64,000 bases of DNA from contig JAITUC010000009.1 of NCBI GenBank assembly GCA_031286585.1, positions 248,001-312,000 of the forward strand. The letters run 5' to 3'. Source of the stretch: Delftia acidovorans (lineage in GTDB: Bacteria > Pseudomonadota > Gammaproteobacteria > Burkholderiales > Burkholderiaceae_C). Positions 1 to 64,000 of this stretch are shown here, piece after piece. Both the position numbers and the translations under genes were made by a program. The stretch's first letter is position 1. Every line of letters begins with the position of its first letter. Below the pieces are notes generated by a model. It was not told the DNA's origin and ran no database searches. It saw nothing but the letters and a program-made list of their open reading frames with translations.

Positions 1-43
1 AGCCCTGGATAGGGCGGCGGGGTTCCGGACAATTTGTAAAGAT

Positions 44-65
44 CCCTGTCCTCCGGATGACAGGG
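44..65. terminator. Hairpin downstream of srkA
   Basis: A 7-bp stem (CCCTGTC at 44-50 and GACAGGG at 59-65) around an 8-base loop lies just after the stop of the minus-strand kinase gene. There is no clear T-run after it on the minus strand, so a role as terminator is only suggested. Bases 1-43 show no gene I can support. Confidence 0.3.
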
Positions 66-78
66 CGCCCGGTGCCGC

Positions 79-1143
79 TCAGGCGTAGAGCGGCTCTTCC
101 TGCATGGCCTCGATCTGCTCGTTGAGCATGTCCACCTGCCCGCGCCAGTAGTCGGGCGTGCCGAACCAGGGGAAGTTGATGGCAAAGATCGGGTCGTCCT
201 GGCGCCGCGCCAGCCAGGCGCTGTAGTGGATGAGTCGCAACGTGCGCAGCGGCTCGATCAGGGCCAGCTCGCGGCGGTCGAAGGGACGGAACTGTTCGTA
301 GCCATCCAGCAGGGCGCCCAGCTGGCGCGTGCGCTGGCCCCGGTCGCCCGACAGCAGCATCCACAGGTCCTGCACGGCCGGGCCGGTGCGCGCATCGTCC
401 AGGTCCACGAAATGCGGGCCGCCGCGGCCTTCGTCGTCCAGCGGCGTCCACAGCACGTTGCCGGGATGGCAGTCGCCATGCAGGCGCAGCGTGCGTGCGC
501 TGTGCAGGCCGAAGTGGCCGGCTGCGCTCATGCCGTCGGCAGCCGGTGCCATCAGGTCCAGCGCGCGCTGGCAGGCGGCCTTCCAGGTGGATTCCACTTC
601 CAGCGGAATCAGCTGCCGGGCCAGCAGCCACTGCATGGAGTCCTGGCCAAAGCTGGCCAGGTCCAGCGCCGGCCGGTGCGCAAAGGGCCGGGCCGCGCCC
701 ACGGTGTGGATGCGTGCCAGAAAGCGCCCGGTCCACTCCAGCACCTCGAAGTCGTCCAGCTCGGGCGGACGGCCTCCGCGCCAGGGGCTGACCGAGAAAT
801 CAAAGCCCGCGTGGCTGTGCAGCGTGGCACCCTCCAGCACCAGCGGGGGCACGGCGGGCACTTCGGCGGCCGTCAGCTCGGCGCTGAAGGCGTGCTCTTC
901 CAGGATTTGCTCGCGGCTCCAGCGGCCCGGGCGGTAGAACTTGAGCACCACGCGCGCCCCGTCTTCCAACACGGCCTGGTAGACGCGGTTCTCGTAGGAA
1001 GCCAGCGCCGTGAGCCGGCCGTCGCCCCACAGGCCGACCGAGGCCAGGGCGTCGAGCACCACGTCGGGCGTGAGGCGGGCATAGGCGTGCGAGCCGTGGT
1101 CAGTGACGGCATTCAGATCAGGATCGTGTGGTGTGGCGGACAT
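79..1143 (-). CDS. srkA: Serine/threonine protein kinase, SrkA/YihE family
   Basis: A 354-residue cytoplasmic kinase of the aminoglycoside-phosphotransferase fold, resembling stress response kinase A of E. coli, which protects cells during envelope and oxidative stress. The ATP-binding lysine is in VVLKFYRP near residue 69. The catalytic loop HGDCHPGNVLW is near residues 221-231 and the metal-binding motif FVDLDDA near 244-250. The ATG at 1143 is chosen because the family homology begins just after it (residues from about LTPDVV); upstream in-frame sequence looks non-coding. It is divergent from the 2H phosphoesterase gene at 1207, leaving 63 bp for both promoters. SrkA assignment is by family recognition. 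Confidence 0.88.
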   Translation of the reverse strand: MSATPHDPDLNAVTDHGSHAYARLTPDVVLDALASVGLWGDGRLTALASYENRVYQAVLEDGARVVLKFYRPGRWSREQILEEHAFSAELTAAEVPAVPPLVLEGATLHSHAGFDFSVSPWRGGRPPELDDFEVLEWTGRFLARIHTVGAARPFAHRPALDLASFGQDSMQWLLARQLIPLEVESTWKAACQRALDLMAPAADGMSAAGHFGLHSARTLRLHGDCHPGNVLWTPLDDEGRGGPHFVDLDDARTGPAVQDLWMLLSGDRGQRTRQLGALLDGYEQFRPFDRRELALIEPLRTLRLIHYSAWLARRQDDPIFAINFPWFGTPDYWRGQVDMLNEQIEAMQEEPLYA

Positions 1144-1206
1144 GGGGCATTGTCGCCGGGCTGGCTTAAGCTGTGCGCCTGCCTGACCTTCGCCGATTCG
1201 CCCACC

Positions 1207-1926
1207 GTGCCGCTGCTCCCCCATTTCCTGCAATCCCATGCCATTGCCAGCGCGGCAGGCGCATCCGGCGACTGGAGCGGCTGGCACCTGGGCCGGCGCC
1301 GCTATGCGGTCTGGGTGCTGGAGGTCCATGCGCTGGGCCCTGCCGCGGGCGAAGCGGTGCACCGCGCCTGTGCGCATGCGCGCCAGGCCCTGGCCGCTGC
1401 GCTGGTTCCGGGGTACGAGCGGCAACTGCATGTGACCCTGGCCACGGCCGGTTTTCTGGATGGCGATGCGGCCCTGCCGGATGCCTACGGTGCGGCGCAG
1501 CTTTCGCGTGATCTGTATGCGCTGCAGGACCTGCCGGCCGCACCGCTGCAACTGGAATTCGGCGGCTGGGGCAGTTTCGAGATGGCGCCCTATCTGCAGG
1601 TGCGCGACAGCAGCCAGGGCGGGACCACGCTGGGCATGCTGCATGGCGCACTCAGGCCGGCAAGGCCCGGTATGGCTTTGACCGAGGCGCTGCGCCCCTA
1701 CGTGCCCCATGTGACGCTGGGCGCCTGGCACGCCGCCTGGCCGCGCGCCCAGGTGCTGCAATGGATCGGCGGCCTGCCGGTGCTGGAGCACTGGCAGGCC
1801 GCCGTGGGCGAGATCGCGCTGGTCAGCTATGCGGCCGACGCCTTGCACGGCCCGTTGACCTGCCATGCGCGCTACGACCTCGTCGGCCGCAGGCTGCAAT
1901 GGCGGGAGCGGCCGGGCTGGGCCTGA
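1207..1926 (+). CDS. 2H phosphoesterase (2'-5' RNA ligase-like) protein
   Basis: A protein of about 239 residues with two H-x-T motifs, LHVTLA near residue 77 and PHVTLG near residue 167. The pair of H-x-T/S motifs is the catalytic signature of the 2H phosphoesterase superfamily (RNA ligase/cyclic phosphodiesterase type, including ThpR). The spacing of about 90 residues fits the duplicated fold. No ATG is available near the N-terminus; the GTG at 1207 is the most likely start and the true start is uncertain. Substrate is unknown; 2',3'-cyclic phosphate or ADP-ribose phosphates are typical for the family. Its stop is directly adjacent to the end of convergent ohr (1 bp or less), with no terminator visible between. 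Confidence 0.72.
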   Translation: MPLLPHFLQSHAIASAAGASGDWSGWHLGRRRYAVWVLEVHALGPAAGEAVHRACAHARQALAAALVPGYERQLHVTLATAGFLDGDAALPDAYGAAQLSRDLYALQDLPAAPLQLEFGGWGSFEMAPYLQVRDSSQGGTTLGMLHGALRPARPGMALTEALRPYVPHVTLGAWHAAWPRAQVLQWIGGLPVLEHWQAAVGEIALVSYAADALHGPLTCHARYDLVGRRLQWRERPGWA

Positions 1927-2343
1927 TCAGACCAGGGTGATCTGCACGTCGATGTTGCCGCGCGTGGCGTTGGAGTAGGGGCAGACCTGATGGGCTGCGT
2001 CCACCAGGGCCTGGGCGGCGGCCTTGTCCATGCCGGGCAGGCTGACCTTCAGGCGGGCAGCGATGCCGTAGGCGTTGGGGATGGTGCCCAGGTCCACTTC
2101 GGCGTCGATGGACAGGTCCTGCGGCAGGCTGATCTTCTGCTTGCCGGCCACGGCCTTGATGGCACCGATGAAGCAGGCCGAGTAGCCTGCGGCGAACAGT
2201 TGCTCGGGATTGGTGCCCGTGCCGCTGGTGCCTGGCGAGGACAGGGTCACGTCCAGGCGGCCGTCATCGGTGCGCGAGGCGCCGTCGCGGCCGCCGGTGG
2301 TGTGGGCACGTGCGGTGTACAGGACTTTTTCGAGCTGGGCCAT
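1927..2343 (-). CDS. ohr: Organic hydroperoxide resistance protein Ohr
   Basis: A 138-residue OsmC/Ohr-fold peroxidase that reduces organic hydroperoxides in the cytoplasm, usually using lipoylated partners. The two redox cysteines are C57 (in YSACFIG) and C121 (in QVCPYSN), and the conserved active-site R19 and E48 are present. Length matches the family. The ATG at 2343 is preceded by a purine-rich site (AAGGAAGACACC). It lies 64 bp downstream of, and on the same strand as, a MarR regulator of the OhrR type, so the two are probably co-transcribed or both controlled by the regulator. Confidence 0.95.
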
Positions 2344-2407
2344 GGTGTCTTCCTTTTGCAAAGTTGTCCGGCTGTGCGGACGGGTGGAGGAAATCGGCAA
2401 TCCGTTG

Positions 2408-2875
2408 TCAGTCGCTGCGGCGCGGCGCCAGCCGCTCGCGCAGTGCGCCGAGTTGCCGCGTCAGCGCCTGCAGCTCGGGCAGCGTGCACTGCGTGCTTTG
2501 CAGCACGCAGGCGGGAATCTCTTGCGCCGCATCGCGCAGTGCCCGGCCTTGCGGGGTGAGCGTGATGCGCACGCGGCGCTCGTCCTGCGCATCGCGCACC
2601 CGCTCCAGCAGGCCTGAGCCTTCGAGCCGCTTGAGCAGCGGCGTCAGCGTGCCCGAATCCAGGGTCAGCTGTTCGCCGATCTCCGACACGGTCAGGCCGT
2701 CGCGCTCCCACAGCACCAGCATCACCAGGTACTGCGGATAGGTCAGGCCGATGCCGTCGAGCAGGGGCTTGTAGAGCTTGGTCATGGCCAGCGACGCCGA
2801 GTACAGAGCAAAGCAGACCTGGTTGTCCAGGCGCAGAAGCTCGGGGGTGTCGGTGGGCAGGGCGTTGCGTGGCAT
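2408..2875 (-). CDS. ohrR: MarR-family regulator OhrR
   Basis: A 155-residue winged-helix repressor. The peroxide-sensing cysteine of OhrR is C21 in [13 protein letters not shown], and the tyrosine pair expected to contact it is visible (YSAS, and LTYPQYL). Two further cysteines sit near the C-terminus ([10 protein letters not shown]), as in 2-Cys OhrR proteins of Xanthomonas type. The ATG at 2875 is chosen; an in-frame TTG at 2896 would add 7 residues but would overlap the likely operator. Oxidation by organic peroxide releases DNA and induces ohr in this family. Confidence 0.9.
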
Positions 2876-2892
2876 GGGGTGAATTATTGCTG

Positions 2893-2920
2893 TCAATTAA
2901 ATTGCGCACAACTTAATTGA
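2893..2920 (-). promoter_or_regulatory. Likely OhrR operator
   Basis: An AT-rich dyad upstream of ohrR: TCAATTAA at 2893-2900 and TTAATTGA at 2913-2920, with an 11-base perfect palindrome CAATTAAATTG at 2894-2904 inside it. The region stands out against GC-rich surroundings. MarR/OhrR operators are typically AT-rich CAATT-AATTG palindromes, so autoregulation of ohrR is the simplest reading. Confidence 0.65.
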
Positions 2921-2968
2921 GAAAATCCCTCCAGATCGGAGGGGGAAGATCCGAAGGGCGGGAAAGGC

Positions 2969-3784
2969 CTATCGGCCCGTGAAGCGCGCGGGGCGTTTCT
3001 CGATGAAGGAGCGCACGCCTTCGGCGGCATCCTCGCTGCTGGCCAGGCGCTGCTGCACGGGAATGAAGTCGGCCACGGCGGCGGCCTGGCCCAGCTCGAT
3101 GGCCTTGAGCACATTGAGCCGCGTGGCCACCACGGCCTGCGGGGCCTGGGCGGCAATGCGCTCGGCAATGCGCAGGGCCTCGGCCAGCTCCTGGCCGGCC
3201 GGCACCACCTTCTGCACGAAGTTCAGGCGATAGGCCTCGGCACTGTCGAACTCATCGGCCGTGAGCAGGTGCAGCATGGCATTGCCCACGCCCGCACGCT
3301 CGGCCATGCGCAGCGTGGCGCCGCCCGTGGGCATGATGCAGCGCTGCACTTCCAGCTGGGAAAAGCGGCAGTCATCGGCCGCGACCACGATGTCGGCGCC
3401 CAGCATCAGCTCGATGCCCACCGTGAAGCAAATGCCCTTGACCGCCACCACCATGGGCTTGGCGCGGCGCCGGTAGCCGACCAGGCCGTAGTCGTGCGGC
3501 TCCACCAGGCCTTGCGGGATGGCCTTCCTGCCCGAGCGCAGGTACTCCGCCATCACCGGCAGGTCCAGCCCCGCCGTGAAATGGCTGCCAAACGCATGCA
3601 GCACGCCCACGCGCAACTCGGGATCGTCGTCCAGGCGCGTATAGGCCTCGGCCAGCTGCTGGAACATGGGCGGCGTCCAGCCGTTGCGCTTGGCGGGACG
3701 GTTGATCCCGATCAGCAGCACATGGCCGCGCACTTCGCAGCTGATGCAGCCTTCGGGCGGCGGGGTGGGGGTGTTGATGTCCAT
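2969..3784 (-). CDS. Enoyl-CoA hydratase/isomerase (crotonase) family protein
   Basis: A 271-residue crotonase-fold enzyme. The oxyanion-hole segments FGSHFTAGLDL (near residue 67) and the AVKGICFTVGIELML segment (near 117) are recognisable, followed by QLEVQRCIMPTGGATLRM. The PTGG replaces the more usual PGxGGT, so the exact activity (hydration of enoyl-CoA or isomerisation) is uncertain. The ATG at 3784 has GGAGACA just upstream. It lies 100 bp after the 3-hydroxyacyl-CoA dehydrogenase gene on the same strand, so the pair can hydrate and oxidise acyl-CoA intermediates. Confidence 0.85.
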   Translation of the reverse strand: MDINTPTPPPEGCISCEVRGHVLLIGINRPAKRNGWTPPMFQQLAEAYTRLDDDPELRVGVLHAFGSHFTAGLDLPVMAEYLRSGRKAIPQGLVEPHDYGLVGYRRRAKPMVVAVKGICFTVGIELMLGADIVVAADDCRFSQLEVQRCIMPTGGATLRMAERAGVGNAMLHLLTADEFDSAEAYRLNFVQKVVPAGQELAEALRIAERIAAQAPQAVVATRLNVLKAIELGQAAAVADFIPVQQRLASSEDAAEGVRSFIEKRPARFTGR

Positions 3785-3884
3785 GGTTGTCTCCTGCGCA
3801 TGGACCTTAGTGCAGGCCGCTGGCGGGTGCAGTCGCGCAGAAGACGGCCGGCCCATGAGGGGCCGGCGGGAACAGGCGGGCCTG

Positions 3885-4733
3885 TCAGTAGCTGTACACG
3901 CCGCGGCCCGTCTTGCGGCCCAGGCGGCCGGCGGCCACCATTTCCTTGAGCAGGGGGCAGGCGCGGTACTTGCTGTCGCCGAATTCCTTGAGGTAGACCT
4001 CCATCACGGCCAGGCACACGTCCAGGCCGATCATGTCGGCCAGGGCCAGCGGGCCGATGGGCTGGTTGCAGCCCAGCTTCATGCCGGCGTCGATGTCCTC
4101 GGCCGATGCCAGGCCTTCGGACAGCACGAAGAAGGCCTCGTTGATCATGGGCACCAGGATGCGGTTGACGACGAAGCCGGGTGCGTTCTTCACGGTGATG
4201 GGGCTCTTGCCCAGGCGCTCGGACAGTTCCTTGACCGTGGCGTGCGTTGCGTCGCTGGTCTGCAGGCCGACGATGATCTCCACCAGCGCCATCATGGGCA
4301 CGGGGTTGAAGAAGTGCATGCCGATGAACTTGTCGGCGCGGCCCGTCACGGCGGCCAGCTGGGTGATGGAGATGGACGAGGTGTTGGTGGCGACGATGAC
4401 GTCGGCATCCAGCAGGGCATCGAGCTGCTTGAGGATCTTGACCTTGAGCTCGTAGTTCTCGGTGGCGGCCTCGATGACCAGTTGCGCGCCCTTGAGCGCC
4501 GCGTAGTCGGTCGATGTCTTGATGCGGGCCAGGGCGGCGGTCTTCTCTGCCTCGGTCAGCTTTTCCTTCTTGATCAGGCGGTCCAGGCTGCCCGAGACGG
4601 TGGCCACGCCCTTTTGCACGGCGGCCTCCGAGATGTCCACCATGACCACGTCGATGCCCGATACCGCGCAGGCCTGCGCGATGCCGTTGCCCATGGTGCC
4701 TGCGCCGATGATGCCTACGGTTTGAATTGCCAT
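3885..4733 (-). CDS. 3-hydroxybutyryl-CoA dehydrogenase
   Basis: A 282-residue NAD-dependent short-chain 3-hydroxyacyl-CoA dehydrogenase (PaaH/Hbd type). The N-terminal Rossmann motif GIIGAGTMGNGIA covers residues 7-19, the catalytic histidine is in GMHFFNPVPMM near residue 138, and NTSSIS precedes it. The C-terminal domain ends with the typical RKTGRGVYSY. Monofunctional length fits. It probably oxidises (S)-3-hydroxybutyryl-CoA to acetoacetyl-CoA in fatty-acid or polyhydroxybutyrate metabolism. Divergent from the GMC oxidoreductase across 157 bp. Confidence 0.93.
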   Translation of the reverse strand: MAIQTVGIIGAGTMGNGIAQACAVSGIDVVMVDISEAAVQKGVATVSGSLDRLIKKEKLTEAEKTAALARIKTSTDYAALKGAQLVIEAATENYELKVKILKQLDALLDADVIVATNTSSISITQLAAVTGRADKFIGMHFFNPVPMMALVEIIVGLQTSDATHATVKELSERLGKSPITVKNAPGFVVNRILVPMINEAFFVLSEGLASAEDIDAGMKLGCNQPIGPLALADMIGLDVCLAVMEVYLKEFGDSKYRACPLLKEMVAAGRLGRKTGRGVYSY

Positions 4734-4890
4734 GACTGTCAGTCTCCTCAAACGAACAAAGTGAATGCGAACGTGAATGCGATCCGGCGATCGTAGCGGG
4801 ATTCGGAGCATCCACCGGGTTTGCCCCGGCTTGCGGCGCCGCGCAGGCGACTGCAACAGTGGACGGCTACACCGCAGGAGAGGGGGAGAC

Positions 4891-6483
4891 ATGCTGGACT
4901 ACATCGTGATCGGAGGGGGATCGGCGGGCTCGGTGCTGGCGGGCCGGCTCAGCGAGGATGCCGAGACGCAGGTGGCGCTGCTGGAGGCCGGGCCCCCCGA
5001 TTCCAGCGTGCTCATCCACTGTCCGGCGGGCATGGCCGCCATGGCCAAGGGCGGGCGGCACAGCTGGGGCCTGTCCACCGTGCCCCAGCCGGGCCTGGAC
5101 GGGCGGCGCGGCCACCAGCCGCGTGGCAAGGTGCTGGGCGGCTCCAGCGCGGTCAATGCCATGGTCTATGTGCGCGGCCAGCCGGCCGACTACGACCACT
5201 GGGCGGCCCAGGGCAACCCGGGCTGGAGCTGGAGCGAGGTGCTACCCTATTTCCTGCGCGCCGAACACAACGAGCGCGGCGCCGATGCCTGGCATGGCGC
5301 GGGCGGGCCGCTGAACGTGGCCGACCTGCGCGACCCCAATCCGCTGTCCAGGGCCTTCGTACAGGCGGGCGTGCAGGCCGGCCATGCGCACAACGCGGAT
5401 TTCAACGGCCAGGCGCAGGAGGGCGTGGGCCTGTACCAGGTCACCCAGCGCAACGGCGAGCGCCACCATGTCGCCAAGGCCTATCTGGCGCCGCACCGGG
5501 CCAGGCCCAATCTGCGCGTGGAAACGGATGCCCAGGTGCTGCGCATTCTGTTCGAGGGCCGGCGCGCCGTGGGCGTGGAGTACCTGCAGGGCGGTACGGT
5601 GCAGCAACTGCACTGCCGGCGCGAGGTGCTGCTCAGCGGTGGCGCGCTGCTGTCGCCGCAGCTGCTGATGCTGTCCGGCGTGGGGCCGGGCGAGCACCTG
5701 CGTTCGCTGGGCATCGATGTGGTCCACCATCTGCCCGGCGTGGGCGCCCATCTGCATGACCACCCGGACGTGGTGCTGGTGGTCGATGGCGCGCAGCTGA
5801 CCGACAGCTTCGGCCTGTCCCTGGGTGGTGCGCGCAGATTGCTGGCTGCCGTGGGCCAATGGCGCAGCCAGCGGCGCGGCATGCTGACCACCAACTTTGC
5901 CGAGGCGGGCGGCTTCATCCGCAGCAGCCCTGACGAGTCTGCGCCCGATCTGCAGCTGCACTTCGTCGTCGCCAAGCTGGTGGACCACGGGCGCAAGACG
6001 GTCTGGGGCCATGGCTATTCGCTGCATGTCTGCGTGCTGCAGCCCGCCAGCCGTGGCAGCCTGCGCCTGGCCAGCGCCGACCCGCTGGCCCTGCCGCTGG
6101 TGGACCCGGCCTTTTTCTCCGACGCGCAGGACCTGCGGCGCATGGTGAACGGCGTGCGCCGCGCCCACGAGATCCTGGCCCAGCCGGCGCTGGCGGCCCT
6201 GGGCGGGCGCGAGATGCCGGCCTCGGCCGGCGCGCAGGACGATGCAGGCATCGAGGCCTTCATCCGCAGCCATGCCGACACCATTTATCACCCCGTGGGC
6301 AGCTGCCGCATGGGGCCTGGGCCCATGGACGTGGTCGATGCGCAGCTGCGTGTCTACGGCACCAAGGGCCTGCGCGTGGTCGATGCCTCGGTCATGCCGC
6401 GCATCGTCAGCGGCAACACCAATGCGCCCACGGTGATGATTGCGGAGAAGGCGGTGGACATGATCCGCCAGTGCGCGCGCTAG
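4891..6483 (+). CDS. GMC-family FAD-dependent oxidoreductase (choline dehydrogenase-like)
   Basis: A 530-residue flavoprotein. The FAD-binding motif IVIGGGSAGSVLAGRL is at residues 5-20, the second GMC signature GGSSAVNAMVYVRG near residue 86, and the C-terminal active-site region HPVGSCRMG with DASVMPRIVSGNTNAPT. These are typical of alcohol dehydrogenases such as choline or aliphatic alcohol dehydrogenase; the substrate cannot be read from sequence. The ATG at 4891 follows a strong site (AGGAGAGGGGGA). The stop overlaps the convergent diguanylate cyclase gene by 4 bp. Confidence 0.9.
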   Translation: MLDYIVIGGGSAGSVLAGRLSEDAETQVALLEAGPPDSSVLIHCPAGMAAMAKGGRHSWGLSTVPQPGLDGRRGHQPRGKVLGGSSAVNAMVYVRGQPADYDHWAAQGNPGWSWSEVLPYFLRAEHNERGADAWHGAGGPLNVADLRDPNPLSRAFVQAGVQAGHAHNADFNGQAQEGVGLYQVTQRNGERHHVAKAYLAPHRARPNLRVETDAQVLRILFEGRRAVGVEYLQGGTVQQLHCRREVLLSGGALLSPQLLMLSGVGPGEHLRSLGIDVVHHLPGVGAHLHDHPDVVLVVDGAQLTDSFGLSLGGARRLLAAVGQWRSQRRGMLTTNFAEAGGFIRSSPDESAPDLQLHFVVAKLVDHGRKTVWGHGYSLHVCVLQPASRGSLRLASADPLALPLVDPAFFSDAQDLRRMVNGVRRAHEILAQPALAALGGREMPASAGAQDDAGIEAFIRSHADTIYHPVGSCRMGPGPMDVVDAQLRVYGTKGLRVVDASVMPRIVSGNTNAPTVMIAEKAVDMIRQCAR

Positions 6484-7748
6484 GTGCCTGGGTTGCGCCC
6501 GTGCGCCATGGCCTGCTCAGGCACGGAGGCCGGCTGCTGCCGCCCCTGCGCCTCGGGCGCGGCCGCCGGACTCAGCCGCACCTGTGTCCAGCAATCGCGC
6601 CCGCGGCGCTTGGCGGCGTAGAGGGCGGCATCTGCGGGGGCCAGCATCAGTTCCAGGCACAGGCCGTTCCAGGCCTGGGGGGTGTGGGCGCAGCCGGCGC
6701 TGAAGCGCACCTCGAAGCCCAGCACCTTGCGCGATGCCTGCAGCAGTGCAGCCTGCAGGCGGGTGCACAGGGTGTCCACGCCGTCGTCCGTGGTGTAGAG
6801 CAGCAGGCAGAACTCCTCGCCGCCCCAGCGCGCGGCGATTTCGTCGCTGCGCAGCTGCTGCTGCAGCAGGCGGGCGAACAGGCACAGCGTCTGGTCGCCC
6901 ACGGCATGACCGTGCTCGTCGTTGACATGCTTGAAGTGGTCCAGGTCCAGCATCACCAGGGCCAGGGCCTGATGGTGGCGTTGGGCATGGGCCAGCATGG
7001 CGGGTGCGCGCTCCAGCAGGGCGCGGCGGTTGGGCAGCCCGGTGAGCATGTCCTGCAAGGCCAGGTCGCGCAGTTTCTGGCTGGTCTCGTCGCGCCAGGC
7101 CACGAGCACGGCCACCATGAGAAGCGTGCTGCTCAGCGTGGTCAGCAGGGCGAAGATCTGGTTGGCGCCGCTGTCCGCGGTGAAGCTGGGCAGGAAGGGC
7201 GTGGCCAGGGCCAGGTAGCTGCGCAGCAGGAGTATCAATCCCATGAAGGCGGCCACGCCGCACATCAGATAGCGCCAGCTGCGCGCCACGGGCCGGCGCG
7301 GGTCCAGGCACAGGCCGGCCAGGGCCAGCAGACTCAGGCCATGGGCGGCGCTGAACCAGCCGGTGCGCAAGGGCATGTGGGGCAGCAGCAGGGCAAAGCC
7401 CAGCGGCCCCAGCACGCACAGCGCGATCAGGGCACGCTCCAGCCACGGCGGGCGCGGTCCCAGCCATTCGCGCAGGGCGCGCGCCATCTGCCATTGGGCC
7501 GATGCCGCGCAGACCGCTGCGCCCAGCGACAGAAGATCGCGCCAGAGCAGGCCTTGCGGCAGGCGGCTGGCGATCAGGATGCAGATCCAGGCGCCGGCCT
7601 GGATCAGGAAGAAATGCTGGGCATGGCGCGCGGCGCCGCTGACGCGCCGGCCCATGGCGAGGGGCAGGGCGGCCGACATGGCCATCATGTTGATGGCCAC
7701 GACGGCGGTCATGGAGAAAAAGTCCAGGGACGGCAGCGTGGATGGCAT
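6480..7748 (-). CDS. Membrane-bound diguanylate cyclase (GGDEF)
   Basis: A 422-residue protein with about six N-terminal hydrophobic segments (residues 10-220) followed by a GGDEF domain (residues about 235-395). The active site reads GGEEF in RWGGEEFCLLLY, so synthesis of cyclic-di-GMP is expected. The product-inhibition I-site position reads RSDE instead of RxxD, so feedback inhibition may be weak. The membrane part is a sensor of unknown ligand. Convergent with the GMC gene, 45 bp from amn. Confidence 0.88.
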   Translation of the reverse strand: MPSTLPSLDFFSMTAVVAINMMAMSAALPLAMGRRVSGAARHAQHFFLIQAGAWICILIASRLPQGLLWRDLLSLGAAVCAASAQWQMARALREWLGPRPPWLERALIALCVLGPLGFALLLPHMPLRTGWFSAAHGLSLLALAGLCLDPRRPVARSWRYLMCGVAAFMGLILLLRSYLALATPFLPSFTADSGANQIFALLTTLSSTLLMVAVLVAWRDETSQKLRDLALQDMLTGLPNRRALLERAPAMLAHAQRHHQALALVMLDLDHFKHVNDEHGHAVGDQTLCLFARLLQQQLRSDEIAARWGGEEFCLLLYTTDDGVDTLCTRLQAALLQASRKVLGFEVRFSAGCAHTPQAWNGLCLELMLAPADAALYAAKRRGRDCWTQVRLSPAAAPEAQGRQQPASVPEQAMAHGRNPGT

Positions 7749-7793
7749 GGGCGTCCCTGGATGGCGGTGCGAGGCGAGCGGTGGGCGCGCGCT

Positions 7794-9290
7794 CTACTGG
7801 AACGCCACCTCCGCAAAGCTGCGCAGCTTGCGGCTGTGCAGGCGCTGGGTGCCGCCTTCGCGCAGGATGTCGATGGCGCGCATGCCGATGCGCAGATGCT
7901 GGTCCACGCGCTCGCGGTAGAAGTGGTTGGCCATGCCGGGCAGCTTGATCTCGCCATGCAGCGGCTTGTCGGACACGCACAGCAGGGTGCCGTAGGGCAC
8001 GCGGAAGCGGAATCCGTTGGCGGCGATGGTGGCGCTTTCCATGTCCAGCGCCACGGCGCGGCTCTGGCTGAAGCGCCGCTGGGGCAGGTTGTCGGGCAGC
8101 AGTTCCCAGTTGCGGTTGTCGGTGCTGGCCACGGTGCCGGTGCGCATGATGCGCTTGAGGTCGGGGCCGTCCATCTGCGTGACGTCGGCCACGGCCTGCT
8201 GCAGTGCCAGCTGGATTTCCGCCAGCGCGGGAATGGGCACCCACAGCGGCAACTCCTCGTCCAGCACATGGTCCTCGCGCACATAGGCGTGGGCCAGCAC
8301 GTAGTCGCCCAGTTGCTGGCTGTTGCGCAGGCCCGCGCAGTGGCCCAGCATCATCCAGGCATGCGGGCGCAGCACGGCGATGTGGTCGGTGATGGTCTTG
8401 GCATTGGCCGGGCCCACGCCGATGTTGACCATGGTGATGCCGCTGTGGTCGGCGCGCACCAGGTGGTAGGCCGGCATCTGCGGCAGGCGCGGCGGTGGCG
8501 TGCCCAGCTCGTCATTGGGCTGGGCCGGCAGGCCGGTGCGGCGCGTGACCACGTTGCCGGGCTCGATGAAGGCCACGTACTCGCTGTCTTCCCTGGCCAT
8601 TTCGGCGTGGCCCAGGCGGATGAATTCGTCGATGTAGAACTGGTAGTTGGTGAACAGCACGAAGTTCTGGAACCACTCGGGCTGGGTGCCCGTGTAGTGG
8701 CGCAGGCGGTGCAGCGAGTAGTCCACGCGCGGGGCGGTGAACAGGGACAGCGGCAGGGCCTCGCCGGGATGCGGGCGCCAGGTGCCGTTGGCAATGCCGT
8801 CGTCCATGGCTTCGAGGTCGGGCAGGTCGAACACATCGCGCATCAGCTGGCGCCGCTCGCGTGTCAGCGTTCCCTCGATGTGGTCGTTCTCGGCGAACGA
8901 GAAGTGGATGGGAATGGGCTTGTCGCTCAGGCCCACCTCCAGCGGCACGCCGTGGCTCTTGATCAGCAGGCGGAACTGCTCGGCGTAGTAGCGCGAGAAC
9001 AGGTCGGGCCGCGTGAGCGTGGCCTCGTGCGTGCCCGGGCCTTCGACGAAGCCGTAGGCCAGCTGCGTGTCGGCGCGCGACACGGTGCTCGTGTGCATGC
9101 GAACGAAGGGGTAGTAGGCGTGGACGGGCGCGGCCGGGGTTTCGCCGGAGACGAAGCGCTGCATGTTCGAGCGAAGGTGCTCTATCTGCTCCCGGTAGAT
9201 CTGCTGTACGTGCTCCAGGGCCCGCTGGGGGTCGGTGTGCAAGGTGGCTGCGGCCCTGGAGGCCTGCGAGGGGTTGTGAAGCAAAACCAT
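7794..9290 (-). CDS. amn: AMP nucleosidase
   Basis: A 498-residue cytoplasmic enzyme that hydrolyses AMP to adenine and ribose-5-phosphate, controlling the adenylate pool. The N-terminal Amn-specific domain (for example HAYYPFVRMHTS, near residue 58) and the C-terminal nucleoside phosphorylase-like domain (MVNIGVGPANAKTITDH, MLGHCAGLRNSQQLGDYVLA, ALDMESATIAANGFRFRVPYGT) are all seen. Length fits E. coli Amn (about 484). It starts 3 bp from the end of the PAS-GGDEF-EAL gene on the same strand, suggesting coexpression. Confidence 0.95.
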   Translation of the reverse strand: MVLLHNPSQASRAAATLHTDPQRALEHVQQIYREQIEHLRSNMQRFVSGETPAAPVHAYYPFVRMHTSTVSRADTQLAYGFVEGPGTHEATLTRPDLFSRYYAEQFRLLIKSHGVPLEVGLSDKPIPIHFSFAENDHIEGTLTRERRQLMRDVFDLPDLEAMDDGIANGTWRPHPGEALPLSLFTAPRVDYSLHRLRHYTGTQPEWFQNFVLFTNYQFYIDEFIRLGHAEMAREDSEYVAFIEPGNVVTRRTGLPAQPNDELGTPPPRLPQMPAYHLVRADHSGITMVNIGVGPANAKTITDHIAVLRPHAWMMLGHCAGLRNSQQLGDYVLAHAYVREDHVLDEELPLWVPIPALAEIQLALQQAVADVTQMDGPDLKRIMRTGTVASTDNRNWELLPDNLPQRRFSQSRAVALDMESATIAANGFRFRVPYGTLLCVSDKPLHGEIKLPGMANHFYRERVDQHLRIGMRAIDILREGGTQRLHSRKLRSFAEVAFQ

Positions 9291-9293
9291 GGG

Positions 9294-11372
9294 CTATTGT
9301 CGTTGGACTGGATGACTGTTGTGCAATTGCCAGGCGCGCGCTCTCTCGGCCGGCAGGGGCGGCGCCACAAGGTATCCCTGCATCATGCCGCAGCCCAGCT
9401 CGCGCAAAAGCGCCAATTGGGCAGGTGTTTCCACGCCTTCCGCCACGATGTCCAGGTGCAGGCTGTGGCCCATCTGCACGATGGCGGTGACGATGGCCGT
9501 GTCGTCCTCGCTATCGGGGACGTCGGCGATGAAGGATCGGTCTATCTTGAGCTGGTTGATCGGGTGGCGGCGCAGGTAGGCCAGCGACGAGTAGCCGGTG
9601 CCGAAGTCGTCGATGGCCAGGCCCACGCCCAGGGCCTGCAGCGCCTGCAAGGTGTCCTGCACCTGCCCGCTGGTGTGCATCAGCGTGGATTCGGTCAGCT
9701 CGATGTGCAGCCAGCGCGCCTCCAGCCCCGTTTCCTCCAGCACCCGGGCCACCTCGCGCGCCATGTCGCGCTGGCGGAATTCCAACGCCGAGAGGTTCAC
9801 GGACAGCGGCACCGGCGCCAGGCCCTCGTCCTGCCACTGGCGCGCCTGGCGGCAGGCCTCTCGCAGCACCCAGTGGTCTATGGCCGAGATCAGGCCGCGC
9901 GCCTCGGCAAAGCCGATGAATTCGCCGGGAAGCACCAGGCCGCGCTGCGGATGGCGCCAGCGCACCAGGGCCTCGAAGCCCGCCAGCCGGCCATCGGCCG
10001 TGAAGGTCTGGGGCTGGTAGTACAGCTCGAACTCGCCGCGCTCCAGCGCGCCGCGCAGCTGCTGCTCCTGCATCAGCATCTGGGCCTGGGTGGCCTGGCC
10101 GTCCTGGGCAGGTGCATAGAACTGCAGGTTGCGGCGGCCGCTGTCCTTGGCCATGTGCATGGCGCTTTCGGCGCGGTTGAGCAGCTCTTCGGCGTTTTTC
10201 CCGTCGCCGGGGTACATGGCGATGCCCATGCACGGCGAGATCACCAGCGGCGTGCCATCGATGGCGCAGGGCGCCTCGATGATGCGCTGCAGGTGGCTGG
10301 CCTGGGTCTCCGCCTCCTGCGGGTCGGGGTCGTCGGTGAGCACGACCACGAACTCGTCGCCGCCCACGCGCGCCACCAGGTCGTGGGCGCGCACGCTGCC
10401 GCGCAGGCGCTGGGCGACCTCGCACAGCAGCAGGTCGCCGGCCTGGTGGCCCAGCGAGTCGTTGATGGTCTTGAAGTGGTCCAGGTCGATGATGAGCACG
10501 GCCAGCGTGCGCTGCTTGACCGAGGCCAGCGACAGCGCCTGGCGCAGCATCTGGATCAGGCGCACGCGGTTGGGCAACTGGGTGAGCTGGTCGTGCTGGG
10601 CCAGGAAGTCCATGCGCTCCTGCGCCAGCTGGCGCAGCGTGATGTCGCGCACCAGCACGATGCGGTAGGGCTCGCCCTCGGCCGGCATGGTCTTGGCCTC
10701 GATCTCCACGGGGATGCGGTGGCCGTCCTTGTGCTGGATGGCGCCGTCGAAGCGGTCCTCGCGGCCGCTGCGCATGTACTGCAGTGCGTAGAGGCGGAAC
10801 TCGGGGCAGATGTAGTCGAGTATGGGGCGGCCGGTCAGCTCGTCCAGCGTGTAGCCGGCCAGGCGGGACAGGGCCTCGTTGCCGTCGATGATCAGGCCGT
10901 CGCGGTGCATGACGATGGCCTCGGTCGTGACCTCGGTGAACTTGCGCATGCGCTCTTCGCTGTCGCGCACCTTCTGCGCCACATGGTGGTGGTGGCTCAC
11001 GTCGGTGATCTGCACCACGGCGCCCTGCAGCTGCCCGTGCTCGAAGTGCGGCATCAGCAGCGATTCGATATGGCGAGGCGGTCCATCCGGCTGGGGCACC
11101 TCGCGCTCGTAGCGCACATGTTCGCCGCGCAGGCCGCGCTCCACATGCTCGGCAATGAGCTGCCACACGGCTTCGCCCACGATCTCGCGCACGGTCTTGC
11201 CGATGGCCTCGGCGGGCGTCAATCCGAAATTGCGTGCGTAGTTGATGTTGGCGAAGCGGCAGCGCAGCGTGTGCGCATCGAAATAGGCCAGCATGGCCGG
11301 AGCCGTATCTGCTATCAGCCGCAGCAGCGTATCGTTGGGCCCCGTGATTTGCGCATCGACGTTCTCTGGCAT
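9294..11372 (-). CDS. PAS-PAS-GGDEF-EAL cyclic-di-GMP signalling protein
   Basis: A 692-residue soluble protein: two PAS domains (about residues 15-130 and 140-260), a GGDEF domain (about 275-430) and an EAL phosphodiesterase domain (about 445-685). The cyclase motif VGGDEF is intact and preceded by an RxxD I-site (RAHD). The EAL motif is intact in FEALVRW, with DDFGTGYSSL and the AEGVET lysine-lobe region. Both activities are therefore possible, and PAS ligands may set the balance. No membrane segment is seen. The ATG at 11372 is preceded by AGAGAATGCC-type sequence; upstream 11373-11544 holds no gene I can support. Confidence 0.92.
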   Translation of the reverse strand: MPENVDAQITGPNDTLLRLIADTAPAMLAYFDAHTLRCRFANINYARNFGLTPAEAIGKTVREIVGEAVWQLIAEHVERGLRGEHVRYEREVPQPDGPPRHIESLLMPHFEHGQLQGAVVQITDVSHHHHVAQKVRDSEERMRKFTEVTTEAIVMHRDGLIIDGNEALSRLAGYTLDELTGRPILDYICPEFRLYALQYMRSGREDRFDGAIQHKDGHRIPVEIEAKTMPAEGEPYRIVLVRDITLRQLAQERMDFLAQHDQLTQLPNRVRLIQMLRQALSLASVKQRTLAVLIIDLDHFKTINDSLGHQAGDLLLCEVAQRLRGSVRAHDLVARVGGDEFVVVLTDDPDPQEAETQASHLQRIIEAPCAIDGTPLVISPCMGIAMYPGDGKNAEELLNRAESAMHMAKDSGRRNLQFYAPAQDGQATQAQMLMQEQQLRGALERGEFELYYQPQTFTADGRLAGFEALVRWRHPQRGLVLPGEFIGFAEARGLISAIDHWVLREACRQARQWQDEGLAPVPLSVNLSALEFRQRDMAREVARVLEETGLEARWLHIELTESTLMHTSGQVQDTLQALQALGVGLAIDDFGTGYSSLAYLRRHPINQLKIDRSFIADVPDSEDDTAIVTAIVQMGHSLHLDIVAEGVETPAQLALLRELGCGMMQGYLVAPPLPAERARAWQLHNSHPVQRQ

Positions 11373-11544
11373 TCGTCCCCCTCGCTGGGGATTTATAGCG
11401 GAATCGCCGAGATTTTGATAGCGCTCTTGTGCGAGGGTGAGCGGCCGCTGACGCGAGGGAGCGCGTGCGGCTGTCGAGCATCCGGGGCGGCCGTGGCGGC
11501 CTGTCTTTTTTTTGCAGCGCCGCATCACGGGCGGCGCGGCCTGC

Positions 11545-12048
11545 TTACTTGAGCAGGTCCTGCACCTGTCCCAGCGCAGCCTGGGCGCACTTGTCATCCA
11601 GGTGGCCGCCGGGCGCGCCGCCGATGCCCACGGCGCCGATCACCTCGCTGCCCACCTTCACCGGCAGGCCGCCGCCCAGCAGCAGGTAGCCGGGAATGTT
11701 CACCAGGTTGGCGGCGCCGGGGTTCTTCTGCGCGCCTTCCATGATGGCCAGCGTGCTGTTCTTGGCCGATGCGGCCGTATAGGCCTTCAGCCGGCTGGCC
11801 TCCAGCGTGTGGGGGCCGGCATTGTCGGCGCGCTGCACGGCGCGCACGGTGCCGGCACGGTCCACCACGGTGGCGGTGACGGCATGGCCGTCGGCGGCGC
11901 AGGCGGCCACGCTGCGTGCGGCGATCTGGTTGGCCAGCTCCAGCGACATGTTCTTTTCCGTGCGCACGGCCTCGGCCTGGGCGGCGGTGGCGATCAGGCC
12001 CAGGGTCAGGGCAGCGAGGGTGGCGAGCTGGGTGGCGTGGCGTTGCAT
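11545..12048 (-). CDS. Exported GlcG/HbpS-family heme-binding-like protein
   Basis: A 167-residue protein with a clear Sec signal peptide (hydrophobic residues 7-24, cleavage after AAQA-EA). The mature part is a GlcG/HbpS domain (DUF336): LANQIAARSVAACAADG, VTATVVDRAGTVRAVQRADNAG and GGLPVKVGSEVIGAVGIGGAPGGHLDDKCAQAAL are typical. Family members bind heme or act next to redox enzymes; function here is unknown. The strong site AAGGAGAAGACC precedes the ATG. A two-component system is 160 bp upstream in the same direction. Confidence 0.85.
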   Translation of the reverse strand: MQRHATQLATLAALTLGLIATAAQAEAVRTEKNMSLELANQIAARSVAACAADGHAVTATVVDRAGTVRAVQRADNAGPHTLEASRLKAYTAASAKNSTLAIMEGAQKNPGAANLVNIPGYLLLGGGLPVKVGSEVIGAVGIGGAPGGHLDDKCAQAALGQVQDLLK

Positions 12049-12208
12049 GGTCTTCTCCTTGGGGGACAGTACGGCCCGGGCCACAAGCCCGGATGACATG
12101 CACGCACTGTAGAAAATGCCGCCGCCGCGCACCATTCGGACGGTTACGCGCGGCGCTGCGTAGAAATACGGAGAAGCCAGGCGCGCTGCTGGGCGAGGAG
12201 GTGGCGTT

Positions 12209-12850
12209 TCAAGCGCCCGCCGCCGTGTCCGCCAGGCTTGCGTAGCGGCGTATGAGCTGGGCCAGGCTGGGCGCCTCCAGCTTGGCGAAGAGGTTGGCAC
12301 GGTGCGTTTCCACCGTGCGCGGCGACAGCTCCAGGCTGCGACCTATCTCCTTGTTGGTCAGGCCCTGCACGATCAGCGCCAGCACCTCGCGCTCGCGCGC
12401 CGAGAGCTGGGCGAAGCGCTGCTGCGCATCGCGGTCGGCCTGCTGGCGTTCGCGCGACTGCACATGCTGGCGCACGGCGCCTTGCAGCGCGTCGATCAGC
12501 ACTTCGTCATCCACGGGCTTTTCCAGGAACTCGGCCGCGCCGGCCTTGAAGGCGCGCCGGCACATGTCCACCGTGCCATGCCCGGTGAGCATGATCACGG
12601 GCTGGTCCACGCCCTGCTCCACCAGACGGCCGAGCAGGGCCAGTCCGCCGATGCCGGGCATGCGCACGTCCAGCACGATGGCGCCTATGCCCTGGCGGTC
12701 CAGCCCTTCGAGAAAGGCCAGCGGATCGGCCCAGCACTGCACGCGCAGGCCCACGGTGCCGATCAGCAGGGCCAGGCTGTCGCGCACGGCCTCGTCGTCA
12801 TCGACCAGATGGATCAGCGGGGACAGGTCTTGGGCAGGCGCGGCGGTCAT
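12209..12850 (-). CDS. Response regulator, FixJ/LuxR type
   Basis: A 213-residue regulator. Receiver domain residues 12-125 carry the acidic pair in LVDDDEAVRDS, phospho-acceptor D61 in IVLDVRMPG, and the lysine in FLEKPVDD near residue 109. A LuxR-type helix-turn-helix (LSAREREVLALIVQGLTNKEIG, SPRTVETHR) occupies residues about 148-205. The start ATG overlaps the kinase stop by 4 bp (ATGA), so the pair is translationally coupled. Confidence 0.93.
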   Translation of the reverse strand: MTAAPAQDLSPLIHLVDDDEAVRDSLALLIGTVGLRVQCWADPLAFLEGLDRQGIGAIVLDVRMPGIGGLALLGRLVEQGVDQPVIMLTGHGTVDMCRRAFKAGAAEFLEKPVDDEVLIDALQGAVRQHVQSRERQQADRDAQQRFAQLSAREREVLALIVQGLTNKEIGRSLELSPRTVETHRANLFAKLEAPSLAQLIRRYASLADTAAGA

Positions 12851-14412
12851 GGATTCTGTGGTGGTGGTGTGGATGCGGTGGGGGCGGCGCGTGCCGTGGA
12901 TGCCTTGGCGCATGCATCGGCGCACGCAGCAGGCAGCAGCAGTTCGAAGCGGGCTCCGCTGCCCGATCTCGAGGGGGCCAGTTCCAGGCTGCCGCCCATG
13001 GACTCGGCCAGGCTCTGGCTCAGCGTCAGGCCCAGTCCCAGGCCCTGGGCGCGGCCCGTGGCAAACGGGGTGAACAGGCGCTGGCGCATCTCGGGCGACA
13101 CGCCGGGACCGCTGTCCTGCACCGCCACCAGCAGGCGGCTGTCGCGTCGTTCCAGTTCCACCCGCAGATGGCGTGTTGCGGGCGGCTGCTCGTGCATGGC
13201 CTGCAGCGCATTGACCAGCAGGTTATGCAGTATCTGCTGCACGGCCACGGGGTCGGCCTGTGCGGCGGGCAGATCGGCGGCCTGCACTTTCATCTGCACC
13301 TTGACCTGGACCTGGCGGCGCCGCAGCTCGGGCTCCAGCAGATAAAGCGCTTCGGCAACGGCCTGGTTCAGATCCAGCGGCTCGGCCTGGGGCGCAAGCC
13401 CCGGCTGCTCCACCAGGCGGCGCAGCCGGCCCACCACGGCGGACGCGCGCTTGGCCTGCTCGGCCGCCTGTGCCATCGCCTGGCGGGCGGCGTCCAGCTC
13501 GGGCGGGTCCTCGGCCAGCAGGCGGCGCGCGGCCTGGCTGCTGGAAAGCACGGCCGTCAGCGGCTGGTTCAGCTCATGTGCCATGCCGGCGGCCAGTTCG
13601 CCCAGCGTATTGAGCCGCGCCACCTGGCCCAACTGCAGCAACTGCTCGGCACGGCGGCGGGCCACGCGCTGGCGCAGCAGGGTGCGCAGCGCGGCCGCGG
13701 CCAGCGCACAGCCCAGGGCCCAGCCCAGCATGGCCGTCCAGGGCAGCACCGAGGCGTCCAGCGGCTGGCGCAGGTACAGCACCAGCGGCTGGCTGGGCGA
13801 GGCCAGAGTCTTGCTCACGTCCCAGGACCATGTGCTCCAGCCTGGCGAGCCGGTGCTGCCTGGCTGGATCAGGAATTCCTGTCCGCCCAGGGCCAGCCAG
13901 GCGCGCACCGGGCTGGTGGCGGGTGGCATGGGCCACTCGTCGGCGGGAATCGTGGCCCGCAGGTCCAGCAGCAGTGCATAGCTGGCCGGCAGCCCGGCCT
14001 GCACCAGATACAGGCGGCCCCGGGCCAGATCGGCCAGGGCCAGTTCGGCATGGCCGCTGGCCTGGGAGCGGCGCTCGGCCTCGGCCATGCCGTACGGCCA
14101 GGGCGCGGGCCAGGACTCGCCTGCGGCGGCCGAGCGGCGCGCCACATCCAGCACCTGCGGATACAGGCGCGGCAGCTGCTTCCACGAGGCCTGATCGGGC
14201 GCGGGCTGGCGCGGCTGCAGCAGCGCCAGCGTGCCCAGGATGGCATCGTGCTGCACCATGCGCTGGCTCAGCAGCCGGTGGGCAATGCGGGCATCGGTAT
14301 CGAAGACCTCGCGCAGCGACTGCAGGCGAGCGTGCGCCAGCCAGGCCGCGCCGCAGCCTGCGGCCACGGCCCAGGCCAGCATCCAACCCGCTGATCGCTG
14401 CCATCCATTCAT
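12847..14412 (-). CDS. Sensor histidine kinase
   Basis: A 521-residue membrane kinase. A transmembrane segment near residues 8-26 and another near 230-250 flank a periplasmic sensor region of about 200 residues. The dimerisation histidine is in GMAHELNQPLTAV (near H277), followed by the N-box NLLVNALQAM, G1 DSGPGVS and G2 GLGLGLTLSQSLAESMGG of the ATPase domain. The H-box ELNQPL form is typical of kinases paired with FixJ or DctD-like regulators (DctB, TtrS, TodS). The ligand is unknown. Start at 14412; divergent from the CDF transporter gene. Confidence 0.9.
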   Translation of the reverse strand: MNGWQRSAGWMLAWAVAAGCGAAWLAHARLQSLREVFDTDARIAHRLLSQRMVQHDAILGTLALLQPRQPAPDQASWKQLPRLYPQVLDVARRSAAAGESWPAPWPYGMAEAERRSQASGHAELALADLARGRLYLVQAGLPASYALLLDLRATIPADEWPMPPATSPVRAWLALGGQEFLIQPGSTGSPGWSTWSWDVSKTLASPSQPLVLYLRQPLDASVLPWTAMLGWALGCALAAAALRTLLRQRVARRRAEQLLQLGQVARLNTLGELAAGMAHELNQPLTAVLSSSQAARRLLAEDPPELDAARQAMAQAAEQAKRASAVVGRLRRLVEQPGLAPQAEPLDLNQAVAEALYLLEPELRRRQVQVKVQMKVQAADLPAAQADPVAVQQILHNLLVNALQAMHEQPPATRHLRVELERRDSRLLVAVQDSGPGVSPEMRQRLFTPFATGRAQGLGLGLTLSQSLAESMGGSLELAPSRSGSGARFELLLPAACADACAKASTARAAPTASTPPPQNP

Positions 14413-14485
14413 GGCGCGGATTCTGGCATGCGGCCCGCACAGGCAGTGGTCTAATCCGCAGCACCCCCACCTATCGCAGCGCAGC

Positions 14486-15472
14486 ATGGCCGAATCCACT
14501 CCATCTACCGCCAACGCACCCGCCTGGATGGCGCCGCACAGCCTGCTGCGCATCTCGGTGGTCGTGGCGCTGCTCACCATCGTGCTCAAGACCCTGGCCT
14601 GGTGGCTGACGGGCTCGGTGGGCCTGCTGTCGGATGCGCTCGAATCCTTCGTCAACCTGGCCGGCGCCGTGTTCGCGCTGACCATGGTCACCATCGCCAA
14701 GCGGCCGGCCGACACCGATCATCCCTATGGCCACCACAAGGCCGAGTACTTCTCTGCGGGCTTCGAGGGCATCCTGGTCATCGGCGCCAGCCTGGCCATC
14801 GCCTGGGCGGCGCTGGCGCGGCTGTGGAACCCGCAGCCGCTGGAGCAACTGGGCTGGGGCCTGGCGCTTTCCGTGGTCAGCTCCGCCCTCAACGGGCTGC
14901 TGGCCGTGGCCATGCTGCGTTCGGCGCGACAGCACCGCTCCATGGCGCTGGAGGGTGATGCCCGCCACCTGCTCACCGATGTCTGGACCTCGGCCGGCGT
15001 CGTCATCGGCCTGATCGGCGCATCGCTGACGGGCTGGCTGTGGCTGGACGCGGCCGTGGCCATAGGCGTGGCGCTGAACATCTGCGTGCAGGGCGCACAA
15101 CTGGTCTGGCAATCTTCCCAGGGCCTGATGGACCAGGCGCTGGACGCGCCCGAGCGCCTGCGCATCGACACCGTGCTGGACCGCCATGCGCACCGTGAGC
15201 ATGGCGTGGTCTTTGACAACATCTCCAGCCGGCGCGCCGGCGAACGCAGCTTTGCCGACCTGCACATGCATGTGCCCGGCGACTGGAGCGTGGCCCGCGC
15301 CGCGCGGCTGCGCACCGAGATCGAGGCCGAACTGCTGCAGGCCGTGCCCGGCCTGTATGCGCGCATCGAGCTGCTGCCCCTGGGCATGCAGACCGCCATG
15401 GAAGCCGCCATCGAGGCGGCGGGCCAGGCGGACACTCCTTTCCCCTCCACCGACAAGAACCCACCACCATGA
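14486..15472 (+). CDS. Cation diffusion facilitator transporter
   Basis: A 328-residue inner-membrane metal exporter of the CDF family. About six membrane segments cover residues 20-215. The helix-2 metal site appears as [11 protein letters not shown], then YGHHKAEY after TM3, and the helix-5 site [12 protein letters not shown]. The C-terminal cytoplasmic domain (residues 220-310) carries DLHMHVPGD. Likely substrates are zinc, iron, cobalt or cadmium; the variant SDxxE in helix 2 makes the ion hard to assign. The stop overlaps the dtd start (ATGA), so the two are coupled. Confidence 0.88.
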
Positions 15473-15939
15473 TCAGCATCCTGCAGCGCGTGAAAGAGGC
15501 ACGCGTGGAAATCGACGGCCAGGTCGCCGGCCGCATAGGCCCCGGCCTGCTGGCCCTGGTCTGCGCCGAGCGCGGCGACACCGAGGCCGAGGCCGACAAG
15601 CTGCTGGCCAAGATGCTCAAGCTGCGCATCTTTGCCGACGACGCGGGCAAGATGAACCGCAGCGTGCAGGACCTTGACGGGCAGGGCGCCTGCGGCGGCC
15701 TGCTCATCGTCAGCCAGTTCACGCTGGCGGCCGATACCGGCGGCGGCAACCGCCCCAGCTTCACGCGCGCCGCGCCACCGGCCGAGGGCGAGCGCCTGTA
15801 CGACTACATCGTCCAGCGGGCGCGCGCCCTGCACCCGGAAGTCGCCACGGGCCGCTTCGGGGCCGACATGCAGGTGCACCTGCTCAACGACGGGCCCGTG
15901 ACCATTCCGCTGTCGATCGCCCCGGCCGCTGCGGCATAG
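15469..15939 (+). CDS. dtd: D-aminoacyl-tRNA deacylase
   Basis: A 156-residue editing enzyme that removes D-amino acids (and glycine mischarged on tRNA-Ala) from tRNA. The two conserved motifs are SQFTLAAD near residue 83 and [11 protein letters not shown] near residue 94 (the family motif is NxGP-like at the second site; here the region reads DGPVTIPL at the C-terminus). Size matches the DTD1 family. Cytoplasmic; coupled to the CDF gene. Confidence 0.95.
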
Positions 15940-16052
15940 CCCTGCGCTGCAAGGTGCGGATTCTGGCGCGATTTGCGGGTGGATCGAGGCCGGCGCGGGG
16001 CGCCAAAGACCGTATTCTTGCGGCCTCAGCATTCACCGACAGACCGACGACC

Positions 16053-17828
16053 ATGAAGAACCATCCGTTCAAAGCCTCCACCCTGGCCCTTGCCATGAGC
16101 ATGGCCCTGGCGTGGAGCGGCGCGGCCGGCGCCGACACCCTCAGAAAGCCCGCGCTGGACGCGCTGGCCCAGGCGCAGCCGGCTCCCACCGACTTCGCCA
16201 GCTTTCTGAAGCAGGCCGCAGCCGCGCAGCCGGGCATTGCCCAGGCCGTGCAGCGCCATGCCGCAGGCGCAGCACTCACGGGCGACGACCTCAACCACAT
16301 CGCCCGCCTGCTGGGCCTGTACACGCGGCTCACGCAGGAGCAGGCCGTGCTCGCCAGCATCGAGCGCATGGTCGCCCTGCCCACGGTGCGCGATGCCAAG
16401 GTGCCGCCCCATGAAAGCCCGGCCATCCTGGCTTTCGGCGAACTGGTGCAGCAGATGGCCGGGGACTTCGGCCTGCAGTACCGCAACGTGGACAACCGCA
16501 TCTTCGAAGTCACTCTGCCTGCGAACAACGCGAACAACGCGAACGTGGTTGCCGATGAATTCGGCATCCTCACCCATGCAGACGTCGTGCCCGTCGTCCC
16601 CGCCGAATGGGTGCTGGACGGCCGGGCCATCGACCCCTTCAAGGTCACGCGCGTGGGCGACAAGCTCTACGGGCGCGGAACCATCGATGACAAGGGCTCC
16701 ATCGCCACCGTGCTGTTCGCCATGAAGGCCGTCAAGGACAGCGGCCTGCCCCTGTCGCGCGGCATACGCCTCATGATCGAGACCACCGAGGAAACGGGCG
16801 GCGACGCCATGAAGTACTACCAGGGCAAGACCACGCTGCCCGCCTACAACATCGTGCTGGACAGCAAGTACCCCGCCGTCGTTGCAGAAAAAGGCTCGGG
16901 CGCGCTCAAGGCCATGTTTGACGACGTGAAGGCCGACCCCGCCCAGCCCGCCATCACCGCCATGGCCGGCGCCGCATCGGCCAACGCCATTGCCCAGACC
17001 GCCACCGCCACCATCACGGCCGGCGACGAAGCTGCCATCGAGGCCATCGCCGCGCGCCTGCAGGCGGCCAAGGGTGACTTCACCGCCAGCTATGCAGGGC
17101 AGGGCGGGCCGTTCGCCATCGACATCCAGCGCAGCGGCACCGCAGCCACCGTCAAGGTCACGGGCACCTCGGCCCACGGCTCGCGCCCCGAGGAAGGCGT
17201 CAACCCCGTGCCGCGCCTGACGCTGTTCCTGCAGCAGGTGCTCATGCCCACCGATGGCGTGGCCCTGGTCCAGACCAATGCCTACAGCAACGCCCTGCGC
17301 TACATCAACGGCGCCTTCGGCCTCGACTACTTCGGCAAGCAGTTGGGCGTGGCCTACGCCGACGACTTCATGGGCCCGCTGACCCTGTCGCCCAACCTCA
17401 TCAAGGCGGCAGACGGCAAGCTGGAAGTCACCACCAACGTGCGCATGCCGCGCGGCAAGACGCCCGAGCAGCTGCGCGCCGAAGTCGAGCAGCGCATCAC
17501 CCGCTGGAGCGCAGTCGCCAAGGTTCCCCTGACCCTGCAATACACCCAGGGCAACTGGATGGCGCGCGACCCCAAGGGCGCCTGGCTGTCCACCCTGCTC
17601 AACATCTTCGGCGACACCACGGGCCTGGACGCCAAGCCCGTGCCCACGGCCGGCAGCACCACGGCCAAGCTCATGCCCAACGCCATCAACTTCGGCCCCG
17701 CCATGCCCGGCAAGAAGTACACGGCGCACAACGCGCTCGAATACAAGGAACTGCCCGACCTGCGCGCCGACATGCAGATGTTCACGGAAATGCTGGTGCG
17801 CATCGGGAATCTGAAGCAGATGCAGTGA
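16053..17828 (+). CDS. Exported M20-family metallopeptidase
   Basis: A 591-residue dipeptidase-like enzyme with an N-terminal signal peptide (residues 1-26, ending GAAGA-DT). Zinc-site motifs are recognisable: HADVVPVVPAEW near residue 178, GRGTIDDKGS near residue 210 and the catalytic glutamates in ETTEETGG near residue 247. The lid domain follows and the final histidine is in YTAHNALEYKE. Resembles PepV/Xaa-His dipeptidases but is periplasmic, so it probably recycles exogenous peptides. A strong terminator follows 18 bp after the stop. Confidence 0.9.
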   Translation: MKNHPFKASTLALAMSMALAWSGAAGADTLRKPALDALAQAQPAPTDFASFLKQAAAAQPGIAQAVQRHAAGAALTGDDLNHIARLLGLYTRLTQEQAVLASIERMVALPTVRDAKVPPHESPAILAFGELVQQMAGDFGLQYRNVDNRIFEVTLPANNANNANVVADEFGILTHADVVPVVPAEWVLDGRAIDPFKVTRVGDKLYGRGTIDDKGSIATVLFAMKAVKDSGLPLSRGIRLMIETTEETGGDAMKYYQGKTTLPAYNIVLDSKYPAVVAEKGSGALKAMFDDVKADPAQPAITAMAGAASANAIAQTATATITAGDEAAIEAIAARLQAAKGDFTASYAGQGGPFAIDIQRSGTAATVKVTGTSAHGSRPEEGVNPVPRLTLFLQQVLMPTDGVALVQTNAYSNALRYINGAFGLDYFGKQLGVAYADDFMGPLTLSPNLIKAADGKLEVTTNVRMPRGKTPEQLRAEVEQRITRWSAVAKVPLTLQYTQGNWMARDPKGAWLSTLLNIFGDTTGLDAKPVPTAGSTTAKLMPNAINFGPAMPGKKYTAHNALEYKELPDLRADMQMFTEMLVRIGNLKQMQ

Positions 17829-17845
17829 TCGTTCACCGGGATGCA

Positions 17846-17873
17846 AAGGCGCCTTGTGGAGGCAAGGCGCCTT
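17846..17873 (+). terminator. Rho-independent terminator
   Basis: A perfect 11-bp stem (17846-17856 with 17863-17873, arms AAGGCGCCTTG and CAAGGCGCCTT) with a 6-base loop, followed by TTTATT. It ends the M20 peptidase transcript and insulates cas1 from upstream reading. Confidence 0.9.
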
Positions 17874-17939
17874 TTTATTCCTGGGTCAAGCCATTGAAGG
17901 GGATTGGCAATTTGATACAACTCCCTGCGGGAGGCTGCA

Positions 17940-18953
17940 ATGCAGGATATCAAGGGCCAGGATCTCAAGACCATTCTCCATTCCAAGCGCGCCAACATCT
18001 ATTACCTTGAGCACTGCCGTGTCCTGGTCAATGGCGGGCGTGTGGAATATGTGACCGATGCCGGCAAGCGAAGCCTGTATTGGAGTATTCCCATTGCCAA
18101 CACCACCAGCATCCTGCTGGGCACCGGCACATCCATCACGCAGGCGGCCATGCGGGAACTGGCCAAGGCCGGGGTGCTGGTGGGCTTTTGCGGTGGCGGC
18201 GGCACGCCTTTGTTCAGCGCCAATGAAGTCGATGTGGAAGTCGCCTGGCTGACTCCGCAAAGCGAATACCGGCCCACCGAATACCTTCAGGCGTGGGTCC
18301 GGTTCTGGTTCGACGAGGAATTGCGCCTGCACGCGGCCCGGCAATTGCAGGCCTGCCGATTGCAGCGGCTGCAGCAGGAATGGGGTGCACGTGCCTTGCG
18401 TGAATCCGGCTTTGCCGTGGATATGGAACGCCTGAAGGCGCTGGTGCAGCAATTCACGGCGCTGCTGGCCAATGCGCCCGATGTGATGACACTGCTGACC
18501 GATGAGGCACGGCTGACCAAGGCCTTGTTCAAGCTCGCCGTGGACGCCGTGGGATATGGCGAATTCACGCGCGCCAAGCGCGGCACCGGCACCGATGCAG
18601 CCAACCGGTATCTGGACCATGGCAACTACCTGGCCTACGGACTGGGCGCCACGGCCACCTGGGTGCTGGGCCTGCCCCACGGCCTGGCCGTGCTCCATGG
18701 CAAGACGCGGCGTGGTGGCCTGGTGTTCGACGCTGCCGACCTGGTCAAGGATGCGGCCATCCTGCCGCAGGCCTTTCTGTCGGCCATGCGCGGCGACGAC
18801 GAGCAGCAGTTCCGTCGCCAATGCATTGAGGCCCTTACGCGCAGCGAATCGCTGGACTTCATCATCGACACGCTCAAGCGCATTGCCGTCGACACGGCGC
18901 GCATTGCCAGTGCACCCGCCACACCTGCCGCTGCGCAGGAGGCCGGCACATGA
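17940..18953 (+). CDS. cas1: Type I-F CRISPR integrase Cas1
   Basis: A 337-residue Cas1f. The metal-binding catalytic residues are E189 (TDEARL), H253 (LHGKTRRGG), D264 and D267 (FDAADLVKD), matching the I-F family positions. With Cas2-3 it integrates new spacers at the leader end. The ATG at 17940 has a GGGAGGC site upstream. The stop overlaps the cas2-3 start by 4 bp (ATGA), so Cas1 and Cas2-3 are translationally coupled as in other I-F systems. The promoter must lie in the 66 bp after the preceding terminator. Confidence 0.97.
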   Translation: MQDIKGQDLKTILHSKRANIYYLEHCRVLVNGGRVEYVTDAGKRSLYWSIPIANTTSILLGTGTSITQAAMRELAKAGVLVGFCGGGGTPLFSANEVDVEVAWLTPQSEYRPTEYLQAWVRFWFDEELRLHAARQLQACRLQRLQQEWGARALRESGFAVDMERLKALVQQFTALLANAPDVMTLLTDEARLTKALFKLAVDAVGYGEFTRAKRGTGTDAANRYLDHGNYLAYGLGATATWVLGLPHGLAVLHGKTRRGGLVFDAADLVKDAAILPQAFLSAMRGDDEQQFRRQCIEALTRSESLDFIIDTLKRIAVDTARIASAPATPAAAQEAGT

Positions 18954-21900
18954 ACGTGCTCTTCGTCTCCCAATGCAGCAAGCGCGCCCTCACCGAAACG
19001 CGCCGCATCCTGGACCAGTTTGCCGAGCGGCGCGGCGATCGCACCTGGCAGACGGTCATCACGGCGGCCGGGCTCGACACCGTGCGCAAGCTGCTGCGCC
19101 AGAGCGCGCGCAAGAACACCGCCGTGGCCTGCCACTGGATACGCGGGCGCGACCACAGCGAACTGCTGTGGATCGTGGGCGACGGGCGCCAGTTCAACGC
19201 CGAAGGCGCCGTGCCCACCAACACCACGGCCAGCAACGTGCTGCGCGCCGAAGATGAAAGCCACTGGCACCACCTGCCACTGATCACGGCACTGGCCGCT
19301 TTGGCGGCCCTGGTGCATGACCTGGGAAAGGCCACCAGAGCCTTCCAGGACAGGCTCAGGAACCCGGGCTTGCGCGAGCGCAACCACTATCGCCATGAAT
19401 GGGTGTCCGTGCGGCTGTTCCAGGCCTTTGTGGGCCGGGATGAAGATGCGGCCTGGCTGCGGCGTCTGGCCGAAGACGGTACCGATGCCCAGGCCTTCGA
19501 GAAGCAGTGGACCCAACCGCTGCTGCGGGACGGCATCGACGAGCCGCAGGCCATGAACCTGCTGCCCTTTGCAGCGCTGCAGCACGCACCGCTGGCCCAG
19601 GCCGTGGCCTGGCTGGTACTGACCCATCACCGGCTGCCCTGCATGCCCGTGCCGAACGGCCGGCAGGCATCCGACGACGAGCTGGAGACTGATCGCCGCG
19701 AATACTGCCGCTTCGGCGCACGTCCCCGCTTTGTCAACAGCAATGAGATCGAGCAACTGCTGCAGCGCATCAGCGCCGACTGGAACGAGCCGCGCGAGAA
19801 AGCCGAGCCGGCGAAGGTACAGGCCCATTGGGATTTTCCGCAAGGCCTTCCGGTGTCCACGGTAGCCTGGCGAAAGCAGGCGGCGCGCTACGCGCTCAAG
19901 CTGCAGGAGCTGGCGGGCCGGTCCCTGGACGCTGCAAGCCTGGGCGATCCGTTCACGCTGCACCTCTCGCGCCTGTGCCTGATGCTGGCCGACCACCACT
20001 ACTCCAGCATCGAGGACGAAGCGCGCCGCCAGCCTTTCCGCAACGCGGGCTATCCGCTGTATGCCAACACCCGGCGCAAGAGTGCAGCTTCCGGCGCCGC
20101 GTCCGCTTTCAACCAGACGCTGGACGAACACCTGCTGGGCGTGCAGGCCCATGCCACGCTGGTAGCGCGCTCGCTGCCCACACTGGCGCGCAGCCTGCCG
20201 GCACTGCGCAGCCATCGCGGCCTCAAGAAGCGCAGCAGCAACGCGCGCTTCCAGTGGCAGGACAAGGCCGCCGACCTGGCCGCCAGCGTGCGCCACCGGG
20301 CCGCCAGCCAGGGCGGCTTCATCGTCAACATGGCTTCCACCGGCTGCGGCAAGACGCTGGGCAATGCCCGCATCATGAACGCGCTGGCTGACCCGGGCGT
20401 GGGCATGCGCTGTGCCTTCGCCATCGGCCTGCGCACGCTCACGCTGCAGACGGGGCGGGTGTTCCAGAACGACCTGGGCCTGGGCGACGACCAGCTCGCC
20501 ATCAAGGTTGGCGGCGCGGCCAGCCGTGCGCTGTTCGAGTACTGGGAAGCGCAGGCCGAGGCCACGGGTTCCGCTTCGCGCCAGGCGCTGCTCGACGAAG
20601 GCGGCCAGGTCCTGTTCGACGGCAATGACCATCACCCGCTGCTGCAGCGGCTGACCGACGATGCGCAGGTGCGCTCGCTGATCGCCGCGCCCGTGCTGGC
20701 CTGCACCGTGGACCACCTCACGCCCGCCACCGAAAGCCTGCGCGGCGGCCGCCAGATCGCGCCCATGCTGCGCCTCATGACGGGCGACCTGGTACTGGAC
20801 GAGCCCGATGATTTCGACATGGCCGACCTGCCCGCGCTCACGCGGCTCGTGCACTGGGCGGGCCTGCTCGGCTCGCGCGTGCTGCTGTCCTCGGCCACCT
20901 TGCCCCCGGCGCTGGTGGAAGGGCTGTACCTTGCCTACCGCGCCGGGCGCGAAGTCTTCCAGCGGCACCGTGGCGAGCGGCCCGGCGAGCCCGTTGCCAT
21001 CTGCTGCCTGTGGGTGGACGAATTCCACCAGCAGATGCTGGACTGCGCCGATGGCGCGGGGTTTTGCACAGGCCATGAAGGCTTCGTGCAAAAGCGCGTG
21101 GCCCAGCTCGCCAAGGCCGAGGTGCGGCGCCTGGCTGCCATCGCTGCGCTGCCTGCCGGCTGGCAGGGGCTGGACACGGCCACGCGGCGCCGGGATTTTG
21201 CGCGCATCGCGCTGGAGCATGCATGGCAGTTGCACCAGCAGCCGCGCAACCATGGCATCGACCCCGCCAGCGGCAAGCACGTGAGCTTCGGCCTCATCCG
21301 CATGGCTAACATTGAACCGCTGTTCGACGTGGCCGTGGCCATGTACGGCCAGGGCGCTCCCGCGCCGGGCGTGCGCGTGCACCTGTGCGTCTACCACTCG
21401 CAGTTTCCGCTGCTGGCGCGCTCCAGCATCGAGCGGCAACTGGACACCGTACTGGACCGCCGCTCCTCCGACGGCGCAGACCCCATCTTCCAGAGGCCGG
21501 CCATCCGCGCATTGCTTGATGCCAACGATGAGGCCGATCACCTCTTCATCGTGCTCGGCTCACCCGTCACCGAAGTGGGCCGCGACCATGACTATGACTG
21601 GGCCGTGGTCGAGCCCTCGTCCATGCGCTCGCTGATCCAGCTGGCCGGACGCGTGCGGCGCCACCGGCCGGGTGCGGTGCAGGAGGCCAACATACGGGTG
21701 CTGGACAGCAACCTGCGCGCTTTCGAGCATCCAGGCCGGGCGGCGTTCTGCAAGCCGGGTTTCGAGATGGAGCCGGTGAATGACAAGGCGGATACGGCGC
21801 GGTACTTCCACCTGCGTTCGCATGACCTGCAATCGCTGCTGGCCAAGCACACCCAGGGCGAGCCCGTCTGGCCCGTGGACGCCCGCGCCCGCATCGACGT

Positions 21901-22423
21901 GGTCAGGGAGCAGTTCCACCCGGCGAGGAACCTCGTGGACCTGGAACACGCCCGCATGCACGACACCATGCTGCCGCGCCCCACAGACAGCCCGGATGCC
22001 ACGCCGGTGCTGCGCGCCGCCAGCCTGCACTGGGCCAGCCCTGCCTGCTTCTGGCTCACGGGCCTGCTGCCGCAGTTCCAGCGCTTTCGCTACGACCCGC
22101 TGCCGCGCGTGGATGTGGTGTTTCTGCCGGACGAGGAGGAAGAGGGCCTGCAGTTGCACCGCGTGGTCGATGGCCAGCGGCGAGGAGAGAAGCTGTATGT
22201 GCTTGTGCAGGACAGCCTGCTGTACCGGGAGCCATTGGACCCACGGAAGGGGACGGTCACTGCATGGGGGCAGGCCGACCTGATGCGGGAACTGGTTGCC
22301 CTGGCGGAGGGCAAGGGACTGGCGCTGGATGCCTGTGCAAGCAAGTACGCCACGGCCAGCCTGCCAGACAAGGCACAGGGCTGGCGCTGGCATGGCGTGC
22401 TGGGCTTTGTGGGCCGGGCCTGA
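18950..22423 (+). CDS. cas3: Cas2-Cas3 fusion nuclease/helicase, type I-F
   Basis: A 1157-residue fusion. Residues 1-95 are a Cas2 domain (MNVLFVSQCS start). The HD nuclease follows with LVHDLGKATRAFQ at 121-133, NHYRHEW and LTHHRLP. The SF2 helicase has Walker A STGCGKT near residue 465, the DExx-type LVLDEPDDFD near 615, SSATLPP motif III, and QLAGRVRRHR motif VI. All catalytic motifs appear intact. It is recruited by the Csy complex to degrade target DNA and, bound to Cas1, serves adaptation. Its stop is only 3 bp from the stop of convergent higA; there is no terminator between them. Confidence 0.97.
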   Translation: MNVLFVSQCSKRALTETRRILDQFAERRGDRTWQTVITAAGLDTVRKLLRQSARKNTAVACHWIRGRDHSELLWIVGDGRQFNAEGAVPTNTTASNVLRAEDESHWHHLPLITALAALAALVHDLGKATRAFQDRLRNPGLRERNHYRHEWVSVRLFQAFVGRDEDAAWLRRLAEDGTDAQAFEKQWTQPLLRDGIDEPQAMNLLPFAALQHAPLAQAVAWLVLTHHRLPCMPVPNGRQASDDELETDRREYCRFGARPRFVNSNEIEQLLQRISADWNEPREKAEPAKVQAHWDFPQGLPVSTVAWRKQAARYALKLQELAGRSLDAASLGDPFTLHLSRLCLMLADHHYSSIEDEARRQPFRNAGYPLYANTRRKSAASGAASAFNQTLDEHLLGVQAHATLVARSLPTLARSLPALRSHRGLKKRSSNARFQWQDKAADLAASVRHRAASQGGFIVNMASTGCGKTLGNARIMNALADPGVGMRCAFAIGLRTLTLQTGRVFQNDLGLGDDQLAIKVGGAASRALFEYWEAQAEATGSASRQALLDEGGQVLFDGNDHHPLLQRLTDDAQVRSLIAAPVLACTVDHLTPATESLRGGRQIAPMLRLMTGDLVLDEPDDFDMADLPALTRLVHWAGLLGSRVLLSSATLPPALVEGLYLAYRAGREVFQRHRGERPGEPVAICCLWVDEFHQQMLDCADGAGFCTGHEGFVQKRVAQLAKAEVRRLAAIAALPAGWQGLDTATRRRDFARIALEHAWQLHQQPRNHGIDPASGKHVSFGLIRMANIEPLFDVAVAMYGQGAPAPGVRVHLCVYHSQFPLLARSSIERQLDTVLDRRSSDGADPIFQRPAIRALLDANDEADHLFIVLGSPVTEVGRDHDYDWAVVEPSSMRSLIQLAGRVRRHRPGAVQEANIRVLDSNLRAFEHPGRAAFCKPGFEMEPVNDKADTARYFHLRSHDLQSLLAKHTQGEPVWPVDARARIDVVREQFHPARNLVDLEHARMHDTMLPRPTDSPDATPVLRAASLHWASPACFWLTGLLPQFQRFRYDPLPRVDVVFLPDEEEEGLQLHRVVDGQRRGEKLYVLVQDSLLYREPLDPRKGTVTAWGQADLMRELVALAEGKGLALDACASKYATASLPDKAQGWRWHGVLGFVGRA

Positions 22424-22426
22424 GGA

Positions 22427-22738
22427 TCAGGCGGTATGGAGTTGCATCGGATGAACTTGCCTCACGGACGCCTGCAACTCCGAGTTCAGCTCTGCCGTGC
22501 GCAGGTCGTAGGCGGTTTGAAGGTTCAGCCAGGACTGCGCGTCGCCACCAAAGAAGCGGCTCAGCCGCAGCGCCGTGTCGGCCGTGATGCCGCGCCGCTC
22601 CAGCACGATGTCGTTCACGCGCGAGGCGGGAACGTGCAGGTGCCTGGCAAGCGCGTTGGCGCTCATGTCCATGGGCTTCAGGTAGTCCTCGCGCAGGACT
22701 TCACCTGGGTGTATGGGGCGCATGCCGTTTTTAAGCAT
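22427..22738 (-). CDS. higA: HigA-type antitoxin (HTH XRE)
   Basis: A 103-residue antitoxin of the HigA/VapI family. The opening MRPIHPGEVLREDYLKPM is the family signature, followed by the helix-turn-helix (ANALARHLHVPASRVNDIVLER) and ITADTALRLSRFFGGDAQSWLNLQ. It should bind and neutralise HigB and repress the operon through its HTH. The start at 22738 has CAGGAG 7 bases upstream. It follows higB by 81 bp, an unusually long gap for such pairs, and that gap contains a CRISPR-repeat-like hairpin. It is convergent with cas2-3, stops 3 bp apart. Confidence 0.93.
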   Translation of the reverse strand: MLKNGMRPIHPGEVLREDYLKPMDMSANALARHLHVPASRVNDIVLERRGITADTALRLSRFFGGDAQSWLNLQTAYDLRTAELNSELQASVRQVHPMQLHTA

Positions 22739-22776
22739 GTCTTTCTCCTGTGCCCCTCATTGCCGGGAGGCGCCGG

Positions 22777-22804
22777 TTCCCAAGCCGCCTATGCGGCAGC
22801 GTTG
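22777..22804 (-). repeat. CRISPR-repeat-like element between higB and higA
   Basis: Read on the minus strand from 22804 to 22777, this element aligns without gaps to the array repeat with 21 of 28 identities. Repeat positions 4-18 are identical in a row (CGCTGCCGCATAGGC). Mismatches are at positions 1-3, 19, 23, 24 and 26. The Cas6f stem CTGCC/GGCAG with loop GCATA becomes CTGCC/GGCGG, keeping four Watson-Crick pairs plus one U-G wobble, and the bottom C6-G20 pair is kept. It starts 15 bases after the higB stop and ends 38 bases before the higA start, on the higBA mRNA strand. By a rough uniform-base estimate a 15-base match in an 81-base gap has odds near 2 in a million. Cleavage by Csy4 would fall after base 22785. 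Confidence 0.8.
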
Positions 22805-22819
22805 GTGTGTCATTGCTCG

Positions 22820-23101
22820 TCAGTGGTAATCCACTATCTCTACGTCAACCACTCCCTTTTCCGTCCAGACAAAGCAGACGCGCCACTGGTCATTGATGCG
22901 GATGCTGTGCTGTCCTTGCCGATCTCCCACAAGCATTTCCAGGCGATTGCCAGGAGGGCTGCGCAGGAACTCAAGTGTCACAGCCGCATCCAGCTGGGCC
23001 AGCTTGCGCTCTGCCACGTTCTGAATGTTGGCGAAGCGGCGGGTCTTGCCGCTGATGAACAGGCGCTGTGTCTCTGGGCACTTGAAGGAAGTGATCGCCA
23101 T
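22820..23101 (-). CDS. higB: HigB/RelE-type toxin
   Basis: A 93-residue toxin of the RelE/HigB mRNA-interferase family. It begins MAITSFKCPETQRLF and carries FANIQNVAERKLAQLDAA, LRSPPGNRLEML, GQHSIRINDQWRVCFVW and ends VEIVDYH; the basic and aromatic core is intact, so it is probably active at the ribosome. The gene order toxin-then-antitoxin is typical of HigBA. A TATAAA box 12 bases upstream of the ATG would give a near-leaderless transcript. It is divergent from csy1 across 166 bp. It interrupts the cas cluster on the opposite strand. Confidence 0.92.
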   Translation of the reverse strand: MAITSFKCPETQRLFISGKTRRFANIQNVAERKLAQLDAAVTLEFLRSPPGNRLEMLVGDRQGQHSIRINDQWRVCFVWTEKGVVDVEIVDYH

Positions 23102-23114
23102 AAGTCAGGAATTT

Positions 23115-23140
23115 TATACCGTTTACCGTTATTCGGTATA
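23115..23140. promoter_or_regulatory. Dyad operator between higB and csy1
   Basis: Inverted repeat TATACCG (23115-23121) and CGGTATA (23134-23140) with a 12-base spacer. It overlaps the likely higB -10 box (TATAAA on the minus strand, 23113-23118) and lies 14 bp from the higB start. HigA antitoxins typically bind such dyads to autoregulate. Because the same 166-bp gap must also contain the promoter of csy1-csy4 (a TATATC occurs at 23137-23142 on the plus strand), HigA could affect both directions. Confidence 0.65.
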
Positions 23141-23267
23141 TCGCTTTGCAGCAGAAAGGAAACGAAGCTTAGAGGAGCAAGACCACACACACCGTTCATT
23201 GAAGGACATCGTTGCAGACCGCGCAGATCGTGGTTTGGATCTGAATTTCTTGCAAGGAGGAGACGCA

Positions 23268-24617
23268 ATGCCGCCAACCCCAAGCGCCATGCGTTGGCAT
23301 GACGCCATCGCCATCTTTATCCAGGAACGGCTTCAGGCCAAGCTGGACAAGCTGGCCGAAGACCACCCCAAACGACAGGAGCTGTTGGCTCAGCACCAGC
23401 GCGATACCTGGATGGAAGACGCCGCCCGCCGGGTGACGCAAATCCAGGCCGTCACCCACTCCCTCAAGCCCATACACCCCGATGCGCGCGGCACCAATCT
23501 CTATGTGGAGCCAGCCAGCCTGCCAGCGCTGCAGGAACTGGGCAGCCATGCGCTGGGGCAGTCCTTCTCTGGCGACGTGGTGGGCAATGCGGCGGCGCTC
23601 GACGTCTACAAGTTCCTCAAGGTCGAAGTGGACGGCACCAGCCTGCTGGCCGCGCTGCTGGCACAGGACCCGGGCGCGCTCCAGGCCCTGCATGACGATC
23701 CGGCGCAGGCCATGGACCTGCGCGATGCCTTCATCGGCCTGACCCGGCCGCGCGCGGGCGCGCCCAGTTCGCACACGCGGGCCAAGCAGTTGTACTGGCT
23801 GACGGGCAGCGATGCCTGCGCCGATGAAGGCTATGAATTGCTGGCACCGTTGTTTGCCACCTCTCTTGCACATGCCGTGCATGCGCAGGTGCAGGAGGCC
23901 CGCTTTGGCGACACCAACAAGGCGGCCCGGCAGGCGCGGCGCGAGCGCAAGGCGCATGACGGCGTCTTCCATGACTACCCGGGGCTGGCCGTCCAGAAGA
24001 TGGGAGGGACAAAGCCACAGAATATTTCCCAGCTCAACAGCGAGCGTGGCGGGGTCAACTACCTGCTGGCGTCGCTGCCGCCGGTCTGGCGCAGCAGCGA
24101 TGTACGGTTGCCAACACATGCCAGCTCCGTGTTCGACAAGCTGTTCATCGGCCGTCCCGAGGTGCGCAGCACGGTGCGCAAGCTGCGGGCTTTCCTTGCG
24201 ACAGACCCGGAGCCCAACCTGCAAACGCGCGAGCGCCGCGAAGCCTTCATCGACGCGCTGATCGATGAAATGGTCTCTCTCGCAGGCGAAGTGCAGCAGG
24301 CCCTGCCCGCTGGCTGGAGCCGCGATTCGGAACGCTTCGGCAAGCTGGTGCGTGAAGAGCAATTGTGGCTGGACCCATTGCGCGCCGAACTGCGCGATGA
24401 GGCAGATTTCGCCCGCGAATGGCTTTGGATGGACTGGCCTGCCGAGGTGGGCAAGCGCTTTGCCAACTGGCTCAACAGCCAGCTCTTCGGCCTGTTGCCC
24501 GTGGGAGACGCCGAGGCGCGCGTGTGGAAGAAAGAGCTGCTGACCGATGAGGATGGTTTTGTGCAGCAGTTGCGCGAACTGCGCAAACGGCTTGAAGGCA
24601 GGGAGGACGCGCAATGA
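23268..24617 (+). CDS. csy1: Csy1 (Cas8f), large subunit of the I-F complex
   Basis: A 449-residue protein that, with Csy2, caps the crRNA 5' handle and recognises the CC PAM. The ATG at 23268 is chosen for its strong site AAGGAGGA at 23254-23261; an open frame extends upstream but has no family similarity. Typical segments include GNAAALDVYKFLKVEVDGTSLL, KPQNISQLNSERGG and LFIGRPEVR. Length is close to the family (about 430). The stop overlaps csy2 by 4 bp. The promoter of the csy operon must lie between 23102 and 23267. Confidence 0.95.
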   Translation: MPPTPSAMRWHDAIAIFIQERLQAKLDKLAEDHPKRQELLAQHQRDTWMEDAARRVTQIQAVTHSLKPIHPDARGTNLYVEPASLPALQELGSHALGQSFSGDVVGNAAALDVYKFLKVEVDGTSLLAALLAQDPGALQALHDDPAQAMDLRDAFIGLTRPRAGAPSSHTRAKQLYWLTGSDACADEGYELLAPLFATSLAHAVHAQVQEARFGDTNKAARQARRERKAHDGVFHDYPGLAVQKMGGTKPQNISQLNSERGGVNYLLASLPPVWRSSDVRLPTHASSVFDKLFIGRPEVRSTVRKLRAFLATDPEPNLQTRERREAFIDALIDEMVSLAGEVQQALPAGWSRDSERFGKLVREEQLWLDPLRAELRDEADFAREWLWMDWPAEVGKRFANWLNSQLFGLLPVGDAEARVWKKELLTDEDGFVQQLRELRKRLEGREDAQ

Positions 24618-25696
24618 GCCAGTCTCCACAAGCGCTTCTCGTCTTCCCTCATCTGCGAGTCCAGAACGCCAACGCCATCTCCAGCCCGCTCACCCATGGC
24701 TTCCCCTCCATCACGGCCTTCACCGGCCTGATGTGGGCCCTGGAGCGCAAGCTGGCGCAGGCCGGCATCCCCTTGCGCCTGCACGCGGTGGGCGTGGTCT
24801 GCCACCACCACCAGGAGCAGGTGACGCAGGGCTATGTGCGCAGCTTCAACCTCACGCGCAACCCCGTGGACAAGGACGGCAGCACTGCCGCCATCGTGGA
24901 GGAAGGGCGCATCCACCTCGACATCTCCCTGGTCTTCACCGTCTCGGAAAAACGCGTCCCTGGCTCCAACTCGGCCCCGACCCTGGTGCAAAGCGCTGCC
25001 GAGCCGATGCAGCAATGGGCCGATGAAGCCGGGCAAATCCTTTCGCAAATGCGAGTGGCCGGCGGCAGCCTGCTGCCATCGCGCGCCGCGCCCGGAAGGC
25101 GCGTGCGCCCCAGGCTGTCCGTGCTGGCAGAGGACGCCGCCGAGCGCAGCCGCCAGTTCCGAGAATGGCGGCGCCAGTGGCTGCCGGGCTTCGCCCTGGT
25201 GGGGCGTGACGATCTGCTGGCCGACCGCCTGCACAGGCTGCGCGACAAAGCGGCGCACACCACGCTGCTCGACGCCTGGCTGCATGCATCGCGCTTCAAC
25301 CACGAGCCCGTGTCAGCGGGCGAAGGCCAGCCCCCGCCTGCCGATGGCAAGCATCCATGGGCAGATCCCTGGCGCGGCCCCGGCAGCGGCTGGATCGTGC
25401 CTGTGCCCGTGGGCTATGCGGCACTCTCGGCATCACATGCCGCAGGCGAAGTGCTCAACGCCCGTGATACCACTACGCCGCTGCGCTTCGTGGAGTCGGT
25501 CTACTCGCTGGGCGAATGGATCAGCCCGCACCGTCTCACCCATCTGGAGCAACTGCTTTGGCATGCGCACACCGACGAGGAGCGGGGCCTTTACCGCTGC
25601 CGCAGCGGCTACGTGCCAGACCCCGCAGCCGTGGCCGACCCTGACGATGCCACAGCCCAGGAGCAGGAAGCCGACGACAGCTATGCATACACCTGA
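24614..25696 (+). CDS. csy2: Csy2 (Cas5f)
   Basis: A 360-residue Cas5f subunit that binds the crRNA 5' handle with Csy1. The opening LLVFPHLRVQNANAISSPLT and GFPSITAFTGLMWALER are the family signature. It is somewhat longer than the best-known Pseudomonas protein (about 327), with extra residues in the middle and an acidic, glutamine-rich tail (DATAQEQEADDS). Overlaps csy1 by 4 bp; 54 bp precede csy3. Confidence 0.95.
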   Translation: MSQSPQALLVFPHLRVQNANAISSPLTHGFPSITAFTGLMWALERKLAQAGIPLRLHAVGVVCHHHQEQVTQGYVRSFNLTRNPVDKDGSTAAIVEEGRIHLDISLVFTVSEKRVPGSNSAPTLVQSAAEPMQQWADEAGQILSQMRVAGGSLLPSRAAPGRRVRPRLSVLAEDAAERSRQFREWRRQWLPGFALVGRDDLLADRLHRLRDKAAHTTLLDAWLHASRFNHEPVSAGEGQPPPADGKHPWADPWRGPGSGWIVPVPVGYAALSASHAAGEVLNARDTTTPLRFVESVYSLGEWISPHRLTHLEQLLWHAHTDEERGLYRCRSGYVPDPAAVADPDDATAQEQEADDSYAYT

Positions 25697-25750
25697 CCAG
25701 CGTCCTTGCACCGCCGCCTTTCACACCGTATTGCCAAAGGATTGAACACC

Positions 25751-26779
25751 ATGTCCAGCACCCTCAAGACCGCATCCGTCCTCGCCTTCGAACGCAAGCT
25801 CGATCCCTCTGACGCCGTCTTCCACGCAGGCAACTGGGATGACCGGGCGGCATCCGCCTCCTGGCCCTCCGTCAAGCTGCGCGAGAAATCCGTGCGCGGC
25901 ACCATCTCCAACCGCCTCAAGACCAAGGACCAGGACCCGGCCAAGCTCGACGCCGCCATCGAGAACCCCAACCTGCAGACCGTGGACGTGGCCGCCCTGC
26001 CTGCCGATGCCGACACGCTCAAGGTGCAGTTCACGCTGCGCGTGCTGTCTGGCGCGGGCACGCCGTCTGCCTGCAACAGCGCCGAATACCAGGCCAGGCT
26101 CGCGCAAACCGTGCAGGCCTATGCCTCGGCCCAGGGCTTTGCCGAACTGGCCAACCGCTATGCGGCCAACCTGGCGAACGGGCGCTTCCTGTGGCGCAAC
26201 CGCGTGGGCGCGGAAAGCGTGCAGGTGCAGGTGGTGCAGCTCAAGGATGGCAAGGCCGGGCAGGCATGGTCGTTCGATGCGCTGGCCCACAACCTGCGCA
26301 CGCTGGAGCAGCCTGATGAGAAAGTGGCTGCGTTGGGCAGCGTGATCGCGCAAGGGCTTGAGGGCAAGGCCCATGTGCTGCTGCAGATCACGGCCTTTGT
26401 GCGCCTGGGCGCGGGCCAGGAAGTCTTCCCCTCGCAGGAACTGATCCTCGACAAGGGCAGCACCAAAAAGAGCAAGACGCTCTACCAGATCGGTGAGAAA
26501 GGCCAGGAGGTCGCCGCCATCCACTCCCAGAAAATCGGCAACGCCCTGCGCACCATCGACACCTGGTACGACGGCGCGCAGGACCTGGGCCCCATCGCGG
26601 TCGAGCCCTACGGCTCCGTCACCACCCAGGGCAAGGCCTGGCGCCAGCCCAAGCAAAAGCAGGACTTCTACACCCTGCTGGACGACTGGCTGCTCAAGGA
26701 CAAGGTGCCGCCCGTCGAGCAGCAGCACTTCGTGATGGCCGTGCTGATCCGCGGTGGTGTCTTCGGCGATGCGAGCTGA
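25751..26779 (+). CDS. csy3: Csy3 (Cas7f), backbone subunit
   Basis: A 342-residue Cas7f, six copies of which coat the crRNA spacer. It opens with [18 protein letters not shown] and has the family regions [16 protein letters not shown] and [12 protein letters not shown]. Length equals the Pseudomonas protein. The ATG at 25751 follows AAAGGATTG. The stop overlaps the csy4 start by 1 base (TGATG). Confidence 0.96.
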
Positions 26780-27351
26780 TGGCCATGACCTCGCACTACA
26801 TCGACATCACGCTGCTGCCTGACCCGGAATTCAGCCACGCCCACCTGCTGGGCGCGCTGGTCGCCAAGCTGCACCGCGCGCTCGTGCAACTGGGCAGTGC
26901 TGACATAGGCATCAGCTTTCCCGGCTACAGCCTGCGACCACGCACTCTGGGCACCATACTGCGCCTGCATGGCAGTGAAGCCGCGCTGCGCGGCCTGATG
27001 GAGCAGCCCTGGCTGCAGGGCATGCGCGATCACGTGCACTGCACGCCGCCAGCTTTGGTACCAGAGGGCGCCGTGCCCTACCTGGTGCAACGCCGGCAAT
27101 TCAAGACCAGCCCCGACCGCCTGCGCCGCCGCCGCATGCGGCGCAAGGGAGAAACCGCAGAACAGGCTGCGGCCGCCATCCCCGACAGCGTGGAGCGCAC
27201 CCCGAACCTGCCCTACGTTCAACTGCGCAGCGCCAGCACCGGCCAGCCGTTTTGCCTGTTCGTGGAGCAGAAAGCGGTGCAGGGCACGGTGGGCCAGGAA
27301 GGCTTCAACACCTACGGGCTGAGCCTGGGAACTGCTGTTCCCTGGTTCTGA
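26779..27351 (+). CDS. csy4: Csy4 (Cas6f), crRNA endonuclease
   Basis: A 190-residue endoribonuclease that cuts pre-crRNA at the 3' base of the repeat hairpin and stays bound. The catalytic histidine of the family corresponds to H32 in AKLHRAL; the serine partner lies in QLRSASTGQ; the RNA-binding arginine helix is RLRRRRMRRKG; the ending TAVPWF is conserved. All key residues appear present, so the array and possibly the repeat-like hairpin in higBA RNA are candidate substrates. The leader starts right after its stop. Confidence 0.96.
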   Translation: MAMTSHYIDITLLPDPEFSHAHLLGALVAKLHRALVQLGSADIGISFPGYSLRPRTLGTILRLHGSEAALRGLMEQPWLQGMRDHVHCTPPALVPEGAVPYLVQRRQFKTSPDRLRRRRMRRKGETAEQAAAAIPDSVERTPNLPYVQLRSASTGQPFCLFVEQKAVQGTVGQEGFNTYGLSLGTAVPWF

Positions 27352-27385
27352 CCCTTTTTCTGGCGGCCTGCGGGGTCGCCTTTCA

Positions 27386-27398
27386 AATCAACAACTTG
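27386..27398 (+). promoter_or_regulatory. IHF site, distal
   Basis: AATCAACAACTTG matches the IHF consensus WATCAANNNNTTR at every defined position. It ends 83 bp before the first repeat. IHF bending of the leader is known to be needed for I-F spacer integration. Confidence 0.65.
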
Positions 27399-27452
27399 GC
27401 GAATGTCTCGGAATTTGGGGTATTTGCGGGTTGGGGGTGAAAGCTCTTTCAA

Positions 27453-27465
27453 AATCAATGGATTG
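27453..27465 (+). promoter_or_regulatory. IHF site, proximal
   Basis: AATCAATGGATTG again matches WATCAANNNNTTR fully and lies 16 bp upstream of the first repeat, similar to the leader-proximal IHF site used in type I-E and I-F adaptation. Confidence 0.7.
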
Positions 27466-27481
27466 GGAGGATTTTTGTCTA

Positions 27482-30400
27482 GTTCGCTGCCGCATAGGCA
27501 GCTCAGAAAATGTCCCGCACTTGGTGCGCCGCCCTGCCCGAGTTCGCTGCCGCATAGGCAGCTCAGAAATGCTGGGCCTTTTCCAGGCTGCCAGGCGGGA
27601 TGTTCGCTGCCGCATAGGCAGCTCAGAAAACCGAGCGTAGCCAGTCGTCCATGCATGCCAAGTTCGCTGCCGCATAGGCAGCTCAGAAAGCTTCGAAGTC
27701 GATCACGCTGAAGACCTACCTGTTCGCTGCCGCATAGGCAGCTCAGAAAAGCGAGGCGCGAGCCGATACCAAGCGCCTCGAGTTCGCTGCCGCATAGGCA
27801 GCTCAGAAAACCAGCGCCGCCAATAAACCGTTGACCCCCTTGGAGTTCGCTGCCGCATAGGCAGCTCAGAAAGACACACCTCCCCTGCTGTCCCTGCGCG
27901 TCACGTTCGCTGCCGCATAGGCAGCTCAGAAACGAAGCTGCCAGCGGATTGGCAGGACAAGCGAGTTCGCTGCCGCATAGGCAGCTCAGAAATATCTCAA
28001 CGAGCACGCGAACGCCAGCAACCAGTTCGCTGCCGCATAGGCAGCTCAGAAACACATCATTGCGTCCGATGGGCCTGGCGAAGTGTTCGCTGCCGCATAG
28101 GCAGCTCAGAAAAAGGCCCAGGCCGAGCCGCCGGCCGAGCCCACGTTCGCTGCCGCATAGGCAGCTCAGAAAACCTCGAACGCATCCATGGGCAGGTTGA
28201 CCAGGTTCGCTGCCGCATAGGCAGCTCAGAAAATGACGACGACAACGCTGTAGGGCTCCTCGCCGTTCGCTGCCGCATAGGCAGCTCAGAAAAGACTTTC
28301 ACTGGTTGCAGGTGGGCAAGTACCGTTCGCTGCCGCATAGGCAGCTCAGAAAACGGGCGGCACGGCCGGCTACGTGGCCAAGTAGTTCGCTGCCGCATAG
28401 GCAGCTCAGAAACGGAACACCAGCCCGTTCAGGCGGCCCCAGCCGTTCGCTGCCGCATAGGCAGCTCAGAAATCTCGGCAGTCGATCTTCAGTTGCTTGA
28501 GCAGGTTCGCTGCCGCATAGGCAGCTCAGAAAACCTGGTTGAGCACGATGCGCGCGATCTTCTTGTTCGCTGCCGCATAGGCAGCTCAGAAAAGACCCTG
28601 GCGCCGCGGGCCTGGCTGACCGAGGTTCGCTGCCGCATAGGCAGCTCAGAAACTGCAGGTTGCGCATGCGCTCAGCCATGGCCTGTTCGCTGCCGCATAG
28701 GCAGCTCAGAAACGTCCACATCGCTCGGAAAAACCCCCAGCCCGGGTTCGCTGCCGCATAGGCAGCTCAGAAAATCCACCAGGGCGCCACGGTAGGCATC
28801 CCAGAGTTCGCTGCCGCATAGGCAGCTCAGAAATCGCTGCTGCGCATTCAAGAGGCGTACAGCACGTTCGCTGCCGCATAGGCAGCTCAGAAATTGAGAA
28901 ACAGCAGGGCGGTCGCTTTTCCCCAGTTCGCTGCCGCATAGGCAGCTCAGAAATGCTGAGCCTTGAACGATGCGAGCGCGTCTTCGTTCGCTGCCGCATA
29001 GGCAGCTCAGAAAAGCACGAACGAGTAGCGCTGCAGACCGCAGAGGTTCGCTGCCGCATAGGCAGCTCAGAAACACCAGCGCCCGGGATTGTGTCGGCCG
29101 ACGTGCGTTCGCTGCCGCATAGGCAGCTCAGAAAAGCACGGCCGATGCGCGCCCTGAAAAATCCCTGTTCGCTGCCGCATAGGCAGCTCAGAAATCGCCG
29201 AGAAGGCCCTCAAGAAATCCACGGGAGTTCGCTGCCGCATAGGCAGCTCAGAAAAGGGTCACAGGGGCGGTCTGCGTGGTGCGGTAGTTCGCTGCCGCAT
29301 AGGCAGCTCAGAAAACTGATGGGGGACTCTGCATCCGGCATCATGCGTTCGCTGCCGCATAGGCAGCTCAGAAAATAGGGCGACGTGAACTGGATGCTGC
29401 CTTCTTGTTCGCTGCCGCATAGGCAGCTCAGAAAGCGAGTGGGCCAGCCTGCCTGGCAGCCCATACGTTCGCTGCCGCATAGGCAGCTCAGAAAACAGGC
29501 TTTCGTCTCGCAAATCCCAGAAACACGTTCGCTGCCGCATAGGCAGCTCAGAAAAGTTCTCCGAGCCGATGCCGCCCGAGCTGGTCGTTCGCTGCCGCAT
29601 AGGCAGCTCAGAAAAGCTTCGAGGCTGAGCACGTCGTGCTGGGCTCGTTCGCTGCCGCATAGGCAGCTCAGAAAAACCGCTACCCGGAGGGCATCAATGC
29701 TGCCTGGTTCGCTGCCGCATAGGCAGCTCAGAAAATTGACGACTTTGCAGCGCGCCACGGCAATGCGTTCGCTGCCGCATAGGCAGCTCAGAAAGCCTGA
29801 CCCCCTCCCCCGGCTCGTAGCCGGGGGTTCGCTGCCGCATAGGCAGCTCAGAAACGACCAATTGCCATCCCTGGCTTGGGGCGGCAGTTCGCTGCCGCAT
29901 AGGCAGCTCAGAAATCAACTACCTGCTGTTCGTCCGCAATCACGGCGTTCGCTGCCGCATAGGCAGCTCAGAAATGCCCAAGAAGAACCGTGACGCCTTG
30001 CGCTGGGTTCGCTGCCGCATAGGCAGCTCAGAAAACGCGCTCTAGCTCGTCTCGCGGCTTCGGCAGGTTCGCTGCCGCATAGGCAGCTCAGAAAACCTCC
30101 ATCACCTCGCATCTTGATCAGGATATGTTCGCTGCCGCATAGGCAGCTCAGAAAATCCCGAGAGGGCGGCCAAGTCCTTGCACTGCGTTCGCTGCCGCAT
30201 AGGCAGCTCAGAAATGCCAGCGTGCGTTCGATCGGCTTGAAGCCCTGTTCGCTGCCGCATAGGCAGCTCAGAAATTTGCAGACGCGCAGAACGGGCAGGG
30301 CAGCAGGTTCGCTGCCGCATAGGCAGCTCAGAAATGCGCATTCCCTATCTGTGATGGCCCTGGCTAGTTCGCTGCCGCATAGGCAGCTCAGAAAAGCACG

Positions 30401-32243
30401 CGTTTTTGATCTAGCCCCAGCTGGGCGTTCGCTGCCGCATAGGCAGCTCAGAAAATGAAAGAACGACCGATCCTGTTCAGTGGGCCGTTCGCTGCCGCAT
30501 AGGCAGCTCAGAAACGAAAATTGCCGCGTTGCGCAGCGTCTCATCAGTTCGCTGCCGCATAGGCAGCTCAGAAAATCAAAAAGATAGGGCAAAAAACCCC
30601 CACCACGTTCGCTGCCGCATAGGCAGCTCAGAAAAATCTGAGGACCGATGAGTGGGATGTTGCGCAGTTCGCTGCCGCATAGGCAGCTCAGAAAATCGGC
30701 GCTGTCCAGCCGGCCGCCTTGAGCGCGTTCGCTGCCGCATAGGCAGCTCAGAAAAGACGGCACAGGTAGGACATCAGGTCGGTCGGGTTCGCTGCCGCAT
30801 AGGCAGCTCAGAAATTGCCCTTGGCAGACTGGGCGCCGTTGAGCGTGTTCGCTGCCGCATAGGCAGCTCAGAAACCGAACTTCTCTCTCTTGAGCATGCC
30901 TGAGTGGTTCGCTGCCGCATAGGCAGCTCAGAAAAGCATGGCGCGCTGGCCAGCGCTGCCTGATTCCGTTCGCTGCCGCATAGGCAGCTCAGAAAGTCGC
31001 GCAGCGGATGTGTTCGGGGTTCAGGCAGTTCGCTGCCGCATAGGCAGCTCAGAAATGTGCCGCCACAGGGCTTGCAGGTCTTGTTGCTGTTCGCTGCCGC
31101 ATAGGCAGCTCAGAAAAGCCCTTCCAGGACTTCGCGCGGCCACCCTTGGTTCGCTGCCGCATAGGCAGCTCAGAAAGTGATCGATGGGGGAGTGCTCGCG
31201 CGCAAGCAGTTCGCTGCCGCATAGGCAGCTCAGAAAGCAGTCGTGCGTCGTCTCGGCCACGGCATAGCGTTCGCTGCCGCATAGGCAGCTCAGAAACCTC
31301 CCCTGCTGTCCCTGCGCGTCACGGACGTGTTCGCTGCCGCATAGGCAGCTCAGAAATCCGGGCCCAGGAGAAAGGACAGACCCCGTGAGTTCGCTGCCGC
31401 ATAGGCAGCTCAGAAAAGCTGCCCATCAGCTCCAGCGCTGGGTCTATGGTTCGCTGCCGCATAGGCAGCTCAGAAAACCACCACCGAGGACCACCATGGC
31501 CTTTGAACGTTCGCTGCCGCATAGGCAGCTCAGAAAATACATCAAGCCCGGCGGCGAGCTTGAGGTCGGTTCGCTGCCGCATAGGCAGCTCAGAAATGCA
31601 GCGCATCAGCACCTTGCTCAACTCGATCGTTCGCTGCCGCATAGGCAGCTCAGAAAACGATGAGAAAAAGTCCAAGCCGAGCACTCTCGTTCGCTGCCGC
31701 ATAGGCAGCTCAGAAAAGCGGAACTGGTCGGACGGGTCAGCGTTCAGGGTTCGCTGCCGCATAGGCAGCTCAGAAAAGTTCCCCGGAGGCCGCAAGCATC
31801 CAGACCGTGTTCGCTGCCGCATAGGCAGCTCAGAAATCCAGATTGACGCCATCGTCCTCAACGGCATTGTTCGCTGCCGCATAGGCAGCTCAGAAACTCC
31901 ACCGGCTCGCCGCGCTGTGCGTTGATGCGTTCGCTGCCGCATAGGCAGCTCAGAAAAGGCCGCCCAGGTCTTCGACGGCCTCATCGACGTTCGCTGCCGC
32001 ATAGGCAGCTCAGAAAAATGCGCTGCAGTGGTGTTGATGACGTGGCCTGTTCGCTGCCGCATAGGCAGCTCAGAAAAGCAACGAAGTCATCGGGCCAGCC
32101 GCTCTCAAGTTCGCTGCCGCATAGGCAGCTCAGAAAAGGCGCAAGCGCGGCAGCTTCTTCGGCTCAGGGTTCGCTGCCGCATAGGCAGCTCAGAAATACG
32201 GGTACTCAGCGCATGACCTAGGCCCAGGGTTCGCTGCCGCATA
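27482..32243 (+). CRISPR. Type I-F CRISPR array, 79 spacers
   Basis: 79 complete 28-bp repeats plus one truncated terminal repeat enclose 79 spacers. The repeat begins GTTCGCTGCC and ends AGCTCAGAAA, with the Cas6f stem CTGCC/GGCAG around loop GCATA. All full repeats look identical by eye. Spacers are 32 bp except four of 33 bp (spacers 21, 27, 58, 60) and one of 35 bp (spacer 6, 27810-27844). Orientation is plus: the leader is next to csy4 and repeat degeneration is at the far end. Spacers 7 and 64 share 26 bp. Spacer 39 contains a 9-bp hairpin. Many spacers read as plausible coding fragments. Long open frames across the array on both strands are repeat artefacts. Confidence 0.99.
32229..32243 (+). 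repeat. Truncated terminal CRISPR repeat
   Basis: Only the first 15 bases of the repeat (GTTCGCTGCCGCATA) remain; the 3' half of the stem and the 5' handle are lost. Without GGCAG it cannot form the Cas6f hairpin, so the last crRNA (spacer 79) would lack a defined 3' end. Marks the ancestral end of the array. Confidence 0.9.
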
Positions 32244-32263
32244 TCCGAGACCTCCTGAATCCC

Positions 32264-32650
32264 TCACTTCATTCCCTGCTCCACAAATTCCACAAAACTC
32301 GCACCTTCATCAAACCCCCTCAGGACCAACGACAGGCGTTTACCGTAGACAGAGTCCGGTCGGCTGAATGCTTGCACTGCCAATGCGATAGCAGCGCGGG
32401 CGCGGTACCACTCGTTGTCGAAATCTCGAGAGGAGCTGAACTCCATGCTTTTCATTCGCCGGATGTGATGCAGGGCCAATTCGGCAACCAGTTCCACTTC
32501 AACGTCGGTTTCGTCTCGTGCGTTATCCGTGTCGATGGTGGCAACCAGGACCTCCAGGCGATGCTCGGCACAACGGATAGCAATCGCCATCATTTGTTGT
32601 GAATCGGGGCATTGCGAGGTACCGCGAGCGTGGGCAGATGTGGCATGCAT
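32264..32650 (-). CDS. Uncharacterised small protein
   Basis: A 128-residue protein that I do not recognise. It is mainly helical and acidic, with HLEV-like segments (AEHRLEVLVATIDTDNARDE, ELALHHIRRMKSM, ARAAIALAVQAFSRPD) and no signal peptide or membrane segment. The ATG at 32650 is chosen for its AAAGGAAC site 6 bases upstream; an open frame continues upstream without one. It is divergent from an XRE regulator across a region with a long dyad, so it is probably controlled by that regulator. Its 3' end is 20 bp from the CRISPR array end. Confidence 0.65.
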   Translation of the reverse strand: MHATSAHARGTSQCPDSQQMMAIAIRCAEHRLEVLVATIDTDNARDETDVEVELVAELALHHIRRMKSMEFSSSRDFDNEWYRARAAIALAVQAFSRPDSVYGKRLSLVLRGFDEGASFVEFVEQGMK

Positions 32651-32773
32651 ATCTTGTTCCTTTGTGCTCTCAGGAGACTTACACGTGACAAGGCGCTGAA
32701 CGATGGCAAAGGCGTGCACACCCCTGCCTTGCGCGGGGCATACAATCACTCATCATCCAGATTGGTATCAAAT

Positions 32774-32809
32774 AGTCATGGATAGTATTTTTCAATACTA
32801 AAAATGACT
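32774..32809. promoter_or_regulatory. Long symmetric dyad between divergent genes
   Basis: A two-step inverted repeat: outer arms AGTCAT (32774-32779) and ATGACT (32804-32809), inner arms TAGTATT (32783-32789) and AATACTA (32794-32800). The 3-base gaps between arms and the 4-base centre are exactly symmetric, giving a 36-bp element. It lies in AT-rich DNA in the divergent promoter region and is a good candidate operator for the XRE protein encoded 37 bp away. Confidence 0.7.
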
Positions 32810-32846
32810 TGTCAATACTTTTTAGGACTATCGACAAGAAAGATGT

Positions 32847-33269
32847 ATGGATAACGCACTGGCTCAGCGGCTCATCAAGGCGCGTTCAATTCATGGCTGG
32901 AGCCAGGCCGATTTGGCAGAGTCCAGCGGCGTAGCTGCTGCGCAGATCTCCCGGTACGAGCAAGGCCGTACGACGCCACGGCCTCCCGTTGTCGCCAAGT
33001 TGGCCAAGGCACTTGGGGTCCGATTCGAATGGTTGGCGTTTGGACAGGATGACACCGCAGGCAAGGAGCCTGGATATCCTCCCGTGCAGGTCAAGCGTGT
33101 GGAGATTGAGGTGGAGGATGCTCTCCATGCGGCTGTGCAACAGTTTGCCCAACGGACAGGAATGGCCTACGAGGTGCTCTGCGTTGCGCTGATGCGGGAA
33201 ATGCTCGAGCGCTTCGATAGACATCCGGATGATCTGGCGGATTTCCTGAAGCGTCAGCAAAGCCCCTAG
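32847..33269 (+). CDS. XRE-family transcriptional regulator
   Basis: A 140-residue regulator with a Cro/C1-type helix-turn-helix at residues 5-62 (LIKARSIHGWSQADLAESSG, AQISRYEQGRTTPRPP). The C-terminal part (residues 85-140, VEIEVEDALHAAVQQFAQRTG...) is helical and resembles small dimerisation domains. This style is common in phage-like or plasmid-like repressors. The ATG at 32847 follows ACAAGAAAG. It likely represses itself and the divergent 128-residue gene. Confidence 0.8.
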   Translation: MDNALAQRLIKARSIHGWSQADLAESSGVAAAQISRYEQGRTTPRPPVVAKLAKALGVRFEWLAFGQDDTAGKEPGYPPVQVKRVEIEVEDALHAAVQQFAQRTGMAYEVLCVALMREMLERFDRHPDDLADFLKRQQSP

Positions 33270-33541
33270 CTTGCGGTCGAGGGCATAGAGCATCTGGACC
33301 GCTTCAACAGCGGCCTCGTGCCTGAGGAGCCGCGCGTGCCGGAAAGGGCCACCTCGCCTGAAACGCATCTGACGCCTCGTCCCCCGCCGTAGGCTTTCCT
33401 GGGTGGGGGCTGATCCCGAGACCTCTTTGGCTTGGCGGCAATCTTCCACTCGACCCGGCTCGAGGGCCTGTGCGGCAGATGCGCTTCCCTTGGGGTGAGT
33501 TGCTGTTCACCTGCAATGCGCTTGTACTCTGCAGCCCCGCC
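33270..33541. other. Intergenic stretch without a supported gene
   Basis: 272 bp between the XRE regulator and the end of the TauE-like gene. I see no convincing gene, terminator or repeat. Open frames here lack ribosome binding sites and family similarity. Confidence 0.5.
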
Positions 33542-34300
33542 TCACTGCCGCCAGAAAAACACCCCCGCCATCACCAGCCCCGTCAGCACGATGCCCGCGC
33601 GCAGCCATTCGGGCGGGATGCGGCGCGCCAGGCGGGCGCCGCCGTATCCGCCTGCGGTGGCGGCGATCATCATGACCAGGGCCTGCTCCCACTGCACGAC
33701 GCCACCGGCCGCATAGATGGCGACGGCAATGGCGGTGAGCAGGGCAGAGACCAGGTTCTTCATGCCGTTCATGGCGTGCAGCCGTGTCTGGCCCAGCAGG
33801 CCGAACAGGGCCAGCAGCAGGATGCCCAGGCCGCCGTTGAAGTAGCCGCCGTAGATGGCCACGGCCAGCATGCCGGCGCCGGCCTTCAGGGGCGATGCAT
33901 GGGCGGCATGCTCGGCGCTGCCGCGTGATGCCATGCGCCTGAGCTGGGGCGCGAAGGCGAACATGGCGGTGGCGGCCAGCAGCAGCCAGGGGACGACCTT
34001 GCGGAACAGGTGGTCGGGCGTGACCAGCAGCAGGGCCGCGCCCAGCGAGCCGCCGATGAGCGACAGCACGATGACGCCACGCATGCCCAGGCCGGGCGGT
34101 GGCTCCATGTCCTGCCGGAAGCCCCAGGCGCCGGCCATGTAGCCGGGCAGCAGGGCGACGGTGCCGGTGGCGTTGGCGGCCACGGGCGGCACGCCGGTGA
34201 AGACCAGGGCGGGCAGGGTGAGGAAGCTGCCGCCTCCGGCAACGGCATTGAGCGCGCCGGCCACGAAGGCGGCGGCCATGAGCAGGGCGATGTCCCACAT
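33542..34300 (-). CDS. TSUP/TauE-SafE family membrane exporter
   Basis: A 252-residue inner-membrane protein with about eight hydrophobic helices. The two repeats of the family are visible: AGALNAVAGGGSFLTLPALVFTG at residues 14-36 and AIYGGYFNGGLGILLLAL near 150-167. Relatives export sulfite, sulfoacetate or similar anions; substrate unknown here. The GAGGAGACAACACCC site precedes the ATG at 34300. Confidence 0.88.
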   Translation of the reverse strand: MWDIALLMAAAFVAGALNAVAGGGSFLTLPALVFTGVPPVAANATGTVALLPGYMAGAWGFRQDMEPPPGLGMRGVIVLSLIGGSLGAALLLVTPDHLFRKVVPWLLLAATAMFAFAPQLRRMASRGSAEHAAHASPLKAGAGMLAVAIYGGYFNGGLGILLLALFGLLGQTRLHAMNGMKNLVSALLTAIAVAIYAAGGVVQWEQALVMMIAATAGGYGGARLARRIPPEWLRAGIVLTGLVMAGVFFWRQ

Positions 34301-34496
34301 GGGTGTTGTCTCCTCCTGGGGCGCCGCATGGCTGTGCTGCGGGCCCTTGTTCTGATGGCTTGGGGCTGGGCCGATCTTAGGGGCAGGAGGATGGACTGGA
34401 TGTCGCGCCGGGGCGCCAGAAGGTCATGGCAGTTGTGCGCAAAAGTGCCTGCTGGGCAATGCGGCCAGCGACCGGCACGATGGCGGCGCGGGCCGC

Positions 34497-34955
34497 CTAC
34501 TTGGCGTAGGGGTCGGCAAAGCCCAGCTCGACCATGATCTCGGTCTCGTAGGCTTCCATTTCCTCGGCGTCCTGCTCGCTGGTCTCGTGGTCCCAGCCCT
34601 GGGCGTGCAGCGTGCCGTGCACCAGCAGGTGGGCGTAGTGCTCCTCCAGCGTCTTGTTCTGCTCGCGCGCCTCGCGCTCGACCACGGGGGCGCACAGCAC
34701 CAGGTCGGCCATGGCCGTGGGCTCCTGCTGGTAGTCGAAGGTCAGGACGTTGGTGGCGTAGTCCTTCTGGCGGTATTCGCGGTTGAGTTGCTGGCCTTCC
34801 TCGGCATCGACGATGCGCACGGTGATTTCGGCATCGACGGCCAGGGCGTGGCGTATCCAGCGCGTGACCTTGCTGCGGGACAGCACGGCGCGGTGGGCGG
34901 GGGCCTCGGCAAAGCGCGCGAATTGCAGGGACAGTTGCAGTTGGTTCAGGGACAT
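34497..34955 (-). CDS. ybeY: Endoribonuclease YbeY
   Basis: A 152-residue metalloendoribonuclease for 16S rRNA 3' maturation and ribosome quality control. The zinc motif [11 protein letters not shown] is near residues 111-121 and the family segments [18 protein letters not shown] are present. The ATG at 34955 is chosen since [11 protein letters not shown] fits family N-termini. It follows the phoH-like gene by 64 bp, the standard ybeZ-ybeY order. Confidence 0.95.
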
Positions 34956-35019
34956 GGGGGAGTGCGTGGGCGTGTGCTTTGGGGCGCCCGTGGACGGGCG
35001 TCTGCTGTGGCTGTCGGGG

Positions 35020-35991
35020 TCAAAGCGCCGCAAGGCGCGGTGCGGCACGGCGTGCCGGGGCCTGGCCGCGTGCGTCGTAGGCGTCCACGATGCGGGCCAC
35101 CAGGGGGTGGCGCACCACGTCGGCGCTGGTGAAGTGGTTGATGGCGATGCCCTTGACGCGCTTCAAGACGCGCTCGGCATCGATCAGGCCGCTCAGGGCG
35201 CCCTTGGGCAGGTCGATCTGGCTGACGTCGCCCGTGACCACGGCGCGGGCGCCGAAGCCGATGCGCGTGAGGAACATCTTCATCTGCTCGGGCGTGGTGT
35301 TCTGCGCCTCGTCCAGGATGACGAAGGCGTTGTTCAGCGTGCGCCCGCGCATGAAGGCCAGCGGCGCGATCTCCAGCACATTGCGCTCGAAGGCCTTTTG
35401 CACCTTCTCGTAGCCCATGAGGTCGTAGAGCGCGTCGTACAGCGGGCGCAGGTAGGGATCGACCTTCTGCGTGAGGTCGCCGGGCAGGAAGCCCAGGCGC
35501 TCGCCCGCTTCCACGGCCGGGCGCGTGAGCACGATGCGCTGCACGGCGCTGCGCTCCAGCGCGTCCACGGCGCAGGCCACGGCCAGGTAGGTCTTGCCGG
35601 TGCCGGCCGGGCCGATGCCGAAGGTGATGTCGTGGCGGGCGATGTTCTCCAGGTAGGCCGACTGGTTGGCCGTGCGCGCGCGCAGGTCGGGGCGGCGCGT
35701 GGACAGCTGGATGGCGTCCTGGGGCTGCTCGATGAGCTCGGTGTCACCGGCCAGCATCAGCTGCAGGGAGTCGTCCAGGATGGGGTCGTCGGCCATCTCG
35801 TAGAGGGCCTGCAGCAGTTCCAGCGCGTCGTTGGCCTTGGCCTTGGGGCCGTCGATCTTGAATTGCTCGTGGCGGTGGGCGATCTTGACGCCCAGTGCGA
35901 TCTCGATGGTGCGCAGGTGCGCGTCGGCCGGGCCGCACAGGTGGCTCAGCCGGTTGTTGTCATGGGGTGTGAAGGTGTGGCGCAGGATCAC
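35020..35991 (-). CDS. ybeZ: PhoH-family ATPase (YbeZ)
   Basis: About 323 residues. Walker [13 protein letters not shown] near residue 135 and Walker [16 protein letters not shown] near residue 225 are intact, with [17 protein letters not shown] between. YbeZ works with YbeY in rRNA processing. No ATG is available at the expected place; the GTG at 35991 (VILRHTFTP) is the likely start, making the N-terminus uncertain. Divergent from ruvA over about 125 bp. Confidence 0.92.
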
Positions 35992-36116
35992 GCGGATAAT
36001 TCCAGAGATTCCGGGCGGCGGCCAGCGCGAGGGCGTGGTGCCATACCCTGTGAATGGGCCGGCGTTCGGTTGCGGACGGGCATGAAAAGCCGCCCCCAGG
36101 GCGGCAAAGGACACCA

Positions 36117-36689
36117 ATGATAGGCAAATTGACAGGAACGCTGCTGGAAAAAAACCCGCCCGAGGTGCTGGTGGACTGCGGCGGCGTGGGCTACGAGGTG
36201 CAGGTGCCCATGAGCACCTTCTACAACCTGCCCGCCAGTGGGGCCAAGGTCAGCCTGCTGACGCACTTCGTGGTGCGCGAGGATGCGCAGCTTCTGTACG
36301 GCTTTGGCACGCACAGCGAGCGCCAGGCGTTTCGCGAGCTGATCAAGATCACCGGCATCGGCCCGCGCATGGCACTGTCGGTGCTCAGCGGCATGAGCGT
36401 GGAGGACCTGGCCCAGGCCGTGACGCTGCAGGAGGTGGGCCGCCTGGTCAAGGTGCCGGGCATCGGCAAGAAGACGGCCGAGCGCCTGCTGCTGGAGCTC
36501 AAGGGCAAGATCGGCGCCGATACGGGCGCGCAGTCGCTGTTCGTGAACAACGACCAGAACGACATCCTGCAGGCGCTGATGGCGCTGGGCTATTCCGACA
36601 AGGATGCGGCCGCCGCGCTCAAGAAGCTGCCGCCCGACGTGGGCGTGACCGAGGGCATCAAGCTGGCGCTGAAGGCGCTGGCCAAGTGA
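36117..36689 (+). CDS. ruvA: Holliday junction DNA helicase subunit RuvA
   Basis: A 190-residue protein: OB-fold domain (residues 1-63, [28 protein letters not shown]), helix-hairpin-helix region with [13 protein letters not shown] and [17 protein letters not shown], and C-terminal domain that contacts RuvB (residues 145-190). It binds four-way junctions as a tetramer and loads RuvB. 7 bp before ruvB. Confidence 0.97.
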
Positions 36690-36696
36690 GCGGCGC

Positions 36697-37782
36697 ATGA
36701 GCATCCATACCGACGATTTCGGGCAGGGCAGCTTTGCGCAGGGCGGCTTCCCGCCCGACAAGGCCCCGGACAAGCCGCGCATGATTTCGGCCGCGCCGGT
36801 CTCGCGCGGGGAAGAGGCACTGGAGCGCGCGCTGCGCCCCAAGTTGCTGCAGGAGTATGTGGGCCAGGCCAAGGCGCGCGAGCAGCTGGAGATCTTCATC
36901 GGCGCGGCCCGCAAGCGCAACGAGGCGCTGGACCATGTGCTGCTGTTCGGTCCGCCGGGCCTGGGCAAGACCACGCTGTCGCACATCATCGCGGCCGAGC
37001 TGGGCGTGAACCTGCGCCAGACCAGCGGCCCTGTGCTGGAAAAGCCCAAGGACCTGGCGGCGCTGCTGACCAATCTCGAAGCCAACGATGTGCTGTTCAT
37101 CGACGAGATCCACCGTCTGTCGCCCGTGGTCGAGGAAATCCTCTACCCGGCGCTGGAGGACTACCAGATCGACATCATGATCGGCGAGGGGCCGGCGGCG
37201 CGCTCCATCAAGCTGGACCTGCAGCCCTTCACGCTGGTGGGCGCGACCACGCGCGCAGGCATGCTGACCAATCCGCTGCGCGACCGCTTCGGCATCGTGG
37301 CGCGGCTGGAGTTCTATACGGCCGAGGAGCTGGCGCGCATCGTGCGGCGCAGTGCGGGCCTGCTGAACGCGCCCATCGATGACGAGGGCGCCTTCGAGAT
37401 CGCGCGCCGCTCGCGCGGCACGCCCCGCATTGCCAACCGCCTGCTGCGCCGCGTGCGCGACTATGCCGATGTGCGGGGCGACGGCAGCATCACGCGCGAA
37501 CTGGCCGACCGCGCGCTGGCCATGCTCGATGTCGATCCCCAGGGCTTCGACATCATGGACCGCAAGCTGCTGGAGGCCGTGGTGCACCGCTTCGACGGCG
37601 GGCCCGTGGGCCTGGACAACATCGCGGCCAGCATCGGCGAGGAGGCGGGCACCATCGAGGATGTGATCGAGCCCTACCTGATCCAGCAGGGCTTTTTGCA
37701 GCGCACGCCGCGCGGGCGCATGGCGACCCAGGCGGCGTACCGCCATCTCGGGTTGCCGGTGCCGGGCGACGACGCTTCCTGA
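36697..37782 (+). CDS. ruvB: Holliday junction branch migration ATPase RuvB
   Basis: A 361-residue AAA+ motor. Walker [14 protein letters not shown] near residue 87, Walker [11 protein letters not shown] near residue 133, sensor region [19 protein letters not shown] and arginine finger in the usual place; C-terminal winged helix ending [14 protein letters not shown]. Forms hexameric rings with RuvA. Translated with ruvA (short gap, GTGAGCGGCG). Confidence 0.97.
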
Positions 37783-37801
37783 GCGTCGCCAGCCTGCCGG
37801 C

Positions 37802-38518
37802 TCATTCCTCCGTGCCGGCGTTCCAGAAGGCCTGCAGCACGCCGGGCAGGGCCTCGATGGCGGCGATCACGCGGTCCAGCTCGTCGGAGTCCACCGAGGT
37901 GGCGTAGAGCATGGCCTCGATCTCGGTGTCCTGCGGGCCGAAGGCGTGGGTTTCCACGCCGCGCACGGGGTAGCTGGCGTTCTCCAGCAGCTCCAGCATC
38001 TGCTCGCGCACATCGCCCTGGGCGCCGCGGTGGCAGATGGCGTAGACGTAGTAGGTCGATTCCGTGGATTCGTCATCCACCGGGCGGCGGTTGATGCGGT
38101 TGACCACGGGGCGCAGCAAGGTGTTGCTGGCCAGCACGAACAGCGTGGCCAGGCCCGCCTCGGCCACCAGGCTGGCGCCCGCGCAGGCTCCCACGGCGGC
38201 CGAGCCCCAGAGCGTGGCCGCCGTGTTCAGCCCGGTGATGTTGGCCCCTTCCTTCATGATGGCGCCCGCACCCAGGAAGCCCACGCCCGAGACCACGTAG
38301 GCCACCACGCGCGTGGCGCCCTCGGCCCCGCCCAGGCGCACGGCCAGGTCCACGAAGACGGCCGCGCCCACGGCGACCAGGGTGTTGGTGCGCAGCCCCG
38401 CCGTGCGCTGGCGCACCTGGCGCTCCAGGCCGATGAGGGCGCCGAACACGAAGGCCGTGGTCAGGCTGACGAAGGTGTCCAGCATGGCGCCGGGGTTGAA
38501 GTTCTGCAGGGCCAGCAT
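37802..38518 (-). CDS. mgtC: MgtC/SapB-family membrane protein
   Basis: A 238-residue protein with about four to five N-terminal helices carrying the MgtC signature (AFVFGALIGLERQVRQRTAGLRTNTLVAVG and GVGFLGAGAIMKEG) and a C-terminal cytoplasmic ACT-like domain (residues 150-235, YYVYAICHRGAQGDVREQML). MgtC proteins inhibit F-type ATP synthase and help growth in low magnesium. It follows mgtA by 53 bp on the same strand, as the last gene of the magnesium operon. Confidence 0.9.
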   Translation of the reverse strand: MLALQNFNPGAMLDTFVSLTTAFVFGALIGLERQVRQRTAGLRTNTLVAVGAAVFVDLAVRLGGAEGATRVVAYVVSGVGFLGAGAIMKEGANITGLNTAATLWGSAAVGACAGASLVAEAGLATLFVLASNTLLRPVVNRINRRPVDDESTESTYYVYAICHRGAQGDVREQMLELLENASYPVRGVETHAFGPQDTEIEAMLYATSVDSDELDRVIAAIEALPGVLQAFWNAGTEE

Positions 38519-38571
38519 GTGCTTGCGAGCTTTCCTGGTGAATGGGTTGAAAAGGGGCGTTGAAGGGTGCG

Positions 38572-41325
38572 TCACTGCCAGCCGTAGCGGCGGATGTAGA
38601 CGCGCTTGAGCAGCGTGGCCAGGCAAGCGTAGCCCAGCAATATGGCAATCATCCACGGGAAGTAGGCCGCAGGCAGCGCCTCCAGCTTGAAGTAGCCGGC
38701 CAATGGTCCCATCGGCAGGAAGATGCCGGCCGCCATCACGGTCGCCGTGGCCAGCAGCAGCGGCCAGGACGGGCGGCTTTGCAGGAAGGGGATCCTGGGC
38801 GTGCGGATCATGTGCACGATCAGCGTCTGCGTGAGCAACCCGATGACGAACCAGCCCGACTGGAACAGCGTCTGCTGCTCGGGCGTGTTGGCGGCGAAGA
38901 CGAACCACATCAGCGCGAAGGTCAGGATGTCGAACAGCGAGCTGATGGGCCCGAAGAACACCATGAAGCGGCCCAGGTCGGCCGGGTTCCAGCGCAGCGG
39001 CTGGCGCACCAGTTCGTCGTCCACGTTGTCGAAGGGGATGGCGATCTGCGAGAAGTCGTACAGCAGGTTCTGCACCAGCAGGTGCAGCGGCAGCATGGGC
39101 AGGAAGGGGATGAAGGCCGAGGCCACCATCACCGAGAACACATTGCCGAAGTTGGAGCTGGCCGTCATGCGGATGTACTTCAGCATGTTGCTGAAGGTGC
39201 GCCGGCCCTCGATCACGCCCTGCTCCAGCACCATCAGGCTTTTTTCCAGCAGGATGATGTCGGCGGCTTCCTTGGCGATGTCCACGGCGCTGTCCACGCT
39301 GATGCCGATGTCGGCCGCGCGCAGGGCCGGGGCGTCGTTGATGCCGTCGCCCATGAAGCCGGTGATGTGGCCGTTGGCGCGCAGCGCATGCACGATGCGC
39401 TCCTTGTGCAGCGGCGTGAGCCGGGCGAACAGCTGGTGCCGCTCCACCGTCTGGCGCAGCTTCTCGTCGTTCATGTGCTCGATCTGCTTGCCCAGGATGA
39501 TGTGTTCTGCGGGCAGTCCCACATCGCGGCAGACCTTGGCGGCCACCAGTTCGTTGTCACCGGTCAGCAGCTTGACGGCCACGCCGTGCGCGGCCAGGGC
39601 GGCCAGCGCCTCGGCCGTGGTTTCCTTCGGTGGGTCCAGGAAGGCGATGTAGCCGATCAGGATCAGGTCGGACTCGTCGGCCACGCCGTAGTCGCTCTTG
39701 TTCGGCGGCACTTCCTTCATGGCCACGGCGACCACGCGCAGGCCCTCGCGGTTGAGCTCGCGCGTCACGCGGCGCACGCGGGCCAGCTGCTCCTCGTCCA
39801 GCGGGCGCGTGCCGTCGCCCTCGCGCAGGCGGGTGCAGGCGCCCAGGATTTCCTCGACCGCGCCCTTGCAGATCAGCTCGTGGTGGTGGTTGCGCTCGGC
39901 CACCACCACGGACATGCGGCGGCGCTCGAAGTCGAAGGGGATCTCATCGACCTTGCGGTAGTCCTCGGCCACGCGCATCTGGGTGTGCAGTTCCACATGC
40001 TCGAGCACGGCATGGTCCAGCAGGTTCTTCAGGCCGGTCTGGTAGTGGCTGTTGAGGAAGGCGAAGCGCAGCGTTTCGTCGCAGGGCTGGCCGAAGGCGT
40101 CGGTGTGGCGCTCCAGCACGATGCGGTCCTGGGTCAGCGTGCCGGTCTTGTCGGTGCACAGCACGTCCATGGCGCCGAAGTTCTGGATGGCGTCCAGGCG
40201 CTTGACCACGACCTTGCGGCGCGACAGCACCACGGCGCCCTTGGCCAGGGTGGAGGTCACGATCATGGGCAGCATCTCGGGCGTCAGGCCCACGGCCACG
40301 GACAGGGCGAACAGGAAGGCCTCGGCCCAGTCGCCCTTGGTGTAGCCGTTGATGAGCAGCACCACGGGCACCATCACGGCCGCGAAGCGGATCAGCAGCC
40401 AGCTGATGCTGTTGACGCCGGTCTCGAAGGCCGTGGGCGCGCGGTCGTTGGAGGTCACCCGCGTGGCAATGGTGCCGAAATAGCTGCGGTTGCCCGTGGC
40501 CAGTACCACGGCCAGCGCCGTGCCCGAAACCACGTTGGTGCCCATGAACAGCAGGTTGCTGGCCTCCAGCACGCCCGCGCCATTCGATGCGCCGGCATCG
40601 GCGCGCTTTTCCACGGGCAGGGATTCGCCGGTCATGGCGGACTGGCTCACGAACAGGTCCTTGGCCCCCAGCACGCGGCAGTCGGCGGGAATCATGTCGC
40701 CGGCCGACAGCACCACGAAATCGCCGGGCACGACCTCGCGCAGCGGCACCTCGTAGCGGCGCGCCTGCTGGCCGAAGCCGCTGTGCTGGGCGTCGGAGGC
40801 CACGGCGTCGGCCGGCAGATGGGGGCCGCCATTGCGGCGCAGTACCGTGGCCGTGCTGCTGACCATGGCCTTGAGCCGTGCGGCCGCGCGGTTGGATCGG
40901 CCTTCCTGGACGAAGCGCAGCAGCGTGGACAGCAGCACCATGGAGGCGATGACGATGGCGGCCTTCATGTCCTCGGTGGCATAGGAGACCACGGCCAGCA
41001 GCGTCAGCAGCAGGTTGAAGGGATTGCGGTAGCAATACCACAGGTGCAGCCAGGCGGGCAGGGGCTTTTCGTGCTCCACCTCGTTGGGGCCGAAGCGCGT
41101 GAGCGCGGCACGGGCCTGCTCGCGCGTCAATCCGTCCTCGCTGGAGCCGGTGCGCGCCAGCACTGCAGCGATGTCATCGCGCGAGGCGCGCAGCAACTCC
41201 CGCGTGAGGGTGGGTGACACAGAGCGGTGCACGGCCGTGCCCGAGGGCAGGGCGTTGCGCCGGAACAGCCCCATGGCGTGGCGGCTGCGCAAGAACGCCT
41301 GGAACAGGTGCTTGAGGGCTTTCAT
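38572..41325 (-). CDS. mgtA: Magnesium-transporting P-type ATPase MgtA/MgtB
   Basis: A 917-residue P3B-type ATPase importing magnesium. The phosphorylated aspartate is in CTDKTGTLTQ near residue 396, with the TGES actuator motif (AMTGESLPVEKR), hinge GDGINDAPALR near residue 660, and ten expected membrane helices. It carries the typical Mg pump signature DEIPFDFERRRMSVVV. The start at 41325 has GGAGGTCGCC upstream. It lies 18 bp after the MgtE-N-like gene and is followed by mgtC. Confidence 0.96.
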   Translation of the reverse strand: MKALKHLFQAFLRSRHAMGLFRRNALPSGTAVHRSVSPTLTRELLRASRDDIAAVLARTGSSEDGLTREQARAALTRFGPNEVEHEKPLPAWLHLWYCYRNPFNLLLTLLAVVSYATEDMKAAIVIASMVLLSTLLRFVQEGRSNRAAARLKAMVSSTATVLRRNGGPHLPADAVASDAQHSGFGQQARRYEVPLREVVPGDFVVLSAGDMIPADCRVLGAKDLFVSQSAMTGESLPVEKRADAGASNGAGVLEASNLLFMGTNVVSGTALAVVLATGNRSYFGTIATRVTSNDRAPTAFETGVNSISWLLIRFAAVMVPVVLLINGYTKGDWAEAFLFALSVAVGLTPEMLPMIVTSTLAKGAVVLSRRKVVVKRLDAIQNFGAMDVLCTDKTGTLTQDRIVLERHTDAFGQPCDETLRFAFLNSHYQTGLKNLLDHAVLEHVELHTQMRVAEDYRKVDEIPFDFERRRMSVVVAERNHHHELICKGAVEEILGACTRLREGDGTRPLDEEQLARVRRVTRELNREGLRVVAVAMKEVPPNKSDYGVADESDLILIGYIAFLDPPKETTAEALAALAAHGVAVKLLTGDNELVAAKVCRDVGLPAEHIILGKQIEHMNDEKLRQTVERHQLFARLTPLHKERIVHALRANGHITGFMGDGINDAPALRAADIGISVDSAVDIAKEAADIILLEKSLMVLEQGVIEGRRTFSNMLKYIRMTASSNFGNVFSVMVASAFIPFLPMLPLHLLVQNLLYDFSQIAIPFDNVDDELVRQPLRWNPADLGRFMVFFGPISSLFDILTFALMWFVFAANTPEQQTLFQSGWFVIGLLTQTLIVHMIRTPRIPFLQSRPSWPLLLATATVMAAGIFLPMGPLAGYFKLEALPAAYFPWMIAILLGYACLATLLKRVYIRRYGWQ

Positions 41326-41343
41326 GGCGACCTCCTTGGCGGC

Positions 41344-41754
41344 TCAGGCCTGGCTGTGGCGGAGAGTATCGCGCAGCCAGTGCCAGTTGCGCTGGCAGGC
41401 GCACAGCAGGCGGCGGCGCAGCGGCTGGCGGACTGCCATTGCGGCCTGCAGCCATTGGCGGCGGGCGGTGGCCGGCAGGTGGCGGTAGACCCCGGCGCGC
41501 TCCTGCGCCGCCAGCAGGGACAGAACGTCGGCCTGCTGGCGCTGCGTGAGCGCCACGAGCGCGTGGGCGAAGAGATCAGGGCCGTGTTGCTGCAGCAGGG
41601 CGTGCAGTTGTCCGGTATGGCGTGCCGCAATGGCGGCTTGCAGGGCCAGCTGCAGGGTGCTGGCGCGGGAGGTGTGGCTGGCGCTTGTGGCGGCCGGCGT
41701 GGTTGCGTGCGCGGCTGTGTGCGTGGTGCGCAGCGCGGTGATGACGTGTTGCAT
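41344..41754 (-). CDS. MgtE-N-like helical protein, stand-alone
   Basis: A 136-residue soluble protein. The segment ADVLSLLAAQERAGVYRHL followed by PATARRQWLQ resembles the helical repeat of the MgtE N domain (patterns such as LLxLLPPEERAxLLxxLP), which senses cytoplasmic magnesium in the MgtE channel. No membrane segment is seen, so it is not a channel. The ATG at 41754 has a GAAAGAAG site; a GTG at 41799 directly after the leader stop is the alternative and would add 15 residues. It sits between the leader peptide and mgtA, so a regulatory or MgtA-partner role in magnesium stress is inferred. Confidence 0.65.
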   Translation of the reverse strand: MQHVITALRTTHTAAHATTPAATSASHTSRASTLQLALQAAIAARHTGQLHALLQQHGPDLFAHALVALTQRQQADVLSLLAAQERAGVYRHLPATARRQWLQAAMAVRQPLRRRLLCACQRNWHWLRDTLRHSQA

Positions 41755-41799
41755 GGCGGGCTTCTTTCGTTGCGGCGGAAGAGGCCCGGCATCTGTCAC

Positions 41800-41919
41800 T
41801 CAATGGACGTGCGCGGGTCTCCCGGCCGGGGCCTTGGGATGAGGCGGAAGGGCCGCAGGCATGTGCGGCCGGACCGTATCGGAGTGTTCAGGGCAAGATC
41901 GACTCGGATCGGGGTCCAT
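41800..41919 (-). CDS. Proline-rich leader peptide, MgtL-like
   Basis: A 39-codon frame starting MDPDPSRSCPEH with 10 prolines in 39 residues. A perfect AAGGAG lies at 41929-41934, 7 bases before the ATG. E. coli MgtL ([17 protein letters not shown]) has the same acidic-proline-acidic-proline start. In MgtL this destabilises the translating ribosome when magnesium is low and switches on mgtA. Position upstream of the mgtE-N-like gene and mgtA fits the same role. Too short for ordinary gene finding. The stop is immediately followed by a GTG that could start the next gene. Confidence 0.75.
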   Translation of the reverse strand: MDPDPSRSCPEHSDTVRPHMPAALPPHPKAPAGRPAHVH

Positions 41920-41966
41920 GGGGGAGCTCCTTTCTGACGAGGGGACGGACAAGGCGGGCGGCGCGT

Positions 41967-42203
41967 TCAGCGCGGCTGCAGGCTCAGAAAGCTGCGGATG
42001 CGGTGCGTGGGCCAGTGGGTCTGCAGGTCCAGGTGCATGGCGTGCTCCATGGCCGAAGGGGCCTGGGCCTGCATCTGTGCCTGCGCCTTTGCCTGCATTG
42101 CTGCCTGGGAGGCAGCCACACGCGCGCCGGTGGCGCCGGGGCAGGGCGCGGCAGTGGCAGGCTGCAGGCGTTGCATTGCGGGGCGGACGAACGGTGTGGA
42201 CAT
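41967..42203 (-). CDS. Small uncharacterised protein at head of Mg operon
   Basis: A possible 78-residue protein starting MSTPFVRPAMQRLQPA, with an Ala/Gln/Met-rich middle (AMQAKAQAQMQAQAP) and no membrane segment. Support is the excellent site AAGGAG 6 bases upstream of the ATG at 42203 and its position as first frame of the mgtA operon, 47 bp before the leader peptide. I recognise no family. It may be a second leader frame rather than a stable protein. The 252 bp upstream to 42455 should hold the operon promoter but I cannot fix boxes. Confidence 0.5.
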   Translation of the reverse strand: MSTPFVRPAMQRLQPATAAPCPGATGARVAASQAAMQAKAQAQMQAQAPSAMEHAMHLDLQTHWPTHRIRSFLSLQPR

Positions 42204-42455
42204 GGCTTTCTCCTTGGCGAACCAGGAAGACCGCCGCGGGCAGGGCCGTCAAGAGCGTGGCCCGGGCGCTGCTCGATGGCAGCCACACGGGCACGCGGTC
42301 AGTGATCAACAGCCTTTGGAATCCTCGGTGCAGGCGCGGCGTGCCTGATGCAGGCGAGGCGCCACTGCAGCGCCTGGGCGGGCGCGAAGATCCAAGGGAA
42401 AACGCAGCAATGGATGGAAGCCGACCGACATGGCCGCTCCCATCACAGGAGTCGG

Positions 42456-44330
42456 TCAGTCAGCCAGCAGCGAAGCCATTGCGGCGCGCTGTTTGTCACT
42501 GGTTGAACTGGCACTGTCCACGGAGGACTCCTGAAAATGCGATCCCCCGATTGTGCCTTGCGAGCTGCTTCGGGTCAACCCTGATGTCGATGCGCCACGC
42601 GCCAGCCAGCCCTGCACGATCAGCAGTTGCGCCGCGTAGTAGGTGGACAGCACGCCGGCCTGGGCGCCGTCGAAGGGCTGCACGAAGCGGTTGATGGCCA
42701 GCAGCGAGTCGCTGGCCATGAAGAAGCAGGCGCCCATGGCCACCTGCCAGGCCGCCGTGCCGCCCAGATGCCGGGCGCGGCCCAGAGCCTGGGCCGCCAT
42801 CAGCGCAATGACCAGCACGTAGGCGGCCACGGGCAGGCGCAGCGCGGCAGGCAGCCCGCCCTGCCAGAGCACGGCATACATGCCCACGCCCAGCGCCAGC
42901 GTGGCGGCCAGCGAGGGCCGGTGTGCAAACCAGGGGGCATCCTGGCGCAGCAGCACGGTATAGGCCAGGTGGGCGAGCAGGAAGCTGGCCAGGCCCGGGA
43001 TGAAAAGGTCGGGCAGCATCAGGAACACGTCGCCCGCCAGGGATGCCGCCAGCGCCGCAGCCAGCCACCCGGCGCCGCGTGCAGGCCGGGCCAGCGCCGA
43101 GAAGGCCGCGCTGCCGCGCCACAGCTGCATGACGGCGACCAGTGCAAAGACCATGGCCAGCGGCTTGAAAAGCCAGTGCCAGTGCAGCATGTCCAGCGCG
43201 CTGGTGGCCGTGGCCAGCGCGCCGGCCTCGATGGCCAGGGCCAGCCACAGGCCGATGCGCCCCTGCATGGCCGCGCCCAGCGCCCACTGGCAGGCCAGCA
43301 GCACGCCAAACCACAGCGCATTGCGGGCTGGCGACGACTGGTCGGCATGCCACAGGAACAGCGACACCCCGGCGATCAGCGCCACGAACTGCAGGCCCGC
43401 AAACCAGCGCAGGCCGCGCTCCATCCCGGGTGCGTAGAGCACGCGGTGCGCGTCCAGGTCGAAGGGCGGCCTGGGAAAGCGTTGCGCCACATCGGCGGGA
43501 CGCCATCCGGGCGGCTTGATCCAGACGCGCAGTTTGTCGCCCCAGCGCCGCGCATGCCAGCTGTCGTGGAGAAGCTGCCGGTAGACCACGGCATTGGCCC
43601 ACAGCGGGTCCCAGCTGTGCAGCAGGCCGCGCGTGCCGTAGACGCAGGGCTCGCGGTCATCCTCGGGCTTGAAGGTGCCGAACAGGCGGTCCCAGACGAT
43701 GAGGATGCCGCCGTAGTTCCTGTCCAGGTAGCAGTCGTTGACGGCGTGGTGCACGCGGTGGTTGCTGGGCGCGCAGAACCAGCGGTCGAACCAGCCCAGG
43801 CGCCGCACCTGCTCGGTATGGACCCAGAACTGGTAGAGCAGATCGATCAGGCCCACGATGGCAAACACCAGCGGCGGCACCCCGGCCAGCGCCATGGGCA
43901 GGTAGAACAGCCAGCCCAGCAGCGCGCCCGAGCTGGTCTGGCGCAGTGCCGTCGAAAGGTTGTAGTCCTGGCTCTGGTGGTGCACGGCATGGGCTGCCCA
44001 GAGCACGGCCACCTCGTGGCCCATGCGGTGCAGCCAGTAGTAGCAGAAGTCGTAGAACAGCAGGGCCAGCAGCCAGCCGGGAATGCTGGTCCAGAAGGCA
44101 TCGTTGCGCCACAGCGCCACATGCTCGAAGGCCAGTGTGTACAGGCCGATGCGCAGCAGCCCGGTGAAGACGGCGCTGGTCTGGCTCAGCATGCCCAGGC
44201 TGATGGAGCTGACGGCATCTGCCAGACGGTAGGCATTGCGCCCGCGCCACAGGCTCACGCCCCATTCCAGCGCGATCAGCAGCAAAAAGGCCGGCGTGGC
44301 GAAGACGATGATTTGGCTGGGGCTGGGCAT
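42456..44330 (-). CDS. Fusion of fatty-acid hydroxylase/sterol desaturase domain with YhhN lysoplasmalogenase-like domain
   Basis: A 624-residue multi-pass membrane protein. Residues 1-280 form a fatty-acid hydroxylase superfamily domain with the diiron histidine clusters HRMGHE (near residue 101), HAVHHQS (near 113) and NHRVHHAV (near 190). Residues about 370-590 form a YhhN/TMEM86-type eight-helix domain (GDVFLMLPDLFIPGLASFLLAH, SDSLLAINRF). The first domain resembles alkylglycerol monooxygenase, the second lysoplasmalogenase; both families act on ether lipids. The C-terminal 40 residues are Ser/Thr-rich and probably disordered. Fusion order and function are inference. Confidence 0.82.
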   Translation of the reverse strand: MPSPSQIIVFATPAFLLLIALEWGVSLWRGRNAYRLADAVSSISLGMLSQTSAVFTGLLRIGLYTLAFEHVALWRNDAFWTSIPGWLLALLFYDFCYYWLHRMGHEVAVLWAAHAVHHQSQDYNLSTALRQTSSGALLGWLFYLPMALAGVPPLVFAIVGLIDLLYQFWVHTEQVRRLGWFDRWFCAPSNHRVHHAVNDCYLDRNYGGILIVWDRLFGTFKPEDDREPCVYGTRGLLHSWDPLWANAVVYRQLLHDSWHARRWGDKLRVWIKPPGWRPADVAQRFPRPPFDLDAHRVLYAPGMERGLRWFAGLQFVALIAGVSLFLWHADQSSPARNALWFGVLLACQWALGAAMQGRIGLWLALAIEAGALATATSALDMLHWHWLFKPLAMVFALVAVMQLWRGSAAFSALARPARGAGWLAAALAASLAGDVFLMLPDLFIPGLASFLLAHLAYTVLLRQDAPWFAHRPSLAATLALGVGMYAVLWQGGLPAALRLPVAAYVLVIALMAAQALGRARHLGGTAAWQVAMGACFFMASDSLLAINRFVQPFDGAQAGVLSTYYAAQLLIVQGWLARGASTSGLTRSSSQGTIGGSHFQESSVDSASSTSDKQRAAMASLLAD

Positions 44331-44426
44331 GTCCGCAGATTCTGGCGAGCAGCGGGCGGTGGTGCGTCAGCGTCAACCCTAGGTGCCGCGCTGCGGGATG
44401 CGGTCCATCCCCGGTTGCCGGGCCGC

Positions 44427-45248
44427 TCAGGCCAGCGGGATGACCATGCGCTCGATGACGGTGCGGGTATCGGGGCGCAGGTCGCGCCACCACGCAAAGG
44501 CTTCGGCCGCTTGCTCGACCAGCATGCCCACGCCGTCCGCAAGCTGCGCCACGCCCGCGTTCCTGGCCAGGTGCAGGAACGGCGTGAGTCCTTTGCCATA
44601 GGCCAATTCGTAGGCCAGTTGGACGCCTTGCAGCGCTTCGCCGGGCAGTGGCGGCATTTCTCCCCTGAGGCTGGCGGAGGTGGCATTGACCACGATGTCG
44701 AAACGCTGGCCCGCCAGCGCGTTGCAGCGTGATGCCGCCACGGGGCCGTGCGCGGCAAACCGCTGTGCCAGGGCGTCGGCGGTCGCCGACGTGCGGTTGG
44801 CCACGACGAGTCGGGACGGCTGTTGCTGCAGGAAAGGCAGCATGGCGCCCCGGGCGGCACCGCCCGCGCCCAGCAGCAGCACGCGTGCGCCCTTGATCGG
44901 GACGCCCAGGTTGCGCGTGATGTCCCTGACCAGGCCGACACCATCGAAGTTGTCCGCGTAGATGCGCCCATCCTCGAACTTCAGCGCGTTGGCGGCGCCG
45001 GCCGACAGGGCGCGCTCCAGCCTGTCGGTGGCCAGTTCGAAGGCCTGCAGCTTGAACGGCGCCGTGACGTTCAGGCCGCGGCCACCGGCTTCGCGGAACG
45101 CATGCACGGCCGCCGCAAAGTCCCCGGGCATGGCCTCGATCGCGCCGTAGTCGAGATCCTGGCCCGCGGCCTGCGCAAAGCTGCCGTGGATCATCGGCGA
45201 CCTGGTGTGGCCTATGGGATGGCCGATGACGGCATAGCGGTCAGTCAT
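44427..45248 (-). CDS. Shikimate dehydrogenase-family (AroE-like) oxidoreductase
   Basis: A 273-residue enzyme of the shikimate/quinate dehydrogenase fold. The substrate site reads GLNVTAPFK with catalytic K66, and D102 lies in NFDGVG, so the catalytic pair is kept; the NADP Rossmann motif is LLLGAGGAARG. The N-terminal SRSP/SxS substrate motif reads GHTRSPMIH. Placement as last gene of a CoA-transferase operon suggests a catabolic paralogue (for example a quinate-like or other hydroxyacid dehydrogenase) rather than the biosynthetic AroE. Overlaps the CoA-transferase by 8 bp. Confidence 0.85.
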   Translation of the reverse strand: MTDRYAVIGHPIGHTRSPMIHGSFAQAAGQDLDYGAIEAMPGDFAAAVHAFREAGGRGLNVTAPFKLQAFELATDRLERALSAGAANALKFEDGRIYADNFDGVGLVRDITRNLGVPIKGARVLLLGAGGAARGAMLPFLQQQPSRLVVANRTSATADALAQRFAAHGPVAASRCNALAGQRFDIVVNATSASLRGEMPPLPGEALQGVQLAYELAYGKGLTPFLHLARNAGVAQLADGVGMLVEQAAEAFAWWRDLRPDTRTVIERMVIPLA

Positions 45249-46485
45249 GAAGCGGGCTCCCTGTCTTGCCGTACAGCACGCCATCGGCCTGCATGGCGGC
45301 GATCTGCGCATCGCTGAAGCCCAGGCTGGCGGCGATTTCGGCGTTGTGCTCGCCCAGTTCGGGGGCGACCTGTGTCTGCGCGGTGTCGCAGTCCGAGAAC
45401 CGGAAAGGCAGGTTGGGCAGGCGTATCGTGCCCAGCACCGGATGCTGCTGCTCCAGCAGCATGCCGCGCGCCTGGATCTGCGGATCGGCCAGCACCTCGT
45501 CGATGCGCTGCACCTTGGCGCAGGGCACGTCGATGGCGTCCAGCCATTGCAGGATCTGCGAAACCGTCCCGGCCTGCACCCAGGCGCGGACCACCGCGAG
45601 GATCTCCAGCCGGTTCGCGTTGCGCCCGGCCGCGGTGTGCAGGCGCGTGTCCCCGCCGAACCCGGCCGGGCCCGAGGTGCGTTCGACCAGGGCGGCGAAG
45701 CGCTTCCAGGCCTCGTCCACCTGCGCCGCGATCACCAGGTCGCCGTCGCTCGCGCGGAACACGCCGTACAGCGTGGAATTGGGCATGTCATGGCCGGTCT
45801 GCTGCGGCACCTCCGTGCCGCCCGACAGCGTGTAGCACTGCACCGCGTATTCGTGCATGGACATCAGCGTGTCGTAGAGGGCCATGTCGATGTGCCGGCC
45901 CCTGCCCGACTTCACGCGGCCCAGCAGGGCGGCATTGATCGCGGCCACCGCATGGATTCCGGTGTACATGTCGCCCAGCGAGATGCGCAGCAGTGGCGGC
46001 GCCTCGCCGGGGTTGCCGACCATCTGCATGATGCCGCTCTTGGCCTCGGCGATCAGGCCGAAGCCGGCGCGGTGCGCGTCGGGCCCCGTGTGACCATAGG
46101 CCGAGATCGAGCAATAGACCAGGCCGGGATGGCGCGACGCCAGCTCCTCGTAGCCCAGGCCCAGCTTCTGGAGTGCGCCGGGGCGGTAGTTCTCGACGAA
46201 CACGTCGGCGCTGTCCACCAGCCGGTGCATCAGCGCCAGTCCACGCGGATCGCGGGTGTTCACGCACAGGCCCTTCTTGCCCATGTTCTGCTGCAGGAAG
46301 TAGCCGCTGTGCTCGCCCACGAACCAGGCATGCTGGCGGCCGGCATCGCCGGTGCCCGGCCGCTCGACCTTGATCACCTCTGCGCCCAGCGCGGCCAGGC
46401 ATCGCCCCACATAGGGGCCGGCCAGGAAGTGGCTGTAGTCCACCACGCGGATGCCCGCCAGCGGCAACTCCTGTTGCGGGCTCAT
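45241..46485 (-). CDS. CaiB/BaiF CoA-transferase family III protein
   Basis: A 414-residue class III CoA-transferase. The N-terminal LAGIRVVDYSHFLAGPYVGRCLAALGAEVIKVERP is typical; the catalytic aspartate is in SLGDMYTGIHA near residue 172. It moves CoA between carboxylic acids, here of unknown identity. The ATG at 46485 has AGGAGG 6 bases upstream and overlaps the MaoC stop by 4 bp. Confidence 0.9.
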   Translation of the reverse strand: MSPQQELPLAGIRVVDYSHFLAGPYVGRCLAALGAEVIKVERPGTGDAGRQHAWFVGEHSGYFLQQNMGKKGLCVNTRDPRGLALMHRLVDSADVFVENYRPGALQKLGLGYEELASRHPGLVYCSISAYGHTGPDAHRAGFGLIAEAKSGIMQMVGNPGEAPPLLRISLGDMYTGIHAVAAINAALLGRVKSGRGRHIDMALYDTLMSMHEYAVQCYTLSGGTEVPQQTGHDMPNSTLYGVFRASDGDLVIAAQVDEAWKRFAALVERTSGPAGFGGDTRLHTAAGRNANRLEILAVVRAWVQAGTVSQILQWLDAIDVPCAKVQRIDEVLADPQIQARGMLLEQQHPVLGTIRLPNLPFRFSDCDTAQTQVAPELGEHNAEIAASLGFSDAQIAAMQADGVLYGKTGSPLHD

Positions 46486-46967
46486 AGAGGCCTCCTGGGG
46501 ATCATCACGCGGTGCTCGCCCTTTTGCAGCACCTCGTCGCGCTGGTTGACCAGCTCCGAAGGCAGCACCAGGATGCCCCAGCCCGGGCGGCTTTGCGATG
46601 CGCGCTTGCTGCCGACGCGGAACCTCACGCGCACCGTGTCGCCGAGCTTGATCGGGCCCACGAAGCGCCATTCCCAGCCCAGCGACATGCCGGGCATGAA
46701 GCGCATGTCGCTGCGTGTCTTGAGGCCGTCGGCGATCGACAGGCCGAACAGCCCGTGCGCCACGCGCGTGCCGAACGGCGTGGTGCGCGCATAGGCCTCG
46801 TCGGTGTGTACGGGCGTGTGGTCGCCCGAGAGTTCGGCGTAGGCCATGACGCGCGCCTCGGTCACTTCGTAGGGAGGGCTGACGCACTCCTGGCCGATGA
46901 CGGCGTCGTCCCAGTATTTGTCTTCGATGGGGGTCATGGTGTCTTGAGGGATGGGCGCTTGTTTCAT
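46482..46967 (-). CDS. MaoC-family dehydratase
   Basis: A 161-residue hot-dog-fold hydratase. The active-site motif YAELSGDHTPVHTDEAYA with catalytic D and H is near residues 53-70, followed by FGTRVAHGLFGLSIADGL. It would hydrate an enoyl-CoA such as mesaconyl- or crotonyl-type CoA. Start ATG at 46967 overlaps the VOC gene stop (ATGA); an internal ATG at 46937 is possible. Confidence 0.88.
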   Translation of the reverse strand: MKQAPIPQDTMTPIEDKYWDDAVIGQECVSPPYEVTEARVMAYAELSGDHTPVHTDEAYARTTPFGTRVAHGLFGLSIADGLKTRSDMRFMPGMSLGWEWRFVGPIKLGDTVRVRFRVGSKRASQSRPGWGILVLPSELVNQRDEVLQKGEHRVMIPRRPL

Positions 46968-47350
46968 GCGCGTGGATTGACGGCCAGCGCCTGCGCGACG
47001 GCGCCCGCGCTGGCCTGGATGAATTCGACGACAAGGCCGTCGGGCAGGCGCAGCCAGTTGCGGCCCTGGGGCATTTCGGTGACGCCGAAGGCCTGCGCCG
47101 CAGCGAGCGCGGCCTCCAGGTCCTCGCACATCACGCCCAGGTGGCCGAGGCGGCCTTCGGGGCTCGCATGGCCGGGTCGGGCCATGAACTGGAGGCCGCC
47201 CAGCGTCCAGTACTGCAGCGGCTCCTTTGCCGTGCCCTGCACCTCGCGCATCGCCATGCCGCACACCTCGTCGAAGAACCGGATGTGCCAGTGGATGTCG
47301 TCGACCCAGATCGCGACATGCTCCACATAGGCACGGGTCGCCGCGCTCAT
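46964..47350 (-). CDS. VOC (glyoxalase/bleomycin resistance) family protein
   Basis: A 128-residue single-domain VOC metalloprotein. It begins YVEHVAIWVDDIHWHIRFFDEVCGM, with metal-ligand positions H near residue 11 and E near residue 108 (LVVEFIQ). Members include methylmalonyl-CoA epimerase, dioxygenases and glyoxalases; its place between a ketopantoate-reductase-like and a MaoC gene suggests an isomerase/epimerase or lactone-handling step. Overlaps both neighbours by 4 bp. Confidence 0.85.
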   Translation of the reverse strand: MSAATRAYVEHVAIWVDDIHWHIRFFDEVCGMAMREVQGTAKEPLQYWTLGGLQFMARPGHASPEGRLGHLGVMCEDLEAALAAAQAFGVTEMPQGRNWLRLPDGLVVEFIQASAGAVAQALAVNPRA

Positions 47351-48279
47351 TGCGCCCCCATGCGGTGTTCGATGCCCTTGATGGCCGCGACCAGCGTCTC
47401 GTTGACCGGCGTGGGCACGCCGTGCCTGCGGCCCTGGCGCACCACCCATCCATTGATGAAGTCGATCTCGGTGCGTGACCCCTTCTCAAGGCTTTGCAGC
47501 ATCGAGGTCCTGAAGCCGGGAGGCAGTCCTTCGGCCGCCATCACCCAGGCATCGCGCGGCGTCTGTATCGACAGCGTGGCGCCGCTGGCCCTGGCGACCG
47601 CCATGGCCTCCGCGACGGCGGCCAGGGCGGTGGCCTCGATCTCGGGTACCGAATAGAGGCTGGCATATGTCTGCCCGGTGATGGCGCTCAGCGCGCCCGT
47701 GCAGACGTTGATGAGCAGCTTGTCCCACATCACGCCCACAATGCCGCTGCTGACCTCGCAGGGCAGGCTTGCGCGCTCGAACTCGGCGGCGATGGCCCTG
47801 GCGCGGTCGCTGATGGCGCCGTCCAGCTCGCCGATCACCGTGCGCTTGCCCTGCGTGCCGGCAATGACCTGGCCCGGGCCCAGCAGTACGCCGCCCACAT
47901 AGGTCTTGCCGGCCAGCACCCGTTCGCGGCCCACGGTCTCGCCGAGGATGTCTTCGTGGCCCATGCCGTTTTGCAGCGACAGCACGGCTGTCGCCGGTCC
48001 CACGAGGTGCCTGGAGGCTTCGATGGCCGAACGCGTATGGAAGGATTTGACCAGCACGATCACCAGGTCGGCAGGCTCCAGGCCGGTGCTGTCGGGCACC
48101 GCGCGCAGCTTCACCGTGCGCTCGGTGCCGTTGCCGTCCTGCATGCGCAGGCCCTCGCGGCCCATCGCATCGGTGTGCGCCTTGAAGGGGTCGATCAGCG
48201 TGACATCGGACCCCGCAGCCGCGAGGGTCCCTCCGATGGCGCAGCCCAGTGCGCCCGCACCCAGAAAGCAGATCTTCAT
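47347..48279 (-). CDS. Ketopantoate reductase family (PanE/ApbA-like) dehydrogenase
   Basis: A 310-residue NADP-dependent reductase. The Rossmann motif ICFLGAGALGCAIGG opens the protein; the catalytic lysine lies in VGVMWDKLLINV near residue 178, and GYxS-type substrate region near EIDFINGWVV. As first gene of a catabolic operon it probably reduces or oxidises a branched 2-hydroxy/2-keto acid rather than serving pantothenate synthesis. Overlaps the VOC gene by 4 bp. Confidence 0.88.
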   Translation of the reverse strand: MKICFLGAGALGCAIGGTLAAAGSDVTLIDPFKAHTDAMGREGLRMQDGNGTERTVKLRAVPDSTGLEPADLVIVLVKSFHTRSAIEASRHLVGPATAVLSLQNGMGHEDILGETVGRERVLAGKTYVGGVLLGPGQVIAGTQGKRTVIGELDGAISDRARAIAAEFERASLPCEVSSGIVGVMWDKLLINVCTGALSAITGQTYASLYSVPEIEATALAAVAEAMAVARASGATLSIQTPRDAWVMAAEGLPPGFRTSMLQSLEKGSRTEIDFINGWVVRQGRRHGVPTPVNETLVAAIKGIEHRMGAQ

Positions 48280-48318
48280 GCAAGTCTCCGTTGGAATGCA
48301 GGGACGATAGGCCGCGGC

Positions 48319-48347
48319 CACCATTTCAGCCATGGCATGGATGAAAT
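48319..48347. promoter_or_regulatory. Dyad in the LysR/operon divergent promoter
   Basis: Inverted repeat CCATTTCA (48319-48326) and TGAAATGG (48340-48347) with a 13-base spacer, between the divergent panE-like and lysR genes. Spacing and place fit a LysR-type binding site. Confidence 0.6.
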
Positions 48348-48367
48348 GGTCTACATTGCGTTTTGAC

Positions 48368-49363
48368 ATGGATCTCGAAGACGACACCGGCAACGACACG
48401 GGCATCGATACCGACGGCGCGCTGCTCAGCGCCAAGCTGCTGCGCCTCTTCGACCTGCTCTACAGCACGCAAAGCGTGACGCGTGCCGCCGAGCAACTGG
48501 GCCAGAGCCAGCCCACGGTGAGCAACTGGCTGGGGCAATTGCGCAGGCAACTTGGCGACGAGCTTTTCGTGCGCACGCCTGCGGGCATGCAGCCCACGCC
48601 CCGCGCGCAGGAACTGATCGTGCCGGCCCGCGACGCGCTGGCATCGCTGCGGCGCCTGGGCGCGCCCGCGCAGGCCTTCGATCCGGCGAGCGCGGCGCGC
48701 CGCTTTCGCATCTGCATGACGGATGCCAGCCACATCACGCTGCTGCCGCGCCTGCTGGCCCATGTGCGCGCCGTGGCGCCCGGCGTGCGGCTGGAGGCGG
48801 CGCGCATCGACGAGCACAGCGCGCAGGCGCTGCAGTCCGGCCAGGCGGACCTGGCCATCGGCCTGGTGCCGTGGCTGGAGGCGGGCTTCTACCAGCAGGT
48901 TCTGTACCCGCAGGACTGGGTATGCCTGGCCCATGCCGGCCATCCGCGCCTGGCCGGCAGGAGCCTGGGCCTGCGCCAGTACCGGGCGGAGGCGCACATA
49001 GGCATCGTGGGCGGAACGGGCGTGCAGTTGCTCGATGCAGCCTTGTCGCGCCATGGCGTGGAACGCCGCGTGCTGCTGGAGCTTCCGGGCTTTCTGGGCC
49101 TCGCCGCCATCGTCTCGACCACCGACCTGATCGCCACCGTGCCGCGCCACATCGGCGAGACGCTGGCGAACACCCATGAACTGCAGGTGTTCGATTGCCC
49201 GGTGCCGGTGCCTTCCTTCACCGTCAAGCAGCATTGGCATGCGCGCTACCACCGGGATCCGGCCAACCGCTGGCTGCGTGGACTGTGCGAGGACCTGTTT
49301 GCCTGCAAACCCGCCGGGGCGGAGGCCAGCCAGGGCCGCGCACACCGACGCCCCCAGGGCTGA
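48368..49363 (+). CDS. LysR-family transcriptional regulator
   Basis: A 331-residue regulator. Winged helix at residues 17-75 (LLRLFDLLYSTQSVTRAAEQLGQSQPTVSNWLGQLR) and a substrate-binding domain from about residue 110. The start ATG at 48368 is chosen; an upstream in-frame ATG at 48332 would overlap the dyad. NodD/NahR-like subgroup features (FRICMTDASHITLLPRLL) suggest control by an aromatic or organic-acid inducer. Divergent from the five-gene operon, its likely target. Confidence 0.9.
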   Translation: MDLEDDTGNDTGIDTDGALLSAKLLRLFDLLYSTQSVTRAAEQLGQSQPTVSNWLGQLRRQLGDELFVRTPAGMQPTPRAQELIVPARDALASLRRLGAPAQAFDPASAARRFRICMTDASHITLLPRLLAHVRAVAPGVRLEAARIDEHSAQALQSGQADLAIGLVPWLEAGFYQQVLYPQDWVCLAHAGHPRLAGRSLGLRQYRAEAHIGIVGGTGVQLLDAALSRHGVERRVLLELPGFLGLAAIVSTTDLIATVPRHIGETLANTHELQVFDCPVPVPSFTVKQHWHARYHRDPANRWLRGLCEDLFACKPAGAEASQGRAHRRPQG

Positions 49364-49540
49364 CATCAAACCTAAAGGGTTGAAACGGATTGCAATAAAT
49401 GGGGCTTCATGGCAAGCGCATGGCAGGAAAATTGCGCCCTATGGCAGAATCGCCCGCTTTCCACGCGCTGGACGTGCTTGCCCTGCAGGCCGCCAGCCCG
49501 CACCGCCTTCGCCGGCATGCGCCTTGCATGCCCAAGCCCC

Positions 49541-50545
49541 ATGCCCTTGTCCCGCCGCTCCCTGCTATCGGCTGCCGCCTCCCTGGCTGCGGCCCTTGCC
49601 GCTGCACCCGCCGCCCATGCTGCGCCGGGCGCAGGCAAGCCCTGGCCGGCCGCCGGGCCCATCACCCTGATCGTGCCCTTTGGCGCGGGCAGCGATGTGG
49701 ACGCCACGGCGCGGCTGGTCGCCGAGAAGCTGGGGGCGCGCCTGAACCAGTCGGTGGTGGTGGACAACGTGCCGGCCTCGGGCGGCGTGCTGGGCGTGAG
49801 CAAGGTGGCGCGCTCGCATGCCGATGGCTACACGCTGCTGCTGGGCTTTGACGGGCCGGTGAGCATTGCCCAACTGGTGAACTCCTCCGTGCGCTATGAC
49901 GCCGAGCGTGACCTGGCGCCCGTGGGCCTGATTACGGTGGCGCCCATGGTGATCGTGGCCCGCCCTGGCCTGCCGGTGCACAACCTCAACGAGCTGATCA
50001 GCATGGCCCGCGCCCGGCCCGGCGCGCTGACCTATGCCACGCCGGGCGTGGGCACGGTGCTGCACCTGGCCATGGAGCGGCTGCAGGAGCGCGCCCGCAT
50101 CCGCCTGGTCCATGTGCCCTATCGCGGCGTGGCCCAGGTGACCAGCGAGGTCATGGGCGGCCAGGTTGATCTGGGCATTCTGATGACCACCGGCGCCACG
50201 CCGCTGGTGCAGCAGAAAAAGCTGGAAGGCGTGGGCGTGACCTCGGCACAGCGCATCGACGTGATTCCCGAGGTCATGAGCTTTGCGGAGGCGCCCGATC
50301 TGAAGGGTTTCGAACTGGAGGCCTGGACCGGCCTGTTCGCCCCCGCCCGCACGCCCGAACCCGTGGTCAGCCGCCTGGCCACGGAACTGGCTGAGGTGCT
50401 GAAGCTGCCCGAGGTCCGCAAGCGCCTGCAGGACAGTGGCGCCACGCCCGGCTCGGGCACGCCGGCCACGTTCGCCCAATTCCTGCGCAAGGAAAAGGCG
50501 AACTACACGCAGATCGTCAAGTCCGCCAATATCCAGGTGGAATAG
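49541..50545 (+). CDS. Bug/TctC-family tripartite tricarboxylate binding protein
   Basis: A 334-residue periplasmic solute-binding protein with a twin-arginine-like or Sec signal (MPLSRRSLLSAAASLAAAL, cleavage after AAHA). The mature part has the Bug signature ITLIVPFGAGSDVDATARLVAEKL, PGALTYATPGVGTVLHLAMERL and VPYRGVAQVTSEVMGGQVDLGI. Such orphans are abundant in Comamonadaceae and Bordetella and bind carboxylates or aromatic acids. No TctA/TctB genes are adjacent, so a shared membrane partner is likely. An ATG at 49517 is an alternative start. Confidence 0.9.
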   Translation: MPLSRRSLLSAAASLAAALAAAPAAHAAPGAGKPWPAAGPITLIVPFGAGSDVDATARLVAEKLGARLNQSVVVDNVPASGGVLGVSKVARSHADGYTLLLGFDGPVSIAQLVNSSVRYDAERDLAPVGLITVAPMVIVARPGLPVHNLNELISMARARPGALTYATPGVGTVLHLAMERLQERARIRLVHVPYRGVAQVTSEVMGGQVDLGILMTTGATPLVQQKKLEGVGVTSAQRIDVIPEVMSFAEAPDLKGFELEAWTGLFAPARTPEPVVSRLATELAEVLKLPEVRKRLQDSGATPGSGTPATFAQFLRKEKANYTQIVKSANIQVE

Positions 50546-50569
50546 GTCGTTTCGCCGAAGTGCCGGCTT

Positions 50570-51211
50570 TCAGCTGAAAACCTCGTCGCGCGCACCGCCT
50601 TCCAGGTGCTGCACATCGCCCCAGCCGACCAGGCCCAGGCCCTGGGGCGTCCACAGCAGGCGGTTGATGGCCGCGTTGCCCAGCGCCCAGGTGCGCGGCG
50701 CCTGCACTTCCTGGTGTGTGGCCAGACGGTAGAGCACATCCATCACGCCGCCATGCGCCACGATCACGATCTGCTCGCCTGCGTGGCGGCCCGCCAGGCG
50801 GTCCACCGTGGCCGAGATGCGGTCGCGCAGCATCAGCAGCGACTCGCCGCCGCCTGCGGGCACGAACTCGGGATCGCGCTTGCGCCAGCGCAGCGCATCC
50901 TCCGGGTGGGATGCCTCGATATCGCTGAAGGTCTGGCCCTCGAAGCTGCCGAAGCAGCGCTCGCGCAGGCCCTTGTCGGCCGTCAGCGGCGCGCCCGTGC
51001 TTGCGGCCACGGCCTCGGCCGTGGCATGGGCACGCAGCAGGTCGCTGCTGTAGATGGCGGCCACCGGCTCGCCCGCCAGGGCCTTGCCGGCCTGGGCAGC
51101 CTGCCAAAGTCCCATGTCGTTCAGGGGAATGTCCAGATGGCCCTGGATGCGGGCATCCACATTCCAGGCGGTTTCTCCGTGGCGGATGGCAATGATGCGC
51201 GTGGCTTGCAT
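50570..51211 (-). CDS. Histidine phosphatase family protein (GpmB-like)
   Basis: A 213-residue phosphatase. The phospho-histidine motif IRHGETAWNVDARIQGH starts at residue 9 (catalytic H11), the second core arginine is in YSSDLLRAHATAEA, the acid E in LRERCFGSFEGQ, and the second histidine in IVAHGGVMDVLY. Often named phosphoglycerate mutase but the LRER/FGxxEG pattern indicates a phosphatase (CobC/GpmB/YhfR type). Ends 24 bp from the convergent Bug gene. Confidence 0.9.
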   Translation of the reverse strand: MQATRIIAIRHGETAWNVDARIQGHLDIPLNDMGLWQAAQAGKALAGEPVAAIYSSDLLRAHATAEAVAASTGAPLTADKGLRERCFGSFEGQTFSDIEASHPEDALRWRKRDPEFVPAGGGESLLMLRDRISATVDRLAGRHAGEQIVIVAHGGVMDVLYRLATHQEVQAPRTWALGNAAINRLLWTPQGLGLVGWGDVQHLEGGARDEVFS

Positions 51212-51392
51212 GAGGGGCTGGCGTGGGGAAGCTGCAAAAGAGCAGGCATTGTCCTGCAAGCTGCGGGAGCCTGCATGGCCCAGGTGCGGACGCCAAGTGG
51301 ATCCTTGGCATAGTCAACTAAAAGGCGAAACTGGCGCGCCCTAAACCCAGGGACACCGAGGAAGGGCCGCCCCGCACCGAGGGTGTCGTCCC

Positions 51393-51426
51393 CCTCAGGG
51401 GGAAGGCGCGCAGCGCCTCAGGGGGA
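51393..51426. repeat. Palindromic intergenic element with direct repeats
   Basis: Two direct copies of CCTCAGGGGGA (51393-51403 and 51416-51426) flank a hairpin GGCGC-GCA-GCGCC (51405-51417). Just upstream, CCCCCT/AGGGGG is palindromic. It adjoins the stop of the DUF2501 gene. I recall very similar intergenic elements in many Comamonadaceae genomes, so it is probably a dispersed repeat. Confidence 0.5.
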
Positions 51427-51915
51427 TCAAATAAGACTTTTTGCGTTGTCCAGCACGAAGTCGCAGGCCTTTTCCCTGAGGTCGCCCTTGAGCTTGTCGA
51501 TGCTGAAGCTCTTGCCGTTGGAGCCGGTGACCAGTCCGCCCAGGCCGTTCTGGAATCCCGTGTCCTTGGGCTCTTCCTGCTTTTGCATGCCCAGCTTGCC
51601 CAGCAACTGGTCCTTGACCTGGGCCGCCTTGTCGGCATTGAGGTAGTTGTTCTTCATGCAGTAGGTGATGACGCCTGCCGCGTTGCCGGCCGTGGCCGAG
51701 GGGCTCAGGCCCAGGGCGGACAGCGCACCCGCACCGCCTGCCCCCGCCCCCAGCATGCCGCCGAGGCCGGAGCCGGCGCCTTCGCTGCTGGCTGCCTTGT
51801 CACCGCCCAGCCCGGAGGCCTGGCGCAGCGAGTCGCCCAGGCCCGACGCCTGTGCAGGCAGGGCGCCCAGGCCCAGCAATGCGCACAGCAGTGCGCTGGC
51901 AATGGATGTCTTCAT
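51427..51915 (-). CDS. DUF2501-family exported protein
   Basis: A 162-residue periplasmic protein with a signal peptide (residues 1-23, cleavage after PAQA). The first mature part is Gly/Ala/Ser-rich (GSGLGGMLGAGAGGAGALSALG) and the C-terminal region (AGVITYCMKNNYLNADKAAQVKDQLLGKL) with two cysteines is the DUF2501 core, as in E. coli YjjA. Function unknown. Confidence 0.85.
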   Translation of the reverse strand: MKTSIASALLCALLGLGALPAQASGLGDSLRQASGLGGDKAASSEGAGSGLGGMLGAGAGGAGALSALGLSPSATAGNAAGVITYCMKNNYLNADKAAQVKDQLLGKLGMQKQEEPKDTGFQNGLGGLVTGSNGKSFSIDKLKGDLREKACDFVLDNAKSLI

Positions 51916-52268
51916 GATGCTTCCTTTCCGCGGGGACCCGCAGGCTCGATACAGGGCCTGAAATTAGCACGCCGTGCGGCGCGGACCTGTGCCCGATTGC
52001 AAACCTTTGCCAGAGCAGGCCGTGGCGGTCTTTCGCGTTTTCACTAGCTGTCAAAGCCGTTGGCCTGTCCATGATGGCCGCACGCCAATGGCGGGCCGCA
52101 GGCGGCGATCTTGTTATTTGGAAATGGCTTTTAAGTATAAAAATCAATCAAACAAGCTGTAAAAGTTATTTACAGTGGGGCGCACCTATATGGCCCGCTT
52201 CTTGCGGCGTCCCGGCTGCTGCGTCGCATGACCGCCGCCTTTCCAATCATCCACAGGGGAGCAGACAA
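51916..52268. other. Promoter region of the peptide ABC operon
   Basis: 353 bp without a gene. Bases 52110-52175 are strikingly AT-rich compared with the rest of the window and probably hold the promoter of the ABC operon. One dyad is listed separately. Confidence 0.55.
52157..52175. promoter_or_regulatory. Dyad upstream of ABC operon
   Basis: Perfect inverted repeat CTGTAAA (52157-52163) and TTTACAG (52169-52175) with a 5-base centre, in AT-rich DNA about 95 bp before the binding-protein gene. A candidate operator; the regulator is unknown. Confidence 0.5.
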
Positions 52269-53861
52269 ATGATCATGAAGATTCTGGGCCGTTCTTTGCT
52301 GGCCGCAGGCCTGTTGACCTCGGCCGCGCTGGCCCAGGCCGAGACCGTGCGCTGGGCGCGCGGCTCCGATCCGACTTCGCTGGACCCGCATGCCTTCAAC
52401 GTGGGCACCAATTTCGTGCTGCTGCACCAGATCTACGAAACCCTGGTCATCCGCTCGGCCGACGGCAAGCTGGTGCCCACGCTGGCAACCTCGTGGAAGA
52501 TGACCTCCGACCCGTCGGTCTGGGAGTTCAAGCTGCGCCCCAACGTCAAGTTCCATGACGGCACGCCGTTCACGGCGCGCGACGTGGTCTTCTCGCTGAA
52601 CCGCGCCAAGGGGGAGAACGCCCAGGTCAAGTCGCTGCTGTCCTCGATGGAGGAAGCCAAGGCCGTGGACGATCTCACGGTGCAGGTGAAGACCAAGGGC
52701 CCGAACCTGATCTTCCCCGACAATCTGACCAACCTCTTCATCATGAGCGAGAAGTGGTCCAAGGCCAACGGCGCCGAGACCACGCAGGACACGGCCAGCA
52801 AGACCGAGAACGGCGCCACGCGCGCAGCCAACGGCACGGGCGCCTATGTGCTGGCCAGCCGCGAGATCGACTCGAAGACGGTGATGAAGCTCAACCCCGA
52901 CTACTGGGGCAAGGGCCAGTTCCCGCTGCAGGTGACCGAGCTGATCTACCTGCCCATCAAGTCCCCGGCCACGCGCGTGGCGGCCCTGCTGTCGGGCGAG
53001 GTGGACTTCGCCCAGGACATTCCCGCGCAGGACGTGGCGCGCCTGAAGCAGGACAAGCGCCTGCGCATCAATGAAGGCCCCGAGAACCGCTCCATCTTCC
53101 TGGGCCTGAACGTGGGTGCGGCCGAGCTCAAGAGCAGCAACGTCAAGGGCAAGAATCCGCTGGCCGATCCCAAGGTGCGCCAGGCCATCGAGCTGGCCAT
53201 CGACCGCGATGCGATCAAGCGCTCGGTGATGCGCGGCCTGTCGATTCCCACGGGCGTGATCGCGCCGTCCTTCGTCAATGGCTACGACAAGGCCTTTGCG
53301 GCCTATCCCAAGGCGGATGCCGCCAAGGCCAAGCAGCTGCTGGCCGAGGCGGGCTACCCCAACGGCTTCACCATCACGCTGAACACGCCCAATGACCGCT
53401 ATGTGAACGACGAGGCCATTGCCACGGCGGTGGCAGGCTTCCTGGGCCGCATCGGCATCAAGACCGAAGTCTCGGCCCGGCCGATCGCCATGCACAGCGT
53501 CTCGCTCACCAAGGCGGACAGCGACTTCTACCTGTACGGCTGGGGCGTGCCCACCTATGACTCGGCCTACATCTTCGACTTCCTGGTGCACTCGCGCGGC
53601 AAGGACGGCCGTGGCGCGCAGAACGCGACGCACTACAGCAATGCCGATGTGGATGCCAAGATCCTGTCCCTGTCCTCGGAGAGCGACAAGGCAAAGCGCG
53701 ATGCCACCATCAAGAGCATCTGGGAGACGGTGCAAAAGGAGCGCTTCTACATTGCGCTGCATGACCAGGTGATCCACTTCGCGTCCGTGCCGCGGATCAA
53801 TGTGCCCGTGCACCCGGACAACGCGCTGCATTTCAAGTTCGTCAAGTTCGAGAAGAAGTAA
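52269..53861 (+). CDS. ABC transporter substrate-binding protein, peptide/nickel type
   Basis: A 530-residue periplasmic family 5 binding protein with a signal peptide (residues 1-24, cleavage near AQA-ET). The family signature WARGSDPTSLDPHAFNVGTN opens the mature protein, followed by LRPNVKFHDGTPFTARDVVFSL. Binds di/oligopeptides or similar. The first of four genes of a Dpp-like operon; the ATG at 52269 or the one at 52275 could start it, after GGGGAGCAGACAA. Confidence 0.92.
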   Translation: MIMKILGRSLLAAGLLTSAALAQAETVRWARGSDPTSLDPHAFNVGTNFVLLHQIYETLVIRSADGKLVPTLATSWKMTSDPSVWEFKLRPNVKFHDGTPFTARDVVFSLNRAKGENAQVKSLLSSMEEAKAVDDLTVQVKTKGPNLIFPDNLTNLFIMSEKWSKANGAETTQDTASKTENGATRAANGTGAYVLASREIDSKTVMKLNPDYWGKGQFPLQVTELIYLPIKSPATRVAALLSGEVDFAQDIPAQDVARLKQDKRLRINEGPENRSIFLGLNVGAAELKSSNVKGKNPLADPKVRQAIELAIDRDAIKRSVMRGLSIPTGVIAPSFVNGYDKAFAAYPKADAAKAKQLLAEAGYPNGFTITLNTPNDRYVNDEAIATAVAGFLGRIGIKTEVSARPIAMHSVSLTKADSDFYLYGWGVPTYDSAYIFDFLVHSRGKDGRGAQNATHYSNADVDAKILSLSSESDKAKRDATIKSIWETVQKERFYIALHDQVIHFASVPRINVPVHPDNALHFKFVKFEKK

Positions 53862-53867
53862 GCACCG

Positions 53868-54833
53868 ATGCTGGTCCATCTGCTGCGCCGGCTGGGCCAG
53901 TCCGCCCTGGTCCTGCTGGCCGTTTCCTTTGTCTCGTTCATGGTGTTCCGCCATATCGGAGATCCCACGATCAGCCTGCTGGGCGAGGACGCGACGGTTG
54001 CCGAGCGCGAGGCGCTGACGGAAAGCCTGGGCTTCAACAAGCCCGTGCCCCTGCAGTACCTGGGCTACGTGGGCAAGGTGCTGCAGGGCGACCTGGGCAT
54101 CTCCTACCGGCTCAAGCGCCCCGTGACCGAGATCATTGCCGAGCGCCTGCCCGCCACGCTGGAGCTGGCGATGACGGCGGCGCTGTTCGCCCTGGTCATC
54201 GGCGTGGCGCTGGGCGTGTACACGGCCATACGGCGCGAGGGCTGGCTGAGCCGCTCGATCATGACGGTGTCGCTGGTGGGCGTGTCCCTGCCCACCTTCC
54301 TGATCGGCATCGCCCTGATCTACCTGTTTGCCGTGGAACTGCGCTGGCTGCCGTCCTTCGGGCGCGGCGAGACGGTGAAGCTGGGCGGCTGGGAGACCGG
54401 GCTGCTGACGGCTTCGGGCTGGTCGGCGCTGATCCTGCCCGCCATCACGCTGGGCTTCTACAACATGACGCTGATCATGCGCCTGGTGCGCGCCGAGATG
54501 CTGGAGGTGCTGCGCGCCGACTACATGCGCTTCGGCCGCGCGCGCGGGCTGCGCGAGCGCGACCTGTACTTTGGCCATGCGCTGCGCAATACCCTGATCC
54601 CCGTGATCACCATCGCGGGCCTGCAGATCGGCTCGCTGATCGCCTTTGCCATCGTCACCGAGACCGTGTTCCAGTGGCCCGGCGTGGGCCTGCTGTTCAT
54701 CTCCTCCATCCAGGGTGTGGACGTGCCGCTGATCGCCGCCTACCTGATGTTCATCGCGCTGCTGTACGTGGGCATCAACCTGCTCGTCGATTTCCTGTAC
54801 GTCATCGTCGATCCGCGTCTGAGGAACCGATGA
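53868..54833 (+). CDS. ABC transporter permease, DppB-like
   Basis: A 321-residue inner-membrane permease with six helices. The long N-terminal periplasmic loop of DppB types (LLGEDATVAEREALTESLGFNKPVPLQY) and the EAA loop (EMLEVLRADYMRFGRARGLRERD) contacting the ATPase are seen. 6 bp after the binding-protein gene, overlapping the next gene by 4 bp. Confidence 0.93.
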   Translation: MLVHLLRRLGQSALVLLAVSFVSFMVFRHIGDPTISLLGEDATVAEREALTESLGFNKPVPLQYLGYVGKVLQGDLGISYRLKRPVTEIIAERLPATLELAMTAALFALVIGVALGVYTAIRREGWLSRSIMTVSLVGVSLPTFLIGIALIYLFAVELRWLPSFGRGETVKLGGWETGLLTASGWSALILPAITLGFYNMTLIMRLVRAEMLEVLRADYMRFGRARGLRERDLYFGHALRNTLIPVITIAGLQIGSLIAFAIVTETVFQWPGVGLLFISSIQGVDVPLIAAYLMFIALLYVGINLLVDFLYVIVDPRLRNR

Positions 54834-55768
54834 CTGAATCCGTGAAACAAGCAAACCTTCCCACGGGCTGGCGCACCAGCGACTCGCCGGTCAAGCGCGC
54901 CTTTGCGCGCTCGCGCCTTGTGCAGGCGGCTGCGCTGGTGCTGGCGCTGATCGTGGCGGCCACGCTGCTGTCGCCCTGGCTGGCCTGGCAGAACCCCTTC
55001 GATCCGGCCAATCTGGACCTGATGGACGCCTTCACGCCCCCGGGCCAGGCGGGCACCAGCGGCACGCTGTACGCGCTGGGCTCGGACGACCAGGGCCGCG
55101 ATGTCTGGAGCGCCATCCTCCACGGGCTGCGCATGTCGGTGCTGGTGGGCGTGTCGGCCGTGGGGCTGTCCCTGCTGATCGGCGTGCCGCTGGGCCTGAT
55201 CTGCGGCTATGCGGGCGGCTGGTTCGACACGCTGATGATGCGCATTGCCGATGTGCAGCTGACCTTTCCCGTGATCCTGGTGGCGCTGCTGATCTTCGGC
55301 ATTGCACGCGGCCTGCTGCCCGAGGGCTACCGCGACGACATGGCGGTCTTCGTGATCATCGTCGCCATCGGCCTGTCCGACTGGGTGCAGTACGCGCGCA
55401 CCGTGCGCGGCGCGGTGATGGTGGAAAAGCACAAGGACTACGTGCTGGCCGCCCAGCTCATAGGCCGCAGCCGTGTGGCCATCCTGGTGCGCCACATCCT
55501 GCCCAACCTGCTGGCGCCCATCCTGGTCATCGCCACCATCAGCTTCGCGCATGCCATCGTGGCCGAGTCCACGCTGTCCTATCTGGGCGTGGGCCTGCCG
55601 CCCACCCAGCCTTCGCTGGGTACGCTGATCCGCATCGGCCAGGGCTTCCTGTTCTCGGGCGAGTGGTGGATATTGCTGTTCCCCTCGCTGGTGCTGCTGG
55701 CGCTGGCGCTGTCCGTCAACCTCGTCGGCGACTGGCTGCGCGACGCATTGAACCCCAAGCTGCAATGA
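54830..55768 (+). CDS. ABC transporter permease, DppC-like
   Basis: A 312-residue permease. An N-terminal helix, the periplasmic stretch typical of DppC (YALGSDDQGRDVWSAILHGLRMS) and the EAA loop (VEKHKDYVLAAQLIGRSRVAIL) are present. The start overlaps the dppB-like stop (ATGA), and the stop overlaps the ATPase start the same way. Confidence 0.93.
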   Translation: MTESVKQANLPTGWRTSDSPVKRAFARSRLVQAAALVLALIVAATLLSPWLAWQNPFDPANLDLMDAFTPPGQAGTSGTLYALGSDDQGRDVWSAILHGLRMSVLVGVSAVGLSLLIGVPLGLICGYAGGWFDTLMMRIADVQLTFPVILVALLIFGIARGLLPEGYRDDMAVFVIIVAIGLSDWVQYARTVRGAVMVEKHKDYVLAAQLIGRSRVAILVRHILPNLLAPILVIATISFAHAIVAESTLSYLGVGLPPTQPSLGTLIRIGQGFLFSGEWWILLFPSLVLLALALSVNLVGDWLRDALNPKLQ

Positions 55769-57492
55769 GCACGACACAAGAATCCGGGCCGCCCCCTGCA
55801 CAGCCTCCGGTGCTGAGCGTTCGCGGCCTGTCCGTCACCTTCGACACCTACAAGGGCCCCGTGCAGGTGCTGGACGAAGTGTCCTTCGACATCGCGCCCG
55901 GCGAGATCCTGGGCGTGGTGGGCGAGTCGGGCGCGGGCAAGTCCATGACGGGCGCCGCCGTGATCGGCCTGATCGAGCCACCGGGCCGCATCTCGGCCGG
56001 CACGGTGCATCTGCGCGGAGAGCGCATCGACACGCTGCGCGGCGAGGACCTGCGGCGCATGCGCGGCCGGCGCATAGGCTCCATCTTCCAGGACCCGCTG
56101 ACCAGCCTGAACCCGGTCTACACCGTGGGCCGGCACCTGGTGGAGACCATCCGCACGCATCTGCCCATCTCCGAGAAGGAGGCCGAAGCCCGCGCGCTGG
56201 CCCTGCTCGAAGAGGTGGAGATCCCGCAGGCGCGCGAGCGCATGGCCCAGTATCCGCACCAGTTCTCGGGCGGCATGCGCCAGCGCGTGGCCATCGCCCT
56301 GGCGCTGTGCGCCGAGCCGGAACTCATCATTGCCGACGAGCCCACCACGGCGCTGGACGTGTCCGTGCAGGCGCAGATCATTGCCCTGCTGCGCCGCGTA
56401 TGCAAGGAGCGCGGCGCGGCCGCCATGCTGATCACGCACGACATGGGCGTCATCGCCGAGACGGCCGACCGCGTCATGGTCATGTACCAGGGCCGCGTGC
56501 TGGAAACCGGCCCCGTGCGCCAGGTGCTGGATGCGCCGCAGCAGCCCTACACCCAGGTGCTGATGGCCGCCATCCCCAGCGTGCACCACCGCGTGCAGCG
56601 CCTGCCCGTGCCCGAGGTGGGCGGCGGCCCGGCCGCGCCCGCCGTGCCCTGGCAGCCCGCGGCGGATGCGGGGCAGCCTGCAGCGGCACTGCTGGAGGTG
56701 CGCGAGCTGTGCAAGGAGTTCGACCTGTCCAGCGGCTGGCTGGCCCGGTTGCTGGCGCGCGAGGACAGGAAAATCCTCAAGGCCGTGGACGGCGTCAGCT
56801 TTTCCATCCGCAAGGGCTCCACCTTCGGCCTGGTCGGCGAGTCCGGCTCGGGCAAATCCACGGTGGCGCGCATGGTGGCGGGGCTGACGCCCCCTACCAG
56901 CGGCACCGTGCTGTTCGACGGCGTGGACAAGTGGAGCCCGGCCGCCCAGACCGTGGCCATGCGCCGGCGCTTCCAGATGATCTTCCAGGACCCGTATGCC
57001 AGCCTGAACCCGCGCTGGACCGTGCAGGAACTGATTGCCGAGCCGCTGCAGGTGCTGGCCCTCACGTCCGGCAAGGACGAGACGGCCGAGCGCGTGCAGG
57101 AGGCGCTGCGCCGCGTGCGCATGAAGCCCGACGATGCGCGCAAGTACCCGCACCAGTTCTCGGGCGGGCAGCGCCAGCGCATCGCCATCGCGCGCGCCCT
57201 GGCCAGCCGGCCCGAGTTCATCATCTGCGACGAACCCACCTCGGCGCTGGACGTCTCGGTCCAGGCCCAGGTGCTCAACCTCATGCGCGACCTGCAGGAG
57301 GAGTTCGGCCTGACCTATCTGCTGATCAGCCACAACCTGGCCGTGATCCGCCACATGTGCGACGACATCGGCGTCATGCAGCGCGGCCGCCTGGTCGAGG
57401 CTGGCGAGGCCGGCGCCGTGCTCGATGCGCCGCAGCATGCGTACACGCGCGCGCTGATGGCTGCCGTGCCGGATATGGAGCATGTGCACTGA
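55765..57492 (+). CDS. Duplicated ATPase subunit of peptide ABC transporter (DppD-DppF fusion type)
   Basis: A 575-residue protein with two complete nucleotide-binding domains (residues about 15-260 and 310-570). Walker A motifs GESGAGKS and GESGSGKS, signatures QFSGGMRQR and QFSGGQRQR, and Walker B motifs LIIADEPTTALD and FIICDEPTSALD are all intact. Each half has the oligopeptide-transporter C-terminal extension. Coupled to the permease; a bidirectional terminator follows. Confidence 0.94.
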   Translation: MSTTQESGPPPAQPPVLSVRGLSVTFDTYKGPVQVLDEVSFDIAPGEILGVVGESGAGKSMTGAAVIGLIEPPGRISAGTVHLRGERIDTLRGEDLRRMRGRRIGSIFQDPLTSLNPVYTVGRHLVETIRTHLPISEKEAEARALALLEEVEIPQARERMAQYPHQFSGGMRQRVAIALALCAEPELIIADEPTTALDVSVQAQIIALLRRVCKERGAAAMLITHDMGVIAETADRVMVMYQGRVLETGPVRQVLDAPQQPYTQVLMAAIPSVHHRVQRLPVPEVGGGPAAPAVPWQPAADAGQPAAALLEVRELCKEFDLSSGWLARLLAREDRKILKAVDGVSFSIRKGSTFGLVGESGSGKSTVARMVAGLTPPTSGTVLFDGVDKWSPAAQTVAMRRRFQMIFQDPYASLNPRWTVQELIAEPLQVLALTSGKDETAERVQEALRRVRMKPDDARKYPHQFSGGQRQRIAIARALASRPEFIICDEPTSALDVSVQAQVLNLMRDLQEEFGLTYLLISHNLAVIRHMCDDIGVMQRGRLVEAGEAGAVLDAPQHAYTRALMAAVPDMEHVH

Positions 57493-57523
57493 GGCACTGA
57501 TTCAAGCGCCATCGCCATGCAAA

Positions 57524-57547
57524 AAAGGCCTGCGGATGCAGGCCTTT
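57524..57547. terminator. Bidirectional terminator
   Basis: A 10-bp stem AAAGGCCTGC (57524-57533) and GCAGGCCTTT (57538-57547) with a 4-base loop, A-rich upstream and GCTTTT after, between convergent genes. Confidence 0.85.
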
Positions 57548-57567
57548 GCTTTTGGGGGCGCGATGGC

Positions 57568-58257
57568 TTACCGGGCTGGCGTTGCAGGTGCGGCCTGGAC
57601 TGCAGGCGCTTCCTGGACCGGTGGCTGCGCCAGGGCGCCGCCCTGCTGCACCGGCCCGATGGTGGTGCGCACCACGCGCGAGCCCTTGGGCGGGTTGGGG
57701 AAGCCGGTCAGGGCGGCGTCGAACAGGATGCCGAAGATGGCCGGGTCGTCGGTCCACACATCCTGGCGCTGGGCCGAGGTCTCGTAGACGATCTGCTGCG
57801 TGGTGGCGTTGCGCATCACGATGCTGACGGCGCGGTAGTACTCCAGCGGCGGCCCGTCGAACATGAAGCTGCCGCCAAAGCCCATGCCCCAGCCGCGCCC
57901 GTAGCCCAGGCCCCAACCCCAGCGCGGGCCGCCCCAGCGGTCGTAGTAGGGCCAGGCGGCGTAGTCGCGCGCATAGCGTGCGTCGGCACCAATCTGCACG
58001 ATCAGGCTGGCGCGGGAGTCGTCGCGCTGCAGGCCCACGCGGCCCAAGGCCTGCTGGGCCTGGGATTCGATGGCCGCGAAGTGCGTCTGCGCCTCGCGCT
58101 GCGAGGGCAGCACTTCCAGGCGGTAGGTGGGCGGTGCGGGCAGGGCGCCCAGCGTGGAATAGCTCTGGACGGTGCTCTGGACTTCGCGCACGCCGGCGCA
58201 GCCCGTGAGCAAGGCCGTGGCCACGATGGCCAGGACATGGATGCAGCGCAGCTTCAT
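57568..58257 (-). CDS. DUF4136-type lipoprotein
   Basis: A 229-residue lipoprotein: signal peptide with lipobox LLTGC (C20). The DUF4136-like core includes YRLEVLPSQREAQTHFAAIE, QQALGRVGLQRDD, a Gly/Trp/Tyr-rich loop (RWGWGLGYGRGWGMGFGG) and IVYETSAQRQDVW. The tail is Pro/Ala-rich. Probably an outer-membrane-associated protein of unknown function. The start at 58257 follows AAGGAGTACACC. Confidence 0.8.
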   Translation of the reverse strand: MKLRCIHVLAIVATALLTGCAGVREVQSTVQSYSTLGALPAPPTYRLEVLPSQREAQTHFAAIESQAQQALGRVGLQRDDSRASLIVQIGADARYARDYAAWPYYDRWGGPRWGWGLGYGRGWGMGFGGSFMFDGPPLEYYRAVSIVMRNATTQQIVYETSAQRQDVWTDDPAIFGILFDAALTGFPNPPKGSRVVRTTIGPVQQGGALAQPPVQEAPAVQAAPATPAR

Positions 58258-58278
58258 GGTGTACTCCTTGGTCGAAAA

Positions 58279-58300
58279 AAGGCCCGTTTGCACGGGCCTT
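58279..58300. terminator. Terminator between ttcA and DUF4136 gene
   Basis: An 8-bp stem AAGGCCCG (58279-58286) and CGGGCCTT (58293-58300) with a 6-base loop. The A-run 58275-58280 becomes a U-run for the minus-strand ttcA transcript, so it ends ttcA. Confidence 0.75.
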
Positions 58301-58334
58301 GGTTGGAGTGGGGCGATGGTTATAGGTTCAGCCG

Positions 58335-59324
58335 TCAGGACGACAGTTGTACCACCTGCAGGCCGGGCAGTGTTGCGGACACTGGCATCTCTTCATGGTC
58401 GAAGGCCATGTCGCCGTTGGGGTCGGCAATGCCGGTGGCCTTGGCGTTCTTGAAGTCGTGCAGCTCGGGGTCCATCATGTGCGTGGTCACGATGTGGCCC
58501 ATGGCGCGGAACATGCTTTCCACGCGGCCCGGGAATTTCTTGTCCCACTCGCGCAGCAGCTCGCCCACGGCCACGCGCTGCAGGCCGTCCTGGCTGCCGC
58601 AGAGGTTGCAGGGGATGATGGGGAAGTTCTGGTACTGGGCCCAGCGGACGGTGTCCTTCTCGGGCACGTAGCACAGCGGGCGGATCACCACATGCTTGCC
58701 GTCGTCCGAGACCAGCTTCGGGGGCATGCCCTTCATGCGGCCGCCGTAGAACATGTTGAGCATCAGCGTCTGCACGATGTCGTCGCGGTGGTGGCCCAGG
58801 GCCACCTTGGTGCAGCCCAGCTCGTCGGCCACCTTGTACAGGATGGCGCGGCGCAGGCGCGAGCACAGGCCGCAGGTGGTCTTGCCCTCGGGCACCACGC
58901 GCTTGACCACGCTGTAGGTGTCCTGCGTCTCGATGTGGTAGTCCACGCCGATGCTCTTGAAGTACTCGGGCAGCACATGGTCGGGAAAGCCGGGCTGCTT
59001 CTGGTCGAGGTTCACGGCCACCAACTCGAACTTCACGGGCGCGCGCTTTTGCAGCTTGCGCAGCACGTCCAGCATCGTGTAGCTGTCCTTGCCGCCCGAC
59101 ATGCAGACCATGATCTTGTCGCCTTCCTCGATCATGTTGAAGTCGGTGATGGCGCGGCCCACCTCGCGGCACAGACGCTTTTCCAGCTTGACCTGCTCGC
59201 GCTCGATCTTGATGCGGTTGCCGTTTGCGGCATGGGCTTGGGCATCCGCATCGGCGGCGGCTTCGGGGGCGGCTTCTTCGGCCAGCCAGGGGTTGTCGGT
59301 CACTGCATTCATGGGGTTCACCAT
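58335..59324 (-). CDS. ttcA: tRNA 2-thiocytidine biosynthesis protein TtcA
   Basis: Up to 329 residues. It thiolates cytidine 32 of tRNA using ATP and a 4Fe-4S cluster. The PP-loop [10 protein letters not shown] is near residue 76 and the cysteine motifs CGLCSRLRR and CNLCGSQ are present. The first 40 residues are Ala/Glu-rich and not conserved, so the start may be 59324 or 59312. Overlaps the folB stop. Confidence 0.94.
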
Positions 59325-59689
59325 TGTCCGGTTTCTATGCGAATGGCCACTTCGCAGTCTTCAAAGATTTCCAGCTTGGCGATTTTCACGCGCACGCCCA
59401 GCACGCCGGGCAGCTGCATCAGGCGCTGGGCCAGCTTGCCGATCAGGCTCTCCAGCAGGTTCACATGCTCGGCCGTGCATTCATCGATGATGATCTGGCG
59501 CACCTTGCGGTAGTCCAGCACATGCAGGATGTCGTCGTCGCGCGGCGCCAGCGGCTGGGTGCCCAGGCTCAGCTCGGCATCGACCTGGATGGGCTGGGGC
59601 GTCTGTTTTTCGTGGGCGAGGATGCCCAGGTTGGCGTCGAAGCGCAAACCCGTGAGCGTCAGGATCTGTTGTCCGGTGGCGGAGTGCAT
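59318..59689 (-). CDS. folB: Dihydroneopterin aldolase FolB
   Basis: A 123-residue FolB/FolX-fold enzyme for folate synthesis. Typical segments are [42 protein letters not shown] and [14 protein letters not shown]. The catalytic lysine of FolB corresponds to the [11 protein letters not shown] region. Overlaps ttcA by 7 bp and follows a pteridine-reductase-like gene. Confidence 0.9.
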
Positions 59690-59732
59690 GGGGAAAAGCC
59701 GTGGAGTGTTTGGGGTTGGCGCGCGCAGGCGC

Positions 59733-60518
59733 CTACATCATGGAAAAGTCGCGCTCGAAGCGCTGCAGGTGCTGGCCGCCATCGACCAGCAAGGTGGTGC
59801 CGGTGATGGACTGGTTGTCCAGTGCAAAGCACACGGTGGCGGCCACGTCGGCCGCGCTGGACGAGCGGCCCAGCGGGCTGAGGCGGTGCAGCGACTCGAA
59901 GCGCTCCTGGCTCAGCATGTGGCTGGTCAGCGTCAGGCCCGGGGCCACGCCGACGACGCGCACGCGCGGGGCCAGCGCCAGCGCCAGCATGGTGCCGGCG
60001 GCTTCGAGAGCCGCCTTGGACAGCGTGTAGCTGAGGAAATCGGGGTTCTGGTTCCAGAGCTTCTGGTCCAGCATGTTGATCACGGCGCCGCTGGCATGCT
60101 CCTCGCCGGACGCCACGCGATCCTCGATATGGGCATGCAGCGCCTGGGCCAGCAGGATGGGCGCGCCGGTGTTGCTGCGCAGGTGGGCTTCCAGCGCCAC
60201 GTAGCTGAAGCTGCCGGCATCGTCATGCTCGAACAGCGAGGCGTTGTTGACCACGGCATCCAGGTGGCCGAAGTGCGCCACGGCGCGCGGCACCAGGGAG
60301 CGCACCGAATCCTCGTTGAAGAAATCGGCATCCAGGGCGGCGCTGTCGCCGGCCAGTTCAGCGCAGGCGGCGGCCGTCTCCAGCGCCTCGTCGTGCGAGT
60401 CGCGGTAGTGCACGGCCACTTGCCAGCCGGCGCTGGCAAGCGCGAGCGCGATGTCGCGCCCCAGGCGGCGGGCCGCGCCGGTCACCAAAACGGTGCGTGT
60501 TCGGGCAGGTGTGGACAT
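59733..60518 (-). CDS. SDR-family oxidoreductase, pteridine reductase-like (FolM type)
   Basis: A 261-residue short-chain dehydrogenase. The cofactor motif TGAARRLGRDIA, with the RR typical of pteridine reductases and FolM in place of the standard TGxxxGxG, is at residues 14-25. The catalytic Y-x3-K is in LSYTLSKAA and NNAS is present. It lies 43 bp upstream of folB in the same direction, supporting dihydrofolate/dihydromonapterin reduction. Divergent from the MidA-like gene over 20 bp. Confidence 0.85.
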   Translation of the reverse strand: MSTPARTRTVLVTGAARRLGRDIALALASAGWQVAVHYRDSHDEALETAAACAELAGDSAALDADFFNEDSVRSLVPRAVAHFGHLDAVVNNASLFEHDDAGSFSYVALEAHLRSNTGAPILLAQALHAHIEDRVASGEEHASGAVINMLDQKLWNQNPDFLSYTLSKAALEAAGTMLALALAPRVRVVGVAPGLTLTSHMLSQERFESLHRLSPLGRSSSAADVAATVCFALDNQSITGTTLLVDGGQHLQRFERDFSMM

Positions 60519-60538
60519 TCGAGGACAATGTACGGATC

Positions 60539-61648
60539 GTGACGACAGAACCCTCAATTTTAACGGCCGCCCTGCAATCCCGTGTTGCGCAAGAGATTGC
60601 GTCCTCTGGAGGCTGGCTGGCTTTCGACCGTTTCATGGCCCTGGCGCTGTACGAGCCGGGCCTGGGCTACTACGCCAACGACACCGCCAAGTTCGGACTG
60701 ATGCCATCGTCGGGCAGCGATTTCGTGACCGCGCCCGAGATGTCCCCGGTCTTCGGCCAGCTGCTGGCCGCCCAGGTGGCCGAGGCGCTGCAGCGCACGC
60801 ATACCCGCGAAGTCTGGGAATTTGGTGCCGGCACGGGCGCGCTGGCGCTGCAGGTGCTGGACGAGCTGGCCGCGCTGGGCGTGCGGCCGGACCGCTACAC
60901 CATCGTCGATCTGTCGGGCACGCTGCGCGCGCGCCAGCAGCTCAGGCTGGTGAAGTACGAAGGACTGGTGCACTGGGCCGATGCCCTGCCCGATCGGCTC
61001 GAAGGCGTGGTCATCGGCAACGAGGTGCTGGACGCCATGCCCGTGCAGCTGCTGGTGCGCAAGGCAGGTGTCTGGCACGAGCGCGGCGTGGTGCTGCAGC
61101 CGGACGGCAGCCTGGGCTGGGAAGACCGGCCCACGCAGCTGCGCCCGCCCATGGAGATCGAGGGCGAGCACGACTACCTGACCGAGATCCATCTGCAGGG
61201 AGAGGCCTTCATCCGCACCCTGGGCGAGCGCATGGCGCGCGGCGCGGCCTTCTTCATCGACTACGGCTTCGGCGAGTCCGAGTACTTCCATCCGCAGCGC
61301 CACATGGGCACCCTGGTCTGCCACCGCCTGCACAAGGTGGACGACGACCCGCTGGCCGAGGTCGGCCTCAAGGACATCACGGCCCACGTGAACTTCACAG
61401 GCACGGCCGTGGCCGCGCAGGAGGCGGGTTTCGAGGTGCTGGGCTATACCTCGCAGGCCCACTTCCTCATCAACTGCGGCCTGGGCCCCAAGCTCGACGC
61501 GCTGGCCCCGGGGCCGCGCGCCATGGCCACCAAGCTGATGATGGAGCACGAGATGGGCGAGCTGTTCAAGGTCATCGGCCTGGCCAAGGGCGTGGAGCCC
61601 TGGGACGCCATGGGCTTTGTGCGCGGCGACCGCACGCACCGCCTGTAG
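60539..61648 (+). CDS. MidA/NDUFAF7-family SAM-dependent methyltransferase
   Basis: A 369-residue protein of the DUF185 family. The signatures YYANDTAKFG, DFVTAPEMSPVFG and the SAM motif EFGAGTGALALQVL (near residue 102) are present. Mitochondrial relatives methylate an arginine of complex I; the bacterial role is not established. The GTG at 60539 is chosen; an ATG at 60497 would overlap the divergent SDR gene by 22 bp. Confidence 0.88.
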   Translation: MTTEPSILTAALQSRVAQEIASSGGWLAFDRFMALALYEPGLGYYANDTAKFGLMPSSGSDFVTAPEMSPVFGQLLAAQVAEALQRTHTREVWEFGAGTGALALQVLDELAALGVRPDRYTIVDLSGTLRARQQLRLVKYEGLVHWADALPDRLEGVVIGNEVLDAMPVQLLVRKAGVWHERGVVLQPDGSLGWEDRPTQLRPPMEIEGEHDYLTEIHLQGEAFIRTLGERMARGAAFFIDYGFGESEYFHPQRHMGTLVCHRLHKVDDDPLAEVGLKDITAHVNFTGTAVAAQEAGFEVLGYTSQAHFLINCGLGPKLDALAPGPRAMATKLMMEHEMGELFKVIGLAKGVEPWDAMGFVRGDRTHRL

Positions 61649-61674
61649 CCGCCGGCCAGAGCCTCTCCCCGGCC

Positions 61675-62571
61675 TCAGCGCTGGACGCTGCGGCCGTTGC
61701 TCACCTCGTACGCCGTCTGGTCCTTGAGGTTGATGCGGTAGATCTCGCGCGTGACGTTGCCCGAGAAACCCAGCTCCACGATGGACAGGTTCTCGAACGT
61801 GGTCGTGAAGCCGCCGGGCAGGATGCGGTTCAGGCGCGCGGCGGTCTCGCCCATGGCGCGCTCGATCTCGGGTGTGAAGGTGGCTTCGCTGTAGACCAGG
61901 GTGTTGTGCGGGTTGTGGCTGCGCACCTCCTTGCCGGCCTGCACCTGGTTGATGCCGCTGACGCCCACGCTTTGCACCATGGCCTTGGCCGAATCGTTCA
62001 TGCGGGCATAGACGGGTCCCGTCACGCGCGGCAGCGGGCCGTCGCGCAGCGGTGCCATGGCGGCGGTGGCGCGGGTGTTGAAGTCCATCATGGCCTCGTA
62101 GGCCGGGCCGGACTTGACGATGCCCAGGTCCAGCCACCATGGCTTGCCGGCACCCTTGGCGGCCTCGGTGGTGTAGAAGTTCTTCAGGTGCACGTCCTGC
62201 AGCACGGGCGGCAATGCCGGCAGGGCGGCCAGCATCTTGCGCGGCGTGGTCGGGTCGGTGCTGTGGATATGCACCACGGTGACATGGGGCAGGTTGAAGG
62301 TGTTGGCCTCGGCCACCAGCTTCAGGCGCAGCAGCTGCTCCTGCACCAAGGGCGTGACCTGGCTGTCCATGATGGCCGTGGCATCGGCCGGCAGGCGGTA
62401 GACCAGGCCGTAGGTGGCCTGGTGGGCGCGGAAATCGCTGCGCTGCAGGGCGCTGTTGTCGATGGCGCCCGACGCGGCGGCTGCGGTCGTGGGGGCCGGA
62501 GCGCTGGCGCAGGCCGTCAGCAGGGCGGCAGGCAGGATGGCGAGCAGAAGGCGCCTGGATGTGCGTTGCAT
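61675..62571 (-). CDS. Lipoprotein with 2H phosphoesterase-like motifs
   Basis: A 298-residue lipoprotein (lipobox LLTAC, C21). Two H-x-T elements, LPHVTVVHIHS near residue 94 and NPHNTLVYSEA near residue 221, sit in beta-strand-like contexts about 127 residues apart, as in the 2H phosphoesterase fold. I know no named family. A periplasmic 2',3'-cyclic phosphate or similar phosphodiesterase role is inference. Convergent with the MidA-like gene (26 bp). Confidence 0.6.
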   Translation of the reverse strand: MQRTSRRLLLAILPAALLTACASAPAPTTAAAASGAIDNSALQRSDFRAHQATYGLVYRLPADATAIMDSQVTPLVQEQLLRLKLVAEANTFNLPHVTVVHIHSTDPTTPRKMLAALPALPPVLQDVHLKNFYTTEAAKGAGKPWWLDLGIVKSGPAYEAMMDFNTRATAAMAPLRDGPLPRVTGPVYARMNDSAKAMVQSVGVSGINQVQAGKEVRSHNPHNTLVYSEATFTPEIERAMGETAARLNRILPGGFTTTFENLSIVELGFSGNVTREIYRINLKDQTAYEVSNGRSVQR

Positions 62572-62704
62572 GGTGGGTCGTCTTGTTGCGGCATGGAGCC
62601 ATGGAAGAAGGGGCTTGTCCCGAAGCCTCCCGCCACGGGACTTTCCCAATGTAGGACGCCCATGTGTCCCGCCCATGACGCGCCGCCGCCGTACACTCGG
62701 CGCC

Positions 62705-62899
62705 ATGATCCGCTGGCTCCTCGTCATCTTCCTGGCCCTGCTGCTGTTCAATGGCCTGCACGCCTGGCTGGAGCGCATAGGCCTGGGCCGCCTGCCGGGC
62801 GACTTCCGCTTTCGCCTGTTCGGCCGCGAGATCTTCCTGCCGATTGCCAGCACCGTGGTTCTCAGCCTGATTGCCGCCCTGATCGCCAGGCTGGTCTGA
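62705..62899 (+). CDS. DUF2905 small membrane protein
   Basis: A 64-residue protein with two helices (residues 3-17 and 44-63) and the central LGRLPGDFRFRLFGREIFLPIAST, the DUF2905 signature. Function unknown. The ATG at 62705 has no strong site, but the whole family region is included. Confidence 0.85.
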   Translation: MIRWLLVIFLALLLFNGLHAWLERIGLGRLPGDFRFRLFGREIFLPIASTVVLSLIAALIARLV

Positions 62900-62973
62900 G
62901 CATGGCTTGAAGCATGGGCGCGCCGCCCGCATATGCAGGCATTGCCCCATGACTTCCGAACAAGAGGCCGCCC

Positions 62974-63408
62974 ATGTCCGACAAGCTGCATTTCGTCTGC
63001 CCCCATTGCCACACCACCAACCGCATTGCGGCCGACCAGCTCGGCAGCGCGCCTGACTGCGGCAGCTGCCACCAGCCGCTGGTCACCGGCCAGCCCGTGG
63101 CGCTGGATGCGCAGAGCTTTGCCAGGCATGTGGGGCGCAGCCAGGTGCCGGTGGTGGTCGATTTCTGGGCGCCCTGGTGCGGCCCCTGCCGCATGATGGC
63201 GCCGGCCTTCGAGCAGGCGGCGCAGGCGCTGGCGCCCGGCGTGCAACTGGCCAAGCTCGATACCGAAGCCCATCCCCAGGCTGCCGCGCCCTACAACATC
63301 CGCAGCATCCCGACCATGGTGGTGTTCAAGGAAGGGCGCGAGATCGCCCGCGTCTCCGGCGCCCTGCCGGCCGGCGAGATCGTGCGGTGGGTGCGTTCGG
63401 TCGTCTGA
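62974..63408 (+). CDS. trxC: Thioredoxin TrxC (thioredoxin 2)
   Basis: A 144-residue thioredoxin with the N-terminal zinc finger of TrxC: CPHC at residues 9-12 and CGSC at 29-32. The redox motif WCGPC is near residues 68-72 and the cis-proline in SIPTMVVF. Repairs disulfides, typically in the oxidative stress response. Confidence 0.95.
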   Translation: MSDKLHFVCPHCHTTNRIAADQLGSAPDCGSCHQPLVTGQPVALDAQSFARHVGRSQVPVVVDFWAPWCGPCRMMAPAFEQAAQALAPGVQLAKLDTEAHPQAAAPYNIRSIPTMVVFKEGREIARVSGALPAGEIVRWVRSVV

Positions 63409-63418
63409 TTTTTTGCAC

Positions 63419-63458
63419 GCACGCCAAGTGGCGTGCCTGCCGGCCTGGCAGTGTTTTT
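63419..63458 (+). terminator. Tandem hairpin terminator after trxC
   Basis: First hairpin GCACGCC/GGCGTGC (63419-63425 with 63430-63436), then CTGCC/GGCAG (63437-63441 with 63447-63451) followed by TGTTTTTC. A rho-independent terminator for trxC. Confidence 0.75.
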
Positions 63459-63644
63459 CTTTCATGGCGGCTGGCCTGCGTCCTAGCTTTCGGGCGCCAA
63501 AACCAGATGCGTCCTAGATACAACCGGCTGACTTCTTCCTAGATTCGCGCTTGGCTCGAATCAACAGGCCTGCGCTCGCAGGCCGGGGAAGCAAGGCGCC
63601 TGGCATCGGCGACAGCCTTCCCCGCAGACAGGGAAGGTTCCACC

Positions 63645-64000
63645 ATGAACAGGATTTTTCGCAGCGTCTGGAATGCGGCTCTCGGTGCCTGGGTGGCCGT
63701 GGCCGAAACCATGCGCGCGCATGGCGCCTCAACGCTCGGTGGCGCAGGCCTTGTGCTTCTGGCGCCGGGCGCCGCATGGCCGCAGCAGGTCGAGGTCGGT
63801 CCCGGCAGTACCCTGACGGGGGACGGTGTCTCCTTCATTGCCAACCAGACAGGAGGCGGTGCGGCCGTTGTGGTGGACCAGGGCGTGCTCAGCGTGGAAG
63901 GCGGGCGGATCGACATCACCGCTTCTGGCAACCAGGCCAGAGGCGTGGTGGTGGACGGGGGTTCAAATTCCGTCGCCACGCTCAGATTGGTCGCAGCGCC
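63645..64000 (+). CDS. Autotransporter-type exported protein, start only
   Basis: The first 118 residues of a protein cut by the window end. The start MNRIFRSVWNAALGAWVAVAE is the extended signal peptide region (ESPR) of type V secretion proteins, followed by a hydrophobic core and AAWPQQ cleavage region. The mature part (VGPGSTLTGDGVSFIANQTGGGAAVVVDQG) is a Gly/Val-rich beta-helix repeat. Likely an AIDA-like or pertactin-like autotransporter. Confidence 0.85.
   Translation, partial: MNRIFRSVWNAALGAWVAVAETMRAHGASTLGGAGLVLLAPGAAWPQQVEVGPGSTLTGDGVSFIANQTGGGAAVVVDQGVLSVEGGRIDITASGNQARGVVVDGGSNSVATLRLVAA

Follow-up and report, generated by a model that had tools for sequence, protein, structure and literature searches.

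A predicted HigBA toxin-antitoxin pair resides within a type I-F CRISPR-Cas locus, and its message carries, between toxin and antitoxin genes, a stem-loop of the Cas6f type, found again in related loci. This hairpin is a predicted site for Csy4 to grip or cut, which would likely silence the toxin part of the message while the CRISPR system is intact; we put this reading forward tentatively, with a confidence a little short of even.

The higBA pair and the element between its genes

Profile searches identified in the window (the whole stretch of 64,000 nucleotides analysed here) a type I-F locus consisting of cas1, cas2-3, csy1-4 and a 79-repeat array (Table 1). Both coordinates and profile matches agree with the original prediction that higBA lies antisense between cas2-3 and csy1, and the contig, 314 kb long, carries the element between its two genes inside the cas locus that belongs to the genome itself. 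The pair was assigned to the HigBA type II systems, with PF05015 and TIGR02607 both above cut-off and the toxin gene first, toxicity being predicted; among NCBIfam profiles no family was assigned to the window HigB. Operator-like blocks stand before higB in relatives as well.

Table 1. Coordinates of the features discussed, as positions of the window
Feature	Position	Strand	Remarks
cas2-3	18950..22423	+	TIGR02562
higA, predicted antitoxin, 103 aa	22427..22738	-	TIGR02607 1.7e-33; PF01381
Second hairpin block CCGGCGCCTCCCGGCAATGAGGGGCA	22751..22776	-	common to leaders of phage-type genes
CRISPR-repeat-like element ('psiR3') between higB and higA, CAACGCTGCCGCATAGGCGGCTTGGGAA	22777..22804	-	21/28 to array repeat
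Cas6f-type stem-loop of the element	22785-22799	-	predicted Csy4 cut after 22785
higB, predicted RelE/HigB-type toxin, 93 aa	22820..23101	-	PF05015 1.2e-16; PDB 6f8s_B 'Putative Killer protein' 4.5e-38
Probable HigA operator (ACCGAATAACGGT) and -10-like TATAAAAT before higB	23111..23137	-	read from sequence; putative function
Possible decayed psiR2 (CTGCTGCAAAGCGAT)	23140..23154	-	relatives L159, L161, L164 and L195 read CTGCCGCATAGGCAG there
csy1	23268..24617	+	PF09611 / TIGR02564; start codon 23268 set by comparison with relatives
csy4 (cas6f), presumed reader of the element	26779..27351	+	PF09618 / TIGR02563
I-F CRISPR array	27482..32196	+	79 copies with exact 23-nt repeat core

The gap between higB and higA spans 81 nt (stop codon excluded). 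As had been claimed, the element CAACGCTGCCGCATAGGCGGCTTGGGAA in this gap resembles the array repeat GTTCGCTGCCGCATAGGCAGCTCAGAAA, with 21 of 28 identical positions including a contiguous run of 15 (CGCTGCCGCATAGGC). The stem is likewise as described: every one of positions 6-10 and 16-20 is paired, U7-G19 being a wobble, and the bond between C6 and G20 is retained. The first description needs a single correction, namely that the predicted fold of the element exceeds the Cas6f stem and runs past the cut site because the flanking CCAA and TTGG also pair. With 9 of the 10 Cas6f letters and five pairs, the stem shows what characterises a Racr-type solitary repeat, a Cas6f stem with C6-G20. The next-best site in the window outside the array matched the repeat at only 17 of 28 positions, and of the 80 copies of the 14-mer GCTGCCGCATAGGC in the 6.04-Mb genome, 79 belong to the array and the remaining one to the gap element. 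The probability of the likeness arising by chance was about 5e-6 (81-nt gap, both strands, base composition), and roughly 1.5e-6 in simulations even when a perfect 6-bp hairpin in register was granted. No Rfam family matched across 22400-23200, nor did any plasmid sequence match the window gap.

Residues 5-190 of the window Csy4, the presumed reader of the element, align with solved Csy4 chains, e.g. 2xli. Arg102 and Gln104 of P. aeruginosa Csy4, which we take to be the contacts for G20 and A19, align with R and Q in the window protein. The window element has G19 in place of A19; as the contact residues are present, this change may weaken binding.

The gap hairpin in related loci

Csy1 searches brought the number of I-F genomes in the family to 58. 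Of these, 16 came from the 53 of the genus; a family sample of 399 gave 43, of which 41 were additional because G000 and G052 had been counted with the genus; and the last, G447, was the single addition from 9 in the genus of G147. Further Csy1 searches added no genome. L200, a second copy of L147's place, was excluded from the counts. The fetched flank of L147, L166, L175, L178 and L180 stops short of cas2-3, so that features there were placed only as 'upstream of csy1'. Reading frames were listed in 12 of the 58 gaps, mostly the longer ones.

Both higB and higA stand between cas2-3 and csy1 in seven of the 58 loci: the window, L159 (G370), L161 (G147), L164 (G394), L191 (G427), L195 (G333) and L207 (G447). 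HigB of the six relatives is 80-88% identical to that of the window, and in a tree of 97 rows and 93 columns the seven CRISPR-resident HigBs fall on one side of a single branch (99/89; 100% of 200 bootstrap trees, the bootstrap having not settled), L191 branching off first. The pair and the cas genes may not always have moved together, as suggested by L195, in which identity to the window counterpart is only 50% for Csy1 but 87% for HigB, and 90% for Cas1 in its best-aligned part. The I-F locus of this genome (L195/L201) is a mosaic with a breakpoint perhaps near the toxin-antitoxin gap. Two more loci, L138 (G032) and L141 (G037), hold higA without higB in the same gap, as if the antitoxin gene were useful by itself, perhaps in regulating the csy promoter.

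The original prediction raised the question of repeat-like elements between higB and higA in other I-F loci, and such elements are present in several of them. The exact Cas6f stem CTGCC-N5-GGCAG is present in L164, L195 and L207, with loops GCTTA, GTATG and GTACA respectively, and is followed by CTCAA in two of them and by CTCAG in one. L161 carries a five-pair variant with 8 of 10 letters (TTGCC-GCCTA-GGCGG). The gap of L159 has a decayed stem at chance level (7/10), and that of L191, 30 nt long, has no element; L191 is also the locus in which csy1 lies in two pieces (L191/L204). C6-G20 was kept in five of the six loci having both higB and an element, L161 carrying U-G. In G032, which has lost higB and whose array repeat is the same as that of the window, both C6-G20 and the stem are broken. 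Exact or five-pair stems in the gaps of relatives support a candidate Csy4 site in the higBA message.

When each gap was shuffled 20000 times, its score was reached once for L164, never for L195 and L207, and in 130, 573 and 4803 shuffles for the window, L161 and L159. Among 88 control entries of higBA gaps outside I-F loci (a few loci counted twice; median 18 nt, shorter than the CRISPR-resident gaps), none reached 9/10 or 10/10, and the two at 8/10 have 4 and 3 pairs. The seven higBA pairs of viral contigs have short gaps. A chance likeness of an ordinary hairpin would be helped by the GC-rich gap, in which hairpins are common, and by the L159 score; the low simulated odds, the uniqueness of the element in the genome outside the array and its recurrence in the same gap of relatives nevertheless make this explanation hardly credible.

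We then compared the parts of the 28-mer with each other. Across six rows (L191 being omitted for want of an element), pairwise column identity was 124/150 (83%) in the stem, 38/75 in the loop, 25/75 in the 5′ part and 47/120 in the 3′ tail, the non-stem parts thus being 33-51% conserved. Random sets of ten columns were as conserved as the stem in 3 of 20000 draws. Adding L138 (G032), which belongs to the covariation alignment and stands outside the six-row count, gave a stem identity of 168/210 in seven rows. Judged by these columns, the conserved portion is the Cas6f stem and not the handle needed by a guide. As the 3′ tail is unconserved, we read the element as a docking or cutting site and not as a guide handle.

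In the seven elements including that of G032, 33 of 35 stem cells were paired, with slid partners at 11-57%, and no pair was altered on both sides. The paired cells and covariation score were matched by 130 of 500 shuffles, since the stem columns vary little. Arrays were read in five of the seven higBA loci (window, G147, G333, G427 and G447), all with the same CTGCC/GGCAG stem, hence stem letters cannot discriminate tracking of the locus's own array. The loop of the element equals that of its own array in the window and departs from it in the other three of four loci with both read (element/array: GTATG/GGATA in G333, GCCTA/GCATA in G147, GTACA/GCATA in G447).

Guides and leader block around the pair

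Of the 58 loci, 32 have a CreA/CreR-type guide between cas2-3 and csy1; no guide was detected in the 58 reversed gaps or in 290 shuffled ones. The score looked for a handle-like 8-mer followed by 17 nt matching a CC-flanked site in the same gap, with 13-15 matches at the 15 positions other than every sixth, and gaps were limited to 1100 nt for the count. Six genus examples were tested against 1000 shuffles each, and the published creTA of Acinetobacter LoGeW2-3 stood out in the shuffle form of the test. Guides with a mismatch at every sixth base were seen in L135, L136, L137, L141, L142, L146 and others. Caballeronia sp. M1242 carries a plasmid I-F locus without annotation (L112) that has one CreA/CreR-type guide between cas2-3 and csy1. 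Beyond the family, in an order sample of 300, none of 15 csy1 genomes had higBA, and one had a guide when scored in the same way. The scan of these genomes left aside L220 and L226, each an additional piece of a split gene, and the flanks of L213 and L225 end before cas2-3.

At least 12 of the 58 family loci bear toxin-antitoxin pairs, HigBA included, upstream of csy1, and 11 of these 12 have a guide. The other families at this place (L169, L182, L166, L178, L175 and L113) were by Pfam BrnT with a CopG-like partner (below the Pfam cut-off), NTP_transf_2 with HepT, FitA-like with PIN, AbiEi/AbiEii, and PIN. On Vitreoscilla pVF1, VapC and XRE genes are annotated in the corresponding place.

A guide precedes higB in six of the seven higBA loci, the window being the exception. 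In these six relatives its closing repeat (psiR2) lies directly before the probable HigA operator, and its target lies away from the higB promoter, between guide and csy1. The window had neither a guide nor the CC-flanked partial target that marks CreTA and CrePA, and no 17-mer of the window gap gave a guide-like match. The comparison with CreTA made in the original prediction calls for caution, the guide being present beside the other six pairs and absent from the window; its wider interpretation is partly supported, in that the recurrence of repeat-like gap elements favours a Csy4 site in the higBA message. We also read the window element as a guide in its own right, comparing 18-33 nt before it and 16-32 nt after it with CC-flanked gap sites, and found nothing beyond shuffles (lowest fraction 0.1). 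An insertion of higB between psiR1 and psiR2 of a guide was likewise discarded, since visual inspection of the window showed no remaining psiR1 towards csy1.

The abundance of guides in this very gap raises another explanation, that the element is the leftover closing repeat (psiR2-like) of a CreA/CreR mini-CRISPR, stranded by rearrangement and functionless now. Degeneration of creA repeats has been described (PMC9458426; PMC8501985). In G037, Caballeronia and Vitreoscilla the stem-loop of psiR2 is retained (13, 13 and 14 of 15 positions) and the handle lost (3, 2 and 3 of 8), and the window element has 14/15 and 5/8, with no guide beside it; the Acinetobacter psiR2 keeps both (14/15 and 8/8). 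A relic, however, would not be expected to keep its stem exact while loop and flanks diverge, as is the case in L164, L195 and L207, and in the same three loci a psiR2 before higB coexists with the gap element. We therefore regard a functionless leftover as unlikely, though a serious competitor.

The block CCGGCGCCTCCCGGCAATGAGGGGCA between element and higA raises a different question. It is also present in L009, L010 and nine viral-contig stretches; a two-hairpin leader, made of a freely variable first hairpin and then CCGGCGCCTCCCGGCAATGAGGGGCA, stands before unrelated phage-type genes (L009, L010, L100-L108). Among phage sequences only this leader block was matched, in two Acidovorax phages, and no Csy1 was confirmed on the viral contigs. 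In the window the second block is present and the repeat-like first hairpin ends 3 nt ahead of it, compared with about 0-1 nt in most other leaders. Could the element be an ordinary leader hairpin that acts without Csy4 on the translation of higA or the stability of the message, and resembles CRISPR by inheritance or accident? Its place just ahead of a block whose first hairpin varies freely elsewhere, the same block with a different hairpin in G032 and a stem longer than the Cas6f stem would fit. Yet the block occurs between element and higA only in the window and, altered, in G032; the six other higBA loci are without it, and a five-pair hairpin is nonetheless present in four of these, made of the exact Cas6f letters in three. 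Together with a chance of about 1e-6 for the window likeness, this makes a Csy4-independent hairpin improbable. A phage-type leader as the whole explanation was overturned by these relatives, which have the hairpin without the block.

A possible tie between Csy4, Csy3 and the toxin message

One of the closest known counterparts of the gap element is RacrIF1, a solitary I-F repeat. Cas6f binds and cuts it, which C6G/G20C abolishes, and remains on the cleaved product. Upstream of the cut, Cas7f oligomers then form along the RNA even in the absence of a 5′ handle (PMC10651486). Both RacrIF1 and the window element consist of a single I-F stem-loop without 5′ handle in which C6-G20 is important or retained; RacrIF1 is a phage-borne decoy (PMC10651486), whereas the window element lies between toxin and antitoxin frames inside a cas locus.

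By analogy with RacrIF1, a mechanism can be proposed for the higBA message. Csy4 would bind, cut 3′ of the stem and stay on the higB fragment. The RNA upstream of the stem being higB, Csy3 (Cas7f) would then coat the toxin frame so that HigB is not made, and higA would be freed as a separate message. The unconserved 3′ tail of the element agrees with such a scheme. The coating of an mRNA by Cas7f is here an analogy. Loss, inhibition or titration of Csy4 or Csy3 would free higB, and the pair would serve as a guard or an anti-CRISPR alarm; the cell might in this way become dependent on CRISPR. The fullest form of this scheme is a HigBA lineage hosted by type I-F loci, with a Cas6f-split message: the toxin message would be held by Csy4 at its 3′ end and silenced by a coat of Csy3, the immune complex would act as a second, RNA-level antitoxin, and loss or inhibition of either subunit would fire the toxin guide-free. 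We consider that full form doubtful.

Several observations weigh against a Csy4 site of this kind: the window copy has G19 and a predicted stem extended past the cut site, L191 has no element, those of L159 and G032 are decayed, compensatory changes are absent, and loops depart from the arrays in three of four loci. In addition, the seven loci are related by descent and form a small sample, and the control gaps are shorter. The window looks like a drifted member of the set, and with its drifted element and missing guide a function is less certain here than in G333, G394 and G447.

RacrIF1 suggests also that the element could be a decoy, diverting Csy4 and Csy3 and so tuning the CRISPR system whenever higBA is transcribed. 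RacrIF1 is indeed such a lone I-F repeat, bound by both Cas6f and Cas7f (PMC10651486), and HigA relatives are present in viral contigs. But the element sits in the genome's own cas locus, inside a toxin-antitoxin operon that is probably self-repressed, and its weaker stem would make a poor decoy; we hold such a role to be very unlikely.

Compared with other systems, the predicted Csy4 site in the higBA message would need no guide. CreTA, CreR and CrePA all act via guides (PMC12737573), as do the CRISPR-guarding toxins described in the papers cited here, through a crRNA-like guide. Acinetobacter I-F CreTA shares with the window the place between cas3 and csy1 and repeat-like elements opposite to the cas strand; it needs Csy4, and addiction to CRISPR is the proposed shared aim (PMC10097628). 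In that system the CRISPR effector, directed by a CreA guide, represses an RNA toxin (PMC10097628), whereas the toxin candidate of the window is the protein-coding higB, of the HigB family and with its own antitoxin, and the element lies within the operon with no guide. Similarly, CrePA brings a protein toxin into the orbit of the CRISPR effector, with CreP typically KilA-N, an RNA guide as antitoxin and promoter repression (PMC12737573); the window has instead a type II pair and a predicted Cas6f site in the message. The guides that accompany six of the higBA pairs share the CreR/CreA build, CreR being autorepressors (PMC12737573), with their target on the csy1 side; the gap element, unlike them, is not part of such a guide.

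If the proposed mechanism is true, a protein toxin-antitoxin pair would be tied directly to the RNA-processing subunits and would sense their loss or inhibition at once, which would help to explain why toxin-antitoxin pairs gather between cas2-3 and csy1. Among the literature matches listed, titles and abstract starts mentioned no Cas6 site in a protein toxin-antitoxin message, and nothing was found on HigBA combined with CRISPR, type I-F and csy1, most subscription papers lying outside the scope of both searches. An engineered parallel exists in a Csy4-based low-background Tet-On system tried with a kid toxin gene, which is reported to control leaky toxic expression post-transcriptionally in insect cells (PMC7773235); the arrangement proposed for the window is natural.
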